Below, piece after piece: positions 1 through 64,000 of a stretch of 64,000 nucleotides of DNA; the first letter of the stretch is position 1, and every line of letters begins with the position of its first letter. The position numbers and the translations under genes were made by a program. The DNA lies in NCBI RefSeq assembly GCF_001270745.1, contig NZ_KQ434752.1:165125-229124 (forward strand), in the 5' to 3' direction. The notes under the pieces were generated by a model. It was not told the DNA's origin. It saw only the letters and a list, made by a program, of their open reading frames with translations, and did no database searches. The DNA is from Jiangella muralis. GTDB lineage: Bacteria > Actinomycetota > Actinomycetes > Jiangellales > Jiangellaceae.

Positions 1-618
1 CATGTGCACCAGGCCGGCCACCTCGGTCAGCTCGACCCGCCGCGTGTGCACCTGCTCCAGGTGCCGGCACACCTTGTCGACCCGCTCGCGGACCGCCGGG
101 TCTGGCGCGGAGATGTAGCCGGGCCCGGTGACCGGCACGCCGCCCGGCGCGACCGCGAGCAGGTGCAGCGCCTCCAGCAGCCGGGCCGTCTGCAGCGCCG
201 GCGGCTGGTCCATCAAGGTCGTCAGGATGTCCCGCACCGCCGGCGACGCCGGACTGTAGATGATGCCGTGGACGGACGCCTCCAGCAGCGCCGCGATCTG
301 GTCGAACTGCGGCAGCGCGAAGAAGTCCTGGCCGAGGAAGTCCGCGGGGAACTGCGCGCAGGCGGCCTCGGCCGGGTGGTCCGGGTCCTGCGCCGAGGTG
401 AACGCGTGCGGCAGGTCCGGACCCAGCACCAGCAGATCGCCCGTCCGCAACGGCTCGACGGTGGTACCCACATAGCGGGTGCCACGTCCGTGGGTGATCA
501 ACGCCAGCTCGTACGCCTGGTGGTAGTGCCAGCTGAAGTTGAACGAATCTTCGTGCAGGACAAAGGTGCTGAACGTGGTCCCATACGGAAGTCCGGGACG
601 TTCGTGACGCGGGTTCAC
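1..618 (-). CDS. AraC-family transcriptional regulator (C-terminus cut by window edge)
   Basis: Read from the GTG at 618, this encodes 206 residues before running off the window. The visible part is a cupin-like ligand-binding N-terminus (residues about 12-95, with an HYHQAYELALI segment and a GDLLVLGP turn) followed by a helical linker. The last residues (RRVELTEVAGLVHM) are the first helix of an AraC-type helix-turn-helix, so the DNA-binding domain lies outside. The start follows a TACAGT hexamer by six bases (625-630), the actinobacterial leaderless layout. It is divergent from the flavoprotein at 765 and probably controls it. The sensed ligand is unknown. Confidence 0.85.
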   Translation of the reverse strand, partial: MNPRHERPGLPYGTTFSTFVLHEDSFNFSWHYHQAYELALITHGRGTRYVGTTVEPLRTGDLLVLGPDLPHAFTSAQDPDHPAEAACAQFPADFLGQDFFALPQFDQIAALLEASVHGIIYSPASPAVRDILTTLMDQPPALQTARLLEALHLLAVAPGGVPVTGPGYISAPDPAVRERVDKVCRHLEQVHTRRVELTEVAGLVHM

Positions 619-764
619 GGCCCGACTGTACCGCCGCTTTCCCGCCCGTGGCGGGCTAACTGAGTACCGCTTTTGGGCAAGCGGTGTGTGGCCGCCGTCA
701 CCCGTGACTGCGAGACTCTGAGGCACTGACCCGTCCGTGACCGACGTCACTCAGAGGAGCTGAG
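619..764. promoter_or_regulatory. Divergent promoter region between AraC regulator and flavoprotein gene
   Basis: A 146-base spacer between two divergent starts. It holds the TACAGT -10 element for the regulator (minus strand, 625-630), short dyads around GTCAC/GTGAC (about 697-750) that could bind a regulator, and an AGAGGAG ribosome site at 753-759 for the plus-strand gene. No full AraC operator can be assigned by eye. Confidence 0.45.
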
Positions 765-2027
765 GTGCGCATGCGCAGTGAACCGGCCCACGTGATCGTC
801 GGTGCCGGCCTGGTCGGCGCACGGGCGGCGCAGGCGCTGCGCGCCCAGGGCTGCGACGAGCGGATCGTGCTGATCGGCGACGACAACGCCGGCACGTCCG
901 GACGGCCCGCCCTCGCCGCCGGGGCCCAGCTCGGCATGGACGGCCGGGCGGCGGTTCGGCTCCGCGACGGGCGCTGGTTCGCCGACGGCGACGTCGAGCT
1001 GCTGCTCGGCCGGCGCGTGACGGCGCTGGACCGGGTCGCCCGCTCGGCGCTGCTGGACGACGGCGACCGCGTCGACTACACGAAGCTGCTGCTGGCCACC
1101 GGCGCGGCGCCGCGACGGCTCGCGGTGCCGGGCGCCGACCTCGACGGCGTGCACCACCTGCGCTGGGTCGAGGACTCCGGCCGCCTGGCGTCGGTCCTGC
1201 AGGCCGGCGGCCGGATCGTCGTGGTGGGCGGCGGGTGGGCCGGGCTGGAGACGGCGGCCGCGGCCCGCGAGCACGGCTGCGACGTCACCGTCCTCGAGTC
1301 CCGGCCGGTGCTGCTGCAGGACGAGGTCGGGCCGGAACTGGGCGCGTTCTTCGCCGGGCTGCACCTCAGCCACGGCGTCGACCTGCGGCTGGGCCGGTCC
1401 GCGGTCGCGTTCCGCGGCGCCGGGCGGGTCACGTCCGTTCTGACCGACGACGGCGCCGAGCTGCCGGCCGACGCGGTGGTCGTCGCCCTCGGCGCCTCGC
1501 CGCGGGTGGAGCTGGCCGAACGGGCCGGCCTCAGCTGCCGCGACGGCGTCCTCGTCGACGAGTCGCTGCGCACCGCCGACCCGCACGTCTACGCCGCCGG
1601 CGACGTCGCGCGCCCGGCCAGCCCGTTCTACGGCGCGCCGCTGCGGATCGAGCACTGGGCCAACGCGCTGCACAGCGCGCCGGTCGCGGCGGCGGCGATG
1701 CTCGGCCGGCCGGTGACCTACGACCGGCTGCCGTCGCGGTTCACCGACCAGTACGGCGTCGGCGTCGAGTTCACCGGCCGCATCGACGGCTACGACCAGC
1801 TCGTCCTCCACGGCGACGTCGCCGGGCCGGAGTTCCAGGCGTACTGGCTGGCCGGGCGCCGGGTGGTGGCCGCCATGCAGGTCAACCTCTGGAACGACGA
1901 TCTCGCCCCGGTCGAGGAGCTGATCCGCTCGCGCCGCCCGGTCGATCCCGACCGGCCCGCGGACGCGCTCCGGCACGCCCTGAGTGACCAGCCGATGTCC
2001 GCCGTCCACCAGGAGACGCTGGTGTGA
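765..2027 (+). CDS. FAD-dependent ferredoxin/rubredoxin reductase-like oxidoreductase
   Basis: A 420-residue pyridine nucleotide-disulfide oxidoreductase of the ferredoxin-reductase type. It has an N-terminal FAD-binding GAGLVGA motif (residues about 13-19), a second Rossmann motif VVGGGWAGLETA near 150 for NAD(P)H, a YAAGDVA motif before 290, and a C-terminal reductase domain with IEHWANA. Such proteins pass electrons from NADH to a ferredoxin or Rieske partner serving a P450 or oxygenase, but no such partner is in view. GTG at 765 sits 5 bases after AGAGGAG; ATG at 771 is an alternative. The last codons overlap the next small ORF. Likely controlled by the divergent AraC regulator. Confidence 0.9.
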   Translation: MRMRSEPAHVIVGAGLVGARAAQALRAQGCDERIVLIGDDNAGTSGRPALAAGAQLGMDGRAAVRLRDGRWFADGDVELLLGRRVTALDRVARSALLDDGDRVDYTKLLLATGAAPRRLAVPGADLDGVHHLRWVEDSGRLASVLQAGGRIVVVGGGWAGLETAAAAREHGCDVTVLESRPVLLQDEVGPELGAFFAGLHLSHGVDLRLGRSAVAFRGAGRVTSVLTDDGAELPADAVVVALGASPRVELAERAGLSCRDGVLVDESLRTADPHVYAAGDVARPASPFYGAPLRIEHWANALHSAPVAAAAMLGRPVTYDRLPSRFTDQYGVGVEFTGRIDGYDQLVLHGDVAGPEFQAYWLAGRRVVAAMQVNLWNDDLAPVEELIRSRRPVDPDRPADALRHALSDQPMSAVHQETLV

Positions 2028-2149
2028 CACCCGGCCGCACCGCGCGGGCGGACTCCGGTCGCCGGCTGCTCCGCGAGCGCGGCCCGGACGGCAGCTGGCC
2101 AGACGGGCTGCTCATGGACCTCGTCGCCCCCGAGTTCGTCGACCGCTGA
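2024..2149 (+). CDS. Small hypothetical protein (41 aa), translationally coupled
   Basis: A GTG at 2024 overlaps the flavoprotein stop as GTGA, the usual coupling arrangement, and opens 41 codons ending at TGA 2147-2149. The product is Arg-rich at the N-terminus and ends in LLMDLVAPEFVDR. It has no Cys, no membrane segment and no family I recognise. Codon use is GC3-rich like a real gene, but the length makes chance possible. If real, it is the last gene of the reductase operon and could be a small accessory protein. Confidence 0.4.
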   Translation: MTPGRTARADSGRRLLRERGPDGSWPDGLLMDLVAPEFVDR

Positions 2150-2152
2150 GCC

Positions 2153-2803
2153 TCAGACCGTCGCGACCAGCGCGTACCGCTCGTCGTCGACGGCGCGGCC
2201 CCACAGCTCCGGCTCGCCGGAGAGGTCCTCGACCCGCAGCTCCGTGACCAGCGGCCGGACGGCGTCGACGAGGTCGGCCGCGCGCACGCCGCCGTCCCAG
2301 GGCAGCCGCCCGGCGCCGTCGACGTACGGGGTGACGGGGCCCGCCGCCCACCGCCCCTCGACGAGGATCAGCGTGCCGCCCGCGCGCAGCCGCCCGGTCC
2401 AGTCGCGCAGCGCCGCGGCCGGGTCGGGCAGCGTCCACACGACGTGCCGGGCGAGCACGACGTCGAACGACTCGTCACCCAGCGGCGGCCGGCCCGCGTC
2501 GCCGGCCAGGAACCGGCCGGGCAGCCCGGCCGCGGACAGCTTCGCCTCGGCCAGCCGCACCATGGCCGGCGCGAGGTCGACCCCGGTGACCCGATGCCCC
2601 AGCTCCGCCAGCAGCAGCGACAGCGACCCCGTGCCGCACCCGGCGTCGAGCGCGTCGCCCGGCGTGGACGGCGCCCAGGACGCCAGCCGGCGCGCCCACG
2701 CCGCCCGCGTCGCCGGGTCGCGGAGCCCGTGGTCGGCCTCGGCGTCGAACTCGGCGGCGGCCGTGTTCCAGAACGTCTGGATGGACGAGGTGTCGTGCTG
2801 CAT
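2153..2803 (-). CDS. Class I SAM-dependent methyltransferase
   Basis: 216 residues with a Rossmann methyltransferase core: motif I DALDAGCGTGSLSL around residue 50, GVDLAPAMV for the acidic ribose-binding residue, and FDVVLARHVVWTLPDP as motif IV. It resembles small-molecule methyltransferases of the Methyltransf_11/25 type; the substrate cannot be told. The ATG at 2803 is preferred because a GGGAG ribosome site lies just upstream, although the frame is open to 2902. It is divergent from the arsR-like gene at 2945, and the operator-like dyad at 2914-2931 sits in the shared region, so co-control is plausible. Confidence 0.85.
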   Translation of the reverse strand: MQHDTSSIQTFWNTAAAEFDAEADHGLRDPATRAAWARRLASWAPSTPGDALDAGCGTGSLSLLLAELGHRVTGVDLAPAMVRLAEAKLSAAGLPGRFLAGDAGRPPLGDESFDVVLARHVVWTLPDPAAALRDWTGRLRAGGTLILVEGRWAAGPVTPYVDGAGRLPWDGGVRAADLVDAVRPLVTELRVEDLSGEPELWGRAVDDERYALVATV

Positions 2804-2913
2804 GAGCGGCTCCCGGTGTCGCGAGGTCGGTCGGACCATCATCGCCGCCGCCACCGACAAGGTCGGCCGGTTGACACCGCGGCTGCGGGGATCGATACTC
2901 AACCAATCGGCTT

Positions 2914-2931
2914 ATCAACCATGTGGTTGCA
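2914..2931. promoter_or_regulatory. Probable ArsR-type operator (CAACCA-TG-TGGTTG)
   Basis: A perfect 6-2-6 inverted repeat, CAACCA at 2916-2921 and TGGTTG at 2924-2929, with AT-rich flanks. It lies 16 bases before the arsR-like start and in the region divergent to the methyltransferase. A further CAACCA half-site lies at about 2900. AACCA..TGGTT dyads are typical upstream of SRPBCC-linked ArsR regulators, so autoregulation is the simplest reading. Binding is inferred. Confidence 0.6.
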
Positions 2932-2944
2932 TATCGGAGGACGG

Positions 2945-3292
2945 ATGGACGACGACGGCCTGAGCCCGGTCTTCGGGGCGCTCGCCGACCCGACCCGGCG
3001 GGCCATCCTCGCCCGGCTGGCCGAGGGACCGGCGCCCGTGACCGAGCTCGGCCGGCCGTTCGACATCAGCGCCCAGGCGGTCTCCAAGCACCTCAAGGTG
3101 CTGGAACGGGCCGGGCTGATCAGCCGCACCCGGCAGGGCCAGTGGCGTCCCTGCCGGCTGGAGGCCGCGCCACTGGAGCGCGCGAGCGGCTGGATCGAGC
3201 AGTACCGCGCGGTCTGGGAGGACTCCCTGGGCCGCCTCGAGCAGGAGATCGACCGGATCCAAGGGAGGCAGGACGATGCCACGCACGACTGA
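2945..3292 (+). CDS. ArsR-family winged-helix transcriptional regulator
   Basis: 115 residues with the classic ArsR N-terminus (FGALADPTRRAILARLAEG) and recognition helix (DISAQAVSKHLKVLERAGL, residues about 38-56). No Cys metal ligands are visible, which fits the non-metal, SRPBCC-linked branch. ATG 2945 follows GGAGG (2937-2941). The 3' end overlaps the next gene by 17 bases, giving an operon arsR-SRPBCC-SRPBCC. Likely binds the dyad at 2914-2931. Confidence 0.92.
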   Translation: MDDDGLSPVFGALADPTRRAILARLAEGPAPVTELGRPFDISAQAVSKHLKVLERAGLISRTRQGQWRPCRLEAAPLERASGWIEQYRAVWEDSLGRLEQEIDRIQGRQDDATHD

Positions 3293-3764
3293 GGTGCTCT
3301 TCGAGCCTGGACGCCAGGACATCGTCGTCACCAGGGGTTTCGCCGCGCCGCCCGACACCGTCTTCACGGCGATGACCGACCCGGCGCTGATCCCGCGCTG
3401 GTGGGGCTCGCGCCGGTTCGACACCACCGTCGAGGAGATGGACGTGCGGCTCGGCGGCAGCTGGCGGTTCGTCACCCGGCACCGCGAGGGCCCCGTGACG
3501 CCGTATGCGTTCCGCGGCGTCTATCACGACGTCGTCCCCGGCTCGCTGATCGTGTCGACGCTGCAGTTCGAGATGGGCGGGCCGGGACACCTGCAGCTCG
3601 TCACCGACACGTTCGAGCCGGACGGCGACGGCGGCACCCGCTACGTCAACGTCGCGCTGTTCCAGTCGGTGGCCGACCGCGACGGCTGGATCCCGACCGG
3701 CATGGAGACGGGCATCCGCGAGTCGCACGACCTGCTCGACGAGCTGATCGGGGCGCCGCACTGA
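3276..3764 (+). CDS. SRPBCC-domain (AHSA1-like) protein
   Basis: 162 residues forming a single START/SRPBCC hydrophobic-pocket fold. It shows the AHSA1 signature: FAAPPDTVFTAMTDPALIPRWWG near the N-terminus, then GGSWRFVTRHREG, ending with a long C-terminal helix (GMETGIRESHDLLDELIGAP). These proteins bind small hydrophobic ligands and are usual partners of ArsR regulators; the ligand is unknown. Its start lies inside the arsR end and its stop overlaps the next start as ATGA, so the three genes are translationally coupled. Confidence 0.9.
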   Translation: MPRTTEVLFEPGRQDIVVTRGFAAPPDTVFTAMTDPALIPRWWGSRRFDTTVEEMDVRLGGSWRFVTRHREGPVTPYAFRGVYHDVVPGSLIVSTLQFEMGGPGHLQLVTDTFEPDGDGGTRYVNVALFQSVADRDGWIPTGMETGIRESHDLLDELIGAPH

Positions 3765-4225
3765 TGGACCTCACCGTGATCCGCACGTACGACGCGCCAC
3801 CCGCCCGGGTGTGGGCCGCCCTGACCGAGCCCGGCCTGGTCATGCGCTGGTGGGGACCGGACGGCTTCACCGCGCCGGTCGCGCGCATGGACGTCCGCCC
3901 GGGCGGCGCCTCACTGGTGGCCATGCGCTCCCCCGACGGCGTCGAGCTGTACAACACCTGGACGTACGGACTGGTCGAGCGGCCGCGGCGGCTCGAGTAC
4001 GTCCTGCGCTTCTGCGACGCGGCCGGCCGGCCGGTGCCGCCGTCGTCGCTCGGGCTGCCCGCCGACATCCCCGCCGGCGGCGTGCCGCACGAGCTGACGC
4101 TCGACCCGGAGGCCGGCCGGACGCGGCTCACCGTCACCGAGCGCGGCTACGGGACGGCCGGCACCGTGCGGCTGTCGCGGCTCGGACTGGAGCAGACGCT
4201 GGACAAGCTCGCCGCCGTGCTGTGA
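3764..4225 (+). CDS. Second SRPBCC-domain protein
   Basis: 153 residues, a paralogue of the preceding protein with the same opening (YDAPPARVWAALTEPGLVMRWWG) and GGASLVAMRSPDG turn. It lacks a long C-terminal tail, ending in LGLEQTLDKLAAVL. ATG 3764 overlaps the upstream stop. It presumably acts on the same or a related ligand under the same ArsR control. Confidence 0.88.
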   Translation: MDLTVIRTYDAPPARVWAALTEPGLVMRWWGPDGFTAPVARMDVRPGGASLVAMRSPDGVELYNTWTYGLVERPRRLEYVLRFCDAAGRPVPPSSLGLPADIPAGGVPHELTLDPEAGRTRLTVTERGYGTAGTVRLSRLGLEQTLDKLAAVL

Positions 4226-4232
4226 CCCGGCG

Positions 4233-4871
4233 TCAGGACCGGCGCAGCTCCCGGCGGCGGCGCCGTCCGGGCGCGACGGCCGCGACCCGGCTCCACTGCA
4301 GCCGGCCGGTCACGCGGACGACGGCGCGGGGCGGGGTGGCGCTGTGGGCCGGTTCGACGCGGACCTTCGACCCGTGCTCCTCCAGGTCCGTGGCCTCGAC
4401 CCGGATGTCGTCCGGGACGATCAGCCGGAGCCGGCTGTGCGTGAGGTCGGCGTCGACCCGCAGCTCCGGCCCGGGCAGGGCCGCCTCGGTCAGGTCGAGC
4501 ACGAGCGACGAGTGCACCAGGGTGACGACGAGGTGGGCCGGCACCTCCCACCGGCCGGTGCGCTGCATCCTGGCGTGCGTCCCGTTGATCGTCGCGGGCT
4601 CGCCGGCCGGCCTCGGCGCCGGCGCGACGGACCCGGCCGTGGTCAGGACGGCGTCGGCGCCGGGCAGGTGCACCAGCGCCGCCTCGAGGTCGCCGCGGGT
4701 GCGTGCGGCCAGGACCGCGCCGAGCCGCTCGTCGATCTCGTCGAGGCCGATGCGCCCGTCGCCGAGGGCCGCCTGGACGAACTCGGCGGCCCGCTCGCGG
4801 TCGGCGTCGGAGACCCGTTCCAGCGCCAGCGACCCCGCCCCGTCCTCACGTCGTGCCACGTCGTCGCCCAT
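4233..4871 (-). CDS. DUF1707 domain protein, cell-envelope type
   Basis: 212 residues. Residues about 20-70 (VSDADRERAAEFVQAALGDG and the following helices) form a DUF1707 domain, a short helical module common in actinobacterial membrane or envelope proteins. The C-terminal half (ALVVTLVHSS to GRLQW) is beta-rich like the cell-wall-active antibiotic response domains paired with DUF1707. No clear transmembrane segment is present. ATG 4871 starts just before the DUF1707 domain; the frame is open further upstream but without homology. The basic tail (PGRRRRRELRRS) may contact nucleic acid or phosphates. Confidence 0.8.
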   Translation of the reverse strand: MGDDVARREDGAGSLALERVSDADRERAAEFVQAALGDGRIGLDEIDERLGAVLAARTRGDLEAALVHLPGADAVLTTAGSVAPAPRPAGEPATINGTHARMQRTGRWEVPAHLVVTLVHSSLVLDLTEAALPGPELRVDADLTHSRLRLIVPDDIRVEATDLEEHGSKVRVEPAHSATPPRAVVRVTGRLQWSRVAAVAPGRRRRRELRRS

Positions 4872-4914
4872 ACCCTGAACTCTACGCAGGCGGCACTGCG
4901 CGTCGAGGCGCGGC

Positions 4915-5850
4915 TCAGACGGTGAACCGCGCGCCGACCAGGGCCTCGGACACGTCCCACAGCCGGCTGGCGTCGTCCAGGTCACGCAGCGGCGGCCACA
5001 GGTCCCGCCGCGCCGGCGCACCGCTGAGGTGGCTTCGCCCGCCGGGGCCGTAGAACTCGCTCCCCCGCGCGCCGGGCCCGGTCGCGGCCAGCAGCGCCGG
5101 CAGCGCCGCGCTCTCGACGGTGCCGGCCAGGCCCAGCCGCGACAGCACCCGGATCAGGCGGACCGAGCCGGTGTCGCGCCGCCGTCCCAGGCCGGGCTGC
5201 GCGGCGAGCAGGTTCGTCGGCGAGACCCCGGGATGGGACAGGTTGCTGCTGATGCCCCACCCGGCGGCGGCACTGCGCTGGTCGAGCTCGCGGGCGAACA
5301 GGCCGACGGCGATCTTCGACTGGCCGTAGGCCCTGCGGACGTCGTAGTCGCGCTCCCAGTTGAGGTCGGCCCAGTTGATCGCGCCGCTCCGGGCCGCGAT
5401 GCTCGTCTGGTGCGTGACGCGGGCGCGGCCCGGCCGCAGCAGCGGCAGCAGCCCCAGCGTGAGCGCGAAGTGCCCGAGGTGATTGGTGCCGAACTGCAGC
5501 TCGAACCCGTCGGCCGTGACCTGCCGGCTGGGCGGCGTCATGACACCGGCGTTGTTGATCAACAGGTTGATCGGACGGCCCTCCCCCACGAGCCGGTCCA
5601 CGAGCGCCGTCACCGAGTCCAGTGACGACAGGTCGAGCGCCCGCGTGCTGACGTTCGCGCCCGGCACGAGCTCGCGGATGCGCCCGGCGGCCCGCTCGCC
5701 CTTCGCCGCGTCGCGCACCGGCATGATCACCTCCGCACCGGCCCGGGCCAGCCGGGTCGCGATGACGAGGCCGATGCCGTCGCTCGCACCGGTGACGACG
5801 GCGAGCCGGCCGGTCTGGTCGGGAATCGCGAGGTCGATCGTGCGCGCCAT
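4915..5850 (-). CDS. Short-chain dehydrogenase/reductase
   Basis: 311 residues with the full SDR pattern: nucleotide-binding TGASDGIG at residues 20-27, NNAGVM near 95, catalytic YGQSK near 174 with an upstream Ser, and an extended C-terminal region like the retinol/protochlorophyllide-reductase subgroup. Substrate unknown; NADP preference is suggested by R47-type basics after beta-2 (MPVRDAAKG). ATG 5850 lies 8 bases after GGAGA. It is divergent from the XRE regulator at 5960, which is its likely controller. Confidence 0.9.
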
Positions 5851-5959
5851 GAGCGGGTCTCCTTCGTCGGTGTCCCCTTCATGCTGCGGGCCCGCCGCGA
5901 TCGCATCCACGGCCTGACGATCCGTGGTTACCGCGTCGCGCGGGCGGTAGAAAGGTCGC

Positions 5960-6793
5960 ATGCTGATCGACCGGGCCGGACTGGCGGCGTTCCTCCGCAG
6001 CCGCCGCGAGGCGCTGCAGCCCGAGGACGTCGGCCTCCCGCGGGGACGGCGCCGCCGGACCAGCGGGCTGCGACGTGAGGAGGTGGCCGCCCTCTGCCAC
6101 ATGTCGGCCGACTACTACGCCCGGCTCGAGCGCGAGCGCGGCCCGCACCCGTCCGAGCAGATGATGGCCTCCATCGCGCAGGGCCTGCACCTCTCCCTCG
6201 ACGAGCGCGACCACCTGTTCCGGCTCGCCGGGCACCACCCGCCGGTCCGGGGCTCGGCCAGCGACCACATCAGCCCCGGCCTGCTCCGCACCCTCGACCG
6301 CCTCGCCGACACCCCCGCGGAGATCATCACCGAGCTGGCCGAGACGCTGCGCCAGACCCCGCTCGGCGTCGCCCTCACCGGCGACGCGACCCGGTACACC
6401 GGGCCGGCCCGCAGCTTCGGCTACCGCTGGTTCACCGACCCCGCCACCCGCGACCGCTACGCGCCCGGCGACCACGATCCGCTCTCCCGGGCGTTCGCCT
6501 CCGGCCTGCGCGGCATCGTCACGCTGCGCGGCCCCGAGTCCAGGGCGGCGCACCTCGCCGATCTCCTGCTCGCGCGGAGCGACGAGTTCCGGGCTCGCTG
6601 GGACGAGCACGAGATCGGCGTCCGCCCGAGCGAGGTCAAGCGCTTCGTCCACCCCGAGGTCGGCCTGCTGGAGCTGAACTGCCAGACGCTGCTCGATCCG
6701 GACCAGTCGCACCGCCTGCTCGTCTACACCGCCGTCCCGGGCAGCGAGAGCTACGACAAGCTGCGGCTGCTCTCCGTGGTCGGCGCGTCGTAG
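5960..6793 (+). CDS. XRE-family regulator with MmyB-like ligand domain
   Basis: 277 residues. The N-terminal helix-turn-helix shows the diagnostic [18 protein letters not shown] and [14 protein letters not shown] segments (residues about 28-62). The rest is the MmyB-like PAS-related domain that binds fatty acids in the structurally studied member, including the DEHEIGVR and KRFVHPEVG blocks. These regulators almost always sit divergent to an SDR or other oxidoreductase, as here (SDR at 5850), and probably repress it until a ligand binds. The 3' end overlaps the convergent WYL gene by 43 bases. Confidence 0.92.
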
Positions 6794-7749
6794 CGGGCGG
6801 CGATCGCCAGGGCGCGGTCGCGCAACGCGGTGCGCAGCGACGGCGGCGCCAGCGCCTCGGCGTCCGCCGCGAGCTGCCACAGCGCCCAAACGGCGTGCCG
6901 CGCGTCCTGGAACGTCACGTCCATCCGCAGCCAGCCGTCCGCGTCGGCCGCTTCCGACCGGACGGCCAGAGCGGTGCCGGCCAGTTCCTCCCGTCGTGAC
7001 GGTTTCACTCGCAGCAGGACGGCGATCTGGTCGCCGCCGGCCCGGAACCGCGTGCTGCGGTCCCGCCAGATCCGGTCGAGGTCGACCTGGTCCGGACGCT
7101 CCGCCGGTTCGGGCAGCTCCTCGGCCGCCAGCACCCGCGACAGCCGGTAGGTGCGGTCCGCGCCCGACCTCGTCGCCAGCAGATACCCGCGGTCGCGGAC
7201 GGTCACCAGCCCGATCGGGTCCACCGTCCGCCACTCCGGGGCCCGGCCCGCGGCCGCGTAGTGGATGCGCAGCTTGTGCCCGGCGAACACCGCCCGCCGC
7301 ACCTCGGCCGCCACGGCCCCGGGCACCTCCTCGACGACCGTCCGGCGCGCCAGCAGGTCCGTCTCCGGCTCGATCAGCATCCGCCGGGCCGCATCGCTCG
7401 CCGTCGCCTGAGACCCCTCCGGCAGCGCGTCGACCACCTTGCGCATGGCCGACGCGAGCGCCGAGCCGAGCCCGAACACCTGCTCGCCCCGCCCCAGCCC
7501 GGCGACCAGCAGCGCCAGCGCCTCGTCGTGGTTCAGCCCGGTGAGCTCGGTCCGGAACCCCGGCAGCAGCGCGAAGCCACCGTGCCGGCCGCGTTCGGCG
7601 TACACCGGCACCCCGGCCGCCGACAGCGCCTCGATGTCGCGCAGGACGGTGCGGGTGGACACCTCCAGCTCGCGGGCCAGCGTGGCCGCGGACAGCCGGC
7701 CGCGCTGGCGCAGCAGCAGCACCAGCGACACCAACCGGTCGGCGCGCAC
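6751..7749 (-). CDS. YafY/PafBC-type WYL-domain transcriptional regulator
   Basis: 332 residues: a DeoR-like HTH (RADRLVSLVLLLRQRGRLSA and STRTVLRDIEALSAAGVPVY), a middle WYL domain (LRIHYAAAG through GYLLATRSGADRTYRLSRV) and a C-terminal WCX-like region. WYL proteins sense nucleic acid or small ligands. The GTG at 7749 follows a TAGAAC element, leaderless in layout. A 7-5-7 dyad at 7768-7786 sits just upstream and could serve autoregulation or control of the divergent small gene at 7840. Confidence 0.9.
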   Translation of the reverse strand: MRADRLVSLVLLLRQRGRLSAATLARELEVSTRTVLRDIEALSAAGVPVYAERGRHGGFALLPGFRTELTGLNHDEALALLVAGLGRGEQVFGLGSALASAMRKVVDALPEGSQATASDAARRMLIEPETDLLARRTVVEEVPGAVAAEVRRAVFAGHKLRIHYAAAGRAPEWRTVDPIGLVTVRDRGYLLATRSGADRTYRLSRVLAAEELPEPAERPDQVDLDRIWRDRSTRFRAGGDQIAVLLRVKPSRREELAGTALAVRSEAADADGWLRMDVTFQDARHAVWALWQLAADAEALAPPSLRTALRDRALAIAARYDAPTTESSRSLS

Positions 7750-7767
7750 AAGGACGTTCTACCAAAT

Positions 7768-7786
7768 CACGACACCGGCTGTCGTG
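7768..7786. promoter_or_regulatory. Inverted repeat CACGACA-CCGGC-TGTCGTG between WYL regulator and small gene
   Basis: A perfect 7-base dyad with 5-base spacer in the 90-base divergent region, with AAAT and TTT flanks that extend the symmetry. Its position between the WYL regulator start (7749) and the gene at 7840 makes it the best operator candidate for that regulator. Function is inferred from position only. Confidence 0.5.
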
Positions 7787-7839
7787 TTTCGGCGCCCGGC
7801 CCGCAGAATGGAGCTCTCTCGTCCACCCCTGGAGTCCTG

Positions 7840-8223
7840 ATGACACACCGGCCGGTCGCCCTCGGCGCCACCTGCGACCTGCACCAGACCTCGGACGACG
7901 GCCGCAGCGTGAGCTTCACCGTGACCGAGTTCGTCGAGGTCGAGGGCTCACGACGGGTCGTTCTGCGCGGCGACCTCGGGTTCACGACCGGCTGGAGCTC
8001 CCCGTTCCCGGTCCGGGAGTCATACACGGAGGAATCCCTCACGCGGGACGTCCTGAACGTCGTCCTTCCCGACGAGGACGAGAGCGGAGAGGACCACCCG
8101 TGGGACTGGCTGGCCGAGTTGGCTCGGGACCGCGGCGTCATCGTCACCGCCGACCAGCTGCGGAGCCTTCCGTACGAGGTCGAACTCACCGAACGCGTCC
8201 TGCACCTGATCTCGGCCGGCTAG
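7840..8223 (+). CDS. Hypothetical protein (127 aa)
   Basis: ATG 7840 lies 5 bases after GGAG. The product is acidic, with a beta-rich N-terminal half (VSFTVTEFVEVEGSRRVVLRG) and a helical C-terminal half containing DWLAELARDRGVIVTADQL. No membrane segment, signal peptide or Cys cluster is present beyond one Cys near residue 11. I do not recognise the family. It is divergent from the WYL regulator and may be its target. Confidence 0.7.
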   Translation: MTHRPVALGATCDLHQTSDDGRSVSFTVTEFVEVEGSRRVVLRGDLGFTTGWSSPFPVRESYTEESLTRDVLNVVLPDEDESGEDHPWDWLAELARDRGVIVTADQLRSLPYEVELTERVLHLISAG

Positions 8224-8466
8224 CTTCGCTTGGTCTCCGAAACTCCGACACTCGAACCGAGTTTGAAGCCGGTGGCGGCACCTCGTCGCCGGCCCGGCGC
8301 GACGACTGTGCCCCCTCGGGCGGGCGCCGCTGGGTGAGATCACTGTGTTTGCCGGGTGGCGTCGCTGTTGTCAGGGGAACAGTGATCCGCCCCACTCGAC
8401 GCAGCGATCTCACACAGTGAGTGGACGGTTCGCCGTCGTGCGGCGGTTGGCCGTCATGGCCACGTG

Positions 8467-8605
8467 GGCCGTCCCCCTGATAGCTGCCCGTTCTTTGGCC
8501 GCGGGACCGCGGGTCAAGTACGCCGCTGTCGTCGCGAAGCGACCCCCTTGGGCGAACTTGAGGCGCGGTCACGCGGCTGAGAAAATGGGCGCCAGGGGGA
8601 CGACC
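8467..8605. repeat. Palindromic intergenic element, copy A
   Basis: Bounded by GGCCGTCCCCCTG (8467-8479) and CAGGGGGACGACC (8593-8605), an imperfect terminal inverted repeat. The interior aligns with the reverse complement of 22739-22871 almost throughout, including TAGCTGCCCGTTCTT, GGCCGCGG and TCGCGAAGCG blocks. It encodes no protein. The size, ends and dispersal resemble a MITE or a structured-RNA element; I do not know the family. Confidence 0.7.
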
Positions 8606-8747
8606 AACGTGCGGACCACGGCCAACGTGCGGACCCGGGCGCACGGCCGGCCAGCCAACGAGAAGCCCGGCCCGACCGAGCGGACCAGGAGCCGCACCCC
8701 GTCCTCAGACCCCGGCCGGCCAGAGATCTCCGGCCGGCCCCAGAGCC
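8604..8747. repeat. 18-bp-spaced direct word pairs
   Basis: CCAACGTGCGGACC occurs at 8604-8617 and 8622-8635, offset exactly 18 bases. CCGGCCGGCC occurs at 8712-8721 and 8730-8739, again offset 18. The same 18-base pitch appears at 22.99-23.2 kb and 60.67-60.78 kb with different words. The second pair is also an inverted repeat because the word is palindromic. Confidence 0.55.
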
Positions 8748-8796
8748 GGATACCCGAATCGACGCCGGCCAGCGGCGCGCCGGTCGGTGTGTCAGC

Positions 8797-11700
8797 TCAG
8801 GTGAGCTCCAGGATGAGGTCACCCGCCTCGACCCGCCGGACGGCGCTGACGGCCAGCCGGCGAACGGTGCCCGCCTGGCCCGCGGTGATGGCCGCCTCCA
8901 TCTTCATCGCCTCGATGGTGGCGACGGTGCCGCCGGCCTCGACGACGTCGCCCACGGCGACCGTGAGGGTGACGACACCGGCGAAGGGCGCCGCGACGTG
9001 GCGCGGGTTCGCCGGGTCGGCCTTCTCGGCCGGGGTGTGGTCCGAGACGATCGACCGGTCCCGGATCTGCAGCGGGCGGAGCTGGCCGTTGAGCGTGGCC
9101 ATGACGGTCCGCACGCCGCGCTCGTCGGCCTCGCCGATGGCCTGCAGCTCGATCAGCAGCCGCACCCCGGGCTCGAGGTCGACGGGGTACTCCTGGTTGG
9201 CGCGCAGGCCGTAGAAGAACTCGCGGGTCGCCAGCACGCTGGTGTCGCCGTAGGCGTCGCGGTGCGCCTGGTGCTCGCGCGCCGGGACGGGGAACAGCAG
9301 CCGGTTCAGGGTGTCGCGCCGGTCGCCGGCCAGCCCGGCGCGGTCGTCGTCGGACAGCTCGGCGGAGACCGGGGTGTACGGGCGGCCGGCCAGCGCCTTG
9401 GTGCGGAACGGCTCGGGCCAGCCGCCGGGCGGGTCGCCGAGCTCGCCGTGCAGGAACCGGATGACGGAGTCGGGGATGTCGTACGCGTCGGGCGACGCGG
9501 CGAAGTCCTCGGGCGACACGCCCGCGCCGACCAGGTGCAGCGCGAGGTCGCCGACCACCTTCGACGACGGCGTCACCTTGACCAGGCGGCCGAGCATGCG
9601 GTCGGCGGCGGCGTACATGCCCTCGATCGCCTCGAACCGGTCGCCCAGGCCGAGGGCGACTGCCTGCGTGCGCAGGTTGGACAGCTGCCCGCCGGGGATC
9701 TCGTGGAGGTAGACGCGGCCCGTGGGCGCGCCCAGGCCGGACTCGAACGGGGCGTACAGCGCGCGGACGCCCTGCCAGTACGGTTCGAGGTCGCTGACGG
9801 CGCGCAGGTCCAGCTCCGTCGGGCGGTCGGAGGCCTCGGTCGCGGCGACGATCGCCGACAGCGAGGGCTGCGACGTCGTGCCGGCCATGGACGCGACGGC
9901 GCCGTCGACGGCGTCGACCCCGGCCTCGGCGGCGGCGAGGTACGTGGCCAGCTGCCCGCCGGCGGTGTCGTGGGTGTGCAGGTGGACCGGCAGCTCGAAC
10001 TCGCGGCGCAGGGCCGTCACCAGCCGGGCGGCGGCGGGCGGGCGGAGCAGCCCGGCCATGTCCTTGATCGCCAGCACGTGCGCCCCGGCGGCGACGATCT
10101 GCTCGGCCAGGCGCAGGTAGTAGTCGAGCGTGTACTGCGTCTCGCCGGGGTCGCTGAGGTCGGCCGTGTAACACATCGCGACCTCGGCGACCGCCGTCCC
10201 GGTCTCGCGGACCGCGTCGATGGCCGGGCGCATCGGCTCGACGTTGTTCAGCGCGTCGAAGATCCGGAAGATGTCCACCCCGGTGGCGGCGGCCTCCTGC
10301 ACGAACGCCGTCGTGACGTCGACCGGGTACGGCGTGTAGCCGACGGTGTTGCGGCCGCGCAGCAGCATCTGCAGGCAGATGTTCGGCACCGCCCGGCGCA
10401 GCGCCGCCAGCCGCTCCCACGGGTCCTCGGCCAGGAACCGCAGCGCGACGTCGTAGGTGGCGCCGCCCCAGCACTCCAGCGAGAGCAGCTTCGGCACGGT
10501 GTGTGCGACCACGGGCGCCGCCGCGACCAGGTCCTTCGTCCGGACCCGGGTGGCCAGCAGCGACTGGTGCGCGTCGCGGAACGTGGTGTCGGTGACCTGC
10601 AGCGACGGCGACGAGCGCAGCCAGGCGGCGAACCCGTCCGGGCCCAGCTGGTCCAGCCGCTGCTTGGAGCCGTCCGGCGGCGGGCCGCTCGGGACCGCGG
10701 GCAGCTTGGCGGCGGGCTCGGCGATGAGCGGCGGCTCGCCGTGCGGCCGGTTCACGGTGACGTCGGCGAGGTAGCTGAGCAGCCGGGTGCCGCGGTCGGC
10801 CGACACCCGGCCGGCCAGCAGGTGCGGATGCTCGTCGATGAACGACGTCGTCACCCCGCCGGCGCGGAAGTCGGGATCGTCGAGCACGGCCTGCAGGAAC
10901 GGGATGTTGGTGCGGACGCCGCGGATGCGGAACTCGGCCAGCGCCCGGCGCGCGCGGGCCACGGCGGCGTCGAAGTCGCGGCCGCGGCAGGTCAGCTTCA
11001 CCAGCATCGAGTCGAAGTGCGGGCTGATCTCGCTGCCGGCGTGGGTGGTGCCGCCGTCGAGCCGGATGCCCGAGCCGCCCGGCGAGCGGTACGCGCTGAT
11101 GGTGCCGGTGTCGGGCTGGAACCCGTCGGAGGGGTCCTCGGTGGTGATGCGGCACTGCAGCGCCGCGCCCCGCACGGTGATGGTGTCCTGCGCGAGGCCG
11201 AGGTCGGCCAGCCGCTCCCCCGCGGCGATACGGAACTGGGCCTGCACCAGGTCGACGTCGGTGACCTCCTCGGTCACCGTGTGCTCGACCTGGATGCGCG
11301 GATTCATCTCGATGAACACGTGCCGGCCCGCGGGATCGAGCAGGAACTCCACCGTCCCGGCGTTGCGGTAGCCGATGTGCCGGGCGAACCGGACGGCGTC
11401 GGCGCAGATCTGGTCCCGCACGGCGGGGTCGAGGTTCGGCGCCGGCGCCAGCTCGACCACCTTCTGGTGCCGCCGCTGCACCGAGCAGTCGCGCTCGAAC
11501 AGGTGGATGACGTCGCCCTGCCCGTCGGCGAGGATCTGCACCTCGATGTGCCGCGGGCTCACCACGGCCTGCTCGAGGAAGAGGGTGCGGTCGCCGAACG
11601 CCGCCGCGGCCTCGCGGGCCGCGGTGTCCAGCGCCTCGGGCAGCTGCGCGGCGTCGCCCACCTGGCGCATGCCCCGGCCACCGCCGCCGGCGACCGCCTT

Positions 11701-12171
11701 GACGAACAGCGGGAACCCGATCTCCTGCGCGGCCGCCAGCAGCTCGTCGCGGTCCGGCGACGGCGCCGACGAGCGCAGGACCGGGACGCCCGCCTCGCGG
11801 GCCGCCGCCACCGCGTGCGCCTTGTTCCCCGTCAGCCGGAGCAGTTCGGCGGGCGGGCCGATGAACGTGATGCCCGCGTCGGCGCACGCCTGCGCCAGGC
11901 CGGCGTTCTCGGAGAGGAACCCGTAGCCCGGGTACACCGCGTCGGCACCGGACTCCGTCGCCGCCCGCACGATCTCGCTCACCGACAGGTACGCCCGCAC
12001 CGGGTGACCCGGCTCGCCGATCTCGTACGCTTCGTCGGCCTTCAGCCGGTGCAGCGAGTTGCGGTCCTCGTGCGGGAACACCGCGACGGTGCGCACGCCC
12101 AGCTCGTACGCGGCACGGAACGCACGGATCGCGATCTCGCCGCGATTGGCGACGAGTACCTTCCGGATCAT
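8797..12171 (-). CDS. pyc: Pyruvate carboxylase
   Basis: 1124 residues, the single-chain biotin enzyme that carboxylates pyruvate to oxaloacetate using ATP and bicarbonate, an anaplerotic supply for the TCA cycle. Order: biotin carboxylase domain (IRKVLVANRGEIA start, ATP-grasp loop AVAGGGGRGM near 170, EMNPRIQVEHTVTE near 290); carboxyltransferase TIM barrel (DTTFRDAHQSLLATR near 540, metal-binding HLHTHDTAGG near 740); allosteric/conserved region; biotinyl domain with the IEAMKMEA lysine near 1095. The single-chain order separates it from two-subunit acyl-CoA carboxylases. ATG 12171 follows GAAGGGG; the frame opens slightly further upstream. Monocistronic, next to a repeat-rich gap. Confidence 0.97.
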   Translation of the reverse strand: MIRKVLVANRGEIAIRAFRAAYELGVRTVAVFPHEDRNSLHRLKADEAYEIGEPGHPVRAYLSVSEIVRAATESGADAVYPGYGFLSENAGLAQACADAGITFIGPPAELLRLTGNKAHAVAAAREAGVPVLRSSAPSPDRDELLAAAQEIGFPLFVKAVAGGGGRGMRQVGDAAQLPEALDTAAREAAAAFGDRTLFLEQAVVSPRHIEVQILADGQGDVIHLFERDCSVQRRHQKVVELAPAPNLDPAVRDQICADAVRFARHIGYRNAGTVEFLLDPAGRHVFIEMNPRIQVEHTVTEEVTDVDLVQAQFRIAAGERLADLGLAQDTITVRGAALQCRITTEDPSDGFQPDTGTISAYRSPGGSGIRLDGGTTHAGSEISPHFDSMLVKLTCRGRDFDAAVARARRALAEFRIRGVRTNIPFLQAVLDDPDFRAGGVTTSFIDEHPHLLAGRVSADRGTRLLSYLADVTVNRPHGEPPLIAEPAAKLPAVPSGPPPDGSKQRLDQLGPDGFAAWLRSSPSLQVTDTTFRDAHQSLLATRVRTKDLVAAAPVVAHTVPKLLSLECWGGATYDVALRFLAEDPWERLAALRRAVPNICLQMLLRGRNTVGYTPYPVDVTTAFVQEAAATGVDIFRIFDALNNVEPMRPAIDAVRETGTAVAEVAMCYTADLSDPGETQYTLDYYLRLAEQIVAAGAHVLAIKDMAGLLRPPAAARLVTALRREFELPVHLHTHDTAGGQLATYLAAAEAGVDAVDGAVASMAGTTSQPSLSAIVAATEASDRPTELDLRAVSDLEPYWQGVRALYAPFESGLGAPTGRVYLHEIPGGQLSNLRTQAVALGLGDRFEAIEGMYAAADRMLGRLVKVTPSSKVVGDLALHLVGAGVSPEDFAASPDAYDIPDSVIRFLHGELGDPPGGWPEPFRTKALAGRPYTPVSAELSDDDRAGLAGDRRDTLNRLLFPVPAREHQAHRDAYGDTSVLATREFFYGLRANQEYPVDLEPGVRLLIELQAIGEADERGVRTVMATLNGQLRPLQIRDRSIVSDHTPAEKADPANPRHVAAPFAGVVTLTVAVGDVVEAGGTVATIEAMKMEAAITAGQAGTVRRLAVSAVRRVEAGDLILELT

Positions 12172-12319
12172 GCCCACCCCTTCTCGGTCGGTTGGCCGCA
12201 CTGTACCGAGCCGGACGAGCAGCCGGATGAGGCGTCCGCGGCGCAGGCGGATGCCGCCGAGGCTCCCTGAGGGGCGGCCGCGTGGGGTCCTCAGACCCGC
12301 GGCGCCGGTGCGGCGCGGC

Positions 12320-12877
12320 TCAGACGGCGGCGGCGCGCTGCCGCTCGCGGTACGCCGCGACGTGCAGGCGGTTGCCGCAGGTGCGGCTGTCGCAGTAGCG
12401 CTTCGAGCGGTTGCGCGAGAGGTCGACCAGGACGCGTCCGCAGTCGGGCGCCGAGCAGACCTGCAGCCGCTCCTGCTCGCCCGCGACCACGACGAACGAC
12501 AGCGCCATGCCCGCGTCGATGAGCAGGTGCTCGGCCGGCGCCGCGCCGGGGGCGAAGTAGTGGGTGTGCCAGTCGTAGCCGTCGTGGTTCGTCAGCCGCG
12601 GGCATACGCGCGAGCCCTCGAGCATCCCGTTCACCAGCTCGGCGGCCTCGGCGGTGTCGTCGGCCTCGAAGATCGAACGCAGCTGTGACCGCAGCGCGCG
12701 GACGGCGCGCAGGTCGGTCTCGGTGATGGTGGGCAGCTCGCTGATCTTGTACAGATCGATGAACGACCGCAGCGAGCCGACGTCGGGCAGCCCTTCGCTG
12801 CCGCCCGCGGCGGGGTCGGAGTTCACCAGATCGACGACAACCTCGAGCGAGTGTTCGACGTCGTGGCTGAAGGTCAC
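12320..12877 (-). CDS. ABATE/CGNR zinc-finger protein
   Basis: 185 residues. The N-terminal ABATE domain (VVVDLVNSDPAA opening, helical middle) is followed by a C-terminal CGNR zinc finger: CSAPDCGRVLVDLSRNRSKR then YCDSRTCGNRLHVAAYR, with four Cys as zinc ligands. These proteins are thought to be stress-responsive DNA-binding regulators; targets are unknown. Start is GTG 12877. Confidence 0.9.
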   Translation of the reverse strand: MTFSHDVEHSLEVVVDLVNSDPAAGGSEGLPDVGSLRSFIDLYKISELPTITETDLRAVRALRSQLRSIFEADDTAEAAELVNGMLEGSRVCPRLTNHDGYDWHTHYFAPGAAPAEHLLIDAGMALSFVVVAGEQERLQVCSAPDCGRVLVDLSRNRSKRYCDSRTCGNRLHVAAYRERQRAAAV

Positions 12878-12972
12878 GTGCCTGCCCTTACCTCGGATAC
12901 CGGGGTCTCAAGTGGTGACGACCGTAATCCACCGTTGCGCGGGGCACAACAGGCGAGCGACACGTGGAGCGG

Positions 12973-13392
12973 TCAGGTACGGTCCAGCAGGGAGTCCAGG
13001 ACGGCGTCGATGCTGAGCAGCCGTCCCTCGATCCCCGTCGGCACCAGTGCCCACGTCTGGACCAGGAAGTCCTCGACCGCCGTCGCCGGCGCCTCCAGCA
13101 CCGCGTCGCCGTCGGGTGAGCGCAGCCGCAGCCGCACCGTCGGCGTGCCGTGCGGGTCCATGGCGGGCCAGACGTTGATGTCGCCCCGCCCGCTCGGCTC
13201 GTCGAGCCCGGCGCTGAGCAGATCGCGGGCGAACACCCACGGCACCGGCTCGCGTGCCGTCGTGTCGAACACCGCTGTGACCGCCAGCGGGTCGGTGGCG
13301 CAGTAGCGCAACTCCGCCTGGATGTACCGCTCGCCGTCGCCTTCGTCGAGCAGGCGCAGGGCCAGGGGGTACGAGATGGTCGACGCGCTCAT
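12973..13392 (-). CDS. SsgA-family sporulation/cell-division regulator
   Basis: 139 residues, the usual length for the SsgA/SsgB family, with the recognisable RLLDEGDGERYIQAELRYCA to DPLAVTAVFD opening and the VPWVFARDLLSAGL motif. Family members help place FtsZ rings and control septation and sporulation in filamentous actinobacteria, so this gene is the best clue to a mycelial lifestyle. ATG 13392 is chosen as the family start although the frame is open to 13428. It could be an SsgB-like core member or a paralogue; I cannot separate them. Confidence 0.9.
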   Translation of the reverse strand: MSASTISYPLALRLLDEGDGERYIQAELRYCATDPLAVTAVFDTTAREPVPWVFARDLLSAGLDEPSGRGDINVWPAMDPHGTPTVRLRLRSPDGDAVLEAPATAVEDFLVQTWALVPTGIEGRLLSIDAVLDSLLDRT

Positions 13393-13490
13393 GGCCAGTA
13401 GTGTCAGCCCATTCCGGACATCGCGCAACGCGAAACTCGGGCGTCGTTTCCGTCGCGGCCCGGGGGTGCGGTATGGTTCTGGTCGCGCCC

Positions 13491-13565
13491 GGGCGATTAG
13501 CTCAGCGGGAGAGCGCTTCGTTCACACCGAAGAGGTCACTGGTTCGATCCCAGTATCGCCCACCA
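13491..13565 (+). tRNA. tRNA-Val (anticodon CAC)
   Basis: Full cloverleaf: acceptor GGGCGAT pairs with ATCGCCC (13555-13561), D arm GCTCAGCGGGAGAGC, anticodon stem CTTCG/CGAAG with loop TTCACAC giving CAC, T arm ACTGG-TTCGATC-CCAGT, discriminator A, and an encoded CCA. It decodes GTG. Its body is nearly identical to the Val(GAC) tRNA at 17173 apart from the anticodon arm. A terminator follows 20 bases downstream. Confidence 0.97.
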
Positions 13566-13584
13566 CGTATCGCCGCAGCTCAGG

Positions 13585-13605
13585 AGCCCTCTTCGGAGGG
13601 CTTTC
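13585..13605 (+). terminator. Rho-independent terminator after tRNA-Val
   Basis: Stem AGCCCTC (13585-13591), tetraloop TTCG, stem GAGGGCT (13596-13602), then a short T run. It closes the tRNA-Val transcript. Confidence 0.85.
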
Positions 13606-13679
13606 GTCGTTGTCGGGCTAGTAGGCGCTGGGCTGGCGCGTGGCACTCGGGCGCACCGCTGCTGCGGGAGAATGCGGTG

Positions 13680-14717
13680 ATGGGGACCGATCGAGGACCT
13701 GACGGACGCGAACTGGCGCGGGCCTACTATGAGCAGCTCGTGTGGCCGTTGCTCGCGTCACGGTGGCCCGCCTTCCCGCATGCGGCGGGCCGGCTCGGCC
13801 AGGGTTCAGACGTCCTCGGCCTCGACGATGAGACCTCGCGCGACCATGACTGGGGCCTGCGGCTGAGTCTCTTCGTCGACGCGGCGATGACCGACGAGGT
13901 CCGATCCTTCCTCGACGGAGCGCTTCCCGACACCTTCCTGGGCCTGCCGACGCGTTTCGCGTTCACGGGCCAGTCGCGCGAGGTACATCACATCGAGGTC
14001 GACTCCGTTTCAGGCTTCACGACAGCACGGCTCGGATTCGACCCGGGACAGGGGATGAACGACACCGACTGGCTGTCGCTGACCGGCCAGGCTGTGCTCG
14101 AGGTGACCGGCGGACCGGTGTTCGCCGACACGACCGGCGAGATCGGCGCCGTCCACCGCCTGCTGGAGTGGTATCCCGACGATCTCTGGCGATACGTCGT
14201 CGCGTGCGACTGGCTCCGTGTCGAGCAGGAGTTGCCGCTGATGAGTCGCGCCGGAGAACGCGGCGACGACCTCGGATCGCGGGTGATCGCAGCGCGCCTC
14301 GTCGATGTGCTCGTCCACCTCGCGTTCCTCCTCGAGCGGCGATGGGCGCCGTACTCGAAGTGGCGTGGAACGCTCTTCGGCGAGCTGAAGAGTGCGGCCG
14401 GCGTGCAGCCACGGTTGACGGCCGTGCTGGAGGCATCGGACTGGCGGGCGCGTCAAGGTGCCCTGCGCGAGGTCCTCGACCGGCTGCTCGAAGCGCAACG
14501 TGCCGCTGGACTACCCGCGCCGGGGCCCGCAACCGTCCCGTTCTGGGATCGTCCCTACCTGATGCCGAACGAGAACGTCGCCGCATCGTTGTTGGACGGT
14601 GTCGCCAGTCCAGCGGTCCGCGCGCTGCCGCGTGGTCGAGGGAGCGTCGAGCAGCGGACGGACAACGTGGCGATCCTCGCTGACCCCGTCGCCCGGCGAT
14701 GCCTTGCAACCTGCTGA
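13680..14717 (+). CDS. DUF4037 domain protein (nucleotidyltransferase-like fold)
   Basis: 345 residues. The N-terminal part holds GRLGQGSDVLGLDDETSRDHDWGLRL, matching the DUF4037 family whose G-S-D...D-H-D-W pattern resembles a nucleotidyltransferase active site. The middle WYPDDLWRYVVACDWLRVEQE and the C-terminal WDRPYLM are also family-like. Function unknown; antibiotic nucleotidylyltransferase-like activity is possible. ATG 13680 or GTG 13677 could start, with GGGAG at 13666-13670. It follows the tRNA-Val terminator. Codon use is slightly less GC-rich than neighbours, a weak hint of transfer next to a tRNA gene. Confidence 0.8.
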   Translation: MGTDRGPDGRELARAYYEQLVWPLLASRWPAFPHAAGRLGQGSDVLGLDDETSRDHDWGLRLSLFVDAAMTDEVRSFLDGALPDTFLGLPTRFAFTGQSREVHHIEVDSVSGFTTARLGFDPGQGMNDTDWLSLTGQAVLEVTGGPVFADTTGEIGAVHRLLEWYPDDLWRYVVACDWLRVEQELPLMSRAGERGDDLGSRVIAARLVDVLVHLAFLLERRWAPYSKWRGTLFGELKSAAGVQPRLTAVLEASDWRARQGALREVLDRLLEAQRAAGLPAPGPATVPFWDRPYLMPNENVAASLLDGVASPAVRALPRGRGSVEQRTDNVAILADPVARRCLATC

Positions 14718-14721
14718 CTGT

Positions 14722-14966
14722 TCAGCCGGTGAACGACTCGGGACCGAAGCGGCCCACGGCGACGAAGGCGGCCAGCGCGAGGTAGACCAGGTCCCCGATG
14801 ATCGTTACCCTTTCGCCCCGGCGCAGCCGCATGGTCACCGCACCATGACCCACCGGGCGGCCGTCCCCGTCGCGGCCATCTTCTCCCGGGGCACGACCAT
14901 CTTGGCGCTGCTGACCACGCACACGACGGCCAGCACCCCGGCGGAGATCCACAACGCGACGTTCAA
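14722..14966 (-). pseudogene. DoxX-like membrane protein gene with internal out-of-frame deletion
   Basis: A TTG at 14966, 5 bases after an AGGGAGTGG ribosome site, opens 43 codons reading LNVALWISAGVLAVVCVVSSAKMVVPREK, the first helix and K-x-x-x-P-x-EK motif of DoxX-like proteins. This stops at 14835. A second frame, 14722-14832, reads LRRGERVTIIGDLVYLALAAFVAVGRFGPESF, the last helix and RFGP ending of the same family. The central two helices (about 50 residues) are missing and the junction changes frame. A normal relative is about 120 residues. The reading as a pseudogene rests on recognising both ends of one family in order. Confidence 0.75.
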
Positions 14967-15061
14967 GGTCCACTCCCTGGTCGAGGCGGTCAGACCCTCG
15001 ACGAGACAGCTCCCGGGTTTGTGACCTCGCCGAGCGTTGGGGAGTGGAGCAGGTCACGGGC

Positions 15062-15898
15062 TCACGGCTCCGGGTCGGCACCCGCCCGCGAGGCGAACGT
15101 CGCCGCCGCCCGAGCCGTGACGGGGCCGGGGGCGGGCAGCTCGCGCCGCCGCCCGTCGTCCCAGACGACGGCCGACACGGCCTGCACGTCGCGCGTCGTC
15201 GACGTGAGGAAGATCTCGTCGGCGGTGTCGAGGACGCCGAGGTCGAGGTCGGCCTCGGCTGCGTCGCACCACTCGATGACGAGGTCGCGGGTGACACCGG
15301 CGAGGCACCCCGTCGCGGTCGACGGCGTCAGCAACCGGCCGCCGACGACGACGAACACGTTGCTGCCGGTGCCCTCGCAGAGCCGCCCGCGGGTGTCGGC
15401 GCACAGCGCCTCGCTGGCCCCGGCCGCTGCCGCGCGGTCGAGCGCGATGACGTTCTCGGCGTACGACGTGGTCTTCAGCCCGGCCAGCGCGCCGCGCTCG
15501 TTGCGCGGCCACGGCACCACCGCCACCGTCGCGACGTCGGGCTGCGGCGCGGCCGGCGCCAGCGCGACGACGAGCGTCGGGCCGGCGTCCCCACGCTGCG
15601 AGCCGAGCGGCCCGAAACCGCCGGTGTAGGTGATGCGCAGCCGGTGGACGGCGTCGCCGGTGGCCTGCGCCGCGACCTGCTCGCACGCCTTGGCGACCTC
15701 GACGGGGTCGGGCGCCGGCAGCCCCAGCCCGGCGGCGGAGCGGCCCAGCCGGGCGAGGTGGCGGCCCAGCGCGAACGACACGCCGCCGACGACCTTCACG
15801 GTCTCGAAGACGCCGTCGCCCACCGTGAGACCGTGATCGAACACGCTGACAGTCGCCTCGGACTCGTTCAGCAGCTCACCGTTCACCCAAGTCAGCAC
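15062..15898 (-). CDS. pabC: Aminodeoxychorismate lyase (class IV aminotransferase)
   Basis: 278 residues of PLP fold-type IV. It shows VFDHGLTVGDGVFETVKV near residue 20, the catalytic Lys in GLKTTSYAENVIA near 145, and EGTGSNVFVV and TSTTRDVQAV blocks. PabC converts 4-amino-4-deoxychorismate to p-aminobenzoate and pyruvate for folate synthesis. The GTG start at 15898 overlaps the end of the pabB-like gene by 7 bases, and this pairing favours PabC over a branched-chain or D-amino-acid aminotransferase. Confidence 0.9.
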   Translation of the reverse strand: MLTWVNGELLNESEATVSVFDHGLTVGDGVFETVKVVGGVSFALGRHLARLGRSAAGLGLPAPDPVEVAKACEQVAAQATGDAVHRLRITYTGGFGPLGSQRGDAGPTLVVALAPAAPQPDVATVAVVPWPRNERGALAGLKTTSYAENVIALDRAAAAGASEALCADTRGRLCEGTGSNVFVVVGGRLLTPSTATGCLAGVTRDLVIEWCDAAEADLDLGVLDTADEIFLTSTTRDVQAVSAVVWDDGRRRELPAPGPVTARAAATFASRAGADPEP

Positions 15899-16932
15899 GA
15901 GGCCAAGCCTACGAGGCGCTCCGCCTTCAGCTCCGTCTCGGCCCACTCCCGGTCCGGGTCGGAGCCCCACGTGATGCCGGCGCCGGTCCCGAACCGCAGC
16001 ACGCCGTCCTGCGCCCAGAACGTCCGGATGCCGACCGCCAGCTCGCCCTCCCCCGTCCCGGCATCGACCCAGCCGACGGCGCCGCAGTACGGGCCGCGCG
16101 GCGTCGGCTCGAGGTCGGCGATCGCCCGCAGCGCCGTCGACTTCGGCGCACCGGACACCGACCCGGGCGGGAACGTCGCGGCGAACAACTCCGCCCACCC
16201 GGCGCCGGGCAGCAGCCGCCCGCTGACCGTCGACACCAGGTGCACCAGGCCGGGGTGCTTCTCGACGCTGAGCAGCTCGTCGACGGCGATGCTGCCGGTG
16301 ACGCAGACGCGGGACAGGTCGTTGCGGACGAGGTCGACGATCATGACGTTCTCGGCGCCGTCCTTGGCGGTGAGGTCGGCGGCGGTCCGTCCGGTTCCCT
16401 TGATCGGCGAGGACGCCACGTGGTCGCCGCGGCGGCGCAGGAACAGCTCCGGGGACGCCGTCACGACCTGCAGGTCCGGCAGCAGGACGGTGCCCGCGAA
16501 CGGGGCGTCGTGCCGGTCGCTCAGGATGTTCGCCAGCGGCAGAAGATCATCCGTCCCGTCCGGCAGCGGCGCCTCGAGCACCCGGCACACGTTGACCTGG
16601 TACACCGTCCCCGCCGCGATGCGTTCCCGCACGTCACGCACGGCGCCGAGGTAGCCGTCGCGGTCCAGCGACGACGTCCAGGCGGCTGCCGCGGGCCCGT
16701 TCCAGCGCCGCCCGGCCGGCGGCAGCGGCGCGTCCTCCCAGTGGTCGAACCGGGCGCAGACGACGTCGCCCTCGAACGTGACGACCACGGCCCACCGCCC
16801 GGCCCCGTCGAGGACCCGCAGATCGGACGACACCTCCGCCAGCCCCGTGGCCAGCTTCCCGCCGAGGTGCGCCAGGGGTCTGAAGGGCCCGTCCACAACA
16901 CGCGACGCTACCGCGTTTGGCGGCGGCGGCAT
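15892..16932 (-). CDS. pabB: Aminodeoxychorismate synthase component I
   Basis: 346 residues of the chorismate-binding family. Motifs: DGYLGAVRDVRERIAAGTVYQVNVCR, SSPIKGTGRT with the PIKGT catalytic signature, ENVMIVDLVRNDLSRVC, and FPPGSVSGAPKSTALRAI near the C-terminus. It aminates chorismate with ammonia from a PabA subunit, which is not in the window. It is shorter than anthranilate synthase TrpE and the N-terminal domain is reduced. Start is uncertain: ATG 16932 has no good ribosome site; a GTG near residue 12 is possible. Coupled to pabC. Confidence 0.9.
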   Translation of the reverse strand: MPPPPNAVASRVVDGPFRPLAHLGGKLATGLAEVSSDLRVLDGAGRWAVVVTFEGDVVCARFDHWEDAPLPPAGRRWNGPAAAAWTSSLDRDGYLGAVRDVRERIAAGTVYQVNVCRVLEAPLPDGTDDLLPLANILSDRHDAPFAGTVLLPDLQVVTASPELFLRRRGDHVASSPIKGTGRTAADLTAKDGAENVMIVDLVRNDLSRVCVTGSIAVDELLSVEKHPGLVHLVSTVSGRLLPGAGWAELFAATFPPGSVSGAPKSTALRAIADLEPTPRGPYCGAVGWVDAGTGEGELAVGIRTFWAQDGVLRFGTGAGITWGSDPDREWAETELKAERLVGLASC

Positions 16933-16987
16933 CGATGGGCTAATGTTTCACCCGCACCGCGGTTCCGGGAAACCGGCCCGATGCAGT

Positions 16988-17060
16988 GCGGACGTAGCGC
17001 AGTTGGTAGCGCATCACCTTGCCAAGGTGAGGGTCGCGGGTTCGAGTCCCGTCGTCCGCT
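16988..17060 (+). tRNA. tRNA-Gly (anticodon GCC)
   Basis: 73 bases: acceptor GCGGACG pairs with CGTCCGC (17053-17059), discriminator T, anticodon loop TTGCCAA giving GCC, T arm GCGGG-TTCGAGT-CCCGT. CCA is not encoded. First of three clustered tRNAs. Confidence 0.97.
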
Positions 17061-17087
17061 CGGAGCGGGGCTTATGGCCCTCATCAC

Positions 17088-17158
17088 GGTGGAGTGGCCG
17101 AGAGGCGAGGCAACGGCCTGCAAAGCCGTCTACACGGGTTCAAATCCCGTCTCCACCT
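17088..17158 (+). tRNA. tRNA-Cys (anticodon GCA)
   Basis: 71 bases: acceptor GGTGGAG pairs with CTCCACC (17151-17157), discriminator T as expected for Cys, anticodon loop CTGCAAA giving GCA, T loop TTCAAAT. CCA is not encoded. It lies 27 bases after tRNA-Gly. Confidence 0.97.
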
Positions 17159-17172
17159 CGGTAGGAAATCCC

Positions 17173-17247
17173 GGGCGATTAGCTCAGCGGGAGAGCGCTT
17201 CCCTGACACGGAAGAGGTCACTGGTTCAATCCCAGTATCGCCCACCA
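17173..17247 (+). tRNA. tRNA-Val (anticodon GAC)
   Basis: 75 bases with encoded CCA: acceptor GGGCGAT pairs with ATCGCCC, anticodon stem CTTCC/GGAAG, loop CTGACAC giving GAC, T loop TTCAATC. Nearly the same sequence as the Val(CAC) tRNA at 13491, pointing to a duplication. It lies 14 bases after tRNA-Cys, so the three are probably one transcript ending at 17280. Confidence 0.97.
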
Positions 17248-17256
17248 CACCAGCGC

Positions 17257-17280
17257 AAGAGGCCCGCTCGCGGGCCTCTT
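17257..17280. terminator. Strong hairpin ending the tRNA cluster, bidirectional
   Basis: A perfect 10-bp stem AAGAGGCCCG / CGGGCCTCTT with loop CTCG. It ends the tRNA-Gly-Cys-Val transcript and, with A residues on one side and T on the other, can also serve the convergent gene ending at 17299. Confidence 0.88.
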
Positions 17281-17298
17281 GGCATGTCCGGACGAGTG

Positions 17299-17898
17299 TC
17301 AGCTGCGCCGGTCCACGACGATCCAGTTCGTCTCCCAGGTCGCCCCGCCGTCGTCGGAGAACGCCTGCTCGAACCGCGCCTTGTCCGGTCCCTGCCGGAC
17401 GATGCGGAAACGCACCTTGATCGGGCGTCCATCGAGCTGATCGTCGCCGTAGAACTCGCCCACTCCATCGTGGAACCCGCCGTACACGGCCGGCGCGAGC
17501 AGCCCGTCGCGCAGGTTGGCGAAGGTCAGGCTCCAGCGATCGGACTGGGGCTCGTAGAGCCGCAGGTTGAGGGCCTCGATCCGCCCGGCCGGCCCCTCGA
17601 CGTCGAACTCGACGACGTTCGCCCGCCGGTCCATCAGCGGACGAACAACGCTCGTGCCCTCGAAGCTGAGCCACTCGTCCGGGGACTCCGAGAGCGGCTC
17701 GGCGAGTACCCGTACCTGCGAGCGCCAGGTGCCGATCTCCCAGTCGAAGCTCCGTTGCCCGTCCGCCACAGCGGCCTCAGCCGTTGACGGAATCGGCGCG
17801 GCCTCGCCCGGCGCCGCGCCCGCGGTCAACGCGAGGAGCGACAGGCACGCGATCAGGACTCGCCTCTGTGGCATGGTCGTCTTCGTGTGAATGTTCAT
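17299..17898 (-). CDS. Secreted protein, DUF1579-like
   Basis: 199 residues. The N-terminus is a Sec signal peptide (MPQRRVLIACLSLLALTAGA then an Ala-rich cleavage zone). The mature part reads FDWEIGTWRSQVRVLAEPLS, VVRPLMDRRANVVEFDVEGP and ends SDDGGATWETNWIVVDRRS, a beta-barrel pattern like DUF1579 proteins. Function unknown; a lipocalin-like carrier is possible. ATG 17898 or ATG 17874 may start. It is divergent from an HxlR regulator only 22 bases away. Confidence 0.8.
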   Translation of the reverse strand: MNIHTKTTMPQRRVLIACLSLLALTAGAAPGEAAPIPSTAEAAVADGQRSFDWEIGTWRSQVRVLAEPLSESPDEWLSFEGTSVVRPLMDRRANVVEFDVEGPAGRIEALNLRLYEPQSDRWSLTFANLRDGLLAPAVYGGFHDGVGEFYGDDQLDGRPIKVRFRIVRQGPDKARFEQAFSDDGGATWETNWIVVDRRS

Positions 17899-17920
17899 GA
17901 CGCGAATATCGGAGCGAAGC

Positions 17921-18334
17921 ATGTCCATGAACAAGAAGGCACCTTCAGGTAACCCCTCGCCGTCGCGCCCCAACCCCATCCCCGGCTGCCCGATGGCCGC
18001 GGCGTTCGCCGCCATCGGCGGGAAATGGAAGCTGACCTTGTTGTACTGGCTTGCTCACGGCGAGTGCCACTTCGCCGGCCTGCGCCGCCGGGGCGCGCCC
18101 ATCACGCCGAAGGTGCTGGCCGAGCAGCTGCGCGAACTCGAAGCCGACGGCCTCGTCGAGCGGGACGAGACGGGGCCCGTCCCGGCTCCGGTCATCTATC
18201 GGCTGACCCCGTACGGAAAGACCGTTCTGCCAGTCGTCGAGCACGTCCGGGCCTGGGGCGAGGCCCACCTGGAACACACCCATGGCGAGACCGCTCCCGG
18301 TGCGGCCATGGCCTGCGCCGACGCGGTCGCGTAA
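17921..18334 (+). CDS. HxlR-family transcriptional regulator
   Basis: 137 residues with the HxlR hallmark: a conserved N-terminal Cys (IPGCPMAAAFAAIGGKWKLTLLYWLAHGECHF), winged helix ITPKVLAEQLRELEADGLV, and the YRLTPYGKTVLPVVEHVRAWG wing and dimer helix. HxlR proteins often sense electrophiles or oxidants through that Cys. ATG 17921 is chosen because GGAG (17911-17914) lies 6 bases before it; the frame is open to 17891, overlapping the divergent gene. It probably controls the secreted protein next door. Confidence 0.9.
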   Translation: MSMNKKAPSGNPSPSRPNPIPGCPMAAAFAAIGGKWKLTLLYWLAHGECHFAGLRRRGAPITPKVLAEQLRELEADGLVERDETGPVPAPVIYRLTPYGKTVLPVVEHVRAWGEAHLEHTHGETAPGAAMACADAVA

Positions 18335-18399
18335 CCCCGCGCCAGCAGGCCAGCCCGGGCCGCACGCCTACGCCGCCGACTGGGTCCTCCGGGCGTCGG

Positions 18400-19050
18400 T
18401 CAGGCCGGATCGCCCCGCTCCAGGCCGGTGATCTGCCAGGTGAGCCCGCGATGCGCGTACGACGGCCGCAGCCCCCGCTCCCTCAGCACGTCGAGCATGG
18501 CCCGTGGCGGGTGGACGAACGCGCGGTACTGTTCCCGCCGCAGCCGCATCACCAGGTTCGTCACCCCGACGAAGACCCGTCCGGCCAGGTTGCGCGGCGG
18601 GTGGCTGAACACCACCAGCCGGCCCGCGTGGTCGGCCACCGCCGCGAGCAGCCGCTCGTAGTCCGGGTAGCAGCACACCACCCGGTGCAGCACGACGACG
18701 TCGGCGCCGGGCACGCCGCCGGGGTCGGCGGCGATGTCGTGGACGCGGTACTGCGCGCGCCCGGTCAGCCCCGCGTCCGCGAGCAGCCGGGCGGCCTCGT
18801 CACGGTAGGACGGCGACAGCTCGAGGCCGACGGCGGACGCTGCGCCGCGGCGCAGCAGCTCGACCTGGATCTCGCCGACCCCGCCGCCGATCTCCAGCAC
18901 CGTCGCGCCCTCGATGCCGCGCTGCTGCAGGAACGCGACCATCCGCGCCGCCGTGCGGTCGAGGCCGCGCTTGCGGTAGCGCCGCGCGGCGTGGCGGGCG
19001 AACCCGGACGTGAACATGCGGTCGCAGCCGCGTGGATCACAGCAGCTCAT
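18400..19050 (-). CDS. Class I SAM-dependent methyltransferase
   Basis: 216 residues. A basic, Cys-containing N-terminus (SCCDPRGCDRMF) precedes the motif I ATVLEIGGGVGEIQVELLRR, AVGLELSP, and DVVVLHRVVCCYPDYERLL. The VVFSHPPRNLAGR segment resembles the Mg-protoporphyrin O-methyltransferase-like branch, but the substrate is not identifiable. It stands alone, convergent with the HxlR gene. Confidence 0.85.
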   Translation of the reverse strand: MSCCDPRGCDRMFTSGFARHAARRYRKRGLDRTAARMVAFLQQRGIEGATVLEIGGGVGEIQVELLRRGAASAVGLELSPSYRDEAARLLADAGLTGRAQYRVHDIAADPGGVPGADVVVLHRVVCCYPDYERLLAAVADHAGRLVVFSHPPRNLAGRVFVGVTNLVMRLRREQYRAFVHPPRAMLDVLRERGLRPSYAHRGLTWQITGLERGDPA

Positions 19051-19173
19051 GACACCACTTCATAGCGCACGATGCGCCGCGCGTCGATGCCCGTGCACCG
19101 AGTGCTCCGTCACCCGCGCCCGGCACGCCACCGGGCGCGCGCCGCCAACTCGTCGTCCGGGAGAATCCACGGT

Positions 19174-19548
19174 ATGGAGTTGGTGGGGGTCCGGCTGCTG
19201 CTGGCGGTCATCATCGCCGCGTCGGGCGCGGCGATCGTCTGGATGGCCCGGGCGGCGGCGTCCGGGCGGCTGCGGCGCAACTACTGGGCCGGCATCCGCA
19301 CCTCGGCGACCCTGGCCAGCGACGACGCCTGGCTGGCGGCGCACCGGGCAGCCCGGCGGGCCACCGAGACCGGCGGCTGGGCGGCGATCGTCGCCGCCCT
19401 CGTCGTGTTCGTCGTGCCGTCCGATCCGGAAGGGCTGCTGGCGGTCCCGGTGCTGGCCGGGGCGGGCGTGCTGCTGGTGTTCGTGCTGATCGGCGCCCGG
19501 CGCGGCGTCCTGGCCGCCCGCGCGGTCAGCGAGCCGCCGTCGCACTGA
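19174..19548 (+). CDS. SdpI-family membrane protein
   Basis: 124 residues with three hydrophobic segments (about 5-25, 68-85 and 90-108). The loop RLRRNYWAGIRTSATLASDD followed by AWLAAHRAA is the SdpI signature. SdpI is the immunity membrane protein against the SdpC toxin in Bacillus; actinobacterial members are widespread and of unknown role, and no sdpC-like gene is nearby. ATG 19174 has GGGAG upstream. Confidence 0.85.
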   Translation: MELVGVRLLLAVIIAASGAAIVWMARAAASGRLRRNYWAGIRTSATLASDDAWLAAHRAARRATETGGWAAIVAALVVFVVPSDPEGLLAVPVLAGAGVLLVFVLIGARRGVLAARAVSEPPSH

Positions 19549-19553
19549 CGGCG

Positions 19554-20609
19554 TCAGCGCCGGTGCCGCTTCGCCTCCAGGTCGGCGATGACGGCGCGCC
19601 GGTGGCCGGGCGTCCGGCGGGCCGCGTTCAGCTCGGCCTCGCGACGTAGCTTGCGCCACCGCGCCAGCCGCTCCTCGTCCAGGTCCCCGTCGGCGACCGC
19701 GAGCAGGACGGCGCAGCCGGGCTCGGCCAGGTGGGCGCAGTCGCGGAACCGGCAGCGCGCCGCCAGCTCCTCGACGTCCGCGAACGCACCGGCGACGGCG
19801 GCGTCGTCGGCGACCAGACCGACGGCGCGCAGCCCTGGCGTGTCGATCAGGACGCCGCGCCCGGGCAGCGCGACCAGCTCGCGACGGGTGGTGGTGTGCC
19901 GGCCGCGGCCGTCGCTGGCCCGCACGGCGCCCGTCGGCAGCAGCGGCACGCCGGCGAGCACGTTCGTGAGCGTCGACTTGCCCGCGCCGGACGGCCCGAC
20001 CAGCGCCAGCGTCCGGCCGCCCCGCAACAGCCCGCCCAGCTCGTCCAGCCCTGCCCCGGACACCGCACTGACCAGCATGATCTCGACTCCGGGCGCCACC
20101 TCGGCGACCTCGGCGCGCATGCCGTCCGGGTCGGGCACGAGATCGGGCTTGGTGAGGACGACGACCGGCTGCGCACCGCTCCCCCACGCCAGCACCAGCA
20201 GCCGTTCGATGCGGCCGAGATCGGGGTCGGGATCGAGATGCTCGACGATCACGACGACGTCCACGTTCGCCGCGACGACCTGGCCGTGCGACGTCCGGTC
20301 GGCGCTGTCGCGCACGATCGCCGTCCGCCGCGGCAGCACCACCTCCAGCGTGACCCGGTCGTCCGACCAGTCGCGGACCGCGGTCCAGTCGCCGACCGCG
20401 GGCAACGCCATGCGGTCGGCGGCGACGGAGCGCAGCACGTCGCCCCCGAACGTGGCGCGGACGGCGCCCATGCCGCCGGCCAGTTCGGCGCCGCCGCGGT
20501 CGACGCGGCAGACCCGGGCCAGCCGGTGGGCGCCCCGGTAGGGACGGAAGGCCCGGCCGACCTCGGGCGTCCAGCCCAGGTCGAGCAGGCGTTGCTGGGA
20601 AGCAGACAT
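19554..20609 (-). CDS. rsgA: Small ribosomal subunit biogenesis GTPase RsgA
   Basis: 351 residues with the circularly permuted GTPase order that defines RsgA: G4 (LTKPDL) near 152 before G1 (GPSGAGKST) near 205 and G3 (DTPGLR) near 255. An N-terminal OB fold and a C-terminal zinc site (CRFRDCAHLAEPGC) are present. It assists late 30S maturation. ATG 20609 follows AGAAGG. A short upstream frame (20649-20705) with a strong ribosome site may be a leader. Confidence 0.95.
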   Translation of the reverse strand: MSASQQRLLDLGWTPEVGRAFRPYRGAHRLARVCRVDRGGAELAGGMGAVRATFGGDVLRSVAADRMALPAVGDWTAVRDWSDDRVTLEVVLPRRTAIVRDSADRTSHGQVVAANVDVVVIVEHLDPDPDLGRIERLLVLAWGSGAQPVVVLTKPDLVPDPDGMRAEVAEVAPGVEIMLVSAVSGAGLDELGGLLRGGRTLALVGPSGAGKSTLTNVLAGVPLLPTGAVRASDGRGRHTTTRRELVALPGRGVLIDTPGLRAVGLVADDAAVAGAFADVEELAARCRFRDCAHLAEPGCAVLLAVADGDLDEERLARWRKLRREAELNAARRTPGHRRAVIADLEAKRHRR

Positions 20610-20648
20610 GTGAGACCTTCTTCGGGTGCGGCCTCACGCGCGACGGTG

Positions 20649-20705
20649 TCAGCCGCGGCGTGCTGGCCGGAGAGTAGTGGAGCGAACGGATCTGATCACG
20701 TGCAT
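20649..20705 (-). CDS. Candidate 18-codon leader ORF upstream of rsgA
   Basis: ATG 20705 follows AGGAGGTGA, an almost complete complement of the 16S 3' end, at a 6-9 base distance. The 18-residue product is Arg-rich (MHVIRSVRSTTLRPARRG) and stops 39 bases before rsgA. The strength of the ribosome site argues that translation occurs; the peptide itself is unrecognised. It could set rsgA expression or be a tiny protein. Confidence 0.4.
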   Translation of the reverse strand: MHVIRSVRSTTLRPARRG

Positions 20706-20723
20706 GGCCACTCACCTCCTCTG

Positions 20724-20761
20724 TTGTCCACAGCCTGACTACGATCGTCACGTTATCCACA
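20724..20761 (+). promoter_or_regulatory. Pair of DnaA-box-like sites
   Basis: TTGTCCACA (20724-20732) and TTATCCACA (20753-20761), same orientation, starts 29 bases apart, in the gap between rsgA and the AidB-like gene. Both match the DnaA-box consensus used in actinobacteria and E. coli. They may couple the downstream gene to the cell cycle or titrate DnaA. A matching pair lies at 61808-61845. Confidence 0.55.
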
Positions 20762-20814
20762 GGCGGGCCTTCGCAGCCAGCGAATAGCCGCCCGGCCGGT
20801 CTACCGTGGGTTTC

Positions 20815-22482
20815 GTGGAAGCGACACACGAGGTCACCAATCAGCCGCCGCCGCTCACCGGCCACGACGTGTTCGGCGCCGACGCCGCGCTCGTCGAGGC
20901 GGTCGGCCGCCACGCGCCCGCCGCCGGGCGCGCCGAGTTGCACGCGCTCGGGCAGCTGGCCGGGTCGGCCGAGGCGCAGCGGTGGGCGGTCGAGGCCGAC
21001 CGCCAGGGTCCCGTGCTGCGCACGCACGACCGCTTCGGCCACCGCGTCGACGAGGTCGACTTCCACCCGTCCTGGCACCGGCTCATGGCCACCGCCGTCG
21101 AGCACGGGCTGCACGCGGCGCCGTGGGCGTCGCCCGGGCCGGCCGCGCACGCCGTCCGGGCCGCGAAGTTCCTGGTGTGGAGCCAGCTCGAGGCCGCCCA
21201 CCTGTGCCCGGTCTCCATGACGTACGCCGCGGTCCCGGCGCTGCGCACCGACGCCGCCGTCGCGGCCGGGTGGGAGCCGCTGCTGACGTCGTCGGCGTAC
21301 GACCCCGGCCTGCGTCCGCCCGCGACGAAGGCCGGCGCGCTGGCCGGCATGGCGATGACGGAGAAGCAGGGCGGCTCCGACGTCCGCGCCAACACCACGC
21401 GCGCCGAGCCGGCCGGCGGCGGGTGGTACCGGCTCACGGGGCACAAGTGGTTCTGCTCGGCGCCCATGAACGACGTGTTCCTGGTGCTCGCGCAGGCGCC
21501 GGGCGGGCTGACCTGCTTCGTCCTCCCCCGCGTCCTCGACGACGGCGGCCGCAACGCGGTGCGGCTGCAGCGGCTCAAGGACAAGCTGGGCAACCGCGCG
21601 AACGCGTCGGCCGAGATCGAGCTCGGCGGCGCGCTGGCGCAGCGGCTGGGCGACGAGGGGCGGGGCGTGGCCACGATCATCGAGATGGTCGCCGCCACCC
21701 GGCTCGACTGCGTGCTCGGGTCGGCCGCGCTGCTGCGCCGCGCGGTCGCCGAGGCCACGTGGCATGCGGCGCACCGATCCGCGTTCGGCTCCCGGCTGGC
21801 CGACTCCGAGCTGATGCGCGCCGTCCTCGCCGACCTCGCCCTGGAGTCCGAGGCCGCGACGGCCCTCGCCATGCGCCTCGCCGCGTCGGTCGACGCCGCC
21901 AGCGACCCCCACGAGCGGGCGCTACGGCGCATCGGACTGCCGCTGGCGAAGTACTGGGTGTGCAAGCGGACGCCGGCCGCGGTCGCCGAGGCGTTGGAGT
22001 GTCTGGGCGGCAACGGGTACGTCGAGGAGAGCGGCATGCCGCGGCTCTATCGGGAGGCGCCGCTGAACTCGATCTGGGAGGGCGCGGGCAACATCCAGGC
22101 GCTCGATCTGCTGCGCGTGCTGGCCCGCGAGCCCGACGCCGTCGCCGCCTGGCGCACGGAGGTCGAGGCCGCGAAGGGCCACGACCGCCGCCTCGACGAC
22201 GCGCTGGCCGAGGTCACGGCCACCCTGATGAACGGCGTCCGCACGGCCGGCTCCCACACAGCCGGCAGCACAGCCGCCGCCGGGGTCGGGCAAGCACGTG
22301 TGCTGGCCGGGCAGCTGGCGGTGCTGCTGCAGGCCAGCCTGCTGGTCCGGTTCGCTCCGCCCGCCGTCGCCGACGCGTTCTGCGCCAGTCGCCTCGACGC
22401 CCGCCACGGCGTCTACGGCGCGCTGCCCGCCGGGCTCGACACCGCCGCGATCGTCTACCGCGCCACCCCGGAGGCCCCATGA
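20815..22482 (+). CDS. Acyl-CoA dehydrogenase family protein, AidB-like
   Basis: 555 residues, longer than ordinary acyl-CoA dehydrogenases and matching the AidB branch. Seen: PPPLTGHDVFGAD opening, MAMTEKQGGSDVRANTT (FAD site), GHKWFCSAPMNDVFLVLAQA, and LGGNGYVEESGMPRLYREAPLNSIWEGAGN with the family IWEG-GN block. AidB in E. coli is an alkylation-response flavoprotein that binds DNA. GTG 20815 lies 7 bases after a TACCGT element, leaderless; GTG 20806 is the alternative. The 3' end is part of a partial duplication. Confidence 0.9.
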   Translation: MEATHEVTNQPPPLTGHDVFGADAALVEAVGRHAPAAGRAELHALGQLAGSAEAQRWAVEADRQGPVLRTHDRFGHRVDEVDFHPSWHRLMATAVEHGLHAAPWASPGPAAHAVRAAKFLVWSQLEAAHLCPVSMTYAAVPALRTDAAVAAGWEPLLTSSAYDPGLRPPATKAGALAGMAMTEKQGGSDVRANTTRAEPAGGGWYRLTGHKWFCSAPMNDVFLVLAQAPGGLTCFVLPRVLDDGGRNAVRLQRLKDKLGNRANASAEIELGGALAQRLGDEGRGVATIIEMVAATRLDCVLGSAALLRRAVAEATWHAAHRSAFGSRLADSELMRAVLADLALESEAATALAMRLAASVDAASDPHERALRRIGLPLAKYWVCKRTPAAVAEALECLGGNGYVEESGMPRLYREAPLNSIWEGAGNIQALDLLRVLAREPDAVAAWRTEVEAAKGHDRRLDDALAEVTATLMNGVRTAGSHTAGSTAAAGVGQARVLAGQLAVLLQASLLVRFAPPAVADAFCASRLDARHGVYGALPAGLDTAAIVYRATPEAP

Positions 22483-22553
22483 GCACCCTTCGCCGCCCCG
22501 CCCACCTCCACACCGCCGCGATCGTCCACCGCGCCACCCCGGAGGCTCCATGA
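22439..22553 (+). repeat. 71-bp-spaced direct repeat at the AidB gene end
   Basis: 22439-22482 and 22510-22553 are the same 44 bases with two changes. Each carries ACACCGCCGCGATCGT, a GGAGG ribosome site and an ATGA overlap. The unit covers the last 13 codons of the AidB-like gene and the start signal of the next gene, so the duplication copied a translational-coupling junction. Confidence 0.85.
22479..22553 (+). CDS. 24-codon mini-ORF created by the junction duplication
   Basis: ATG 22479 overlaps the AidB-like stop (ATGA) and runs to TGA 22551-22553, itself overlapping the next ATG. Its last 13 residues (TAAIVHRATPEAP) copy the AidB C-terminus with one change. The peptide probably has no function, but its translation would keep ribosomes coupled to the next gene. 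Confidence 0.45.
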   Translation: MSTLRRPAHLHTAAIVHRATPEAP

Positions 22554-22684
22554 TCTGCCCCGCATGCAGCGAGCAGCGACACCAGGACTGTCCGGCGCTC
22601 GAGAAGGGCCGTTCCTGGTGCGACTGCCAGCACCAGACGACCGACCGGCGCGTCGAGCCCGCCACCGGCCACGCCTCCGAGTGA
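22550..22684 (+). CDS. Small Cys-rich putative zinc-binding protein (44 aa)
   Basis: ATG 22550 follows GGAGG by 4 bases. The product begins MICPACSEQRHQDCPAL and continues with SWCDCQHQ, giving CxxC, an isolated C, and CxC plus His residues, enough for one zinc site. No family recognised. It is coupled to the AidB-like gene through the duplicated junction. Similar tiny zinc proteins are often found at operon ends in actinobacteria. Confidence 0.6.
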   Translation: MICPACSEQRHQDCPALEKGRSWCDCQHQTTDRRVEPATGHASE

Positions 22685-22738
22685 GCGTCCGTTGACGTCG
22701 CCTTGTTCTAGGGCGGACGTGCAGCGTTTCGTGCTGTT

Positions 22739-22871
22739 GGCCGTCCCCCTGCTGCCCATGTCTGAGCCGCGCACCCGCGCCTCAAGCGGACTGCTGGGCG
22801 CTTCGCGCGACGATGACCGCTTGCCCCGCGGCCCCGCGGCCTAAGAACGGGCAGCTACCAGGGGGACGGGG
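22739..22871. repeat. Palindromic intergenic element, copy B (inverted relative to A)
   Basis: Ends GGCCGTCCCCCTG (22739-22751) and CAGGGGGACGGGG (22859-22871) form a terminal inverted repeat. The reverse complement aligns with 8467-8605 over its whole length with small indels. No protein coding. Two copies 14 kb apart in opposite orientation. Confidence 0.7.
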
Positions 22872-22986
22872 AAGAACCTCGGGTCGCTGCGCCGCGACCT
22901 CTCGCTGCTCGGCAAGTCCGTCGAGGGCCAACCGGGCACAGCCCGCGCCCGATATGCACCGTTCGCGGGATCCTGCGCCGTGGGCC

Positions 22987-23325
22987 TCCTGGGTGTGAGG
23001 CGCGTCCTGGGTCTCACGCGCGCCGAACACCCATATCGAGCCCAAAAGCGCGCCCCACACCCAGGACCCGCCTCACACCCAGGTTCGTGAGCGCCGACGT
23101 CCTGGTCTGCCGTCACGTCCTGGTCCCCAGTCACGCCACCAGCCCCGAAACCGCCATTGAACGCAACCACAGACCAGGACGTCACACCAGACCAGGACCC
23201 GCCCCGCCGTCCTCAACAGCGAACGTCGTCCTCGATGGCAGAAACCGTCCTCGACCCACCCAGAGCACGACCCCCGATATCGAAGACGACCACCGCGATC
23301 GAGGACGACCACCGCCATCGAGGAC
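22987..23325. repeat. Three palindromic blocks with 18/19-bp word spacing
   Basis: Block 1: TCCTGGGT at 22987 and 23005, and its complement at 23059 and 23077; arms 22988-23012 and 23059-23083 match at 24 of 25. Block 2: GTCCTGGTC at 23099 and 23117, complement at 23172 and 23190; arms match at 24 of 27. Block 3: GTCCTCGA at 23228 and 23247, complement at 23299 and 23318; arms match at 22 of 27. Within every arm two words sit 18 bases apart (19 in block 3). Each block uses its own word, all starting with (G)TCCT. Confidence 0.75.
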
Positions 23326-23372
23326 CCGCCGCGCTCGCCGAGCCGGACTCCCCGTCGCGGCCCCGGCCTGCC

Positions 23373-23753
23373 TCAGAGGCTGACGTTCACCGAGCAGTCG
23401 GGGATCTCGTCCAGCTGGGCGATCGCCTCGTCGTCGACGAAGACTCCGAGGGAGCCGGTGCAGCCGGAGCTGGACAGCGTCCCGTCGAACTCGGCCCGCA
23501 CGGACCGGCCGTCCACCGCCGTCCCCGTGCAGTTCGCGTCCCCCGACAGCGACGTGCCGTCGCGGTTGAGGTCGGTGGAGCAGTCCGGACCGCTCGACAG
23601 CGTCACCCCGGCGTCGGACAGCTGCCGCGTGACGGCGTCCTCCAGGGCGGTGGCGGCGAGGTCGTTGAGGCCTTGGTCGAGTTGTTCGGAGCAGGCCGTC
23701 AGCGCCAGGACACCGGCGGCGAGCAGGACGAAGGGGCGCAGGAGTCGGGACAC
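23373..23753 (-). CDS. Lipoprotein with DUF4333-like domain
   Basis: 126 residues. Signal peptide SRLLRPFVLLAAGVLA ends in the lipobox LTAC, so the mature protein is probably a membrane-anchored lipoprotein. The rest has paired Cys (GPDCSTDLN, DANCTGTAV, SSGCTGS, PDCSVNV) and the ALEDAVTRQLSDAGV helix typical of DUF4333 proteins. Function unknown. GTG 23753 follows a TAGGGT element by 7 bases (leaderless). Divergent from the sulfur operon. Confidence 0.8.
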   Translation of the reverse strand: MSRLLRPFVLLAAGVLALTACSEQLDQGLNDLAATALEDAVTRQLSDAGVTLSSGPDCSTDLNRDGTSLSGDANCTGTAVDGRSVRAEFDGTLSSSGCTGSLGVFVDDEAIAQLDEIPDCSVNVSL

Positions 23754-23874
23754 GGCGCCGACCCTACAGGCGCAGGATGAAAACCTACTCAATCACTATG
23801 AAATCTCGCCATGCAAGACAACAATGCCCGAATGGTGGACATGCCATTCGTGGCCGGAACGTGAGCATGGCACG

Positions 23875-23970
23875 ATGCTCTGCATGTTGTCCGTCATTCC
23901 ACTGCTGCTCGTGAGTCGGCGTCACGTCGACTACGGCCGCATGGACAGCATGCTCTGTCTGGCGTTCTGA
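23875..23970 (+). CDS. Cysteine-regulon leader peptide upstream of sulfite reductase
   Basis: A 31-codon frame (ATG 23875, alternative ATG 23884) ending at TGA 23968-23970. The core LLLVSRRHVDYGRMDSMLC matches the short actinobacterial leader peptides (LVSRRHVDLxR..S.LC type) found before sulfur assimilation and transport genes. Cys codons lie at TGC 23881 (only if ATG 23875 is used) and TGT near the end. It sits 112 bases before the reductase. The expected role is attenuation in response to Cys-tRNA supply. Confidence 0.8.
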   Translation: MLCMLSVIPLLLVSRRHVDYGRMDSMLCLAF

Positions 23971-23987
23971 CCGCCCCGGACTCTTCA

Positions 23988-24010
23988 GCCGGGCGCGCGG
24001 TCGCGCCGGC
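23988..24010 (+). promoter_or_regulatory. Hairpin between leader peptide and sulfite reductase
   Basis: GCCGGGCGCG and CGCGCCGGC pair with one bulge around a short loop, 18 bases after the leader stop. A second CCGGG/CCCGG pairing follows at about 24018-24030. No T run is present, so an attenuation mechanism here would be Rho-dependent or act on translation. Inferred from position. Confidence 0.4.
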
Positions 24011-24082
24011 AGGCACCCCGGGCACCCGGTCCCGAGCCGAAACGCACCGTGCGTCCCCGACCCCTCGAGGACTGCACTGCAC

Positions 24083-25747
24083 ATGTCTCCTACGCAGACG
24101 CCGGCCCCCAAGCGCCCCAAGGGCCAGGGGCAGTGGGCCCTCGGCCACCTGGAGCCGCTGAACCCGAACGAGCGGGTCAAGAAGGACGACGACGGCCTCA
24201 ACGTCCGCAAGCGGATCGAGACCATCTACAGCAAGCGCGGGTTCGCCAGCATCGACCCGCAGGACCTGCGCGGACGGTTCCGCTGGTGGGGCCTGTACAC
24301 GCAGCGCCGCCCCGGCATCCCCGGCGGGAAGACGGCGGTCCTGGAGCCGCACGAGCTGGACGACGAGTACTTCATGCTGCGGGTGCGCATCGACGGCGGC
24401 GCGCTCAGCCTGGAGCAACTGCGCACGGTCGCGGAGATCTCGACGACGTACGCGCGCGACACCGCGGACGTCACCGACCGGCAGAACATCCAGCTGCACT
24501 GGATCCGGGTCGAGGACGTGCCGGTGATCTGGGAGAAGCTGGAGGCCGTCGGGCTCAGCACGACGGAGGCCTGCGGTGACGTGCCGCGGGTCATCCTGGG
24601 CTCCCCCGTCGCCGGCATCAGCGCCGCCGAGGTGCTGGACCCGACGTGGGCGGTCGAGGAGATCCAGCGCCGCTACATCGGCTCCCCCGAGTTCTCGAAC
24701 CTGCCGCGCAAGTTCAAGTCGGCGATCAGCGGGCTGCCCGACATCGTGCACGAGGCCAACGACATCGCCTACGTCGGCGTGAACCACCCCGAGCACGGCC
24801 CCGGCCTGGACCTGTGGGTCGGCGGCGGGCTGTCGACGAACCCGAAGCTGGCGGTCCGGCTGGGCGCCTGGATCCCGCTGGAGGAGGCGCCCGAGGTGTG
24901 GGCGGGCGTGGTCGGCATCTTCCGCGACTACGGCTACCGCCGGCTGCGGCATCGCGCGCGGCTGAAGTTCCTCGTCGACGACTGGGGCCCGGAGAAATTC
25001 CGGGAGGTCCTGGAGAGCGACGAATACCTCGGAAGACGCCTCATCGACGGCCCGCCGCCGCCCGGGCACGTCGAGCCGGTCGACCACGTCGGCGTCCACG
25101 AGCAGAAGGACGGCCGGTTCTACATCGGCGTCGCGCCGCTGGTCGGCCGGGTGTCCGGCACCATGCTCAGCAAGCTGGCCGACGTCGTCGAGGCGCACGG
25201 GTCGGGCCGGCTGCGCACGACGCCGCACCAGAAGCTCGTCATCCTCGACGTCGAGGGCGACCAGGTCGAGTCGCTGGTGACGGCGCTCGACGCGATCGGG
25301 CTGCAGGCCCGGCCGAGCGTGTTCCGCCGCGGCACGATGGCCTGCACCGGCCTCGAGTACTGCAAGCTGGCGATCGTCGAGACCAAGCAGCTGGCGGTCG
25401 ACACCATCGCCGAGCTGGAGCAGCGGCTGGCCGACCTCACCGACCAGCTGGACGTGCCGATCTCGCTGCACCTCAACGGCTGCCCGAACTCGTGCGCCCG
25501 CATCCAGGTCGCCGACATCGGCCTCAAGGGCCAGATCGTCAAGGGCGAGGAGGGCTTCCAGGTGCACCTGGGCGGCGGCCTCGGCCTGGACGCCGGCTTC
25601 GGCCGGAAGCTGCGCGGCCTGAAGGTGACGACGGCGGAGCTGCCCGAGTACGTGGAGCGCGTGGTCCGGCGCTTCGCCGACCAGCGGACCGACGGCGAGC
25701 GGTTCGCCCAGTGGGTGGCCCGCGCCGACGAGGAGGCGCTCCAGTAA
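24083..25747 (+). CDS. Ferredoxin-dependent sulfite/nitrite reductase
   Basis: 554 residues, the usual size of NirA/Sir-type siroheme and [4Fe-4S] reductases. Two ferredoxin-like half domains and the cluster ligands ACTGLEYCK and NGCPNSCAR (four Cys, C-x5-C and C-x3-C) are present, with basic siroheme-carboxylate contacts such as TDRQNIQLHW and TTPHQKLVI. Because cysH and a siroheme synthase follow directly, sulfite is the likely substrate, as for mycobacterial SirA. The stop overlaps the next ATG. Controlled by the leader peptide upstream. Confidence 0.95.
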   Translation: MSPTQTPAPKRPKGQGQWALGHLEPLNPNERVKKDDDGLNVRKRIETIYSKRGFASIDPQDLRGRFRWWGLYTQRRPGIPGGKTAVLEPHELDDEYFMLRVRIDGGALSLEQLRTVAEISTTYARDTADVTDRQNIQLHWIRVEDVPVIWEKLEAVGLSTTEACGDVPRVILGSPVAGISAAEVLDPTWAVEEIQRRYIGSPEFSNLPRKFKSAISGLPDIVHEANDIAYVGVNHPEHGPGLDLWVGGGLSTNPKLAVRLGAWIPLEEAPEVWAGVVGIFRDYGYRRLRHRARLKFLVDDWGPEKFREVLESDEYLGRRLIDGPPPPGHVEPVDHVGVHEQKDGRFYIGVAPLVGRVSGTMLSKLADVVEAHGSGRLRTTPHQKLVILDVEGDQVESLVTALDAIGLQARPSVFRRGTMACTGLEYCKLAIVETKQLAVDTIAELEQRLADLTDQLDVPISLHLNGCPNSCARIQVADIGLKGQIVKGEEGFQVHLGGGLGLDAGFGRKLRGLKVTTAELPEYVERVVRRFADQRTDGERFAQWVARADEEALQ

Positions 25748-25905
25748 TGAGCGAGACCAGGGCCGCGATCATGCACTGCCCGTTCTGCGCGGAGGAGGAC
25801 CTCCACCCGGTGGAGGAGCCGCACGGTGCGTGGGAGTGCCGGTCCTGTCTGCGGGTGTTCGCGGTGAAACTGCTCGGCCTCTCGACCAGAAGGAGCGCAG
25901 GATGA
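25747..25905 (+). CDS. Small zinc-ribbon protein of the sulfite reductase operon
   Basis: 52 residues with two CxxC pairs (HCPFC and ECRSC) separated by 18 residues, a one-zinc ribbon. ATG 25747 shares the last base of the sir stop (TAATG), and its own stop overlaps the cysH start (ATGA), so it is tightly coupled. A protein like this is common between sir and cysH in actinobacteria and has no assigned function; a thiol or metal role is a guess. Confidence 0.8.
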   Translation: MSETRAAIMHCPFCAEEDLHPVEEPHGAWECRSCLRVFAVKLLGLSTRRSAG

Positions 25906-26597
25906 CCCTCTGCCCGACGAACTCCCTCGAGGCACTCGCGCTGGACGCCGCGCGCAACCTGGAGGACGCACCGGCCGGCGAGATCGTCCGCTGGGCGCAC
26001 GAGACCTTCGGCGACCGGTTCGCCATCACCGCCTCGATGGCCGACGGCGTGCTGTCGCACGTGGCGTCGACGGCGGTGCCGGGCATCAAGGTGCTGTTCC
26101 TCGACACCGGCTACCACTTCGCCGAGACCATCGGCACCCGCGACGCCATCGCGGCGACGTACGACGTCGAGGTGGAGACGATCACGCACCCGCTGCGCGT
26201 CCCGGAGCACGAGGCCGAGTACGGGAAGCTGTACGAGATCGACTCCGACCTGTGCTGCGCCATCCGCAAGGTGTGGCCGCTGGACCGCGCGCTCAAGCCG
26301 TACGACGCCTGGGCCGGCGGCGTGCGCCGCTCCGAGTCGCCCAGCCGCGCCGCCACGCCGGTCGTCGCCTGGGACCCCAAGCGCGCCAAGGTCAAGGTGA
26401 ACCCGCTGGCCACCTGGACCGACGAGCAGGTCGACGCGTACGTCGAGCAGCACGGCATCCTCATCAACCCGCTGCGCGAGCTGGGCTTCCTGTCCATCGG
26501 CTGCGAGCCGTGCACCCGCCCCGTCGCCGCGGGCGAGGACGCGCGGGCCGGCCGCTGGTCCGGCTCGTCGAAGACCGAGTGCGGGATCAACATCTGA
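25902..26597 (+). CDS. cysH: APS/PAPS reductase
   Basis: 231 residues of the PP-loop reductase family: FAITASMADGVLSHVAS (modified P-loop), LFLDTGYHFAETIGTRD, and a C-terminal KTECGI with the catalytic Cys. The presence of DLCCAIRK and GCEPCTRP supplies the four cluster Cys, so this is the [4Fe-4S] type that reduces adenylyl sulfate rather than PAPS. Product sulfite feeds the reductase encoded upstream. The ATG overlaps the preceding stop. Confidence 0.95.
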   Translation: MTLCPTNSLEALALDAARNLEDAPAGEIVRWAHETFGDRFAITASMADGVLSHVASTAVPGIKVLFLDTGYHFAETIGTRDAIAATYDVEVETITHPLRVPEHEAEYGKLYEIDSDLCCAIRKVWPLDRALKPYDAWAGGVRRSESPSRAATPVVAWDPKRAKVKVNPLATWTDEQVDAYVEQHGILINPLRELGFLSIGCEPCTRPVAAGEDARAGRWSGSSKTECGINI

Positions 26598-27775
26598 TGT
26601 ACCCGCTGCAGCTGGACGTCGCCGGCAGGCGGGTGGTCGTGGTCGGCGGCGGCCCGGTCGCCGCCCGCCGCGCGACGCCGCTGGTGGACGCCGGCGCCGA
26701 GGTGCAGGTCATCGCACCGTACCTGTGCGAGCCGCTGGCCGAGCTGGTCGCGGCCGGACGGGTCACGTGGTCGCCCCGTGACTACACCGGCGGCGACCTC
26801 GACGGTGCCTGGCTGGTGCACACCGCGACCGGCGACGCCCGGGTCGACGACGCCGTCGCCGCGGCCGCCGACGCCCAGCGCACCTGGTGCGTCCGCGCCG
26901 ACGACGCCGCCCGCTCGGCCGCCTGGACGCCGGCCGTGGCGCGGGTCGGCGACGTGCTGGTGGCGGTGACGGCGGGCGGCGACCCGCGGCGCGCCGTCCG
27001 GCTGCGCAACGCCGTTCAGACGGCCCTTGAGACCGGCGAGCTCCCCCTACGCCGGACCCGACGGGACGGACGGGGCAGCGTCGCCCTCGTGGGCGGCGGG
27101 CCGGGACACACCGGCCTGATCACCACCCGCGGCCGTCAGCTGCTGGCCGCCGCCGACGTCGTCGTCGTCGACCGGCTGGGGCCGCGCGCGCTGCTGGCCG
27201 AGCTGGACGACGACGTCGAGGTCATCGACGTCGGCAAGACCCCCGGCCACCACCCCGTCCCGCAACACGAGATCAACCGGCTGCTGGTCGAGCACGCGCA
27301 ACTCGGCAAGCAGGTCGTCCGGCTCAAGGGCGGCGACCCGTTCGTGCTCGGCCGCGGCGGCGAGGAGGCGGCCGCCTGCCGGGCCGCCGGCGTCCCCGTC
27401 GAGGTCATTCCGGGCGTCACCAGCGCCATCGCCGTGCCCGCGGCCGCCGGCATCCCCGTCACGCACCGCGGGCTGGCCAAGCAGTTCACCGTCGTCTCCG
27501 GGCACGAGGGCCTGAACTGGGCCCACCTCGCCGGCACCGAGGGCACCCTCGTGTTCCTCATGGGGGTGAGCCTGCTCGCGGACACCGCCGCCCAGCTCGT
27601 CGCGCACGGCATGGACCCGGACACCCCCGCCGCCGTCGTCGAGGACGGCTTCGGCCCCCGTCAGCGGGTCACCACCGCGCCGCTGTCCGGCATCGCCGCG
27701 GCAGCACGGGAGGCCGGCGCCCAGCCGCCGGCCGTCATCGTCGTCGGCGACGTCGCGGCGCTCGCCACCGCCTGA
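26597..27775 (+). CDS. cobA: Siroheme synthase fusion: precorrin-2 dehydrogenase and uroporphyrinogen-III methyltransferase
   Basis: 392 residues. The N-terminal third (YPLQLDVAGRRVVVVGGGPVAARR) is the CysG-B-like NAD-dependent precorrin-2 dehydrogenase. From about residue 155 the SUMT domain follows: GSVALVGGGPGHTGLIT, DRLG, VRLKGGDPFVLGRGGEE and VIPGVTSAIAVPAAAGIPVTHRG. It makes siroheme, the cofactor of the reductase two genes upstream. It is shorter than E. coli CysG (457), mainly through a reduced dehydrogenase/ferrochelatase part, so ferrochelatase activity may be missing. ATG overlaps cysH stop. Confidence 0.93.
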   Translation: MYPLQLDVAGRRVVVVGGGPVAARRATPLVDAGAEVQVIAPYLCEPLAELVAAGRVTWSPRDYTGGDLDGAWLVHTATGDARVDDAVAAAADAQRTWCVRADDAARSAAWTPAVARVGDVLVAVTAGGDPRRAVRLRNAVQTALETGELPLRRTRRDGRGSVALVGGGPGHTGLITTRGRQLLAAADVVVVDRLGPRALLAELDDDVEVIDVGKTPGHHPVPQHEINRLLVEHAQLGKQVVRLKGGDPFVLGRGGEEAAACRAAGVPVEVIPGVTSAIAVPAAAGIPVTHRGLAKQFTVVSGHEGLNWAHLAGTEGTLVFLMGVSLLADTAAQLVAHGMDPDTPAAVVEDGFGPRQRVTTAPLSGIAAAAREAGAQPPAVIVVGDVAALATA

Positions 27776-27843
27776 CGGCCGCCGCACCCGCTCGGCCGCC
27801 ACCCCTTCCGCTCGGCGATTGTATCCTGTATCTTCGATCGACA

Positions 27844-27884
27844 CGGCCGGTTGCGGGTTGAGCAGAGACACCCGCAACCGGCCG
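27844..27884. terminator. Perfect 15-bp hairpin between the sulfur operon and the convergent MCO operon
   Basis: CGGCCGGTTGCGGGT (27844-27858) and ACCCGCAACCGGCCG (27870-27884) pair perfectly around an 11-base loop. It lies 3 bases from the end of the convergent gene at 27887 and about 70 bases after cobA, so it can stop both transcripts. A TGTATCCTGTATC direct repeat lies just before it (about 27819-27831), of unknown role. Confidence 0.85.
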
Positions 27885-27886
27885 AT

Positions 27887-28159
27887 TCAGGCAGGTGGGC
27901 GTGCTCCGCGCCCGGCCGCGGCGGTGCGGGCGACACCGTCGTCGAAGAGCCGCTCGACCTCGGCCGCACGGTGCGGGACGGCGCGCAGGCGGGCCAGCAC
28001 GAGCCGCTCCACCAGGTCGTTCAGGGCCTCCTCGACGACAGCGAGGTCGCGCGGGCCGAGGGCGCGGGCCCGCCCGGCCAGCCGGGCCAGCTCGCGCCCG
28101 ATGATGGCGTCGCCGCGGCGGCGCAGCCGCTCCACCGCCGGCGGGTCAGTGCGCGCCAT
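27887..28159 (-). CDS. Small protein resembling the GluTR C-terminal dimerisation domain
   Basis: 90 residues, almost entirely helical. RLRRRGDAIIGRELARLAGR and EEALNDLVERLVLARLRAVPHRAAEVERLF follow the pattern of the glutamyl-tRNA reductase dimerisation domain (RxxADEVVxxELxRL... VxKLLHxPT). The catalytic and NADPH domains are absent. The start overlaps the multicopper oxidase end by 14 bases, so it is the last gene of that operon. Homology is by eye and remote; it could be any coiled helical dimer. Confidence 0.6.
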   Translation of the reverse strand: MARTDPPAVERLRRRGDAIIGRELARLAGRARALGPRDLAVVEEALNDLVERLVLARLRAVPHRAAEVERLFDDGVARTAAAGRGARPPA

Positions 28160-30038
28160 GGCCGTGCCCGCCCGCCATCGCGGTGATGCCGTCGTAGCGC
28201 AGCCGCAGCATCATGCCCTGCTCGGCGTGCGGCAGGTTGTGGCAGTGGTTCATCCACACGCCCGGGTTGTTCGCCTCGAACGCGACGTCCCACACCTCGC
28301 CCGGCCGGACGTCGAAGGTGTCGACCCACAGCGGGCTGCCGGTCGCCGCGCGGCCGTCGCGGGCGAGCACGAGGACGCCGTGGCCGTGCAGGTGCCACGG
28401 GTGCGTCTCCAGGCTGCGGTTGACGACGGTGAACCGGACGAGGTCGCCCTCGGCCACCAGCTGTTCCGGGATGGACGGGTGGCCGCGGCCGTTCACCGTC
28501 TGCGCGAACGCCGGCCGGCCGTCGACCATCGCGGCGCCGCGGTCCAGCACCAGGGTGAAGTGCCGGTCGTAGTCGGTGTCCAGCGTGAACGGGACGTCGT
28601 CCGGCCCGCCGTAGTGCAGCGGGTCCAGCTCCGGCCACTCACCGGTCGCCGGGTCGGAGTCGCCGCCCAGGCGCAGCCGCACCTCGCCGTCCACCGTCAG
28701 CGCCACCGGCCCGTCCGGCATCGCGAAGGTGAGGTCGTACCGGCCGCCCGCGGGCAGCCGCAGCGCCCGCTCGGTCACCTCGCCGGGGTCGCGCACGTCC
28801 CGCCCGTCGACCGCGGCCAGCCGGAAGGCCGTCCCGGCCAGCCCGAACCGGTGCGGCTCGGAGTCGGTGTTCAGCAGCCGCAGCCGCACCGACGCGCCCG
28901 GCGCCGCGTCCGGCGCGAGCACGCCGTCGTCGTCGCCGATGGCCAGCACGCCGTCGAAGGTGTGCACCGGCAGGACGAGATCGACGTCGTCCGGCACGGC
29001 GTCGCGCGGGGTGACGACCAGCGTGCCGTACAGCCCGCGGCGCACGCCGATGTGCGACACCTGATGCGTGTGGTACCAGAACGTGCCGGCCTGGTCGGCC
29101 CGGAACCGGTAGCCGAACTCGGCGCCGGCCGCGACGGCGTCCTGCGTGGCGCCGGGCGCGCCGTCCTCACCGCACGCGACGTCGTAGCCGTGCCAGTGGA
29201 TCGTGACGCCGTCGTCGATGTCCTCGTTGCGCAGCGTCACCTCGACGAGGTCGCCCTGCACGGCGGTCAGCGGCGGCCCGGGCAGACTGCCGTCGAACGT
29301 CCACGCGTCGACCTCCCGCCCGGACGTCAGCGCGACGGTCGAGCGCTGCGCCGTGACGCTGTAGGTCTGGACGGCGCCACCCGCGGCCGGCGTCGTCGGG
29401 CCGCGCAGGTCCGTGACGGGCGTGCCGTGCTCGGCCGGGTGGACGGCGGCCGCTCCCCCGCCCGCGTCGGCGGACGGCGCGCGGACGAACGCCAGCCCGA
29501 TCCCGGCCGCTCCGGCGCCGGCGGCCGCGATGCCGAGGAACCGGCGCCGGGTCAGCGGCCCCACGGCCGGCGTGGCGCCGCCGCCCGGGGCCACCGCCTG
29601 CGCCGTCACCAGCACCGCGGCGGCCACGCCGGCCACCGCGAGTAGTGCGACGCTCCAGGTCAGCGGGTAGCCGCCGACGTACGTCACGACGAACCCGGCC
29701 AGCGCCGCGTAGCCCACCGCGAACAGCGCGGTCACCCCGGCCGGCGGCACGTCGCCGCCGCGCAGCAGCGGCCGTCCCGCCAGCACCGCCGCAGCCGCCA
29801 CGGCCACGACCAGCAGCGGCACGCCCACCAGCACCTTCTCCTGGACGAACCACCAGCCCCGATCGGCCAGCACCGCCACCAGCGCCAGCCGCCCGGCGAC
29901 GGCCAGCACGCCGCCGGCCGCCAGCCCCAGCGCCACCCGCGTCCGGCCGGCCGCCGCCACCGCGCCGGCGGCCAGCCAGAGCCCCGCCGTCAGGACCGCG
30001 ACGACGTGATCGAGGACGACGAGCTGGCCGGTGCTCAC
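28146..30038 (-). CDS. Multicopper oxidase with N-terminal membrane domain
   Basis: 630 residues. Residues 1-150 contain about five membrane helices and are followed by a Tat-like RRRFLGIAAAGAGAAG segment near 170. The rest is a cupredoxin-type multicopper oxidase with all copper motifs: HWHG, WYHTH, HPWHLHGHG and HCHNLPHAEQGMM, so types 1, 2 and 3 centres should be complete. The catalytic part should face outside. Substrate unknown; copper, phenol or nitrite-type enzymes are all possible. GTG 30038 overlaps the upstream stop (GTGA). The fusion of a multi-pass domain to an MCO is uncommon. Confidence 0.92.
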   Translation of the reverse strand: MSTGQLVVLDHVVAVLTAGLWLAAGAVAAAGRTRVALGLAAGGVLAVAGRLALVAVLADRGWWFVQEKVLVGVPLLVVAVAAAAVLAGRPLLRGGDVPPAGVTALFAVGYAALAGFVVTYVGGYPLTWSVALLAVAGVAAAVLVTAQAVAPGGGATPAVGPLTRRRFLGIAAAGAGAAGIGLAFVRAPSADAGGGAAAVHPAEHGTPVTDLRGPTTPAAGGAVQTYSVTAQRSTVALTSGREVDAWTFDGSLPGPPLTAVQGDLVEVTLRNEDIDDGVTIHWHGYDVACGEDGAPGATQDAVAAGAEFGYRFRADQAGTFWYHTHQVSHIGVRRGLYGTLVVTPRDAVPDDVDLVLPVHTFDGVLAIGDDDGVLAPDAAPGASVRLRLLNTDSEPHRFGLAGTAFRLAAVDGRDVRDPGEVTERALRLPAGGRYDLTFAMPDGPVALTVDGEVRLRLGGDSDPATGEWPELDPLHYGGPDDVPFTLDTDYDRHFTLVLDRGAAMVDGRPAFAQTVNGRGHPSIPEQLVAEGDLVRFTVVNRSLETHPWHLHGHGVLVLARDGRAATGSPLWVDTFDVRPGEVWDVAFEANNPGVWMNHCHNLPHAEQGMMLRLRYDGITAMAGGHGHGAH

Positions 30039-30457
30039 GCCGCGACGGGCGGCTGCTGGGTCGCCACCGGACGGCGCGCCTCGGCGAGCACCCGGGCGCT
30101 CAGGCCCAGGATCGCCAGCCCGTTCAGGGCGTGCAACCCGAACACCAGCGTGCCGGCCGTCGAGGACGTGTCGCCGGAGTCGCTCAGCGCGTCCGCGAGC
30201 ACCCGGATCAGGCTCTGCAGTAGCACCAGCCCGGCGATGCCGGCGGTCATCCCGATCAGCCGCCCGCCGAGCTTGGCCACCGCCGCCATGATCGTCGCCA
30301 GCACGGCGAGCAGCAGGATCACCGTGCCGAGGATGGCGTGGGCGTCGAACGCCTCGTCGTTGGGCGCGGTGTCGAACGCTCCGACCGCCGCAAGATAGAA
30401 CTGCACCACGACCGCCGCGAGCACCAGCACCGCGAAGCCGAGGAAGACCTTCCGCAT
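30035..30457 (-). CDS. DUF6220-type four-helix membrane protein
   Basis: 140 residues with four hydrophobic helices: residues about 4-26, 43-63, 68-90 and 103-123. His residues are placed at helix starts (FDAHAILGTVI, VFGLHALNGLA), like small haem- or quinone-binding membrane proteins. ATG 30457 follows GGAGGGAG. It leads the operon with the multicopper oxidase and may be its electron or assembly partner. Confidence 0.8.
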   Translation of the reverse strand: MRKVFLGFAVLVLAAVVVQFYLAAVGAFDTAPNDEAFDAHAILGTVILLLAVLATIMAAVAKLGGRLIGMTAGIAGLVLLQSLIRVLADALSDSGDTSSTAGTLVFGLHALNGLAILGLSARVLAEARRPVATQQPPVAA

Positions 30458-30607
30458 GATCGCTCCCTCCGGGCCGGCTACACCGCCGGACCTCCGGAGC
30501 GATCATTCGCCTGTGCGGGGGTGCGGGTCGTCCGCTCCGGAACGGCACCGAGTACGCAGATCCGCGTACGCCGGTAGCCGCCGGCTACGCCCGGTGGCGT
30601 ACGCGGG

Positions 30608-31450
30608 TCAGGACGCCGCGAGCCGCGCCCGCTCGGCGTCGACGTCGAAATCGGCCGGTGGCCAGCCCAGGCCCAGCGCCGCCAGGTGCTCGATGAGCAG
30701 CCGCGTCACCGCCAGGTTGCGGTACCACTTGCGGTCGGCCGGCACGACGTGCCAGGGCGCCGCGTCGGTGCCGCAGCGCTCCAGCGCGATCTCGTAGGCG
30801 CGCTGGAAGTCGGGCCAGAGCTTGCGGTCGTCGATGTCGCTGGGGTTGTACTTCCAGTACTTCGCCGGGTTCTCCAGCCGCTCGGCCAGCCTGGCCTTCT
30901 GCTCGCCGGCGGAGATGTGCAGCATGACCTTGACGACGACGCAGCCGGACGCGGTCAGCTCGCGCTCGAAGTCGTTGATGGCGTCGTACCGGGACTCGAC
31001 GACGGACGGCCGGGCCAGCTTGCGCACCCGCACGGCGAGCACGTCCTCGTAGTGGCTGCGGTCGAACACGCCGATCTGGCCGGCGTCGGGCAGCGCCTGG
31101 CGGATGCGCCAGAGGAAGCCGCGGCGCCGCTCGTCCGGCGTCGGCGCCTTGAACGCCCGGATGTTGACGCCCTGCGGGTCCATCAGCCCGACGGCGTGGC
31201 GCATGGTGCCGCCCTTACCGGAGGTGTCCATGCCCTGCAGCACCAGCAGCAGCCGCTGCTCGCCGCCGCTGCGGCCGGCCGCGAACAGCCGTTCCTGCAG
31301 GTCGGAGATGACCGGGCGGAGCTCCTGCAGCGCCGCCTGGCCGTCCGCCTTCTTGCCGTCGAAGCCCGGCGTGGCGCGGGTGTCGAGCGCCGCGAGGTCG
31401 ACCGGCCCGGACGGGAGACGAAGGAGCGACGACCACGTCGGCTGAGTCAT
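30608..31450 (-). CDS. ppk2: Polyphosphate kinase 2 family protein
   Basis: 280 residues with the PPK2 pattern: Walker A-like QGMDTSGKGGTMRHAVG (residues 72 onward), the lid region FKAPTPDERRRGFLWRIRQALPD, FDRSHYEDVLAVRV, and the WKYNPSDIDDRKLWPDFQRAYE block. It transfers phosphate between polyP and nucleotides; class (AMP or ADP use) cannot be settled by eye. ATG 31450 lies 6 bases after TACGCT, leaderless. Confidence 0.92.
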   Translation of the reverse strand: MTQPTWSSLLRLPSGPVDLAALDTRATPGFDGKKADGQAALQELRPVISDLQERLFAAGRSGGEQRLLLVLQGMDTSGKGGTMRHAVGLMDPQGVNIRAFKAPTPDERRRGFLWRIRQALPDAGQIGVFDRSHYEDVLAVRVRKLARPSVVESRYDAINDFERELTASGCVVVKVMLHISAGEQKARLAERLENPAKYWKYNPSDIDDRKLWPDFQRAYEIALERCGTDAAPWHVVPADRKWYRNLAVTRLLIEHLAALGLGWPPADFDVDAERARLAAS

Positions 31451-31493
31451 CGATTCAGCGTAACGGAGGGGGTCAGGGCGGGGGCCGGTACAC

Positions 31494-33803
31494 TTGACGA
31501 TTCGGTCCGGCTGGACCGGACGGCTTCGGAAAGGGAACAACATCGACGCCGAGAATGACGACGCGGCCATCCGGCCGGCGGCCGGTCACGACGACGCCGT
31601 CGACGAGGAGCAGCCGTACATCACCCACCTGTACGACCGCCTCGACGAGCTGAAGAAGCGGCTCTCGGAGCGGCTGGCGACGCTGTACCGCGAGCACGGT
31701 GGCACGCACGCGTCGGTGTGGGACCGCGAGGCGTTCGTCGCCCGCGACGTCGAGCGGCTGGAGCGGCTCGGGTCGGTCGACCGCGGGCTGTGCTTCGGCC
31801 GGCTGGACTTCCGCGACCAGCACACCAGTTACATCGGCCGCATGGGGCTGACCGACGACGACTACGAACAGCTGCTGGTCGACTGGCGGGCGCCCGCGGC
31901 CGAGCCGTTCTACCGGGCCACGGCCGCCGACCCGGGCGAACTGGTCCGCCGCCGGCACATCCAGACCCGGCTGCGCCGGGTGCTCGCCGTCGACGACGAG
32001 GTGTTCGACCTCGCGGCGATGCCGTCCGGCGGCCAGGGCACGCTGCGCGGTGAGGCGGCGCTGCTGGCGGCGCTGACGGAGCACCGCACCGGCCGCATGT
32101 CCGACATCGTCGCGACCATCCAGGCCGAGCAGGACCGCATCATCCGGTCGCCGCTGAACGGCGTGCTGGTCGTGCAGGGCGGCCCGGGCACCGGCAAGAC
32201 GGTCGCGGCGCTGCACCGCGCGGCGTACCTGCTCTACACCCACCGCGACCGCCTGGGCTCCAGCGGTGTGCTGGTGGTCGGGCCGAACCGCACGTTCCTG
32301 CACTACATCGACCAGGTGCTGCCGTCGCTGGGTGAGACCGGCGTCGTGCTGGCGACGGTCGGCGAGCTGGTGCCCGGCGTCGAGGCCGACGGCGACGACC
32401 CCGCCGACGTCGCCGTCGTCAAGGGCGACCCCCGCATGGCCACCGTCGTCGCCGTCGCCGTCCGCGACCGGCAGCGGCTGCCCGGCGGCCCGCTGGAGCT
32501 GAAGGTCGACCGCGTCGAGCTGACGCTGGCGCCGTCGGCCGTCCGGTCGGCCCGCACCCGCGCCCGCCGCGCCCGCAAGCCGCACAACGTCGCCCGCCGG
32601 GTGTTCGTCCGCGAGCTGCTCGATCACCTCGCCGACGAGCAGGCCCGGGCGCTGGGCGAGTCGCTGGACGACGATGACCTCGCCGAGATCCGCGCCGACC
32701 TCGCCGCCGAGCCCGCCGTCGCCGCCGTCATCGACGAGCTGTGGCCGGCGCTGACGCCGGAGCGGCTGCTGGGCGAGCTGTTCGCGTCGCCGTCGCTGCT
32801 GGCGTCGGCCGGCGCCGACCTGACGGCGGCCGAGCGGTCGCTGCTGTCGCGCGCGCCGGACGCCCCGTGGACGACGTCGGACGTGCCGCTGCTGGACGAG
32901 GCCGCGGAGCTGCTCGGCGAGCTGGACGACCCCGACGAGGCGGCCCGGCTGGCCCGGCAGCGCGAGGAGGCCGAGGTCCAGTACGCCCGCGAGGTGCTCA
33001 ACGAGCTGGACCTGGAGATCCCGGTCGACCCCTCGCTGGTGGCCCAGCGCTATCGCGGCGCCGCCGCCCGGCGCAGCGTCGCCGAGCGGGCCGGACTCGA
33101 CCGCACGTGGGCGTTCGGGCACGTCATCGTCGACGAGGCCCAGGAGTTGTCGCCGATGGCGTGGCGCATGGTCATGCGCCGGGTGCCGGGCCGCTCGATG
33201 ACCGTCGTCGGCGACATCGCGCAGACGGGGGCCGCGGCGGGCGCGCGGTCGTGGGCCGACGTGCTCGAGCCGCATGTGCCGGGCCGGTGGCGACAGGAGA
33301 CGCTCTCCGTCAACTACCGCACGCCGAGCGAGGTCATGGACCTCGCGGCCCGGGTGCTGCACTCCATCGACCCCGCGCTGGAGCCGCCGGCGTCGGTGCG
33401 CTCGACCGGCGAGCAGCCGCGCACGGTGCCGGTGTGGTCGTCGCTGGACCTCGTCGAGTCGCTGGTCACCGAGGTGACGGCCGAGCTGGCCGCCGTCGGC
33501 TCCGGGCGGCTGGCGGTGCTGGTGCCGGTGGCGCGGCTGGACGACGTGCACGGCGGGCTGGCCGCGGCGCTGCCGGTGCCGGTCTCGCGCGCCTCGACGG
33601 CCGACGCGCTGGACGCGCCGGTGGCGGTGCTGACGGCCGTCCAGGCCAAGGGCCTCGAGTTCGACACCGTCGTGGTGGTCGAGCCGGCCGAGCTGCTGGC
33701 CGAGTCCGTCCGCGGCGCCACCGACCTCTACGTCGCCGTCACCCGGCCCACGCTGCGCCTGGTCCTGCTGCACGCCGAGCCGCTGCCACCCATGCTCACC
33801 TGA
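31494..33803 (+). CDS. HelD/UvrD-like superfamily 1 helicase
   Basis: 769 residues if started at TTG 31494. Coiled-coil N-terminus (YDRLDELKKRLSERLATLYR), Walker A GGPGTGKTVAALHRAAYLL, Walker B VIVDEAQELSPMAWRM, SVNYRTPSEVMDLA, and C-terminal VQAKGLEFDTVVVVEP with LYVAVTRP. The N-terminal coiled coil and insertion fit HelD, which clears RNA polymerase from DNA, more than UvrD repair helicases. The start is uncertain: a TACACT -10 overlaps the TTG, and no other ATG/GTG/TTG precedes residue 45. Confidence 0.9.
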   Translation: MTIRSGWTGRLRKGNNIDAENDDAAIRPAAGHDDAVDEEQPYITHLYDRLDELKKRLSERLATLYREHGGTHASVWDREAFVARDVERLERLGSVDRGLCFGRLDFRDQHTSYIGRMGLTDDDYEQLLVDWRAPAAEPFYRATAADPGELVRRRHIQTRLRRVLAVDDEVFDLAAMPSGGQGTLRGEAALLAALTEHRTGRMSDIVATIQAEQDRIIRSPLNGVLVVQGGPGTGKTVAALHRAAYLLYTHRDRLGSSGVLVVGPNRTFLHYIDQVLPSLGETGVVLATVGELVPGVEADGDDPADVAVVKGDPRMATVVAVAVRDRQRLPGGPLELKVDRVELTLAPSAVRSARTRARRARKPHNVARRVFVRELLDHLADEQARALGESLDDDDLAEIRADLAAEPAVAAVIDELWPALTPERLLGELFASPSLLASAGADLTAAERSLLSRAPDAPWTTSDVPLLDEAAELLGELDDPDEAARLARQREEAEVQYAREVLNELDLEIPVDPSLVAQRYRGAAARRSVAERAGLDRTWAFGHVIVDEAQELSPMAWRMVMRRVPGRSMTVVGDIAQTGAAAGARSWADVLEPHVPGRWRQETLSVNYRTPSEVMDLAARVLHSIDPALEPPASVRSTGEQPRTVPVWSSLDLVESLVTEVTAELAAVGSGRLAVLVPVARLDDVHGGLAAALPVPVSRASTADALDAPVAVLTAVQAKGLEFDTVVVVEPAELLAESVRGATDLYVAVTRPTLRLVLLHAEPLPPMLT

Positions 33804-34611
33804 CGAGGGACGGACTCGGCTGGAGGCCGCGCTCGTCCACTCTCTCCGCGGTCACCACCCCCACGTGGCCCGTGATGACGAACGCCCCTGACCGGGCGAT
33901 CTCGGCGCGGACCCGCCGGTCGGCGGCCGCCAGGTAGGCGTCCCACGTGACACCGGGTGGCAGCTGGCCGACGTGCTCGCGTCGGCTGCTGGCGACGTAG
34001 GCGAGCACCGGTTCGGGCCGAGGAACGACGATGCGGGAGCGGTGCTCTGCAGTGTTGGCGGAGCCGAACACGTCCCGGACCAGGTCGGCCGCGCGGTCGA
34101 GCAGGAACGGTTCGTCGATGCGCGGGTACGGCGACGGATCGGCGCCGAGGTCGTGCAGCGCGGACGTCCACAGCTCGCGGAGCTCCTTGCCCGCTTCGCG
34201 GCCGTTCGTGCTGACGAGCAGGCGGCCGCCGGACCTCAGCACGCGTCGTGCCTCCTCCAGCGCGGCCCGCTGATCGGTCGCGTAGTAGAGCATGTGCATC
34301 GCGAGGATGGCGCCGGCCGAGCCGTCGGCGAACGGGAGGTGATCGACCTCGCCCACCACCTCCGGCCGCATTCCCGGTGTGAGGTCCATGGGAATGACCC
34401 GCAGGTGTGGCCGCTCGTCGCGAAGCCGGCGGGTGTAGGCGCCGGTGCCCCACCCGAGATCGAGGACGGGACCCGCGACCGTGCCGAGACGCTCGAGTGC
34501 GAACGCCACGAGGTCGAGCCGTGGCTCCTGGTGAGCGTAGATCGGGATGCGCGCGGCCAGGCCGCTGTCGTCGGCGTACGCTTCGGCCGCGAGCGTTCGG
34601 CGAGTCGACAC
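33796..34611 (-). CDS. Class I SAM-dependent methyltransferase
   Basis: 271 residues: VLDLGWGTGAYTRRLRDE (motif I with W in place of the usual C/G), RVIPMDLTPGM, GAILAMHMLYYATDQRAALEEARRVL. Methyltransf_11-like; substrate unknown. GTG 34611 starts it. Its end overlaps the convergent HelD gene by 8 bases. Confidence 0.85.
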   Translation of the reverse strand: MSTRRTLAAEAYADDSGLAARIPIYAHQEPRLDLVAFALERLGTVAGPVLDLGWGTGAYTRRLRDERPHLRVIPMDLTPGMRPEVVGEVDHLPFADGSAGAILAMHMLYYATDQRAALEEARRVLRSGGRLLVSTNGREAGKELRELWTSALHDLGADPSPYPRIDEPFLLDRAADLVRDVFGSANTAEHRSRIVVPRPEPVLAYVASSRREHVGQLPPGVTWDAYLAAADRRVRAEIARSGAFVITGHVGVVTAERVDERGLQPSPSLVR

Positions 34612-34620
34612 ACCAGGATG

Positions 34621-35046
34621 CTAGTCCGCCGGAACCGGCTGCAGGCGCAGGCCCTTGAAGCGAGCGAACCCGCGATCGGCGGTGACGAACTCGCACCCGT
34701 GCTCGATGGCCACCGCCGCGAGGTGCGCGTCGGGGACGTCGCGACCCGTGGCGCCGGCGTCGCGGCACAGCCACTCGAAGATCGGCCAGTGCCGCGGCCC
34801 CGGTGCGACGACGATGGCCTGCGGCCGATGCCGGACGAGGTCTGCGAACCGGAGCGCGACGTCGAGCGGGGTCGGGGTCCGGAAGACGCGCCGGTTCGTC
34901 ACCAGCCGCAGGAAGCCGCTGATCACCGCGTCGTTGACCGCGTAGCTCTCCATGCCGTCGACGAGACCCTGCAGCCAGTCGCGATGCTGTGCGTGCTGCG
35001 GCAGCTCACCGCGGTGGGCGTAGACGAGGATGTTGACATCAGGCAT
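34621..35046 (-). CDS. vapC: PIN-domain toxin of a VapBC module
   Basis: 141 residues. The PIN signature is complete by eye: PDVNILVYAH at the N-terminus (first Asp), an acidic residue in the middle, and GRDVPDAHLAAVAIEHGCEFVTADRGF with the last Asp pair. VapC toxins cleave tRNA or rRNA. The start (ATG 35046 or 35052) overlaps the antitoxin end, so translation is coupled. FKGLRLQPVP at the end is typical of the branch. Confidence 0.92.
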   Translation of the reverse strand: MPDVNILVYAHRGELPQHAQHRDWLQGLVDGMESYAVNDAVISGFLRLVTNRRVFRTPTPLDVALRFADLVRHRPQAIVVAPGPRHWPIFEWLCRDAGATGRDVPDAHLAAVAIEHGCEFVTADRGFARFKGLRLQPVPAD

Positions 35047-35326
35047 CAACATGATCGATGGCCCGGAAGTGCTCGGCGTCCTCCGCATCGGCCAGGTCGG
35101 CCCAGGTGGAGCGGTCGTTCAGATCGATGCCGACCTGCAGCCCGTCGCCGTCGAAGACAGCGAGCTGGACGATGTCGGGGCGAGGGCCGCCGAAGTCGCG
35201 GCGCTCTCGCTCGAGAAGCTGGCGCAAGGCGTCCTCCAGAACTGATGTGATGGTCCGGTCGCTGCGGGCGGCGTACTCCTTGACCTGGCGCATCAAGTCC
35301 TCGTCGAGGCGCATCGTCGTTCGCAT
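35039..35326 (-). CDS. vapB: VapB-type ribbon-helix-helix antitoxin
   Basis: 95 residues. MRTTMRLDEDLMRQVKEYAA and RTITSVLEDALRQLLERE form the RHH DNA-binding domain; the acidic C-terminal half (DGLQVGIDLNDRSTWADLAD) should wrap the toxin. It precedes vapC, the usual order, and probably represses the operon through the palindrome at 35337-35368. Confidence 0.9.
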   Translation of the reverse strand: MRTTMRLDEDLMRQVKEYAARSDRTITSVLEDALRQLLERERRDFGGPRPDIVQLAVFDGDGLQVGIDLNDRSTWADLADAEDAEHFRAIDHVDA

Positions 35327-35336
35327 GACACAAGAC

Positions 35337-35368
35337 TAACGCGGCGACATAAATATGTCACCGCGTTA
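35337..35368. promoter_or_regulatory. VapBC operator palindrome
   Basis: TAACGCGGCGACATA / TATGTCACCGCGTTA, a 15-base arm pair matching at 14 positions around AA, starting 11 bases upstream of vapB. It is much more AT-rich than its surroundings, and overlaps where the promoter must be. Likely bound by the VapB RHH dimer. Confidence 0.75.
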
Positions 35369-35382
35369 TCGCCGGGCCTCGA

Positions 35383-35943
35383 TCAGACGGGGGCGGTCTT
35401 GCGCAGCAGCTCCATGAACGCGCCGAACCACTGCGGGTGGTCCGGCCAGGCGCGGCCGGTCACCAGGTTGCCGTCGACCACGCCGGCGCCGTCGACGAAG
35501 GTGCCGCCGGCGGTCTCGACGTCGACGGCGAGCGCCGGGTAGGCCGACGAGCGGCGTCCGTCCAGGGTCTTCGCGGCCGCCAGCAGCAGCGGGCCGTGAC
35601 ACAGGGCCGCCGTCGGCAGGCCACCGTCCATGAAGTGCCTGACGATGCGCTGGGCGTCGGGGTCGTTGCGGATGTACTCCGGCGCCCGCCCGCCGGGCAC
35701 CACGACGGCCACGTAGTCGTCGACGTTCACGTCGGCGAATGCGACGTCGGCGGGCCAGCTGTGGCCGGGCTTCTCGGTGTACGTGTCGAACCCGTCGACG
35801 AAGTCGTGCACGACGAACTGCAGCTTCTTCACCGACGGCGCCGCGACGTCGACCTCGTAGCCCTCTTCGAGCAGCCGCTGGTAGGGATAGAAGAACTCCA
35901 GATCCTCGGCCGCGTCACCGGTCAGGATGAGCACCTTGGGCAT
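35383..35943 (-). CDS. DJ-1/PfpI family protein
   Basis: 186 residues. PKVLILTGDAAEDLEFFYPYQRL opening, VVVPGGRAPEYIRND, and the nucleophile elbow AALCHGPLLLAAA with its reactive Cys followed by His. Family roles are protease, glyoxalase/deglycase or chaperone; this one has the longer YPYQRLLEEGYEVDVAAP of the PfpI branch. ATG 35943 with AGGAGG upstream. Confidence 0.9.
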   Translation of the reverse strand: MPKVLILTGDAAEDLEFFYPYQRLLEEGYEVDVAAPSVKKLQFVVHDFVDGFDTYTEKPGHSWPADVAFADVNVDDYVAVVVPGGRAPEYIRNDPDAQRIVRHFMDGGLPTAALCHGPLLLAAAKTLDGRRSSAYPALAVDVETAGGTFVDGAGVVDGNLVTGRAWPDHPQWFGAFMELLRKTAPV

Positions 35944-36004
35944 GAGCGGACCTCCTCGTCACACGACGGACTGGGCACACCGCCAGTCTCCGCCGCGCCG
36001 TCGG

Positions 36005-37048
36005 TCACCGCCAGGGCGGCCGGTGCGACGTGAGCACGGCGGCGCCGTCGCGGCCCAGCGCCGTCAGCCGGGACACCGCGCGGAAGTACTTCTTCCGGTA
36101 GCCGCCGGCCAGCAGCTCCGGCGTGAACAGCCGGTCCAGCGGCACGCCGCCGGCGACGACGGGCAGGTCACGGTCGTAGAGCCGGTCGGCCAGGACCACC
36201 AGCCGCAGCGCCGTCGACTGGTCGTCGACGGTGCGCACGCCGCGCAGGTGCACCCGCCGGACGCCGTCGAGCAGTGGTCCGTACCGGGATGGGTGGACGG
36301 TGGCCAGGTGCGCGGCCAGCGCGGCGAAGTCGTCGAGGGTGACGCCCTCCCCCGTCGCGCTGGCGGCGACCAGGGCGTCGGGCACCGGCTCGGGCGCCGA
36401 TGGCAGCCCGCGGTGCCGGTAGTCGTCGCCGTCGACCCGGACGACGGCGAACCGGGCGGCCAGCGCCTGGATCTCGCGCAGGAAGTCGGACGCCGCGAAC
36501 CGGCCCTCGCCGAGTTGGCCGGGCAGCGTGTTGCTGGTGGCGGCCAGCCGGACGCCGCGCTCGGACAGCCGGCCGAGCAGCGTCGACACCAGCACGGTGT
36601 CGCCGGGGTCGTCCAGCTCGAACTCGTCGACGCAGACCAGCTGGTGGGCGGACAGCGCCTCGACGGCCGTGGCGAAGCCGAGCGCCCCGGCGAGGTTGGT
36701 CAGCTCGACGAACGTGCAGAACAGCTTGCGCTCCGGCGGCACCCGCGCGGCGTGCCACAGCGACGCCAGCAGGTGCGTCTTGCCGACGCCGAAGCCGCCG
36801 TCGAGGTACAGCCCGGCGCCCGGAACCGCGTCGGCGGCCTTGCGGAACCAGCCGCGCCGCCGCCCGCCGCCGCCCACGGTGGCGGCGAAGGCCCGCGCCG
36901 CCGCGACCGCCTCGGCCTGGCTGGGGACGGCGGGGTCGGCGCGGTAGCCGTCGAATGCGACGTGGCGGAACCGCGGCGGTGGCACCATGTCCGTGACGAG
37001 CCGTTCCGCCGGCACGTCCGGACGACGTTCGGCGAGATGGTCCGGCAT
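36005..37048 (-). CDS. zapE: Cell division protein ZapE (AFG1-like ATPase)
   Basis: 347 residues. LYLDGGFGVGKTHLLASLWH (Walker A) and QLVCVDEFELDDPGD (Walker B) with the later LAATSNTLPGQLGEGRF sensor block match ZapE/AFG1 proteins, which interact with FtsZ or aid protein quality control. ATG 37048 lies 7 bases after TACGAT (leaderless) and 24 bases from a divergent start. Confidence 0.92.
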   Translation of the reverse strand: MPDHLAERRPDVPAERLVTDMVPPPRFRHVAFDGYRADPAVPSQAEAVAAARAFAATVGGGGRRRGWFRKAADAVPGAGLYLDGGFGVGKTHLLASLWHAARVPPERKLFCTFVELTNLAGALGFATAVEALSAHQLVCVDEFELDDPGDTVLVSTLLGRLSERGVRLAATSNTLPGQLGEGRFAASDFLREIQALAARFAVVRVDGDDYRHRGLPSAPEPVPDALVAASATGEGVTLDDFAALAAHLATVHPSRYGPLLDGVRRVHLRGVRTVDDQSTALRLVVLADRLYDRDLPVVAGGVPLDRLFTPELLAGGYRKKYFRAVSRLTALGRDGAAVLTSHRPPWR

Positions 37049-37072
37049 GGCAGCAATCGTAAGGTTCTTCCC
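37049..37072. promoter_or_regulatory. 24-bp divergent leaderless promoter
   Basis: Between the two start codons lie two overlapping -10 elements: TACGAT on the minus strand for zapE and TAAGGT on the plus strand for the reductase, each 7 bases from its start. The two RNA polymerases could not bind at the same time, so expression should be mutually exclusive or alternating. Confidence 0.65.
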
Positions 37073-37759
37073 GTGCAGCAGCTCTATCCGCCCGGCGACA
37101 CCGCCGGCCTCGACGCCGCCTACGCCTACCCGCCGCTGTCCGGCGGCGCCACCTGGCTGCGGGCGAACATGGTGACCAGCCTCGACGGCGCCGTGCAGGG
37201 CCCCGACGGGCGGTCGGCGACGGTGTCCAGCCCGCCCGACCGCGTTGTGCTGGCGCTGCTGCGGCGACTGGCCGACGTCGTCCTGGCCGGCGCCGGCACC
37301 GTCCGCGCGGAGCACTACGGCCCGGTCGACCGGCCCATCGCGGTCGCCAGCCGCTCCCTCGACCTCGACCCGTCGGCGCCGCTGTTCGCCGACGCCACGC
37401 ACCGGACCATCGTGCTGACCTGCGCGTCCGCACCGCCCGACCGGCTCGGGGCACTCCGCGAGGTCGCCGACGTCGTCGTCGCGGGCGAGACGTCGCTGGA
37501 CGTCCCCGCCGCCGTGCGGGCGCTGGCCGAGCGCGGCCTGACCCGCATCCTCTGCGAGGGCGGCCCGCACCTGCTGGCCGCCATCGTCGCGGCCGGCGCG
37601 CTGGACGAGCTCTGCTACACCCTGACGCCGTCGATGGTCGGCGGCCAGTCGCACCGCCTGCTCGAGGCGCCGTCGTCGCTGCACAGCGACTGGTCGCTCG
37701 GCCACGTCCTCGAGGACGAGGGCACGCTGCTGATGCGCTGGGTGGCGCGCCGGTCCTGA
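37073..37759 (+). CDS. RibD C-terminal-like pyrimidine reductase family protein
   Basis: 228 residues. WLRANMVTSLDGAVQGPDGRSATVSSPPDR is the substrate and NADPH motif of RibD C-terminal/DHFR-like reductases, with ADVVLAGAGTVRAEHYGP and RILCEGGPHLLAAIVAAGALDELCYTLTP following. Without other rib genes nearby its substrate is uncertain. GTG 37073 is leaderless (TAAGGT). Confidence 0.88.
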   Translation: MQQLYPPGDTAGLDAAYAYPPLSGGATWLRANMVTSLDGAVQGPDGRSATVSSPPDRVVLALLRRLADVVLAGAGTVRAEHYGPVDRPIAVASRSLDLDPSAPLFADATHRTIVLTCASAPPDRLGALREVADVVVAGETSLDVPAAVRALAERGLTRILCEGGPHLLAAIVAAGALDELCYTLTPSMVGGQSHRLLEAPSSLHSDWSLGHVLEDEGTLLMRWVARRS

Positions 37760-37791
37760 CCGTTGTCGGCCCCGTGGTACAGACTGGGGCC

Positions 37792-38856
37792 ATGCGACTC
37801 CCGGTCCTGCCGCCCGTGCCGCCGATGCTGGCCAAGCCCGTCAAGGGCATCCCCGACGGCGACCTCAGCTTCGAGCCCAAGTGGGACGGCTTCCGGTCCA
37901 TCATCTTCCGCGACGGCGACGACGTCGAGATCGGCAGCCGCAACGAGAAGCCGATGACCCGGTACTTCCCCGAACTGGTCGAGGCGGTGAAGGCGGAGTT
38001 CCCGGAGCGTGCCGTGGTCGACGGCGAGATCGTGCTGGTCGGCGAGTCCGGCGACCGCCTCGACTTCGAGATGCTGCAGCAGCGCATCCACCCCGCCGCC
38101 AGCCGCGTCAAGATGCTGTCCGAGACCGTCCCGGCCAAGTTCGTCGCGTTCGACCTGCTCGCCCTCGGCGACGACGACTACACCCAGCGGCCGTTCCGCG
38201 AACGCCGGGCCGCCCTCGTCGAGGCATTCGCCGCCGCGAAGGCGCCCATCCACGTCACCGCCGCCACCACCGACAAGACGCTGGCCGAGCAGTGGTTCCA
38301 CCAGTTCGAGGGCGCCGGGCTCGACGGCGTCATCGCCAAGCCGCAGGACGGCGCCTACGAGCCCGACAAGCGGGTGATGTTCAAGATCAAGCACGAGCGC
38401 ACCGCCGACTGCGTCGTCGCCGGCTACCGCGTCCACAAGAGCGGGCCCGACCGCATCGGCTCGCTGCTGCTCGGCCTCTACGACGGCGACGGCGTGCTGG
38501 CCAGCGTCGGCGTCATCGGGGCGTTCCCGATGAAGCGGCGCGAAGAGCTGTTCGAGGAGCTGCAGCCGCTGGTCACGTCCTTCGACGACCACCCGTGGGC
38601 GTGGGCCAAGCAGGAGGAGGGCACCCGCACGCCGCGCAACGCCGAGTACAGCCGGTGGAGCAGCGGCAAGGACCTCTCGTTCGTCCCGCTGCGGCCCGAA
38701 CGCGTCGTCGAGGTCCGCTACGACCACATGGAGGGCGTCCGGTTCCGGCACACCGCGCAGTTCGTCCGCTGGCGGCCCGACCGCGAGCCCGCATCGTGCA
38801 CGTACGCGCAACTGGAGGAACCGGTCAAGTTCGACCTCGCGGACGTGCTGGGCTGA
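37792..38856 (+). CDS. ATP-dependent DNA ligase (LigC/LigD ligase-domain type)
   Basis: 354 residues. EPKWDGFRSIIF carries the adenylated Lys (motif I), followed by IGSRNEKPMTRYFPEL, VDGEIVLVG (motif IV) and VMFKIKHERTADCVVAGYR (motif V), then an OB domain. It is the free-standing counterpart of the LigD ligase domain used in NHEJ or base-excision repair. ATG 37792 is preferred over GTG 37774, which lacks a ribosome site. Followed by the polymerase gene two ORFs down. Confidence 0.92.
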   Translation: MRLPVLPPVPPMLAKPVKGIPDGDLSFEPKWDGFRSIIFRDGDDVEIGSRNEKPMTRYFPELVEAVKAEFPERAVVDGEIVLVGESGDRLDFEMLQQRIHPAASRVKMLSETVPAKFVAFDLLALGDDDYTQRPFRERRAALVEAFAAAKAPIHVTAATTDKTLAEQWFHQFEGAGLDGVIAKPQDGAYEPDKRVMFKIKHERTADCVVAGYRVHKSGPDRIGSLLLGLYDGDGVLASVGVIGAFPMKRREELFEELQPLVTSFDDHPWAWAKQEEGTRTPRNAEYSRWSSGKDLSFVPLRPERVVEVRYDHMEGVRFRHTAQFVRWRPDREPASCTYAQLEEPVKFDLADVLG

Positions 38857-38935
38857 TCGGCCGCGCCTGAGCGAGAATGGAACGGAGGCCGGTATGGTGT
38901 GCAACCCTGCCGGTGCCGACCCTTGGGAGGTCGCC

Positions 38936-39541
38936 ATGTCGTACAACATCGTGGTGCTCGTCGAAGAGCCCGTTGCCGACTGGGACGCGCGCCAGATCGT
39001 GGCGCTACACGCCGACACACCGGAACCGGTCCGCTACCACGTGCTGATCCCGGTCGAGGACGCCGCCAGCCGGGTCGAGTCGACCATCGGGTCACTCGCC
39101 GCCAGCGAGGTCATGGGCACCGCCGCCATGTACGTCGACGAGGCCGACCTCGAGCGGGTGCACGAGGAGATCCGGGCGGCCAGCAAGCGGTCGCTGGCGC
39201 AGTCGCTGGAGGCGTTCGCCAAGACCGGCGCGCAGGCCGGCGGCGAGGTCACGGCCACCGACCCGCTGGACCGCCTCTGCGCGCTGTCGCAGGAGTGCGG
39301 CGCGGCCGAGATCATCATCCTCACCCGCCCGCACGTCGTCGCCGAGCTGTTCCACGTCGACTGGACCGCCCGCGCCCGCCGGCGGCTCAAGGTGCCGGTG
39401 CTGCACCTGCTGGCCAAGGGCGAGCCCGACTGGGAGTCCGAGGTCGAGGCCGAGCACGCGGCGGAACGCGACCGCCGCGCGGCCGAGCATCCGCCCGCCG
39501 AGCGTCCGGCCGACAACGGCACGGCGTCGGGGACGGCATGA
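38936..39541 (+). CDS. Conserved-looking protein of unknown function in the LigD-like cluster
   Basis: 201 residues. ATG 38936 follows GGGAGG. Alternating strands and helices (YNIVVLVEEPV, YHVLIPVED, AAEIIILTRPHVVAELFHVDW, RRLKVPVLHLLAKG) suggest a Rossmann-like alpha/beta fold resembling universal stress proteins, with a long charged C-terminal tail (EVEAEHAAERDRRAAEH). No ATP motif is clear. Its stop overlaps the polymerase start (ATGA), so a link to DNA-end joining is plausible but unproven. Confidence 0.7.
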   Translation: MSYNIVVLVEEPVADWDARQIVALHADTPEPVRYHVLIPVEDAASRVESTIGSLAASEVMGTAAMYVDEADLERVHEEIRAASKRSLAQSLEAFAKTGAQAGGEVTATDPLDRLCALSQECGAAEIIILTRPHVVAELFHVDWTARARRRLKVPVLHLLAKGEPDWESEVEAEHAAERDRRAAEHPPAERPADNGTASGTA

Positions 39542-40584
39542 GGGAAGCCATCGAGCTGGAGGTCGGCGACCGTCAGGTCCGGGTGTCCAGCCCCAGCAAG
39601 GTCTACTTCCCCGAGCGCGGCCTCACCAAGCTCGACGTCGTGCAGTACTTCATCGCCGTCGGCGACGGCATCCTCGGCGCGCTGCGCGAGCGGCCCACCA
39701 CGCTGGAACGCTGGCCCGGCGGCGTCTTCGAGGGCGCGAAGCTGTCCACGCGGCAGGACAACCGCGGCGACGCGTTCTACCAGAAGCGCATCCCCAAGGG
39801 CGCCCCCGACTACGTCGAGACCGCCACCGTCGCGTTCCCCAGCGGCCGCACCGCCGACGAGGTCTGCCCCACCGAGCTGGCCGTCGTCGTGTGGGCGGCG
39901 AACCTCGGCACGCTGACGTTCCACCCGTGGCCGGTCCGCCGTCCCGACGCCGAGCACCCCGACCAGCTGCGCATCGACCTCGACCCGCAGCCGGGCACCG
40001 ACTACTCCGACGCCGTCCCCGTCGCGCACGAGGCCCGGGCGCTGCTGCAGGAGCTCGGCATGGACGGTTTCCCGAAGACGTCCGGCGGCCGCGGCATGCA
40101 CCTCTACGTCCCGGTGCGGCCCGAGTGGGACTTCGTCCAGGCCCGCCGCGCCGTCATCGCGTTCGGCCGCGAACTCGCGCGGCGCATGCCCGACCAGGTG
40201 ACCGTCGACTGGTGGAAGGAGGAGCGGGGCGAGCGCATCTTCATCGACTTCAACCAGATGGCCCGCGACCGCACCATCGCCTCCGCCTACTCCGTGCGGC
40301 CCCGCCCGCGGGCCACCGTGTCGGCGCCGCTGACCTGGGACGAGGTCGACGATGCCCGGCCCGAGGACTTCGACATCACCACCATGCCGGCCCGCTTCGC
40401 CGCCGTCGGCGACCTCCACGCCGGCGTGGCCGAGGTCGCGTACTCGCTGGAGCCGCTGCTCGAGCTCGCCGCCCGCGACGAGAAGGACCACGACCTCGGC
40501 GACCTGCCGTACCCGCCGGAGTACCCGAAGATGCCCGGCGAGCCGCTGCGCGTCCAGCCGTCGCGCCGCGCCACCTTCGACTGA
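39538..40584 (+). CDS. LigD-type polymerase/primase domain protein (NHEJ)
   Basis: 348 residues of the archaeo-eukaryotic primase fold. SSPSKVYFPERGLTKLDVVQYF is the LigD-Pol opening, DQLRIDLDPQPGTD holds the two catalytic Asp, and SGGRGMHLYVPV and IFIDFNQMARDRTIASAYSVRPRP follow. It adds ribonucleotides and fills gaps at breaks in NHEJ. Here it is separate from the ligase, as in many actinobacteria. No Ku gene is visible in the window. Confidence 0.93.
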   Translation: MREAIELEVGDRQVRVSSPSKVYFPERGLTKLDVVQYFIAVGDGILGALRERPTTLERWPGGVFEGAKLSTRQDNRGDAFYQKRIPKGAPDYVETATVAFPSGRTADEVCPTELAVVVWAANLGTLTFHPWPVRRPDAEHPDQLRIDLDPQPGTDYSDAVPVAHEARALLQELGMDGFPKTSGGRGMHLYVPVRPEWDFVQARRAVIAFGRELARRMPDQVTVDWWKEERGERIFIDFNQMARDRTIASAYSVRPRPRATVSAPLTWDEVDDARPEDFDITTMPARFAAVGDLHAGVAEVAYSLEPLLELAARDEKDHDLGDLPYPPEYPKMPGEPLRVQPSRRATFD

Positions 40585-40622
40585 CCGGGGAATCCGGCCG
40601 TCTTCCAGGGGGTTCTTCGGAT

Positions 40623-41039
40623 ATGAGCTACGAGATCGAGAAGACCGACGCCGAGTGGCGGGCGGAGCTGACGCCCGAGGAGTACCACGTCCTGCGCGAG
40701 GCCGGCACCGAGCGCTCCTTCACCAGCCTGCTCGAGCACGCCGACGACCAGCCGTTCGTGTACTCCTGTCGCGCCTGCGGCGCGGAGCTGTTCGAGTCCG
40801 CCACCAAATTCGACGCCCAGTGCGGCTGGCCGTCGTTCTACGAGCCGCTGGCCGAGGACCGCGTCGAGTACATCGAGGACCGCGGCTTCGGCACCGTCCG
40901 CACCGAGGTCCGCTGCGCCCGCTGCGGCTCGCACCTGGGCCACGTCTTCCGGGGCGAGGGCTTCGCCACCCCGACCGACCTGCGCTACTGCATCAACGGC
41001 GTCTCGCTGCGGCGGCGGGAGGGCGATCCGGCACACTGA
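40623..41039 (+). CDS. msrB: Peptide-methionine (R)-S-oxide reductase
   Basis: 138 residues. Zinc Cys pairs CRACG and CARCG, the SATKFDAQCGWPSFYEP block, GSHLGHVF and the catalytic Cys in LRYCINGVSL are all present, so it should be active. It repairs methionine-R-sulfoxide in proteins. ATG 40623; a G-rich stretch at about 40608 may serve as ribosome site. Confidence 0.95.
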   Translation: MSYEIEKTDAEWRAELTPEEYHVLREAGTERSFTSLLEHADDQPFVYSCRACGAELFESATKFDAQCGWPSFYEPLAEDRVEYIEDRGFGTVRTEVRCARCGSHLGHVFRGEGFATPTDLRYCINGVSLRRREGDPAH

Positions 41040-41043
41040 GCCG

Positions 41044-41487
41044 GTGGATCTCACGCTGCACTCCGCGACCATCGACCGGCTCGACGCGACGACGCTGTAC
41101 CGGCTGCTGCGCCTGCGCTCCGGCGTGTTCGTCGTCGAGCAGGGCGACCCCTACCTCGACCTCGACGGCCGCGACCTCGAGCCGTCCGCCGTCCACCTGT
41201 GGCTGGCCCGCGGCGACGAGCCGGTCGGCTACCTGCGCATCCTCGACGACCCCGACGGCGCGGCCCGCATCGGCCGGGTCGTCGTGGCGCCGTCCGCCCG
41301 CGGCGCCGGCCTGGCCGGACGGCTGCTGGACGCCGCGCTCGAACGCATCGGCGCGCGTCGATGCGTGCTGGCCGCCCAGATCCAGCTGGGCGGCTTCTAC
41401 GCCCGCTACGGGTTCACCGTCACCGGCCCCGAGTTCCTGGACGGCAGCATCCCGCACCTGCCCATGGCCCGCCCCGCCACCGTTTGA
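41044..41487 (+). CDS. GNAT acetyltransferase, ElaA-like
   Basis: 147 residues. LRLRSGVFVVEQGDPYLDLDGRDLE is the ElaA-type opening; RIGRVVVAPSARGAGLAGRLLDAAL is the acetyl-CoA motif; LAAQIQLGGFYARYGFTVTGPEFLDGSIPH ends the fold. GTG 41044 starts 5 bases after msrB. Substrate unknown. Confidence 0.88.
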   Translation: MDLTLHSATIDRLDATTLYRLLRLRSGVFVVEQGDPYLDLDGRDLEPSAVHLWLARGDEPVGYLRILDDPDGAARIGRVVVAPSARGAGLAGRLLDAALERIGARRCVLAAQIQLGGFYARYGFTVTGPEFLDGSIPHLPMARPATV

Positions 41488-41530
41488 TGCTCGTCGATCG
41501 GCTCGCTCGCTCGGTATGTGCGATTCCGGC

Positions 41531-41571
41531 GTGTTGACGCAGCCGCCAACTGTTGGCGCTCAGGTCAACAC
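41531..41571. terminator. Nested cruciform-capable inverted repeat
   Basis: Outer arms GTGTTGAC (41531-41538) and GTCAACAC (41564-41571) enclose an inner dyad CGCCAA-CTG-TTGGCG (41544-41558). It lies 44 bases after the GNAT gene. No T run follows. It may end that transcript or bind a protein. Confidence 0.5.
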
Positions 41572-41596
41572 TCCGTATTCGTCCATGCTCACTCCG

Positions 41597-41635
41597 CCGA
41601 TCCGGTTGGAGGCGGCCCGCCCCCAACCGGATCGG
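41597..41635. terminator. Perfect 13-bp hairpin before the broken sigma gene
   Basis: CCGATCCGGTTGG (41597-41609) and CCAACCGGATCGG (41623-41635) pair perfectly around a 13-base GC-rich loop. The second structure in 105 bases between the GNAT gene and the sigma pseudogene. Confidence 0.6.
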
Positions 41636-41675
41636 CCCGTCGTTCGTCCTAGGTGTGAGAGGGCGGAGGTGGCCG

Positions 41676-42093
41676 GTGGCGAGCTGGGAGCACGTCTTCA
41701 CCGATCTGGCGGAGACCCGCGGCCAGGCGCTGCTGCGCTACGCGTACCTGCTGACCGGTGACGCCGCCGAGGCGGCCGACCCTCACCATCCACGTCGACG
41801 GGCGGCGCCGGTTCGGCCGGTGGCTGCGGGTCCGGCACCTCCTCGTCGTGGGCCGCGACTCCTCCGACGGGCCCGAGCACGCCGTCGTCGACGGTGCCGA
41901 CCTGCGGTCCGCGCTGGCGGCGCTGTCGCCGCGGCAGCGCGCCTGCGTGGTGCTGCATTACTACGAGGACCTCTCGGTGGCGCAGGTGGCCGACGTGCTG
42001 GGCTGCGCGCCCGGCGCCGTGAAGCGGCACCTCAGCGACGCCCGCGCCCGTCTCGAACCCCTGCTCACCGACGCGCCGGAGGAACTGCGATGA
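41676..42093 (+). pseudogene. SigE-family ECF sigma factor with internal frameshifting deletion
   Basis: GTG 41676 (GGAGG at 41665-41669) opens SWEHVFTDLAETRGQALLRYAYLLTGDAAEAAD, the start of sigma region 2 in SigE-family factors. Just after GAC at about 41778 the coherent reading jumps to another frame: LTIHVDGRRRFGRWLRVRHLL, then ALAALSPRQRACVVLHYYED and VADVLGCAPGAVKRHLSDAR (region 4), ending at 42093. About 30 residues covering the region 2.2-2.4 core are missing. Neither fragment can act as a sigma factor. The next gene, its presumed partner, is intact. Confidence 0.85.
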
Positions 42094-42800
42094 CCCTGCG
42101 CTCCCGCCTCGACGACCTCGCCGCGGACGCCCCTGCTCCCGCCGCCCTCGACGTCGATCAACTCCGCGGCCGCATCGCCCGCCGCCGGCGCACCCGCGTC
42201 GCCTCCGCCGGCGCCGCGGTGGTGCTGACGGTGGCTGCCGTCGGCACGGCGACGGCCGCGCTCCTCCCCCGCGACGACAGCGATCCTCCGGTGGCCGCCG
42301 AACCGTCGGCGACGCCGACCTCACCGCTGCCGGACTACCCGTTCGTGGGGTGCGACGTGCCGTTCGACCCAGGAGAGCCGATGCCCGACGCGCCGCTCAC
42401 CATGGACGTTCAACTGGCGTCGCCGGTGGCGAACCTCGATGGCGAGATCGGCGACGTCACCGTCACCAATGTGAGCGACACCCGGGTCGAGGGCAGCGTG
42501 GGCGCCGGCCCGATCCTGATCGTGACCCAGAACGGGCGGGTCGTCGGCCATCCGGCGCTGATCCCGGGTATCAACATGACTATTGATGTCGATCCCGGCG
42601 AGAGCGACGACCTCGGCTTCGCGGTACACCACGCGCCCTGCGACCAGGCCGATCCGTTCGAGGAGATGGACCTGGTGTTCCCGCCGGGGAGCTACGAGGT
42701 CTACGTCGGTCTCGAGGTGACCTCGAACCGCGTGGCGGACTTCGACGACCCGTTCGTCTGGCTCTACAGCGGGCCGGTCGAGGTCGAGGTGACCGGCTAG
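42090..42800 (+). CDS. Membrane-anchored protein paired with the broken sigma factor
   Basis: 236 residues. A cytoplasmic N-terminus (about 35 residues, rich in Arg: [14 protein letters not shown]), one membrane helix [20 protein letters not shown], a Pro/Thr linker and a beta-rich outer domain with two Cys (FVGCDVPF and HHAPCDQAD). The layout matches the membrane partners that follow SigE-family genes. ATG 42090 overlaps the sigma stop. It remains intact although its partner is broken. Confidence 0.75.
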
Positions 42801-43501
42801 GGCAGTGCCGCGACCAGGTCGGGCAGCTCCAGCCGGCGGCCGGTGTAGAACGGGACCTCCTCGCGGACGTGCCGCCGCGCCTCCGACCCCCGCAGGTGCC
42901 GCATGAGGTCGACGATGCGGTGCAGCTCGTCGGCCTCGAAGGCGAGGATCCACTCGTAGTCGCCGAGGGAGAACGACGCGACGGTGTTGGCGCGGACGTC
43001 GGGATAGTCGCGGGCCATCTTGCCGTGGTCGGCGAGCATCTGGCGGCGCTCGGCGTCGGGCAGCAGGTACCACTCGTAGGACCGCACGAACGGGTACACC
43101 GACACGTATGCGCGCGCCTCCTCGTCGGCGAGGAAGGCCGGGACGTGGCTCTTATTGAACTCGGCCGGACGGTGCAGCGCGGCCTGCGACCAGACGGGGT
43201 CGAGCTGGCGGCCGAACGCGGTGCCGCGGAACCGGTGGTAGGCCGTCTGGAGGTCCTCGATGGCCGGCGCGTGCCACCAGACGAGGAGGTCGGCGTCGGC
43301 GCGTAGACCGGCGACGTCGTAGGTGCCGCGGACGACGACGTCCTTGGCGGCGAGTTCGGCGAACAGCGACGTGACCTCGTCGGCGAGGTCGGCCCGCGAC
43401 GTGGCGCCGAGCGGCGCGCGCAGCCGGAACACCGACCACATGGTGTACCGGATGACCTGGTTCAGCTCGCGCGCCTTGGGCTTCGGCTCTGCCTCGTTCA
43501 T
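42797..43501 (-). CDS. hemQ: Coproheme decarboxylase HemQ/ChdC
   Basis: 234 residues of the chlorite dismutase-like fold. [34 protein letters not shown] and [32 protein letters not shown] are the HemQ signature; the catalytic Tyr is in the [10 protein letters not shown] block, and the proximal-His region is ADHGKMA. It decarboxylates coproheme to haem b with peroxide in the actinobacterial pathway. ATG 43501 overlaps hemG (ATGA). Confidence 0.95.
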
Positions 43502-44943
43502 GATTCGATCCTGGCACGGCCCTCCGACAGGTCCGCGGCCACCCCGGTCACGATCCTGGCGACCGCGTCGCGGGCGGCTCCGACGCAGGCCGCGACGCCG
43601 ACGCCGTCGTACACGGCGCCGCACACGGCCAGCCCGGGCACGGCCTCGACGGCGGCCCTGATGCGCGCGACGCGGTCCAGGTGCCCGACGGCGTACTGGG
43701 GCAGCGCCCCGCCCCACCGGGTCACCCGCGAGTCGACGACGCCGCCCGCGTAGCCGGTCGCCGCCCGGACGTCGGCCAGCGCGGCCGCGACCAGGTCGTC
43801 GTCGTCGCGCTGCAGGTCACGGGCCTCACCGTGCCGGCCGACGGACGCGCGCAGCAGCACCATCCCGCCGGCCCGCCCGCCCAGCCACGGCCACTTCACC
43901 GACGAGAACGTCACTGCCTTGACCGTCCGCCCGTCCACCGGCGGCACCAGGAACCCCGACGTCGACGGCGCCGCCGGGAACCCGTCCGCCGGCAGCGCGA
44001 GCGTGACGATCGCCATGCTGGCCGCCTCGACACCGCCCAGTTCCGCCGCGGCCGCCGGGGCCGCCGACGCCAGCAGCCGGGCCGCCGCCACCGCCGGCGT
44101 CGCCACCACGAGCGCGTCGACGTCCAGCACCGACGGCGCCGGGACCGGTCCGGTCACCAGCCGCCAGCCGTCCGCCGTCCGCTCGATGGAACGCACGGTC
44201 ACGCCGGTCCGCACCTCGGCGCCCGACGCGGCCGCTACCGCGCCCGGCAACCGGCCGACGCCGCCGGCCAGCCCGGCGAACACCGGCGCAGCCGAAGAGG
44301 TCGCCGGCGCCTGCTGCGCCGACGCCCCGGCGACCGCCTCGCCGAGCGACCCCGCCGTCCGCACCGCGGCGCCCAGCGCCGGCACCGTCGCGTCCAGCGA
44401 CAACTCGTCCGCGCGCCCCGCGTAGACGCCGCCGAGCAGCGGCTCGACCAGCCGGTCGGCCACCGCGTCGCCGTACCGCGACCGCACCAGCCGCCCGATC
44501 GCGACGTCCTCGCCGACGCTCAGCGGGTCCGCGGCGTCGCGGATGATCGCCGCGGTCATCTCGGCCGCCGTCAGCACACCGGCCAATTGCGCGGGGTCGG
44601 CGGGAACGCCCATGACCGTCCCGGCCGGCAGCGCGACGATCGACCCGCGGCTCCACAGCCCGGCGCCGGCCGCCGCCGGGTGCACGATGTCGTCGCCGAG
44701 CCCGACGTCGCGGGCCAGGCCGACCGCCTCGGGCCGCCGCGCCAGCAGCGACTCCGCGCCCTCGTCGACCGGCAGGCCGGCCACCTCGGACACCCGCAGG
44801 TGCCCGCCCACGACCGGCTGCTTCTCCAGCACCACGACGGACGCCGAAGGCCCGAGTGACTGGCGCAGGAACCACGCCGCCGCCAGTCCACTGATCCCGC
44901 CACCGACGACCGCCACCCGCACACCGCTCACGCGCCCCAGCAT
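43498..44943 (-). CDS. hemG: Coproporphyrinogen III oxidase (HemG/HemY/CgoX type)
   Basis: 481 residues. [21 protein letters not shown] motif, [24 protein letters not shown], and C-terminal [16 protein letters not shown] match the flavin oxidase that in HemQ-containing Gram-positives makes coproporphyrin III. Several Ala/Gly-rich stretches make the middle less conserved. ATG 44943 or GTG 44931 could start. Directly upstream of and coupled to hemQ. Confidence 0.93.
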
Positions 44944-45059
44944 CGCACGTGCCCATCCCACGCCCGTGACCAGGTCGTTCCCCGATCGTGACCAGCCGGT
45001 CCGCAACCCGGCCGCCGGCCGCCCCGTCGAACCTGGCAACACCGACCTCGGGAGGCGTC

Positions 45060-45998
45060 ATGACACGACGGACGACGTTCGGGGCGGCCATCGCGCTGCT
45101 CGCGGCGGTCGCACTGGCCGGCTGCGGCGGTGCGGACGACAGTTCGGGCGGCAGCGATGCCGCGCACGAGGCGCCGGCAGCCGACGCGCCGCCCGAGGGC
45201 GGCGACCAGGCCCCCGGTGACGGCGACCAGGCCGCCGGCGAAGGCGACCAGGCCAGCGGCGACGGCGGCGGCGTCATCGCGAACATCGCCAACGCGGTCG
45301 ACGGCCGCTCCATCATCTACACCGTCGACCTCTCGATCGACACCGACGACGTCCTCGCGGCGGCGAACAGGGCGGCGGCCGTCGCGACCACCGCGGGCGG
45401 CTTCGTGGCGAACGAGCAGGTCGACGGCGACCGCATGGCCGTCCTCACGCTGAAGATCCCCTCCGACGGCCACCAGCAGGCGGTCTCCGAGCTGGAGCAG
45501 CTCGGCGACGTCACCAGCCGCGACCGCGGCACCGAGGACGTCACCCAGGAGGTCGTCGACGTCGCGTCGCGGGTCGAGTCGCAGCGGGCCAGCATCGCCC
45601 GCATCCGCGCCCTGCTGGCCGACGCGAGCGCGCTGAGCGACGTCGTCAGCATCGAATCCGAGCTGGCGACCCGCGAGGCCGACCTCGACGCGCTGCTCAG
45701 CCGCCAGGAACAGCTGGCCGGGCTGACCGCGATGGCCACCGTCACGCTGAACCTGTACGAGCGGGGCGAGGCGCCGCCGCAGGAGGACGACGATGACGGC
45801 GGCTTCCTCGCCGGGCTGGCCGGTGGCTGGGACGCGTTCGTGACCGTCGGCGGCGGCTTCCTGACCGCGGTCGGCGCGGTGCTGCCGTTCGCCGCGCTGG
45901 CGACGCTGGTCGGCGTCCCCGCCTACCGGATCGTCCGGCGGCGACGGGATCAGGCCGCGCCGGAGCCGCTGCCGGTGCCCGGCCCGCCCGCCGCCTGA
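45060..45998 (+). CDS. DUF4349-domain lipoprotein
   Basis: 312 residues. Signal peptide and lipobox [14 protein letters not shown], then an acidic linker of GDQA repeats ([18 protein letters not shown]), the DUF4349 domain [21 protein letters not shown] to [20 protein letters not shown] with a long coiled coil, and a C-terminal membrane helix ([22 protein letters not shown]) with a basic tail RIVRRRRDQ. Both ends are therefore membrane-tethered. Function unknown. ATG 45060 with GGAGG. Its 3' end overlaps hemE by 49 bases. Confidence 0.85.
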
Positions 45999-47035
45999 AC
46001 GGTCTCGACCACGCGGGCCAGCACGTCCGGGTCGGTGGTCGGGAGCACGCCGTGGCCGAGGTTGAAGATGTGCGCCGGCGCCCGCCGGCCCTCGGCCACG
46101 ATGCGGCGCACCTCGCGCTCGACCACCGGCCAGTCGGCGCCCAGCAGCGCGGGGTCGAGGTTGCCCTGCAGCGGCTTGCCCGGCACCCGCAGCGCGGCCT
46201 CGTCCAGCGGCAGCCGCCAGTCGACGCCGACGACATCGGCACCGGCCGACGCCATGAGCGGCAGGAACTCCGACGTCCCGACGCCGAAGTGGATGCGCGG
46301 GACGTCGATGACGCTGTCGAGGACCTCGGCGCTGTGCGGGTGGACGTACTTGGCGTAGTCGGCGGCCGACAGCGCGCCGGCCCACGAGTCGAACAGCTGG
46401 ACCGCGCTCGCGCCGGCCCGCACCTGGACGTCGAGGAACGTCGAGGAGATGCCGGCGACCCGGCTGAGCAGCTCGTGCCACAGCTCCGGGTCGCTGTGCA
46501 TGAGCGCCTTGGTGACCTCGTGGTTCTTCGACGGGCCGCCCTCGACGAGGTAGGAGGCCAGCGTGAACGGCGCGCCGGCGAAGCCGATCAGCGGCGTGCC
46601 GCCCAGCTCGCCGACCAGCGTGCGCACCGCCTCGTCGACGAACGCGACGTCGCCCGGTTCGAGCGGGCGCAGCTGGTCGAGATCGGCGCGGGTGCGGATG
46701 GGGTGGCCCAGCACCGGGCCGATGCCCGGCTTCACGTCGACGTCGACGCCGACCGCCCGCAGCGGCACCACGATGTCGGAGTAGAAGATGGCGGCGTCGA
46801 CGCCGTATCGCCGGACCGGCTGCAGGGTGATCTCGGTCACCATGTCGGGCCGGGTGCACGACTCCAGCATCGGCACGCCCTCGCGCAGCCGCCGGTACTC
46901 GGGCAGCGAGCGCCCCGCCTGACGCATGAACCACACAGGTGGACGGCTCGTGCGCTCGCCGCGGCAGGCGCGCAGGAACAGGCTGTCGGACGGGTCCGCG
47001 GGCGCGGTGGCGTTGTCGTCGAAGGTCACGGTCAC
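45950..47035 (-). CDS. hemE: Uroporphyrinogen decarboxylase
   Basis: 361 residues. [20 protein letters not shown] (substrate-binding Arg/Asp), [42 protein letters not shown], and [24 protein letters not shown], and [14 protein letters not shown] are all conserved. It converts uroporphyrinogen III to coproporphyrinogen III, the substrate of the HemG gene two positions on. GTG 47035 is chosen; no strong ribosome site. Confidence 0.96.
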
Positions 47036-47103
47036 ATCACTGATCGTCGCATGGCGGGCGTGCCTGCCTGACGCGACCGTCAAACGGGCCTAGTCTGCCA
47101 ATT

Positions 47104-47706
47104 GTGGCAAGGGACACCGAGGGTCTCCAGCCGGGGGTACCGGCTGTCTTCGAGCTTGCCGTGCGTTCCTTGACGTCCGCCCAGTTCCGGCGGGAGGTCC
47201 GCCTCGAGCAGGCCCCCGCCCCGAAGCGGCTGGCGCCGCATACGCACGCGCTCAGCGCCGACGTCTTCGCCGACGAGGGCGACGACGACGCCACCGCCAC
47301 CGGGCGGCTCGTGCTGCTCTACGACCCCGCCGGCCAGGAGGCCTGGCACGGAGAGTTCCGCCTGGTCACGTACCTGCGGGCCAGCCTGGAGCCGGAGATG
47401 GGCGCCGACCCGCTGCTGCTCGCCGTCGGCTGGACCTGGATCGTCGAGTCGCTGGCCGGCCGGTCCGCGCCGTACACCGCGGCCAGCGGCACCGTCACCC
47501 GGGTCGCGTCCGAGGGGTTCGGCGGCATGGCCGGCGATCTGGCCAGCGCCGAGATCGAGATCCGCGCGTCCTGGACTCCGCTCGAGTCCGACCTCACCGC
47601 ACACGCCCTGGCCTGGGGCGACGCGTTGACGACGGCGGCTGGGCTGGTGCCACTGCCGGCCGGCGTCGTCGCGATGCCACCGACACGTCGTAGGCGGGCC
47701 CGTTGA
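47104..47706 (+). CDS. DUF3000 domain protein
   Basis: 200 residues of an actinobacteria-only family. FELAVRSLTSAQFRREVRLEQAPAPKRLAPHTHALSADV and LLYDPAGQEAWHGEFRLVTYLRA are characteristic. Function unknown; it is usually found beside hemE and RNase D, as here. GTG 47104 lies 7 bases after TAGTCT, leaderless. The stop overlaps the RNase D start. Confidence 0.92.
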   Translation: MARDTEGLQPGVPAVFELAVRSLTSAQFRREVRLEQAPAPKRLAPHTHALSADVFADEGDDDATATGRLVLLYDPAGQEAWHGEFRLVTYLRASLEPEMGADPLLLAVGWTWIVESLAGRSAPYTAASGTVTRVASEGFGGMAGDLASAEIEIRASWTPLESDLTAHALAWGDALTTAAGLVPLPAGVVAMPPTRRRRAR

Positions 47707-48959
47707 CGGACGACGCCTCGACTCCCCTGCTGGAGCCGCGCGACGGCCTTCCGGACGTCATCACCGACGCCGACACCGCGAAGGCCACGATCGCGGCGTT
47801 CGCGGCCGCCGACGGGCCGGTCGCCGTCGACGCCGAGCGCGCGTCCGGCTACCGCTACGGGCACCGCGCCTACCTCATCCAGCTGCGCCGCAACGGCGCC
47901 GGGACCGCGCTGATCGACCCCATCGCCGTCCCCGACCTGTCCGCGCTGGGCGCCGCCCTCGCCGACACCGAGTGGGTGCTGCACGCCGCGTCGCAGGATC
48001 TCGCCTGCCTCGCCGAGGTGGGCATGAAGCCGGAACGGCTGTTCGACACCGAGCTGGCCGGCCGGCTGCTCGGACTCCCCCGTGTCGGGCTCGGCCCGCT
48101 GGTCGACAGCGTGCTCGGCTACGCGTTGGAGAAGGGCCACTCGGCCGCCGACTGGTCCACCCGGCCGCTGCCCGAGGACTGGCTGCGCTACGCCGCCCTC
48201 GACGTCGAACTGCTGATCGAGCTGCGCGACGCGCTCGAGGAGCGGCTGATCTCCACGGGGAAGCTCGACTGGGCGCACGAGGAGTTCGCGGCCATCGCCG
48301 CGGCGCCGCAGCAGGAGCCGCGCGCCGACCCGTGGCGGCGCACGTCCGGCATGCACCGCGTCCGCGACCGCCGCCGCCTCGCCGTCGTCCGTCAGCTCTG
48401 GTACGCCCGCGACGACCTCGCCCGGCAGCGCGACCTCTCCCCCGGCCGGGTGCTGCCCGACGCCGCCATCGTCGAGGCCGCGCTGACCATGCCGACCAGC
48501 GCCGAGGCCATGTCGGCGATGCCGGTCTACCGGGGCCGGTCGCAGCGGCGCGAGCTGTCCCGCTGGTTCGGCGCCGTCGCCGACGCACGGGCCCTGCCCG
48601 ACAAGGAGCTGCCGCCGCAGACCGCGCCGTACGACGGCCCGCCGCCGCCGCGCGCCTGGGCCGCCCGCCAGCCCGACGCCGCCGCCCGGCTGGCCGCCGC
48701 CCGCGCCCGCGTCACGGCGATCGCCGAGGCCCACGATCTGCCGGTCGAGAACCTGCTCACCCCCGACACCCTCCGCCGGGCCGCCTGGCAGCCGCCGGCG
48801 CCGCTCACCGCCGACGCCGTGGCCGACCTGTTCCGCGGGCGCGGCGCCCGGGATTGGCAGATCGGGTTGACGGCGGCCGCGGTGGCGGAGGCGTTCGCGA
48901 ATCCGGAACCGCCCGAGCCTGCGCCGGCGCCTGCCGCTCCTCCAGCCGAGTCGGCTTAG
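47703..48959 (+). CDS. rnd: Ribonuclease D
   Basis: 418 residues. The DEDD exonuclease is complete: VAVDAERA (D, E), LHAASQDLACLAEVG (D) and YAALDVELLIELRD (last D with Y). HRDC-type helical domains follow (QLWYARDDLARQRDLSPGRVLPDAAIV), then a Pro/Ala tail. It trims tRNA and other RNA 3' ends. TTG 47703 overlaps the DUF3000 stop (TTGA). Confidence 0.94.
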   Translation: MTDDASTPLLEPRDGLPDVITDADTAKATIAAFAAADGPVAVDAERASGYRYGHRAYLIQLRRNGAGTALIDPIAVPDLSALGAALADTEWVLHAASQDLACLAEVGMKPERLFDTELAGRLLGLPRVGLGPLVDSVLGYALEKGHSAADWSTRPLPEDWLRYAALDVELLIELRDALEERLISTGKLDWAHEEFAAIAAAPQQEPRADPWRRTSGMHRVRDRRRLAVVRQLWYARDDLARQRDLSPGRVLPDAAIVEAALTMPTSAEAMSAMPVYRGRSQRRELSRWFGAVADARALPDKELPPQTAPYDGPPPPRAWAARQPDAAARLAAARARVTAIAEAHDLPVENLLTPDTLRRAAWQPPAPLTADAVADLFRGRGARDWQIGLTAAAVAEAFANPEPPEPAPAPAAPPAESA

Positions 48960-49325
48960 TCGTTCAGTTCGCTCTCCATGGTCGGGGGCGCGGTCGGCCG
49001 CCTCTGGGGGTGGATGGTCGAACGATGGTTGGCGGTTTGGTGGGCCCAGGGCGCCAGTAATCCGCCAACCATCGGTGGCCGCGCACGATCAGAGCGGACT
49101 GCTCCCGCTCCACAGCCGGAAACCACACCACCTCAGGGGACGTCACCCCGGTGACCACGGGGTTCGGCGACCGGCTCCGCTGTGCGTTGCTGTCCGCTGG
49201 CCGCCCGCCGGGTCCGTTCTCGCCCTTGCGTCCGCCGCGCGGTGACGGTAGGCATGACCCTCCCGGCCCGGGTGGGGCCCACCCTATGGGCGGGCACCGA
49301 CAACGTCGCGCCGCGAACGAAACGC
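48960..49325. other. 366-base gene-free interval with a perfect inverted repeat
   Basis: CGATGGTTGGCGG (49023-49035) and CCGCCAACCATCG (49062-49074) pair perfectly with a 26-base loop, 63 bases after the RNase D stop. It has no T run. The remainder (49075-49325), downstream of the convergent FAD oxidoreductase gene, shows no gene, tRNA or repeat I can support. Confidence 0.65.
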
Positions 49326-50735
49326 TCAGCCGTCGACGTAGCCGGAGCGGGCGAACCGTTCGCGTGCCACCGTCCAGGCGTAGCGGTCGAAGCGGCCGTC
49401 GTCGCGGATGGCGTCGACGGCGCCGTAGGCCATGAGCAGGGCCTGGTCGATGTTCTCCAGCACGAACAGGCCCTGACGGCCGAGGGTGACGACGCGGCGG
49501 ATCATGCGGGCCCACGTGTCGACATCGGTGAGGTCCTGCTCGTAGCCGACCCGGTAGATCGGGTACGACTGGCCGATGCGGCGGCTCTCGACGTGGACGC
49601 GGTTCAGCTTCGGCAGCCCGGTCAGCCCGAGCGCCTCGTCGACGAGATCGGCGAGGGACTCGTCGTCGAGCCCCCACACGTCGTCGGTCATCGAGCACGG
49701 GATCTCGGCGCACAGCACCGACCGGTCGGCGGGGTCGTCGGGGTTGACGCGGTAGTTCGCCGGCTCGGAGATGCGGATGACCGGCGTGCGCGGGTCGGGG
49801 ATGTCGTGGGAGTCGTACGGGCTCCACCGGCCACCCTGGTGGACGACGTAGACCAGCAGCATGGCCCGGTAGCGCAGCCGTGCCGACGACTCGATGGACG
49901 TCAGCGACGGCGCCGGGCGGGCGATGCGGGCGAGCACCGGCAGCGGCAGCGTCGAGAACACCAGCCCGCCGGTGAGGACGTCGCCGTCCTGGGTGCTGAC
50001 CTCGACCTCGTCCTCGGTGACGCGGACGCGGTCGACCTCGGCCTCGCAGCGGATCTCCACCCCCGCCGTCACCGCGGCGTCGGCCAGCGCCTCGACCAGC
50101 TGCCCGAACCCGGTACGCGGGTAGTAGTAGCCTCCACCGGCCGCCGACGTGCCGCGTCGGCGGCTACGGCGCAGCGCCCGGGCCGCGACCCGCCAGGTGC
50201 CGAGCCGGTCGGTCTGGCGGCGGGCCTGCTCGGCGCTGATGCGGTCGCCCGGCATGCCCCACTGCTTCTCGGCCAGCGGCCCGTAGATGGACTCGTACAG
50301 CGCCGGCCCGACGCGGTTGCGCACCAGCCCGCCGTAGGTGTCGCCCTCCTCGCGGCGGAACCTCGACACCGCGGAGTCGCGCGCGACCCGCGCCAGGAAC
50401 GACGGCGGCAGCCGCCGTGCGACCTCGTCGGCCCGCAGTGGCAGCGCCAGCCACTGGTCGCCGACCCGGATGCGGCTCGTCCGCCGCCGCTGCTGGAGGT
50501 CGTCGCCGAGCAGGGCACGCAGGTCGTGCAGGATCGCCGGCGGCGTGCCGGAGTCGAGCCGGTGCGACCCCTGGTCGACCCGCACCCCGCCCACCTCGAA
50601 CGACGCGGCCAGCCCGCCCACGTGGTCGGCCCGCTCCAGCAGCGTCACCTTCAGGCCCCGCTGGGCAGCGCGCCACGCGGCGGCGAGCCCCGCGGGCCCG
50701 GCGCCGAGCACGATGAGATCGTACGAGCCGGTCAT
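49326..50735 (-). CDS. FAD-dependent amine oxidase/desaturase-like oxidoreductase
   Basis: 469 residues. YDLIVLGAGPAGLAAAWRAAQRG (FAD), VGGLAASFEVGGVRVDQGSHRLD, and C-terminal GRQGLFVLENIDQALLMAYGAVDAI. The arrangement resembles flavin proteins near UDP-galactopyranose mutase, protoporphyrinogen oxidase and the GlfT-like branch; PLAEKQWGMP is typical of this branch. Substrate unknown. It stands alone. Confidence 0.85.
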   Translation of the reverse strand: MTGSYDLIVLGAGPAGLAAAWRAAQRGLKVTLLERADHVGGLAASFEVGGVRVDQGSHRLDSGTPPAILHDLRALLGDDLQQRRRTSRIRVGDQWLALPLRADEVARRLPPSFLARVARDSAVSRFRREEGDTYGGLVRNRVGPALYESIYGPLAEKQWGMPGDRISAEQARRQTDRLGTWRVAARALRRSRRRGTSAAGGGYYYPRTGFGQLVEALADAAVTAGVEIRCEAEVDRVRVTEDEVEVSTQDGDVLTGGLVFSTLPLPVLARIARPAPSLTSIESSARLRYRAMLLVYVVHQGGRWSPYDSHDIPDPRTPVIRISEPANYRVNPDDPADRSVLCAEIPCSMTDDVWGLDDESLADLVDEALGLTGLPKLNRVHVESRRIGQSYPIYRVGYEQDLTDVDTWARMIRRVVTLGRQGLFVLENIDQALLMAYGAVDAIRDDGRFDRYAWTVARERFARSGYVDG

Positions 50736-50832
50736 GTGAAGGCTCAGCCTAACGAAATTCGCCCCCGCGACACGCCGTCACGCGCTCCGATGATCGTCAC
50801 GGCCGCGAACTGTGACGCCCTACCGTTGCGGG

Positions 50833-51555
50833 ATGGTCACCGCTCACACCGCTCTCGTCGCCGCCGTGCGGACGGCGTTGCGTGCGGCCGCCGATCCCGC
50901 GGCCGCGGAGCCGATGCGCGCGTACATGAAGTCGGCCATGCCGTTCCTCGGCGTCAAGAAGCCCGCCCGCACGGCCGCGCTGAAGCCGGTCTTCGCAGCT
51001 CACCGGCTGCCTGACGACGACGGCTGGCGGGCCGCGGTGCTGGCGCTGTGGGACGGCGCCGAGTTCCGCGAGGAGCGCTACGCGGCCATCACACTGGCGC
51101 AGCTGAAGCCGTACGCCGCCTACGCGACGCGCCCCGGCACGCTCGGCCTCTACGACCACCTGATCGTCACCGGCGCCTGGTGGGATCTCGTCGACGAGCT
51201 CGCGATCCGCTCCGTCGGCCCGGTGCTGCGCGCCCATCCGGCCGACGCGACCCCCGTCGTGCGCGGCTGGGCCCACGACGCCGACCTCTGGCGCCGTCGC
51301 ACGGCGATCATCTGCCAGCTCGGCGCCAAGGCCGGCACGGACGTCGACCTGCTGGCCGAGGCGATCGAGGCCAACGCGAACGACAAGGAGTTCTTCCTGC
51401 GCAAAGGCATCGGCTGGGCGCTGCGCGAGCACGCCAAACGCGACCCCGGGTGGGTGCGCGCGTTCGTCGCCGCGCACGAGGCCGACCTGTCGCCGTTGTC
51501 ACGCCGCGAGGCACTGCGTAACATCGACCCACCGAGTATTGTTACTCGTGGGTAG
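50833..51555 (+). CDS. DNA alkylation repair (AlkD-like) protein
   Basis: 240 residues of HEAT-like helical repeats. AYMKSAMPFLGVKKPARTAAL, WWDLVDELAIRSVGPVL, WAHDADLWRRRTAIICQLGAK and KEFFLRKGIGWALREHAKRDP match AlkD glycosylases, including the DNA-binding aromatic and Asp residues. It excises alkylated bases. ATG 50833 lies 6 bases after TACCGT, leaderless. Its last codons carry a promoter and operator-like site for fadA. Confidence 0.9.
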   Translation: MVTAHTALVAAVRTALRAAADPAAAEPMRAYMKSAMPFLGVKKPARTAALKPVFAAHRLPDDDGWRAAVLALWDGAEFREERYAAITLAQLKPYAAYATRPGTLGLYDHLIVTGAWWDLVDELAIRSVGPVLRAHPADATPVVRGWAHDADLWRRRTAIICQLGAKAGTDVDLLAEAIEANANDKEFFLRKGIGWALREHAKRDPGWVRAFVAAHEADLSPLSRREALRNIDPPSIVTRG

Positions 51556-51556
51556 C
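51537..51556 (+). promoter_or_regulatory. fadAB promoter with dyad operator
   Basis: TATTGT (51537-51542) is a fair -10 element, overlapped by the imperfect dyad GTTACTCGTGGGTAGC (51541-51556). A start near 51549 would give a leader of about 29 bases with GAGGAGGG before GTG 51578. The dyad has the shape of TetR-type fatty-acid regulator sites. It lies within the end of the AlkD gene. Confidence 0.5.
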
Positions 51557-51577
51557 TTCCGATCCGAGGAGGGCCAC

Positions 51578-52804
51578 GTGCCACGCTCCACCAGGCCTGT
51601 TCGCGACGTGCTGTTCGTCGACGGTGTCCGCACACCGTTCGGCAAGGCCGGACCCAAGGGCATGTACCACGAGACCCGCGCCGACGATCTCGTCATCAAC
51701 TGCATCCGCGAGCTGCTGCGCCGCAACCCGGGCCTCCCGCCCGAGCGCGTCGACGACGTCGCCATCGCCGCGACCACCCAGCTCGGCGACCAGGGCCTGA
51801 CCATCGGGCGGACGGCGGCGCTGCTGGCCGGGCTGCCCAAGTCCGTCCCCGGCTACGCCATCGACCGCATGTGTGCCGGCGCCATGACGGCGGTGACGAC
51901 GACGGCCGGCGGCATCGCGTTCGGCGCCTACGACGTCGTCATCGCCGGCGGTGTCGAGCACATGGGCCGCCACCCCATGGGCGAGGGCGTCGACCCCAAC
52001 CCGCGCATCCTCGCCGAGAAGCTGGTCGACCCGTCCGCGCTGGTCATGGGCAGCACCGCCGAGAACCTGCACGACCGCTTCCCGCACCTCACCAAGGAGC
52101 GGGCCGACGCGTTCGCCGCGGCCAGCCAAGCCAAGTACGCCAAGGCGGTCGCCGACGGCCGCATCCAGCCCGACCTCGTCCCCGTCGCCACCCGCTCCGT
52201 CGAGCAGGGCTGGGGCCTCGCGACGGCCGACGAACCGCCGCGTCCCGGCACCTCCGTCGACGACCTCGCCGGGCTCAAGACCCCGTTCCGCCCGCACGGC
52301 CGGGTCACCGCCGGCAACGCCGCGGGCCTGAACGACGGCGCCACCGCGGCGCTGCTGGTCAGCGACGACGCGGCCGCCGAGTTCGGGCTGACGGCGAAGA
52401 TGCGGCTGGTGTCGTACTCCTTCGTCGGCGTCGAGCCCGAGGTCATGGGCGTCGGCCCGGTCCCGGCGACGGAGAAGGCGCTGGCCAGGGCAGGTCTCAC
52501 CATCGACGACATCGGGCTGTTCGAGATCAACGAGGCGTTCGCCGTCCAGGTGCTGGCCTTCCTCGACCACTTCGGCATCGCCGACGACGACCCCCGCGTC
52601 AACCAGTACGGCGGCGCCATCGCCGTCGGCCACCCGCTCGCCTCGTCCGGTGTCCGGCTGATGAACCAGCTGGCCCGGCAGTTCGAGGAGCACCCCGAGG
52701 TCCGCTACGGCGTCACCACCATGTGCATCGGCATCGGCATGGGCGGCACCGTCGTCTGGGAGAACCCGCACCACGCCGACTACTCCGAGGAGGCCGCGGC
52801 CTGA
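51578..52804 (+). CDS. fadA: Acetyl-CoA acyltransferase (thiolase)
   Basis: 408 residues. DRMCAGAMTAV has the acylated Cys, the GHPLASSGVRLMNQLAR block has the catalytic His, and CIGIGMGGTVVWE has the second Cys. The INEAFAVQVL motif is also present. It cleaves 3-ketoacyl-CoA in beta-oxidation. GTG 51578 follows GAGGAGGG; the frame is open further upstream to 51539. Coupled to fadB by a shared base (TGATG). Confidence 0.94.
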   Translation: MPRSTRPVRDVLFVDGVRTPFGKAGPKGMYHETRADDLVINCIRELLRRNPGLPPERVDDVAIAATTQLGDQGLTIGRTAALLAGLPKSVPGYAIDRMCAGAMTAVTTTAGGIAFGAYDVVIAGGVEHMGRHPMGEGVDPNPRILAEKLVDPSALVMGSTAENLHDRFPHLTKERADAFAAASQAKYAKAVADGRIQPDLVPVATRSVEQGWGLATADEPPRPGTSVDDLAGLKTPFRPHGRVTAGNAAGLNDGATAALLVSDDAAAEFGLTAKMRLVSYSFVGVEPEVMGVGPVPATEKALARAGLTIDDIGLFEINEAFAVQVLAFLDHFGIADDDPRVNQYGGAIAVGHPLASSGVRLMNQLARQFEEHPEVRYGVTTMCIGIGMGGTVVWENPHHADYSEEAAA

Positions 52805-54912
52805 TGACCACCGACCTCGCCACCGTCTTCCCCGACGAAGTCGTCACCACCTCGCACCTGCGCTTCGTCGAGCTGCCGCTCGGCGCCGGCAAGGCCGCGC
52901 TGATCACGCTCGACAACGGCCACGACCACACGAAGCCCAACACGCTCGGCCCGGCCACGCTGCTGGGCCTCGAGAAGGCCATCGACGCCGCGTACGCCGA
53001 GCCGGGCGTCGTCGCCGTCGCCGTCACCGGCAAGCCGTTCATCCTGGCCGCCGGCGCCGACCTCAAGGGCATGGCGCTGGTGACGGAGCGTGCGCAGGCG
53101 GTCGCGCTCGGGCAGCTCGGGCACCGCGTGTTCGGCAAGCTCGCCAACGGCCCGGTACCGACGTTCGCGCTGATCAACGGCATGGCGCTGGGCGGCGGCC
53201 TGGAGCTCGGGCTGCACTGCACCTACCGCACGGTGTCCAATGCGGCGCAGGGCATCGCGCTGCCCGAGGTGTTCCTCGGCCTCGTACCGGGCTGGGGCGG
53301 CGCGTGGCTGCTGCCGAACCTCATCGGCGCCGACAACGCCGTCACCGTCATCGTCGAGAACGCGCTCAACCAGAACCGCATGCTGCGCGGCCCGCAGGTC
53401 GGGAAGCTGGGCATCGCCGACGTCGCGTTCGACGGCGCCGACTTCATCGAGCGGTCGCTGCACTGGGCGGCGCAGGTGCTGCGCGGCGACGTCTCCGTCG
53501 ACCGGCCGGAGGTCGACCGGTCCGCTGACGCCTGGGACGCCGCCGTCGCGCGCGGCCGGGCCGCCGCCGACGGCCGGTTGCACGGCGCCACGCCGGCCCC
53601 GTACCGCGCGCTCGACCTCGTCGCCGCCGCCCGCACCGTCTCCCGCGAGGAGGGCTTCGCGGCCGAGGACGACGCGCTCGGCGACCTCATCATGGGCGAC
53701 GACCTCCGCTCCGGCGTGTACGCGTTCGACCTCACCCAGCGCCGGGCCAAGCGGCCGGCCGGCGCGCCCGACAAGTCGCTGGCCCGGCCGGTGACGAAGG
53801 TCGGCATCGTCGGTGCCGGGCTGATGGCCAGCCAGCTGGCGCTGCTGTTCGTCCGACGGCTGGAGGTCCCCGTCGTCCTCACCGACCTCGACGCCGCGCG
53901 GGTCGAGAAGGGCGTCGGCTGGGTGCACGCCGAGATCGACAAGCTGGCGGCGCGCGGGCGGCTGTCGCCCGACGCGCGCAACAAGCTGACCGCGCTGGTC
54001 ACCGGGTCCACCGACAAGACCGTCTTCGCCGACGCCGACTTCGTCATCGAGGCCGTGTTCGAGGAGCTGAAGGTCAAGCAGCAGGTCTTCGCCGACCTCG
54101 AGGCCGTTGTCTCCCCCAACTGCGTGCTGGCCACGAACACGTCGTCGCTGTCGGTCACGGAGATGGCGTCGAAGCTGCGCCACCCCGAGCGCGTCGTCGG
54201 GTTCCACTTCTTCAACCCGGTGGCCGTGCTGCCGCTGGTCGAGGTGGTCCGCGCGGGAGCGACCGACGACGCCACGCTCGCGACGGCGCTGTCCGTCGGC
54301 AAGACGCTGAAGAAGTCGTGCGTGCTGGTCAAGGACGCCCCCGCGTTCGTCGTCAACCGCGTGCTGACGCGGTTCATCGGCGAGATCACCCGCGCCGCCG
54401 ACGAGGGGACGCCGCTGGAGGTCGCCGACAACGCGCTGGCGCCGCTCGGCCTGCCGATGACCCCGTTCGTCCTGCTGCAGCTCGTCGGCCCGGCCGTCGC
54501 CCTGCACGTCGCCGAGACCCTGCACGACGCCTACCCCGACCGCTTCCCGGTGTCCGAGAACCTGCGCCGCCTGGTCGCGGCCGGCAAGCCCGGCATCTGG
54601 TCATGGAACGAGCACGGCAAGCCCTACCTCGACGACGCCACCGCCGCCCTCTTCGAGCAGGGTTCGACCGTGCTCACGGCCGACGAGGTGCGCGAACGGG
54701 CGCTGGCCGCCGTCGCCGAGGAGATCCGCATCATGCTCGACGAAGGCGTGGTCGCGGAGGCGCAGGACATCGACCTGTGCATGCTGCTCGGCGCCGGCTG
54801 GCCGTTCCACCTGGGCGGCATTACGCCGTACCTCGATCGCAGCGGCGTGGCCGAGCGGGCCACCGGACGGCGTTTCCTCCCGCCCGGCATCGCGAGCGTC
54901 GTCCGCGCCTGA
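52804..54912 (+). CDS. fadB: Fatty oxidation complex alpha subunit (enoyl-CoA hydratase/3-hydroxyacyl-CoA dehydrogenase)
   Basis: 702 residues. The crotonase half has INGMALGGGLELGLHCTYR and ALPEVFLGLVPGWGG with both catalytic Glu. The dehydrogenase half has VGIVGAGLMASQLALLF and FHFFNPVAVLPLVEVVR with the His-Glu dyad and VNRVLTRFIGEI. GAGLMASQLA in place of the usual GAGTMG is the actinobacterial FadB variant. With FadA it forms the complex for beta-oxidation. ATG overlaps fadA stop. Confidence 0.95.
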   Translation: MTTDLATVFPDEVVTTSHLRFVELPLGAGKAALITLDNGHDHTKPNTLGPATLLGLEKAIDAAYAEPGVVAVAVTGKPFILAAGADLKGMALVTERAQAVALGQLGHRVFGKLANGPVPTFALINGMALGGGLELGLHCTYRTVSNAAQGIALPEVFLGLVPGWGGAWLLPNLIGADNAVTVIVENALNQNRMLRGPQVGKLGIADVAFDGADFIERSLHWAAQVLRGDVSVDRPEVDRSADAWDAAVARGRAAADGRLHGATPAPYRALDLVAAARTVSREEGFAAEDDALGDLIMGDDLRSGVYAFDLTQRRAKRPAGAPDKSLARPVTKVGIVGAGLMASQLALLFVRRLEVPVVLTDLDAARVEKGVGWVHAEIDKLAARGRLSPDARNKLTALVTGSTDKTVFADADFVIEAVFEELKVKQQVFADLEAVVSPNCVLATNTSSLSVTEMASKLRHPERVVGFHFFNPVAVLPLVEVVRAGATDDATLATALSVGKTLKKSCVLVKDAPAFVVNRVLTRFIGEITRAADEGTPLEVADNALAPLGLPMTPFVLLQLVGPAVALHVAETLHDAYPDRFPVSENLRRLVAAGKPGIWSWNEHGKPYLDDATAALFEQGSTVLTADEVRERALAAVAEEIRIMLDEGVVAEAQDIDLCMLLGAGWPFHLGGITPYLDRSGVAERATGRRFLPPGIASVVRA

Positions 54913-54998
54913 CGCCGTCGCCGGCCGGTTTCTCTCCCGCCTGCAACACCCGGCCCCGAGGGTGGCGTTGACAGAGTAGAGGGAGAGGAGCCGGCCGG

Positions 54999-55490
54999 GT
55001 GAGCACGTCGCCGTTCGAGGAGTGGGCCCACCGGGCCGGGCCGGGGCTGCGCCGCGTTGCCGGCCTGCTCTGCGACCACCCCGCCGACGCCGACGACCTC
55101 GTCCAGGAGACGCTGGTCAAGGTGTATCTGCGGTGGGCGCGGATCAGTCGGCTGGAGCGTCCGGACGGCTACGTCCAGACGATGTTGGTCAACCAGCACG
55201 TGTCGATGCGCCGCTCACAGAGCCGCGACCGGCGGGGCCGGCGCTGGCCCGGCGCCCCGGCCGCCGTCGACGACCGCGAGCCCGCCGTCGTCGGCCGGTC
55301 GGCGCTCGCTGACGCGCTGGCCGGCCTCGGCGCCCGGCAGCGCGCCGTCGTCGTGCTGCGGTACTACTGCGACCTCTCCGACGAGCAGATCGCCGACGCC
55401 CTCGGGTGCAGCCCGCGGACCGTGCGCAGCCAGGCGTCGCGCGCCCTGGCCCGGCTGCGCCACACGGCGACGGCCGAGGAACTGGGTTGA
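54999..55490 (+). CDS. SigE-family ECF sigma factor
   Basis: 163 residues. Region 2: LLCDHPADADDLVQETLVKVYLRWARI; linker; region 4: ALAGLGARQRAVVVLRYYCDLSDEQIADALGCSPRTVRSQASRALARLR. All expected parts are present, unlike the broken homologue at 41676. GTG 54999. The next gene is its likely membrane partner. Confidence 0.9.
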   Translation: MSTSPFEEWAHRAGPGLRRVAGLLCDHPADADDLVQETLVKVYLRWARISRLERPDGYVQTMLVNQHVSMRRSQSRDRRGRRWPGAPAAVDDREPAVVGRSALADALAGLGARQRAVVVLRYYCDLSDEQIADALGCSPRTVRSQASRALARLRHTATAEELG

Positions 55491-55501
55491 GCGGAGGACG
55501 T

Positions 55502-56089
55502 ATGGACGAACAGGCTCTGCGGGAGGCGTTGCACGTCCGGGCTGCGCAGCAGGCGTTCGACCCGGACGCCGTCGGCCGGGCCGTCGAGCGCGGCCGGGCC
55601 CGCCGGCGACGGCGGCGGACGACGCTGCTCGCGGCGGTTCCGGTGGTCGCCCTGGCGGTAGCCGGCTCCGCCGCGGCGGGACTGGCCTGGCTGCCCGGCG
55701 ATCCGCCGGCCGCCCGCAGCGCCGGGCCCGACGCCGTCGCGCGCCCGGTCCAGTTGCTGACCCAGGCCACCAGCCCCGGGCTCGTCTTCCACGCCCGCCT
55801 CGACGGCACGCTCACGGTGACCGACGACGGCTGCGTCGCGATCACGCCCATCGGCAGCGCGGTCGTTCCGGTCGCCTGGCCGCCGGAGTGGACGGTGGGC
55901 CGCGACGACGACGGGCGCGCCGTCGTCTACGACCCCCAAGGCCGGCCATTCGCCCACGAGGACGGCCCCGCCGGCGTGGGCGGTGGCCTGGTCAACCCCG
56001 CAGCCGGGGGGTCCGCCATCGATCCGGCGGACCCGTGCGCCCTCGGTTCGTCCCGGGTGTTCCAGGTGGCCGACGCCTTGTTCTGGTGA
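55502..56089 (+). CDS. Membrane protein paired with SigE-type sigma factor
   Basis: 195 residues. Cytoplasmic Arg-rich N-terminus ([17 protein letters not shown]), a membrane helix AAVPVVALAVAGSAAAGLAWL and a beta-rich outer part with two Cys (DDGCVAITPIGS, DPCALGSS). Same layout as the 42090 protein. It lies 11 bases after the sigma gene and probably senses envelope conditions or holds the sigma factor inactive. ATG 55502. Confidence 0.75.
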   Translation: MDEQALREALHVRAAQQAFDPDAVGRAVERGRARRRRRRTTLLAAVPVVALAVAGSAAAGLAWLPGDPPAARSAGPDAVARPVQLLTQATSPGLVFHARLDGTLTVTDDGCVAITPIGSAVVPVAWPPEWTVGRDDDGRAVVYDPQGRPFAHEDGPAGVGGGLVNPAAGGSAIDPADPCALGSSRVFQVADALFW

Positions 56090-56099
56090 CTCCGTCCCG

Positions 56100-57278
56100 T
56101 CAGTGGGACGGCGTCCCGAGCGGCGACGGCGGGTCGGCGGACGGCGGCGCGGTCGCGTCGACCGGTGGTGATTCGCCGTCGTCGCCCGGTGGTTCGCCGC
56201 TCTCGGCGAGTTCGCGCGCCCGCGTGATCCGGCGCCAGGCCAGCACCGCGGCGACGATGGCGCCCGTCGCGGGCACCGCGAGGAACAGCCCGATCAGCCC
56301 GAACGCCGTGCCCGCGGCCGTCGTCAGGATGAGGGTGACGACGGGGTGGAAGTTCAGCGCCCGCGACATCAGCAGCGGCGACAGGACGTTGCCCTCGATC
56401 TGCTGCACGACGATGACGATGCCCAGTGCCCACAGCGACGTGGTGAAGCCGCCGGAGAAGAGCGCGACCAGCACCGCGACCGCGCCCGCCAGGGTGGCGC
56501 CGACCAGCGGGATGTAGGCCATGATGAACGTCAGCGCGCCGATCGGGACCGCCAGCGGCACGTCCAGGATCAGCAGCCCGACGCCGATCAGCACGCCGTC
56601 GACCAGGCCGGTGAGGGTCGAGGCGTAGAACCAGTTGCCGACGGTGCGCATCGACGCCCGGAAGGCGGCGTCGGCCGGCTCGCGGTGCCCGATCGCCAGC
56701 GTGCCCACGAACTGCTTCCACAGCTTGTCGCCGCTGGTCAGCGCGAAGATCGTGAAGAACGTGGCGATCAGGATGACGGTCGCGAAGTTGCCGACCAGCG
56801 ACAGGCCGCCCACCGCCGCGCTGGTGACGTCGCCGAGCACGTCGCCCAGCCGGGACTGCAGTTCGCCGAGGAGGTCCTGGACGCTCTGCGTGTCCATGCC
56901 GAACGGCCCGCCCTCGAGCCAGTCGTTGATCTCGTTGATCGACCCGGTGACGGCGTCGACCATGCGCGGCCAGGAGTCGACCACCTCGGTGATGACGAAC
57001 ACCAGCAGCCCGGCGAAGAACGCCAGGAACAGCAGCACGCACAGCAACGCCGCGAACACGGCGGGCACCCGCTTGCGCCGCAGCCAGCGGGCCAGCGGCC
57101 ACAGCAGCGCCACCTCGGCGAAGCCCAGCACGACCGCGGTGGCGATGAACTGCACCTGCAGGACCAGCCACATCGAGGCGGCGACGGCCACGCCGATGAT
57201 GAGCAGCCGCAGCGCGATGATGGACTCGGGCCGCAGCCAGTCAGGGTCCGGACGGCGCCCGGAAGGGGTGGTGGTCAC
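56100..57278 (-). CDS. AI-2E family transporter
   Basis: 392 residues with about eight membrane helices. Family blocks: AEVALLWPLARWLRRKRVPA, ATFFTIFALTSGDKLWKQF, IGALTFIMAYIPLVGATLAGAVAVLVALFSGG, and QQIEGNVLSPLLMSRAL. Known members export autoinducer 2 or act as Na+/H+ antiporters; this one's cargo is unknown. GTG 57278. Its start is close to the dxs end. Confidence 0.88.
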   Translation of the reverse strand: MTTTPSGRRPDPDWLRPESIIALRLLIIGVAVAASMWLVLQVQFIATAVVLGFAEVALLWPLARWLRRKRVPAVFAALLCVLLFLAFFAGLLVFVITEVVDSWPRMVDAVTGSINEINDWLEGGPFGMDTQSVQDLLGELQSRLGDVLGDVTSAAVGGLSLVGNFATVILIATFFTIFALTSGDKLWKQFVGTLAIGHREPADAAFRASMRTVGNWFYASTLTGLVDGVLIGVGLLILDVPLAVPIGALTFIMAYIPLVGATLAGAVAVLVALFSGGFTTSLWALGIVIVVQQIEGNVLSPLLMSRALNFHPVVTLILTTAAGTAFGLIGLFLAVPATGAIVAAVLAWRRITRARELAESGEPPGDDGESPPVDATAPPSADPPSPLGTPSH

Positions 57279-57281
57279 CGA

Positions 57282-59198
57282 TCACACCGTCGTCGTCCGG
57301 TCGTGCGGCGTGCTGTCGAGCGCCGCGACCAGCCCGGACACCTCGCGTGCGAGGTCCTGCGCGGTGAGCCCGGCGGCGGCCAGGATCTCGTCGCGCTTGG
57401 CGTGGTCGAGGAAGCGCTGCGGCAGGCCGTGGTCGTGCACCGGGACGGTGACGCCGGCGTCGCGCAGCTGCTGCGCCAACACCGAGCCGACACCGCCGAC
57501 GCGGCCGTTGTCCTCGACGGTGACGACCAGCCGGTGCTGCCGCGCCAGCTCGACGATGACGTCGTCGAGCGGCTTCACCCAGCGCGGGTCGACGACGGTG
57601 ACGCCGACGCCCTGCGCCTGCAGCCGCTTCGCGGTGTCGACGCCGACCTTGCCCATGGCCCCGACGGCGACCAGCAGCACGTCCCGCGTCTCACCCCTGG
57701 CCAGCACGTCGACGCCGCCGAGACGTTCCAGCGCGGGGACGTCGGGCCCGACGGCGCCCTTGGAGAATCGCACCACCGTGGGCGCGTCGTCGACGTCGAG
57801 CGCCTCGGTGAACTGCTCGGCCAGCTGCGCGCCGTCGCGTGGGGCGGCCAGCCGCAGCCCCGGCACGACCTGCAGGATGGACATGTCCCACATGCCGTTG
57901 TGCGACGGCCCGTCGTTGCCGGTGACGCCGGCGCGGTCGAGCACGAACGTGACACCGGCCTTGTGCAGGGCGCAGTCCATCAGCACCTGGTCGAACGCGC
58001 GGTTGAGGAACGTCGCGTAGACGGCGACGACCGGGTGCAGGCCCATGGCCGCCATACCGGCCGCCGACGTGGCCGCGTGCTGCTCGGCGATGCCGACGTC
58101 GAAGCAGCGGTCCGGGAACGCCCGGGCGAACGGCTCCAGACCGGTCGGCCCGAGCATCGCGGCCGTGACGGCGACGACGTCGGCCCGCTGCCGGCCAGCC
58201 CGCACCAGCGCCTCGCTGAACACGTCCGTCCACTCGCGCACCGGCTTGCCCGCGGGGGCGCCGGTAGCGGGGTCGAACGGGCGCGGGCTGTGCATCTGGT
58301 CGGCTTCGTCGCGGACGGCGGGGTCGTAGCCGAACCCCTTCTGCGTCAGGCAGTGCACCAGCACCGGCCCGCCGAACCGTTTCGCCTGCGTGAGCGCCTG
58401 CTCGACCTGCGCGCGGTCGTGGCCGTCGATGGGCCCGATGTACTTGAGGCCGAGGTCCTCGAACATGCCCTGCGGCGCGAGGAGGTCCTTCAGGCCCTTC
58501 TTGACCCCGTGCAGCGCGTCGTAGAGCGGCTGGCCGACCAGCGCGGTGCGGCCGAGCGTCCGCTTGACGACGTCGAGCGCCTGTTCGTACCGCGGGTCGG
58601 TGCGCAGCCCCGTCAGGTGCCGGGCCAGCCCGCCGACCGTCGGCGAGTACGAACGGCCGTTGTCGTTGACGACGATGACGAGCGGACGGCGGGCGGGGCC
58701 GGTGTGCGGGCCGCCGGCGATGTTGTTGAGCGCCTCCCAGGCCATGCCGCCGGTCAGCGCGCCGTCCCCGATGAACGCCACGACGGTGCGGTCGCGCTCG
58801 CCGCGCACCGCGAACGCCTTGGCCATGCCGTCGGCGTACGACAGCGCCGTCGACGCGTGCGAGTTCTCGACCCAGTCGTGCTCGCTCTCGGCGCGGCTCG
58901 GGTAGCCGGACAGCCCGCCGGACTGCTTCAGCCGGGTGAAGTCCTGCCGCCCGGTGAGCATCTTGTGCACGTACGCCTGGTGCCCGGTGTCGAAGACGAT
59001 GGGGTCGCGCGGCGAGTCGAACACCCGGTGCGCCGCGATCGTCAACTCGACCACGCCGAGGTTCGGCCCGAGATGCCCGCCGTTGGAGGCGCAGGTCGCC
59101 ACCAGCCGGTCGCGGATCTCCGCGGCCAGCGACTCGAGCTCGTCATCGGACAGTGCCCGCAGGTCGCGGGGGTCCTTGATGCGGTCGAGAAGTCCCAC
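57282..59198 (-). CDS. dxs: 1-deoxy-D-xylulose-5-phosphate synthase
   Basis: 638 residues. TPP-binding [19 protein letters not shown] with [49 protein letters not shown] at the N-terminus, and [35 protein letters not shown] and [12 protein letters not shown] in the second half. It makes DXP from pyruvate and glyceraldehyde 3-phosphate, first step of the MEP pathway, and also feeds thiamine. GTG 59198 after GGAGG. Confidence 0.96.
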
Positions 59199-59373
59199 GC
59201 GTGCTGCCTCCAAGTCGCGTCGGTGCTGACTGCCGAGTCTAGGCCAATGGCCGGCCCCGGGGACCCGGGCGGGGGTGAGTCCCACGAGGGAAAGGAAACC
59301 AGGGCGAACGCCTTTCGATCACGTTCAGGTGTCTTTGTTGAGCGCGTGCCGCGCGGGCCACTACCCTGCCGCT

Positions 59374-59868
59374 GTGTCTCACGAGGAACGGGTGTGGGGG
59401 CGGTTCGGCCGACTGGGACGCCGGACCACCGGCGCCATCGTCGCCGCTGCCGGCAGCCTGCTGTGCGCGATCAGCGCCTACGTCGCCTGGTACGGCGGCC
59501 GTGCGCCGCACGAACTGCCCATCCGGCATCTTGCCGAGACCGGCGCTCCGGGCATGGCCGGCGGCTACTGGGCGTCCGTGGCGGCGCCGCTGGCGGTGGT
59601 CGGGGCGCTGGGCGCGCTGGGGGCGCTGCTGCGGTTCCGGTTCCTCCTCGTGCTGGCCTGGATGGTCGGGGTGGCGACGCTCGCCCTCTGGGGACTGATG
59701 CGCGTCATCGGCAACGCCACGGACAACGCGCCCGCGGGCATGGGGGCCGGGGCCGGCGTGTGGGTGTGCGGGATCGGGCTGCTGGCGATCCTGGCCGGCA
59801 TCGTGATCATGGGCCCACGCAAGGAAGAGGTGGACGCTCCCCTGTCCATGTTCGGCGACGACAGCTGA
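59374..59868 (+). CDS. Small membrane protein, paralogue 1
   Basis: 164 residues with four membrane helices (about 19-42, 66-85, 88-110 and 122-145). The motifs YVAWYGGRAPHELPIRHLAE and YWASVAAPLAVVGALGALGALL recur in the protein at 60192. GTG 59374 lies 6 bases after TACCCT, leaderless. Function unknown. Confidence 0.75.
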   Translation: MSHEERVWGRFGRLGRRTTGAIVAAAGSLLCAISAYVAWYGGRAPHELPIRHLAETGAPGMAGGYWASVAAPLAVVGALGALGALLRFRFLLVLAWMVGVATLALWGLMRVIGNATDNAPAGMGAGAGVWVCGIGLLAILAGIVIMGPRKEEVDAPLSMFGDDS

Positions 59869-59905
59869 CGTCTGCCCGGCGCTGGCCGGCCCGGCGCTGG
59901 CCCGG

Positions 59906-60057
59906 CGCTGGCGGTCCGTCGCCAGAATGACGTCGGGCGTCAACCTCGGTCCCGGCCCGGTGCTGGCCCGGCACTGGCAGCCGCTGGCGGTCGGTCGCGA
60001 GTATGACGTCGGGCGTCAACTCGGCGCTGGCCCGGCGCTGGCCAGTCCGCCCGGTGA
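59906..60057. repeat. Two 76-bp tandem repeats between paralogous membrane genes
   Basis: Units 59906-59981 and 59982-60057 share CGCTGGCGGTC, ATGACGTCGGGCGTCAAC and GCTGGCCCGG blocks; the flanks add more GGCGCTGGCC words. They lie between the genes at 59374 and 60192 and probably arose in the same local duplication. ATGACGTCGGGCGTCA contains a TGACG..CGTCA dyad. The rest of 59869-60191 holds nothing else I can support. Confidence 0.7.
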
Positions 60058-60191
60058 CGCCCGCACTTCGCCGCTCTGCGGTGCGCGACCCATGAGGGCG
60101 TGGCACAGTGGAATCGCGACCGGTGCCGGCACGAGGCCGGGTACGAGGCTGCGAACGAGTCGTCTGGACCCTCGATGAGGAGGCGATCCAC

Positions 60192-60659
60192 ATGACCACC
60201 CGTCAACGGGCGACCGGAGCCGTCGTCGCCGTGCTCGGCGCCCTGGGCGTCACGGCCAGCGGCTATCTCGACTGGTTCCGCGGCCGCGACGCGACCGAGA
60301 TCCCGCTCGAACGGCTCTTCCAGACCTCCGCCGTCGGCGCGCCGTCCTCCTACTGGAACTCGATGGCGCTGGCGCTCGCGGTGGTGGGCCTGCTGGGCGT
60401 GCTCGGCGCCCTGATGCTGTCGCGGTTCGTCCTGCTCATCGGCTGGCTGATCGGCGTCGCGACCCTGGTGCTCTGGATCGTGATGTCCGCGAACGATGCT
60501 TCCCTGTCGGTGTCGGCCGGCGACCTCCAGGCCGGCGCATGGGTCTGCGGCGTGGCGCTGCTGGTCTACGTGGTGGGGATCATCGGCATGGGCCGCGGCC
60601 CGCGCTCCCGCGAGGAGACGCCCACGCCCGCCGAACCGGTCCCGCCACCCGAACCCTGA
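60192..60659 (+). CDS. Small membrane protein, paralogue 2
   Basis: 155 residues, four helices, sharing with the preceding paralogue the GYLDWFRGRDATEIPLERLF and SYWNSMALALAVVGLLGVLGALMLSRFVLLIGWLIGVATL pattern. ATG 60192 follows GAGGAGG, so unlike paralogue 1 it has a leader. Function unknown. Confidence 0.75.
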   Translation: MTTRQRATGAVVAVLGALGVTASGYLDWFRGRDATEIPLERLFQTSAVGAPSSYWNSMALALAVVGLLGVLGALMLSRFVLLIGWLIGVATLVLWIVMSANDASLSVSAGDLQAGAWVCGVALLVYVVGIIGMGRGPRSREETPTPAEPVPPPEP

Positions 60660-60665
60660 CGCCAC

Positions 60666-60783
60666 ATCCTGGCTCTGGCGCGCGTCCTGGTCTCCTGTCG
60701 CGTCCTGGTCTGCTGTCGCGTCCTGCGGCCGCTTCTGGCCGAATTGCGCGACGGTGGACCAGGACGCGACGTCAGACCAGGAG
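60666..60783. repeat. 18-bp-phased GTCCTGGTC words in both orientations
   Basis: The word (G)TCCTGG begins at 60666, 60684, 60702 and 60720 (weak first and last), each 18 bases apart; its complement GACCAGGA begins at 60757 and 60775, again 18 apart. It copies the block-2 design and word of 22987-23325. The right end runs into the last codons of the gene at 60772. Confidence 0.7.
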
Positions 60784-61755
60784 GCCGGCACGTGTCCACG
60801 GAACGGACTCGGTCCGCACCGGGCACCGCGCGATGGCTGCGGCGAACCGTGCGGCCAGCCGGCGGCGGTCGTGTCGCGCCAGATCCCAGCCGTATCGCAC
60901 CACCTCCAGCCCGGACTCACGCAGCCGCCACTCGCGTTCCCGCTGCTCAGCGACGACTCGACCGGCATCGAGGCGATCGTCGTACTTCAGCGACCCGTCG
61001 CCCTCGAACACGAGCCAGCGGTCCGGCAGCAGGTGGTCGACCCGGTAGCGAGAGCCGCCGGTGTCGATCCAGACGTTCGACACCGGCACCGGCAGGCGGT
61101 GCTCGATGAAGGTCAGCCGGCCCAGCGTCTCCAGCGGGCTTTCGGCGAATCCGTCGGCCTGCTCGACGACCTACGCGGCGTCGCGGCTGCCCCGCCACCC
61201 GGCCTGGAGGTCGAGCATCGCTTGCAGGTCACCTGACGTCACACCGGACGCCAGTGCCGCGTCCGCGACGACGAGCGCGTCGGCCCGCGGGCCCCAGCGG
61301 GCGAGGTCGACAACCGTACGAGGCAGCGACGTCACCCGGCAGCCGTCGACGTAGACACACTGATCGGGTGGCAACGCCGCCACCCGCACGCTCCCGTACC
61401 GGCTGTTCACCGCCGAACCGGCGCCGTCCATCAGGTACGCCAGCGGCTGGGCGGGCGGCGGCCTGATCGCGGGCAGTCCGTGCACGGCGGCCGCGGACCA
61501 GCCGGCCGCGAACGCGCGAGGGCCGCAGGCGAGCGTGAAGGCCCGGGACCGCAGGCCGAACGCCGTCCACGGGTCGGCTGCCGCGTGGTCCGCCGCGGCG
61601 GCGTAGACACCGCGAGCCAGCCGCACCAGGAGCCCGGAACGCTCCAGCCGGACCAGCCGCGACCTGGTGATGCCGCGCAGCCGAGCCTCGGCCACGCTGA
61701 AGACACCGTGGCCGGCACGGAGCAGCCAGGTGACGTCGTCGGGTGTGATTCGCAT
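60772..61755 (-). pseudogene. AbiEi-like N-terminal/DUF559-type gene with an in-frame amber stop
   Basis: From ATG 61755 the frame runs 194 codons, meets TAG at 61171-61173, and continues in the same frame for another 132 codons to TGA 60772-60774. The N-terminal half holds GVFSVAEARLRGITRSRLVRLERSG and LVRLARGVYA, the AbiEi-type winged helix, and the middle TVVDLARW. The part after the TAG, from ESPLETLGRLTFIEHRLP through LVFEGDGSLKYDD to LRESGLEVVRYGWDL, is the Vsr/DUF559-like nuclease fold with its E..D..K. One base change would restore a ~327-residue protein. Either a recent nonsense mutation, a sequencing error or programmed readthrough. Confidence 0.8.
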
Positions 61756-61807
61756 GCCGTCAAGATCAACAGATCCGGCCGGCCGCCGCCACCGCCGATC
61801 CCAGGAT

Positions 61808-61845
61808 TGTGGACAACATGGCGCCGCTGGCCGGCCTGTGGACAA
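61808..61845 (-). promoter_or_regulatory. Second pair of DnaA-box-like sites
   Basis: On the minus strand TTGTCCACA occurs at 61845-61837 and 61816-61808, starts 29 bases apart, ending 52 bases before the AbiEi-like start. The pair at 20724-20761 has the same spacing and ends 53 bases before the AidB-like start. TGTTGTCCACAG is shared exactly by the first site of each pair. Confidence 0.55.
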
Positions 61846-61873
61846 CAGACCGGCCGGCGGCGGCGTACGAACC

Positions 61874-64000
<2,127 letters not shown>

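Follow-up and report, generated by a model that had tools for sequence, protein, structure and literature searches.

Two of the three hairpin blocks described here are probably non-autonomous mobile DNA hairpins served by a protein that joins an AbiEi-type half to a Vsr/DUF559-like nuclease, so that hairpins and gene would form a pair of the REPIN/RAYT kind with a different enzyme. REP-type hairpins are widespread bacterial repeats. The window, i.e., the whole stretch of 64,000 nucleotides of Jiangella muralis DNA that was analysed, contains these blocks and a further palindrome beside them:

22736–22871, plus strand: D element, a palindrome of about 136–138 bp with the ends CGTCCCCCTG/CAGGGGGACG, recognised by its end pattern.
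22985–23086, plus strand: block 1, B-type 102-bp hairpin element with the word GTCCTGGGT (inverted arms, fold, covariance model; genome row C2:188109-188210).
23098–23199, plus strand: block 2, A-type 102-bp hairpin element with the word GTCCTGGTC (inverted arms, fold, covariance model; genome row C2:188222-188323).
23205–23332, no strand assigned: block 3, C-type hairpin whose arms each hold three words at a pitch of 19, GTCCTCGA (inverted arms, fold).

A sequence-only reading had pointed to three hairpin-capable blocks of repeated words, and their arms, pitch and folds were borne out. The inverted arms of block 1 (22988–23023 and 23048–23083) are 36 nt long and match at 86%, those of block 2 (23099–23125 and 23172–23198) at 24/27 or 89%, and those of block 3 (23228–23254 and 23299–23325) at 22/27 or 81%; the direct pitch, which was also obtained from TRF, is 18 in blocks 1 and 2 and 19 in block 3. 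All six single-strand RNA folds (three blocks on two strands) were better than every one of 200 dinucleotide shuffles, with z between -5.98 and -8.71. The gapped word pattern occurs three times in the window against 0.05 expected. The genome search with this pattern that had been proposed proved productive, yielding 31 + 38 matches in 7.27 Mb compared with 3 + 1 for the reversed pattern; by manual count 23 of the 69 bear the family word, and the remainder look like chance matches in coding DNA.

Despite their different words, blocks 1 and 2 can be aligned along the whole 102 bp, loop included, and are homologous elements of the same geometry. The layout is an imperfect palindrome with a fixed loop and two words per arm at a pitch of 18 bp, in which position i pairs with position 103-i; in the copies from 18 loci and the window the words lie at nearly fixed positions (1, 19, 74 and 92). 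The description of two words per strand in each block thus holds for blocks 1 and 2, and block 3 departs from it with its three words per arm. Among the distinct elements of the fetched loci, 94 of 98 are exactly 102 nt long, and the pairs were counted in these 94, the four of other length being left out. At pair 9–94, 63 of them have T-A and 25 have G-C, and 96% are paired versus 54% under independence of the columns. The same two-sided behaviour was seen for the pairs 10–93, 16–87, 18–85, 27–76, 34–69 and 36–67, and the gaps between the words are poorly paired. In a set of 20 copies the covariation score was 0.178 against 0.095 in shuffles, none of 500 being as high, and this score, the percentage paired and the number of cells changed on both sides were each higher than in any of 500 shuffles and in any slid version. 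Pairs changed on both sides (13 versus 10.7 in shuffles, 84/500) and pair types (26 versus 24.3, 158/500) were not in excess in these 20 copies. Since kinship of the copies inflates covariation counts, the case for compensatory change rests on the divergent words and not on the p-value. On this footing the proposal that constant pitch with changing words means compensatory change stands for blocks 1 and 2 (the pair 9–94 and its like, score 0/500), and block 3 is apparently not part of the family. The mismatches in pairs 1–40 of the 94 elements were considered as a strand signal (252 A.C/C.A versus 96 G.T/T.G) and set aside, a few columns being dominant, some of them unpaired, and the copies being related.

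Of 64 distinct word pairs, taken from three genera, 28 have a distance of 43 and 33 one of 61 (43 + 18) between word and complement, one element sometimes contributing more than one pair. From these offsets the two-unit element was apparently derived from a one-unit hairpin by an 18-bp duplication; the elements of the host genus look like the one-unit hairpins of a sister genus with one 18-bp unit added per arm. The earlier statement that the layout is not a simple duplication therefore has to be divided: it agrees with the co-variation of the arms and fails for the 18-bp unit, which looks duplicated. At one locus (L034:1530-1680) one arm is extended outward by further degenerate 18-bp units and the other arm is not. 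Growth of the elements by palindrome slippage and arm-to-arm correction (template switching) with no dedicated enzyme would fit this one-sided extension, the repeated 18-bp units and the co-varying arm words. It cannot, however, make the new distant copies, the absence at an orthologous site or the word matching across a gene that are described below, and we consider it very unlikely as the origin of the elements; slippage or template switching may still account for the doubled 18-bp unit.

Block 3 appears to represent a separate hairpin family. C-like hairpins recur in composites flanked by D elements, with 70–78% identity when matched alone, and the D end pattern has 57 + 52 = 109 matches in the genome against none in the control. 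The D family has two subtypes, and by eye its copies differ from one another in a compensatory manner. At several loci A, B or C hairpins are enclosed by two D elements in inverted orientation, and at blocks 1–3 the left copy only was found, 5' of the blocks. Because D precedes the blocks, D pairs enclose A, B or C hairpins elsewhere and C-like hairpins recur in composites, the region is a mosaic of palindromes in the manner of BIMEs. Types C and D were also considered as relatives of gene-linked hairpins; they had no BLAST match within L201–L346, the loci that hold homologues of the nuclease gene discussed below, and for type C no cognate gene came to light.

The 102-bp family is dispersed. 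The covariance model search of the J. muralis genome (G000), in which 150 of 11577 candidates were scored, returned 71 rows that correspond by manual count to at least 36 places, since a palindrome usually matches on both strands. With stricter filters the model matched, among 60 genomes, the own genome, 10 of 11 congeners (2 to 67 rows in each positive one), 5 of 10 further genomes within the family and none of 38 outside it. The three outcomes that would have spoken against the sequence-only reading, namely no further copy in the genome, no covariation between arms and no relative in other strains, were thus all contradicted by the at least 36 places, the co-varying arms and the relatives in congeners.

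The gapped pattern, counted as hits against the reversed control, was in strong excess in the host genus in G009 (82/0), G001 (49/2) and G000 (34/3) and likewise in G015 (69/5), G020 (42/1), G019 (24/2) and G018 (19/2). The excess was weak or absent in the other genomes, among them congeners with few copies such as G004, G007 and G003; examples are G004 (12/3), G007 (8/2), G008 (8/3), G021 (7/1), G005 (3/2), G003 (7/7), G016 (6/7) and G017 (10/6); the own words of G017 do not fit the search pattern, and its 10 versus 6 is no clear excess. The low count in G002 (1/0) is explained by its copies being of type B, for which the pattern is unsuited. In four genomes from outside the family the counts were 1/2, 1/10, 4/8 and 7/4. 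A plasmid collection yielded no match, and the sole match among the wider genome contigs (L120) was rejected, as it has the look of a repeat in coding DNA and the best hit of the nuclease-like protein there is not significant (E 0.23). On the G009 chromosome the A/B elements seem oriented by half-chromosome with p 0.008 when breakpoints are left free, among 29 listed places; the corresponding p in G001 is 0.14 (22 places), and GC skew from 20 samples in each of the two genomes was uninformative.

The copies sit in intergenic DNA near the 3' ends of genes. According to our own ORF caller, 33 of 79 loci lie between convergent, 40 between codirectional and 5 between divergent genes, one has a gene on one side only (raw counts), and none of the 79 is inside a called gene. 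Relative to codirectional genes the elements show no preferred orientation (26 versus 26). The suggestion of a structured RNA had to be dropped in view of this balance and of the Rfam search, in which four tRNAs were the only matches above the gathering score in the window. Three of these tRNA genes lie close together at 16988–17244 and one further at 13491–13562.

The occupants of these sites differ between species. Between the convergent genes of locus L174 the J. muralis genome has an A element that is missing between the same flanks in 11 of 11 congeners (the G003 sequence being read in part), and a profile search of the orthologous loci matched the own genome's locus only. By eye, the stops are separated by 13–15 nt in G005, G007 and G009, and other hairpins are found instead in G006 and in G001, G010 and G011. 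At the one orthologous site compared, neither an exact element boundary nor a target-site duplication, as expected for a MITE of a DDE insertion sequence, could be recognised. The site of blocks 1–3, which holds D, B, A and C in the own genome, has another hairpin and C in G009, a D plus others in G001 and G007, and a D-like piece in G011, where a contig end cuts the locus; BLAST of D, B, A and C at this site found none in G002, G003, G004, G005, G006, G008 and G010. Since different modules occupy the same site in different species, hairpin modules are gained and lost at one and the same 3' site. In other species, further hairpin families (GATCATCAACG..., GGGATGCCGTCCCC...) were seen in these 3' positions, namely at L244, L001, L189 and L186.

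Bidirectional transcription terminators, or protectors of mRNA 3' ends, that are under selection at gene ends and spread only incidentally would be expected in such positions. The counts (33 of 78 loci convergent, 40 codirectional, 5 divergent and none inside genes, unadjusted) and the presence of other hairpins at the same 3' site in other species fit such a function. We nevertheless regard it as unlikely, for by eye no T-run follows any of the three blocks, and it leaves unexplained the fixed offsets of 43 and 61, the matching hairpins on either side of one gene family and the clustering of hairpins around that gene.

The gene family in question is present in the window, together with an element of its own:

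60683–60784, minus strand: A-type 102-bp element at the 3' end of the nuclease-like gene (covariance model; genome row C2:225807-225908).
60772–61755, minus strand: gene of an AbiEi-fold plus Vsr-like nuclease, the candidate cognate gene of the hairpins, with an in-frame TAG at 61171–61173.
61808–61845, minus strand: two copies of the motif TTGTCCACA, upstream of the same gene (motif search).

The stop codon of this gene lies inside the first word of the A element at its 3' end. Of the 22 family genomes, 21 contain a homologue, the own one among them, and the first word of a hairpin holds the stop of the gene or gene remnant in G000, G004, G009, G010, G011 and, in another genus, G018. G004 and G010 have only two and four model rows (a place gives roughly two), and either genome has one of its places on the nuclease-like gene. 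A hairpin at the stop was recognised by eye in 17 of 19 close homologues (51% identity or more), the two lacking a whole one having a half (L206 in G003) or a truncated hairpin (L219 in G008). The sole congener with no model match, G005, also has no close homologue, its best one (49%) belonging to another paralogue group. Two genomes run counter to this association: G006 has four model rows and a relic gene only, and G021 has nine rows and no close homologue, its best hit carrying a different word. In an automatic scoring of stems, 65 of 70 homologue loci were usable (five were skipped because the sequence or the stop was missing), and a score above 22, the 95th percentile of the controls, was reached by 19 of the 65 versus 5 of 84 control genes (Mann–Whitney p 0.0017), six of the 19 close homologues being above this value. 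The excess is moderate, since a stem with interruptions gets a low score and most of the distant homologues show no hairpin. At seven genes examined (G000, G001, G002, G003, G007, G009 and G018) no matching 5' hairpin was found, the 3' copy or part of it being the only one. In a second paralogue group, whose proteins end in LPAGWDR or similar, part of the members (L229, L232, L228, L013) have a different large hairpin, CCGGYGGATRCYC..., just 3' of the stop.

The predicted structure of the protein (pLDDT 92.7) resembles the AbiEi antitoxin 6y8q over residues 9–205 (Z 11.5, rmsd 5.4, 182 aligned), I-Bth0305I over residues 210–317 (Z 12.6, rmsd 2.4, 97 aligned) and Vsr (1vsr) over residues 209–317 (Z 9.2, rmsd 2.8, 102 aligned); Vsr-like domains of mitochondrial proteins also reach scores of 8 to 10 on the C-terminal part. 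The model thus predicts an N-terminal half of AbiEi fold and a catalytic domain of Vsr-like fold, i.e., a putative nuclease. An alignment of 28 homologues has 18 invariant columns, among them E209, E213, D244, E255, D257, G258 and K261, and Pfam recognises AbiEi_4 in 26 and DUF559 in 4 of the 28. DUF559 (PF04480) genes of the own genome were also considered as partners; the two weak matches are other genes than the one in the window, and by eye neither is followed by an A or B hairpin. No AbiEii-like partner was seen by eye among the ORFs beside the window copy. For IS200/IS605-type Y1 (HUH) transposases (PF01797) the own genome gave 0 matches, with the control positive in 5 of 14, so that a RAYT was rejected as the cognate enzyme there. 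The TTGTCCACA motifs upstream of the gene resemble DnaA boxes. Eleven of 22 homologues have a TTRTCCACA motif 60–65 nt ahead of the start that was chosen, 12 of 16 close homologues have at least one in the 330 nt upstream, and two of the four in the whole 64-kb window are upstream of the nuclease-like gene.

The AbiEi fold of the N-terminal half allows the hairpins to be read as operator sites of this protein, the dispersed copies being a regulon spread by another enzyme or by recombination; in the accessible part of PMC7319586, AbiEi antitoxins are described as binding inverted repeats in their own promoters. This reading seems to us quite unlikely, as divergent, promoter-only regions make up only 5 of 78 loci and the protein has a conserved nuclease-like core.

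In the sister genus (G015, G017, G019 and G020) the gene stands between two hairpins in all ten homologues of at least 50% identity, the tenth of which is a broken G019 copy. The flanking words differ between genes, even within one genome, yet they match from left to right: for nine genes the permutation p is 2e-5, the own partner ranking first in seven and second or third in the other two. A wider test of this matching gave 5e-6, but one cross-pair in it reflects a shared neighbouring gene. By eye, the dispersed hairpins of G015 and G019 carry the gene-linked word. In G015, hairpins cluster around the gene: 12 of 30 are no more than 130 kb away from it, versus 0.79 expected (P 6e-12, or 1e-9 without the two flanking ones), as calculated for this one genome under uniform placement and at a distance picked after inspection of the list; pattern rows lacking the family word, and two isolated words that share its first half, are not among the 30 places. 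In G015 and G017b the hairpin-gene-hairpin units (L327, L333) border the same host gene end in opposite orientation; this host gene looks by eye like a CTP synthase, and a neighbouring gene is presumably an aconitase.

We infer that this protein acts on the hairpins by binding, cutting and mobilising them. The AbiEi-type half would recognise the arm words, as AbiEi antitoxins do inverted repeats, and the Vsr/DUF559-like half would cut at the hairpin, leading to its being copied into intergenic DNA downstream of genes. The geometry would stay fixed because only hairpins of that shape get recognised, and the words may drift jointly with the protein, giving each gene a word of its own. In the sister genus the gene lies between its two matching hairpins like a small transposon, and in the host genus one hairpin is left at the 3' end of the gene, all others being solo copies. 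As the nuclease-like gene is broken in the own genome, present mobility there would need another source.

A broader conclusion, for which we see an even chance, is that of a second, independently evolved REPIN-like system, in which AbiEi–Vsr fusions and their own hairpins are self-spreading pairs in this bacterial family, a non-HUH nuclease acts on cruciform or single-stranded hairpins and seeds solo copies, and enzyme and word co-evolve, perhaps in a replication-coupled manner through the DnaA-box-like motifs. Among the matches listed from open-access journals, none linked hairpin repeats to AbiEi-, DUF559- or Vsr-like genes. If the conclusion is true, the REP-like way of life evolved more than once, a role is suggested for the poorly understood AbiEi/DUF559-type proteins, and the several natural word–protein pairs per sister-genus genome may serve for direct tests of recognition.

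Among known systems, the CGTC-tagged REPs are likewise palindromic repeats with a CGTC motif. As described in the accessible part of PMC3733652, they have the tag unpaired at one end, are 20–40 bp long and are reported to lack a dedicated transposase; here the word is in the stem and the repeats are longer. Neither "Actinobacteria" nor "Actinomycetales" occurs in that part of PMC3733652. With the AbiE type IV toxin–antitoxin system the protein shares the N-terminal AbiEi fold, and AbiEi has been described as an inverted-repeat-binding protein (PMC7319586, accessible part); it differs in being fused to a Vsr-like nuclease and, beside the window copy, in having by eye no AbiEii-like partner. With Vsr and the EDxHD homing endonuclease I-Bth0305I it shares the predicted fold of the C-terminal domain, in which E, D, E-x-D and K residues are conserved among the homologues; in contrast to I-Bth0305I, no intron or intein was seen and the gene is linked to dispersed hairpins. 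There is much likeness to REPs and REPINs with their RAYTs (REPtrons). The accessible parts of PMC2817692 and PMC3116915 describe palindromic extragenic repeats in tens of copies, inverted word doublets that form a long hairpin, the presence of the repeat on both flanks of its cognate gene, word types that differ between paralogues and mosaic clusters, all of which have a counterpart here; the enzymes tied to the hairpins in those parts are IS200/IS605-type transposases. The linked gene in the present case is AbiEi–Vsr-like and no Y1/HUH transposase was found in the own genome, no GTAG head like that of REPs was seen in the aligned elements, the units are 60–102 bp long, and the flanking hairpins mostly look direct by eye and not inverted. 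The pattern by which RAYTs were defined, a gene flanked by its own repeats with dispersed copies elsewhere (PMC2817692, accessible part), is found in both respects: the extragenic palindromes are dispersed in high copy number, and two own repeats flank the gene in 10 of 10 cases in the sister genus. With this pattern present in the sister genus and its usual enzyme not found in the own genome, hairpins and gene appear to work like a REPIN/RAYT pair without being a member of that class.
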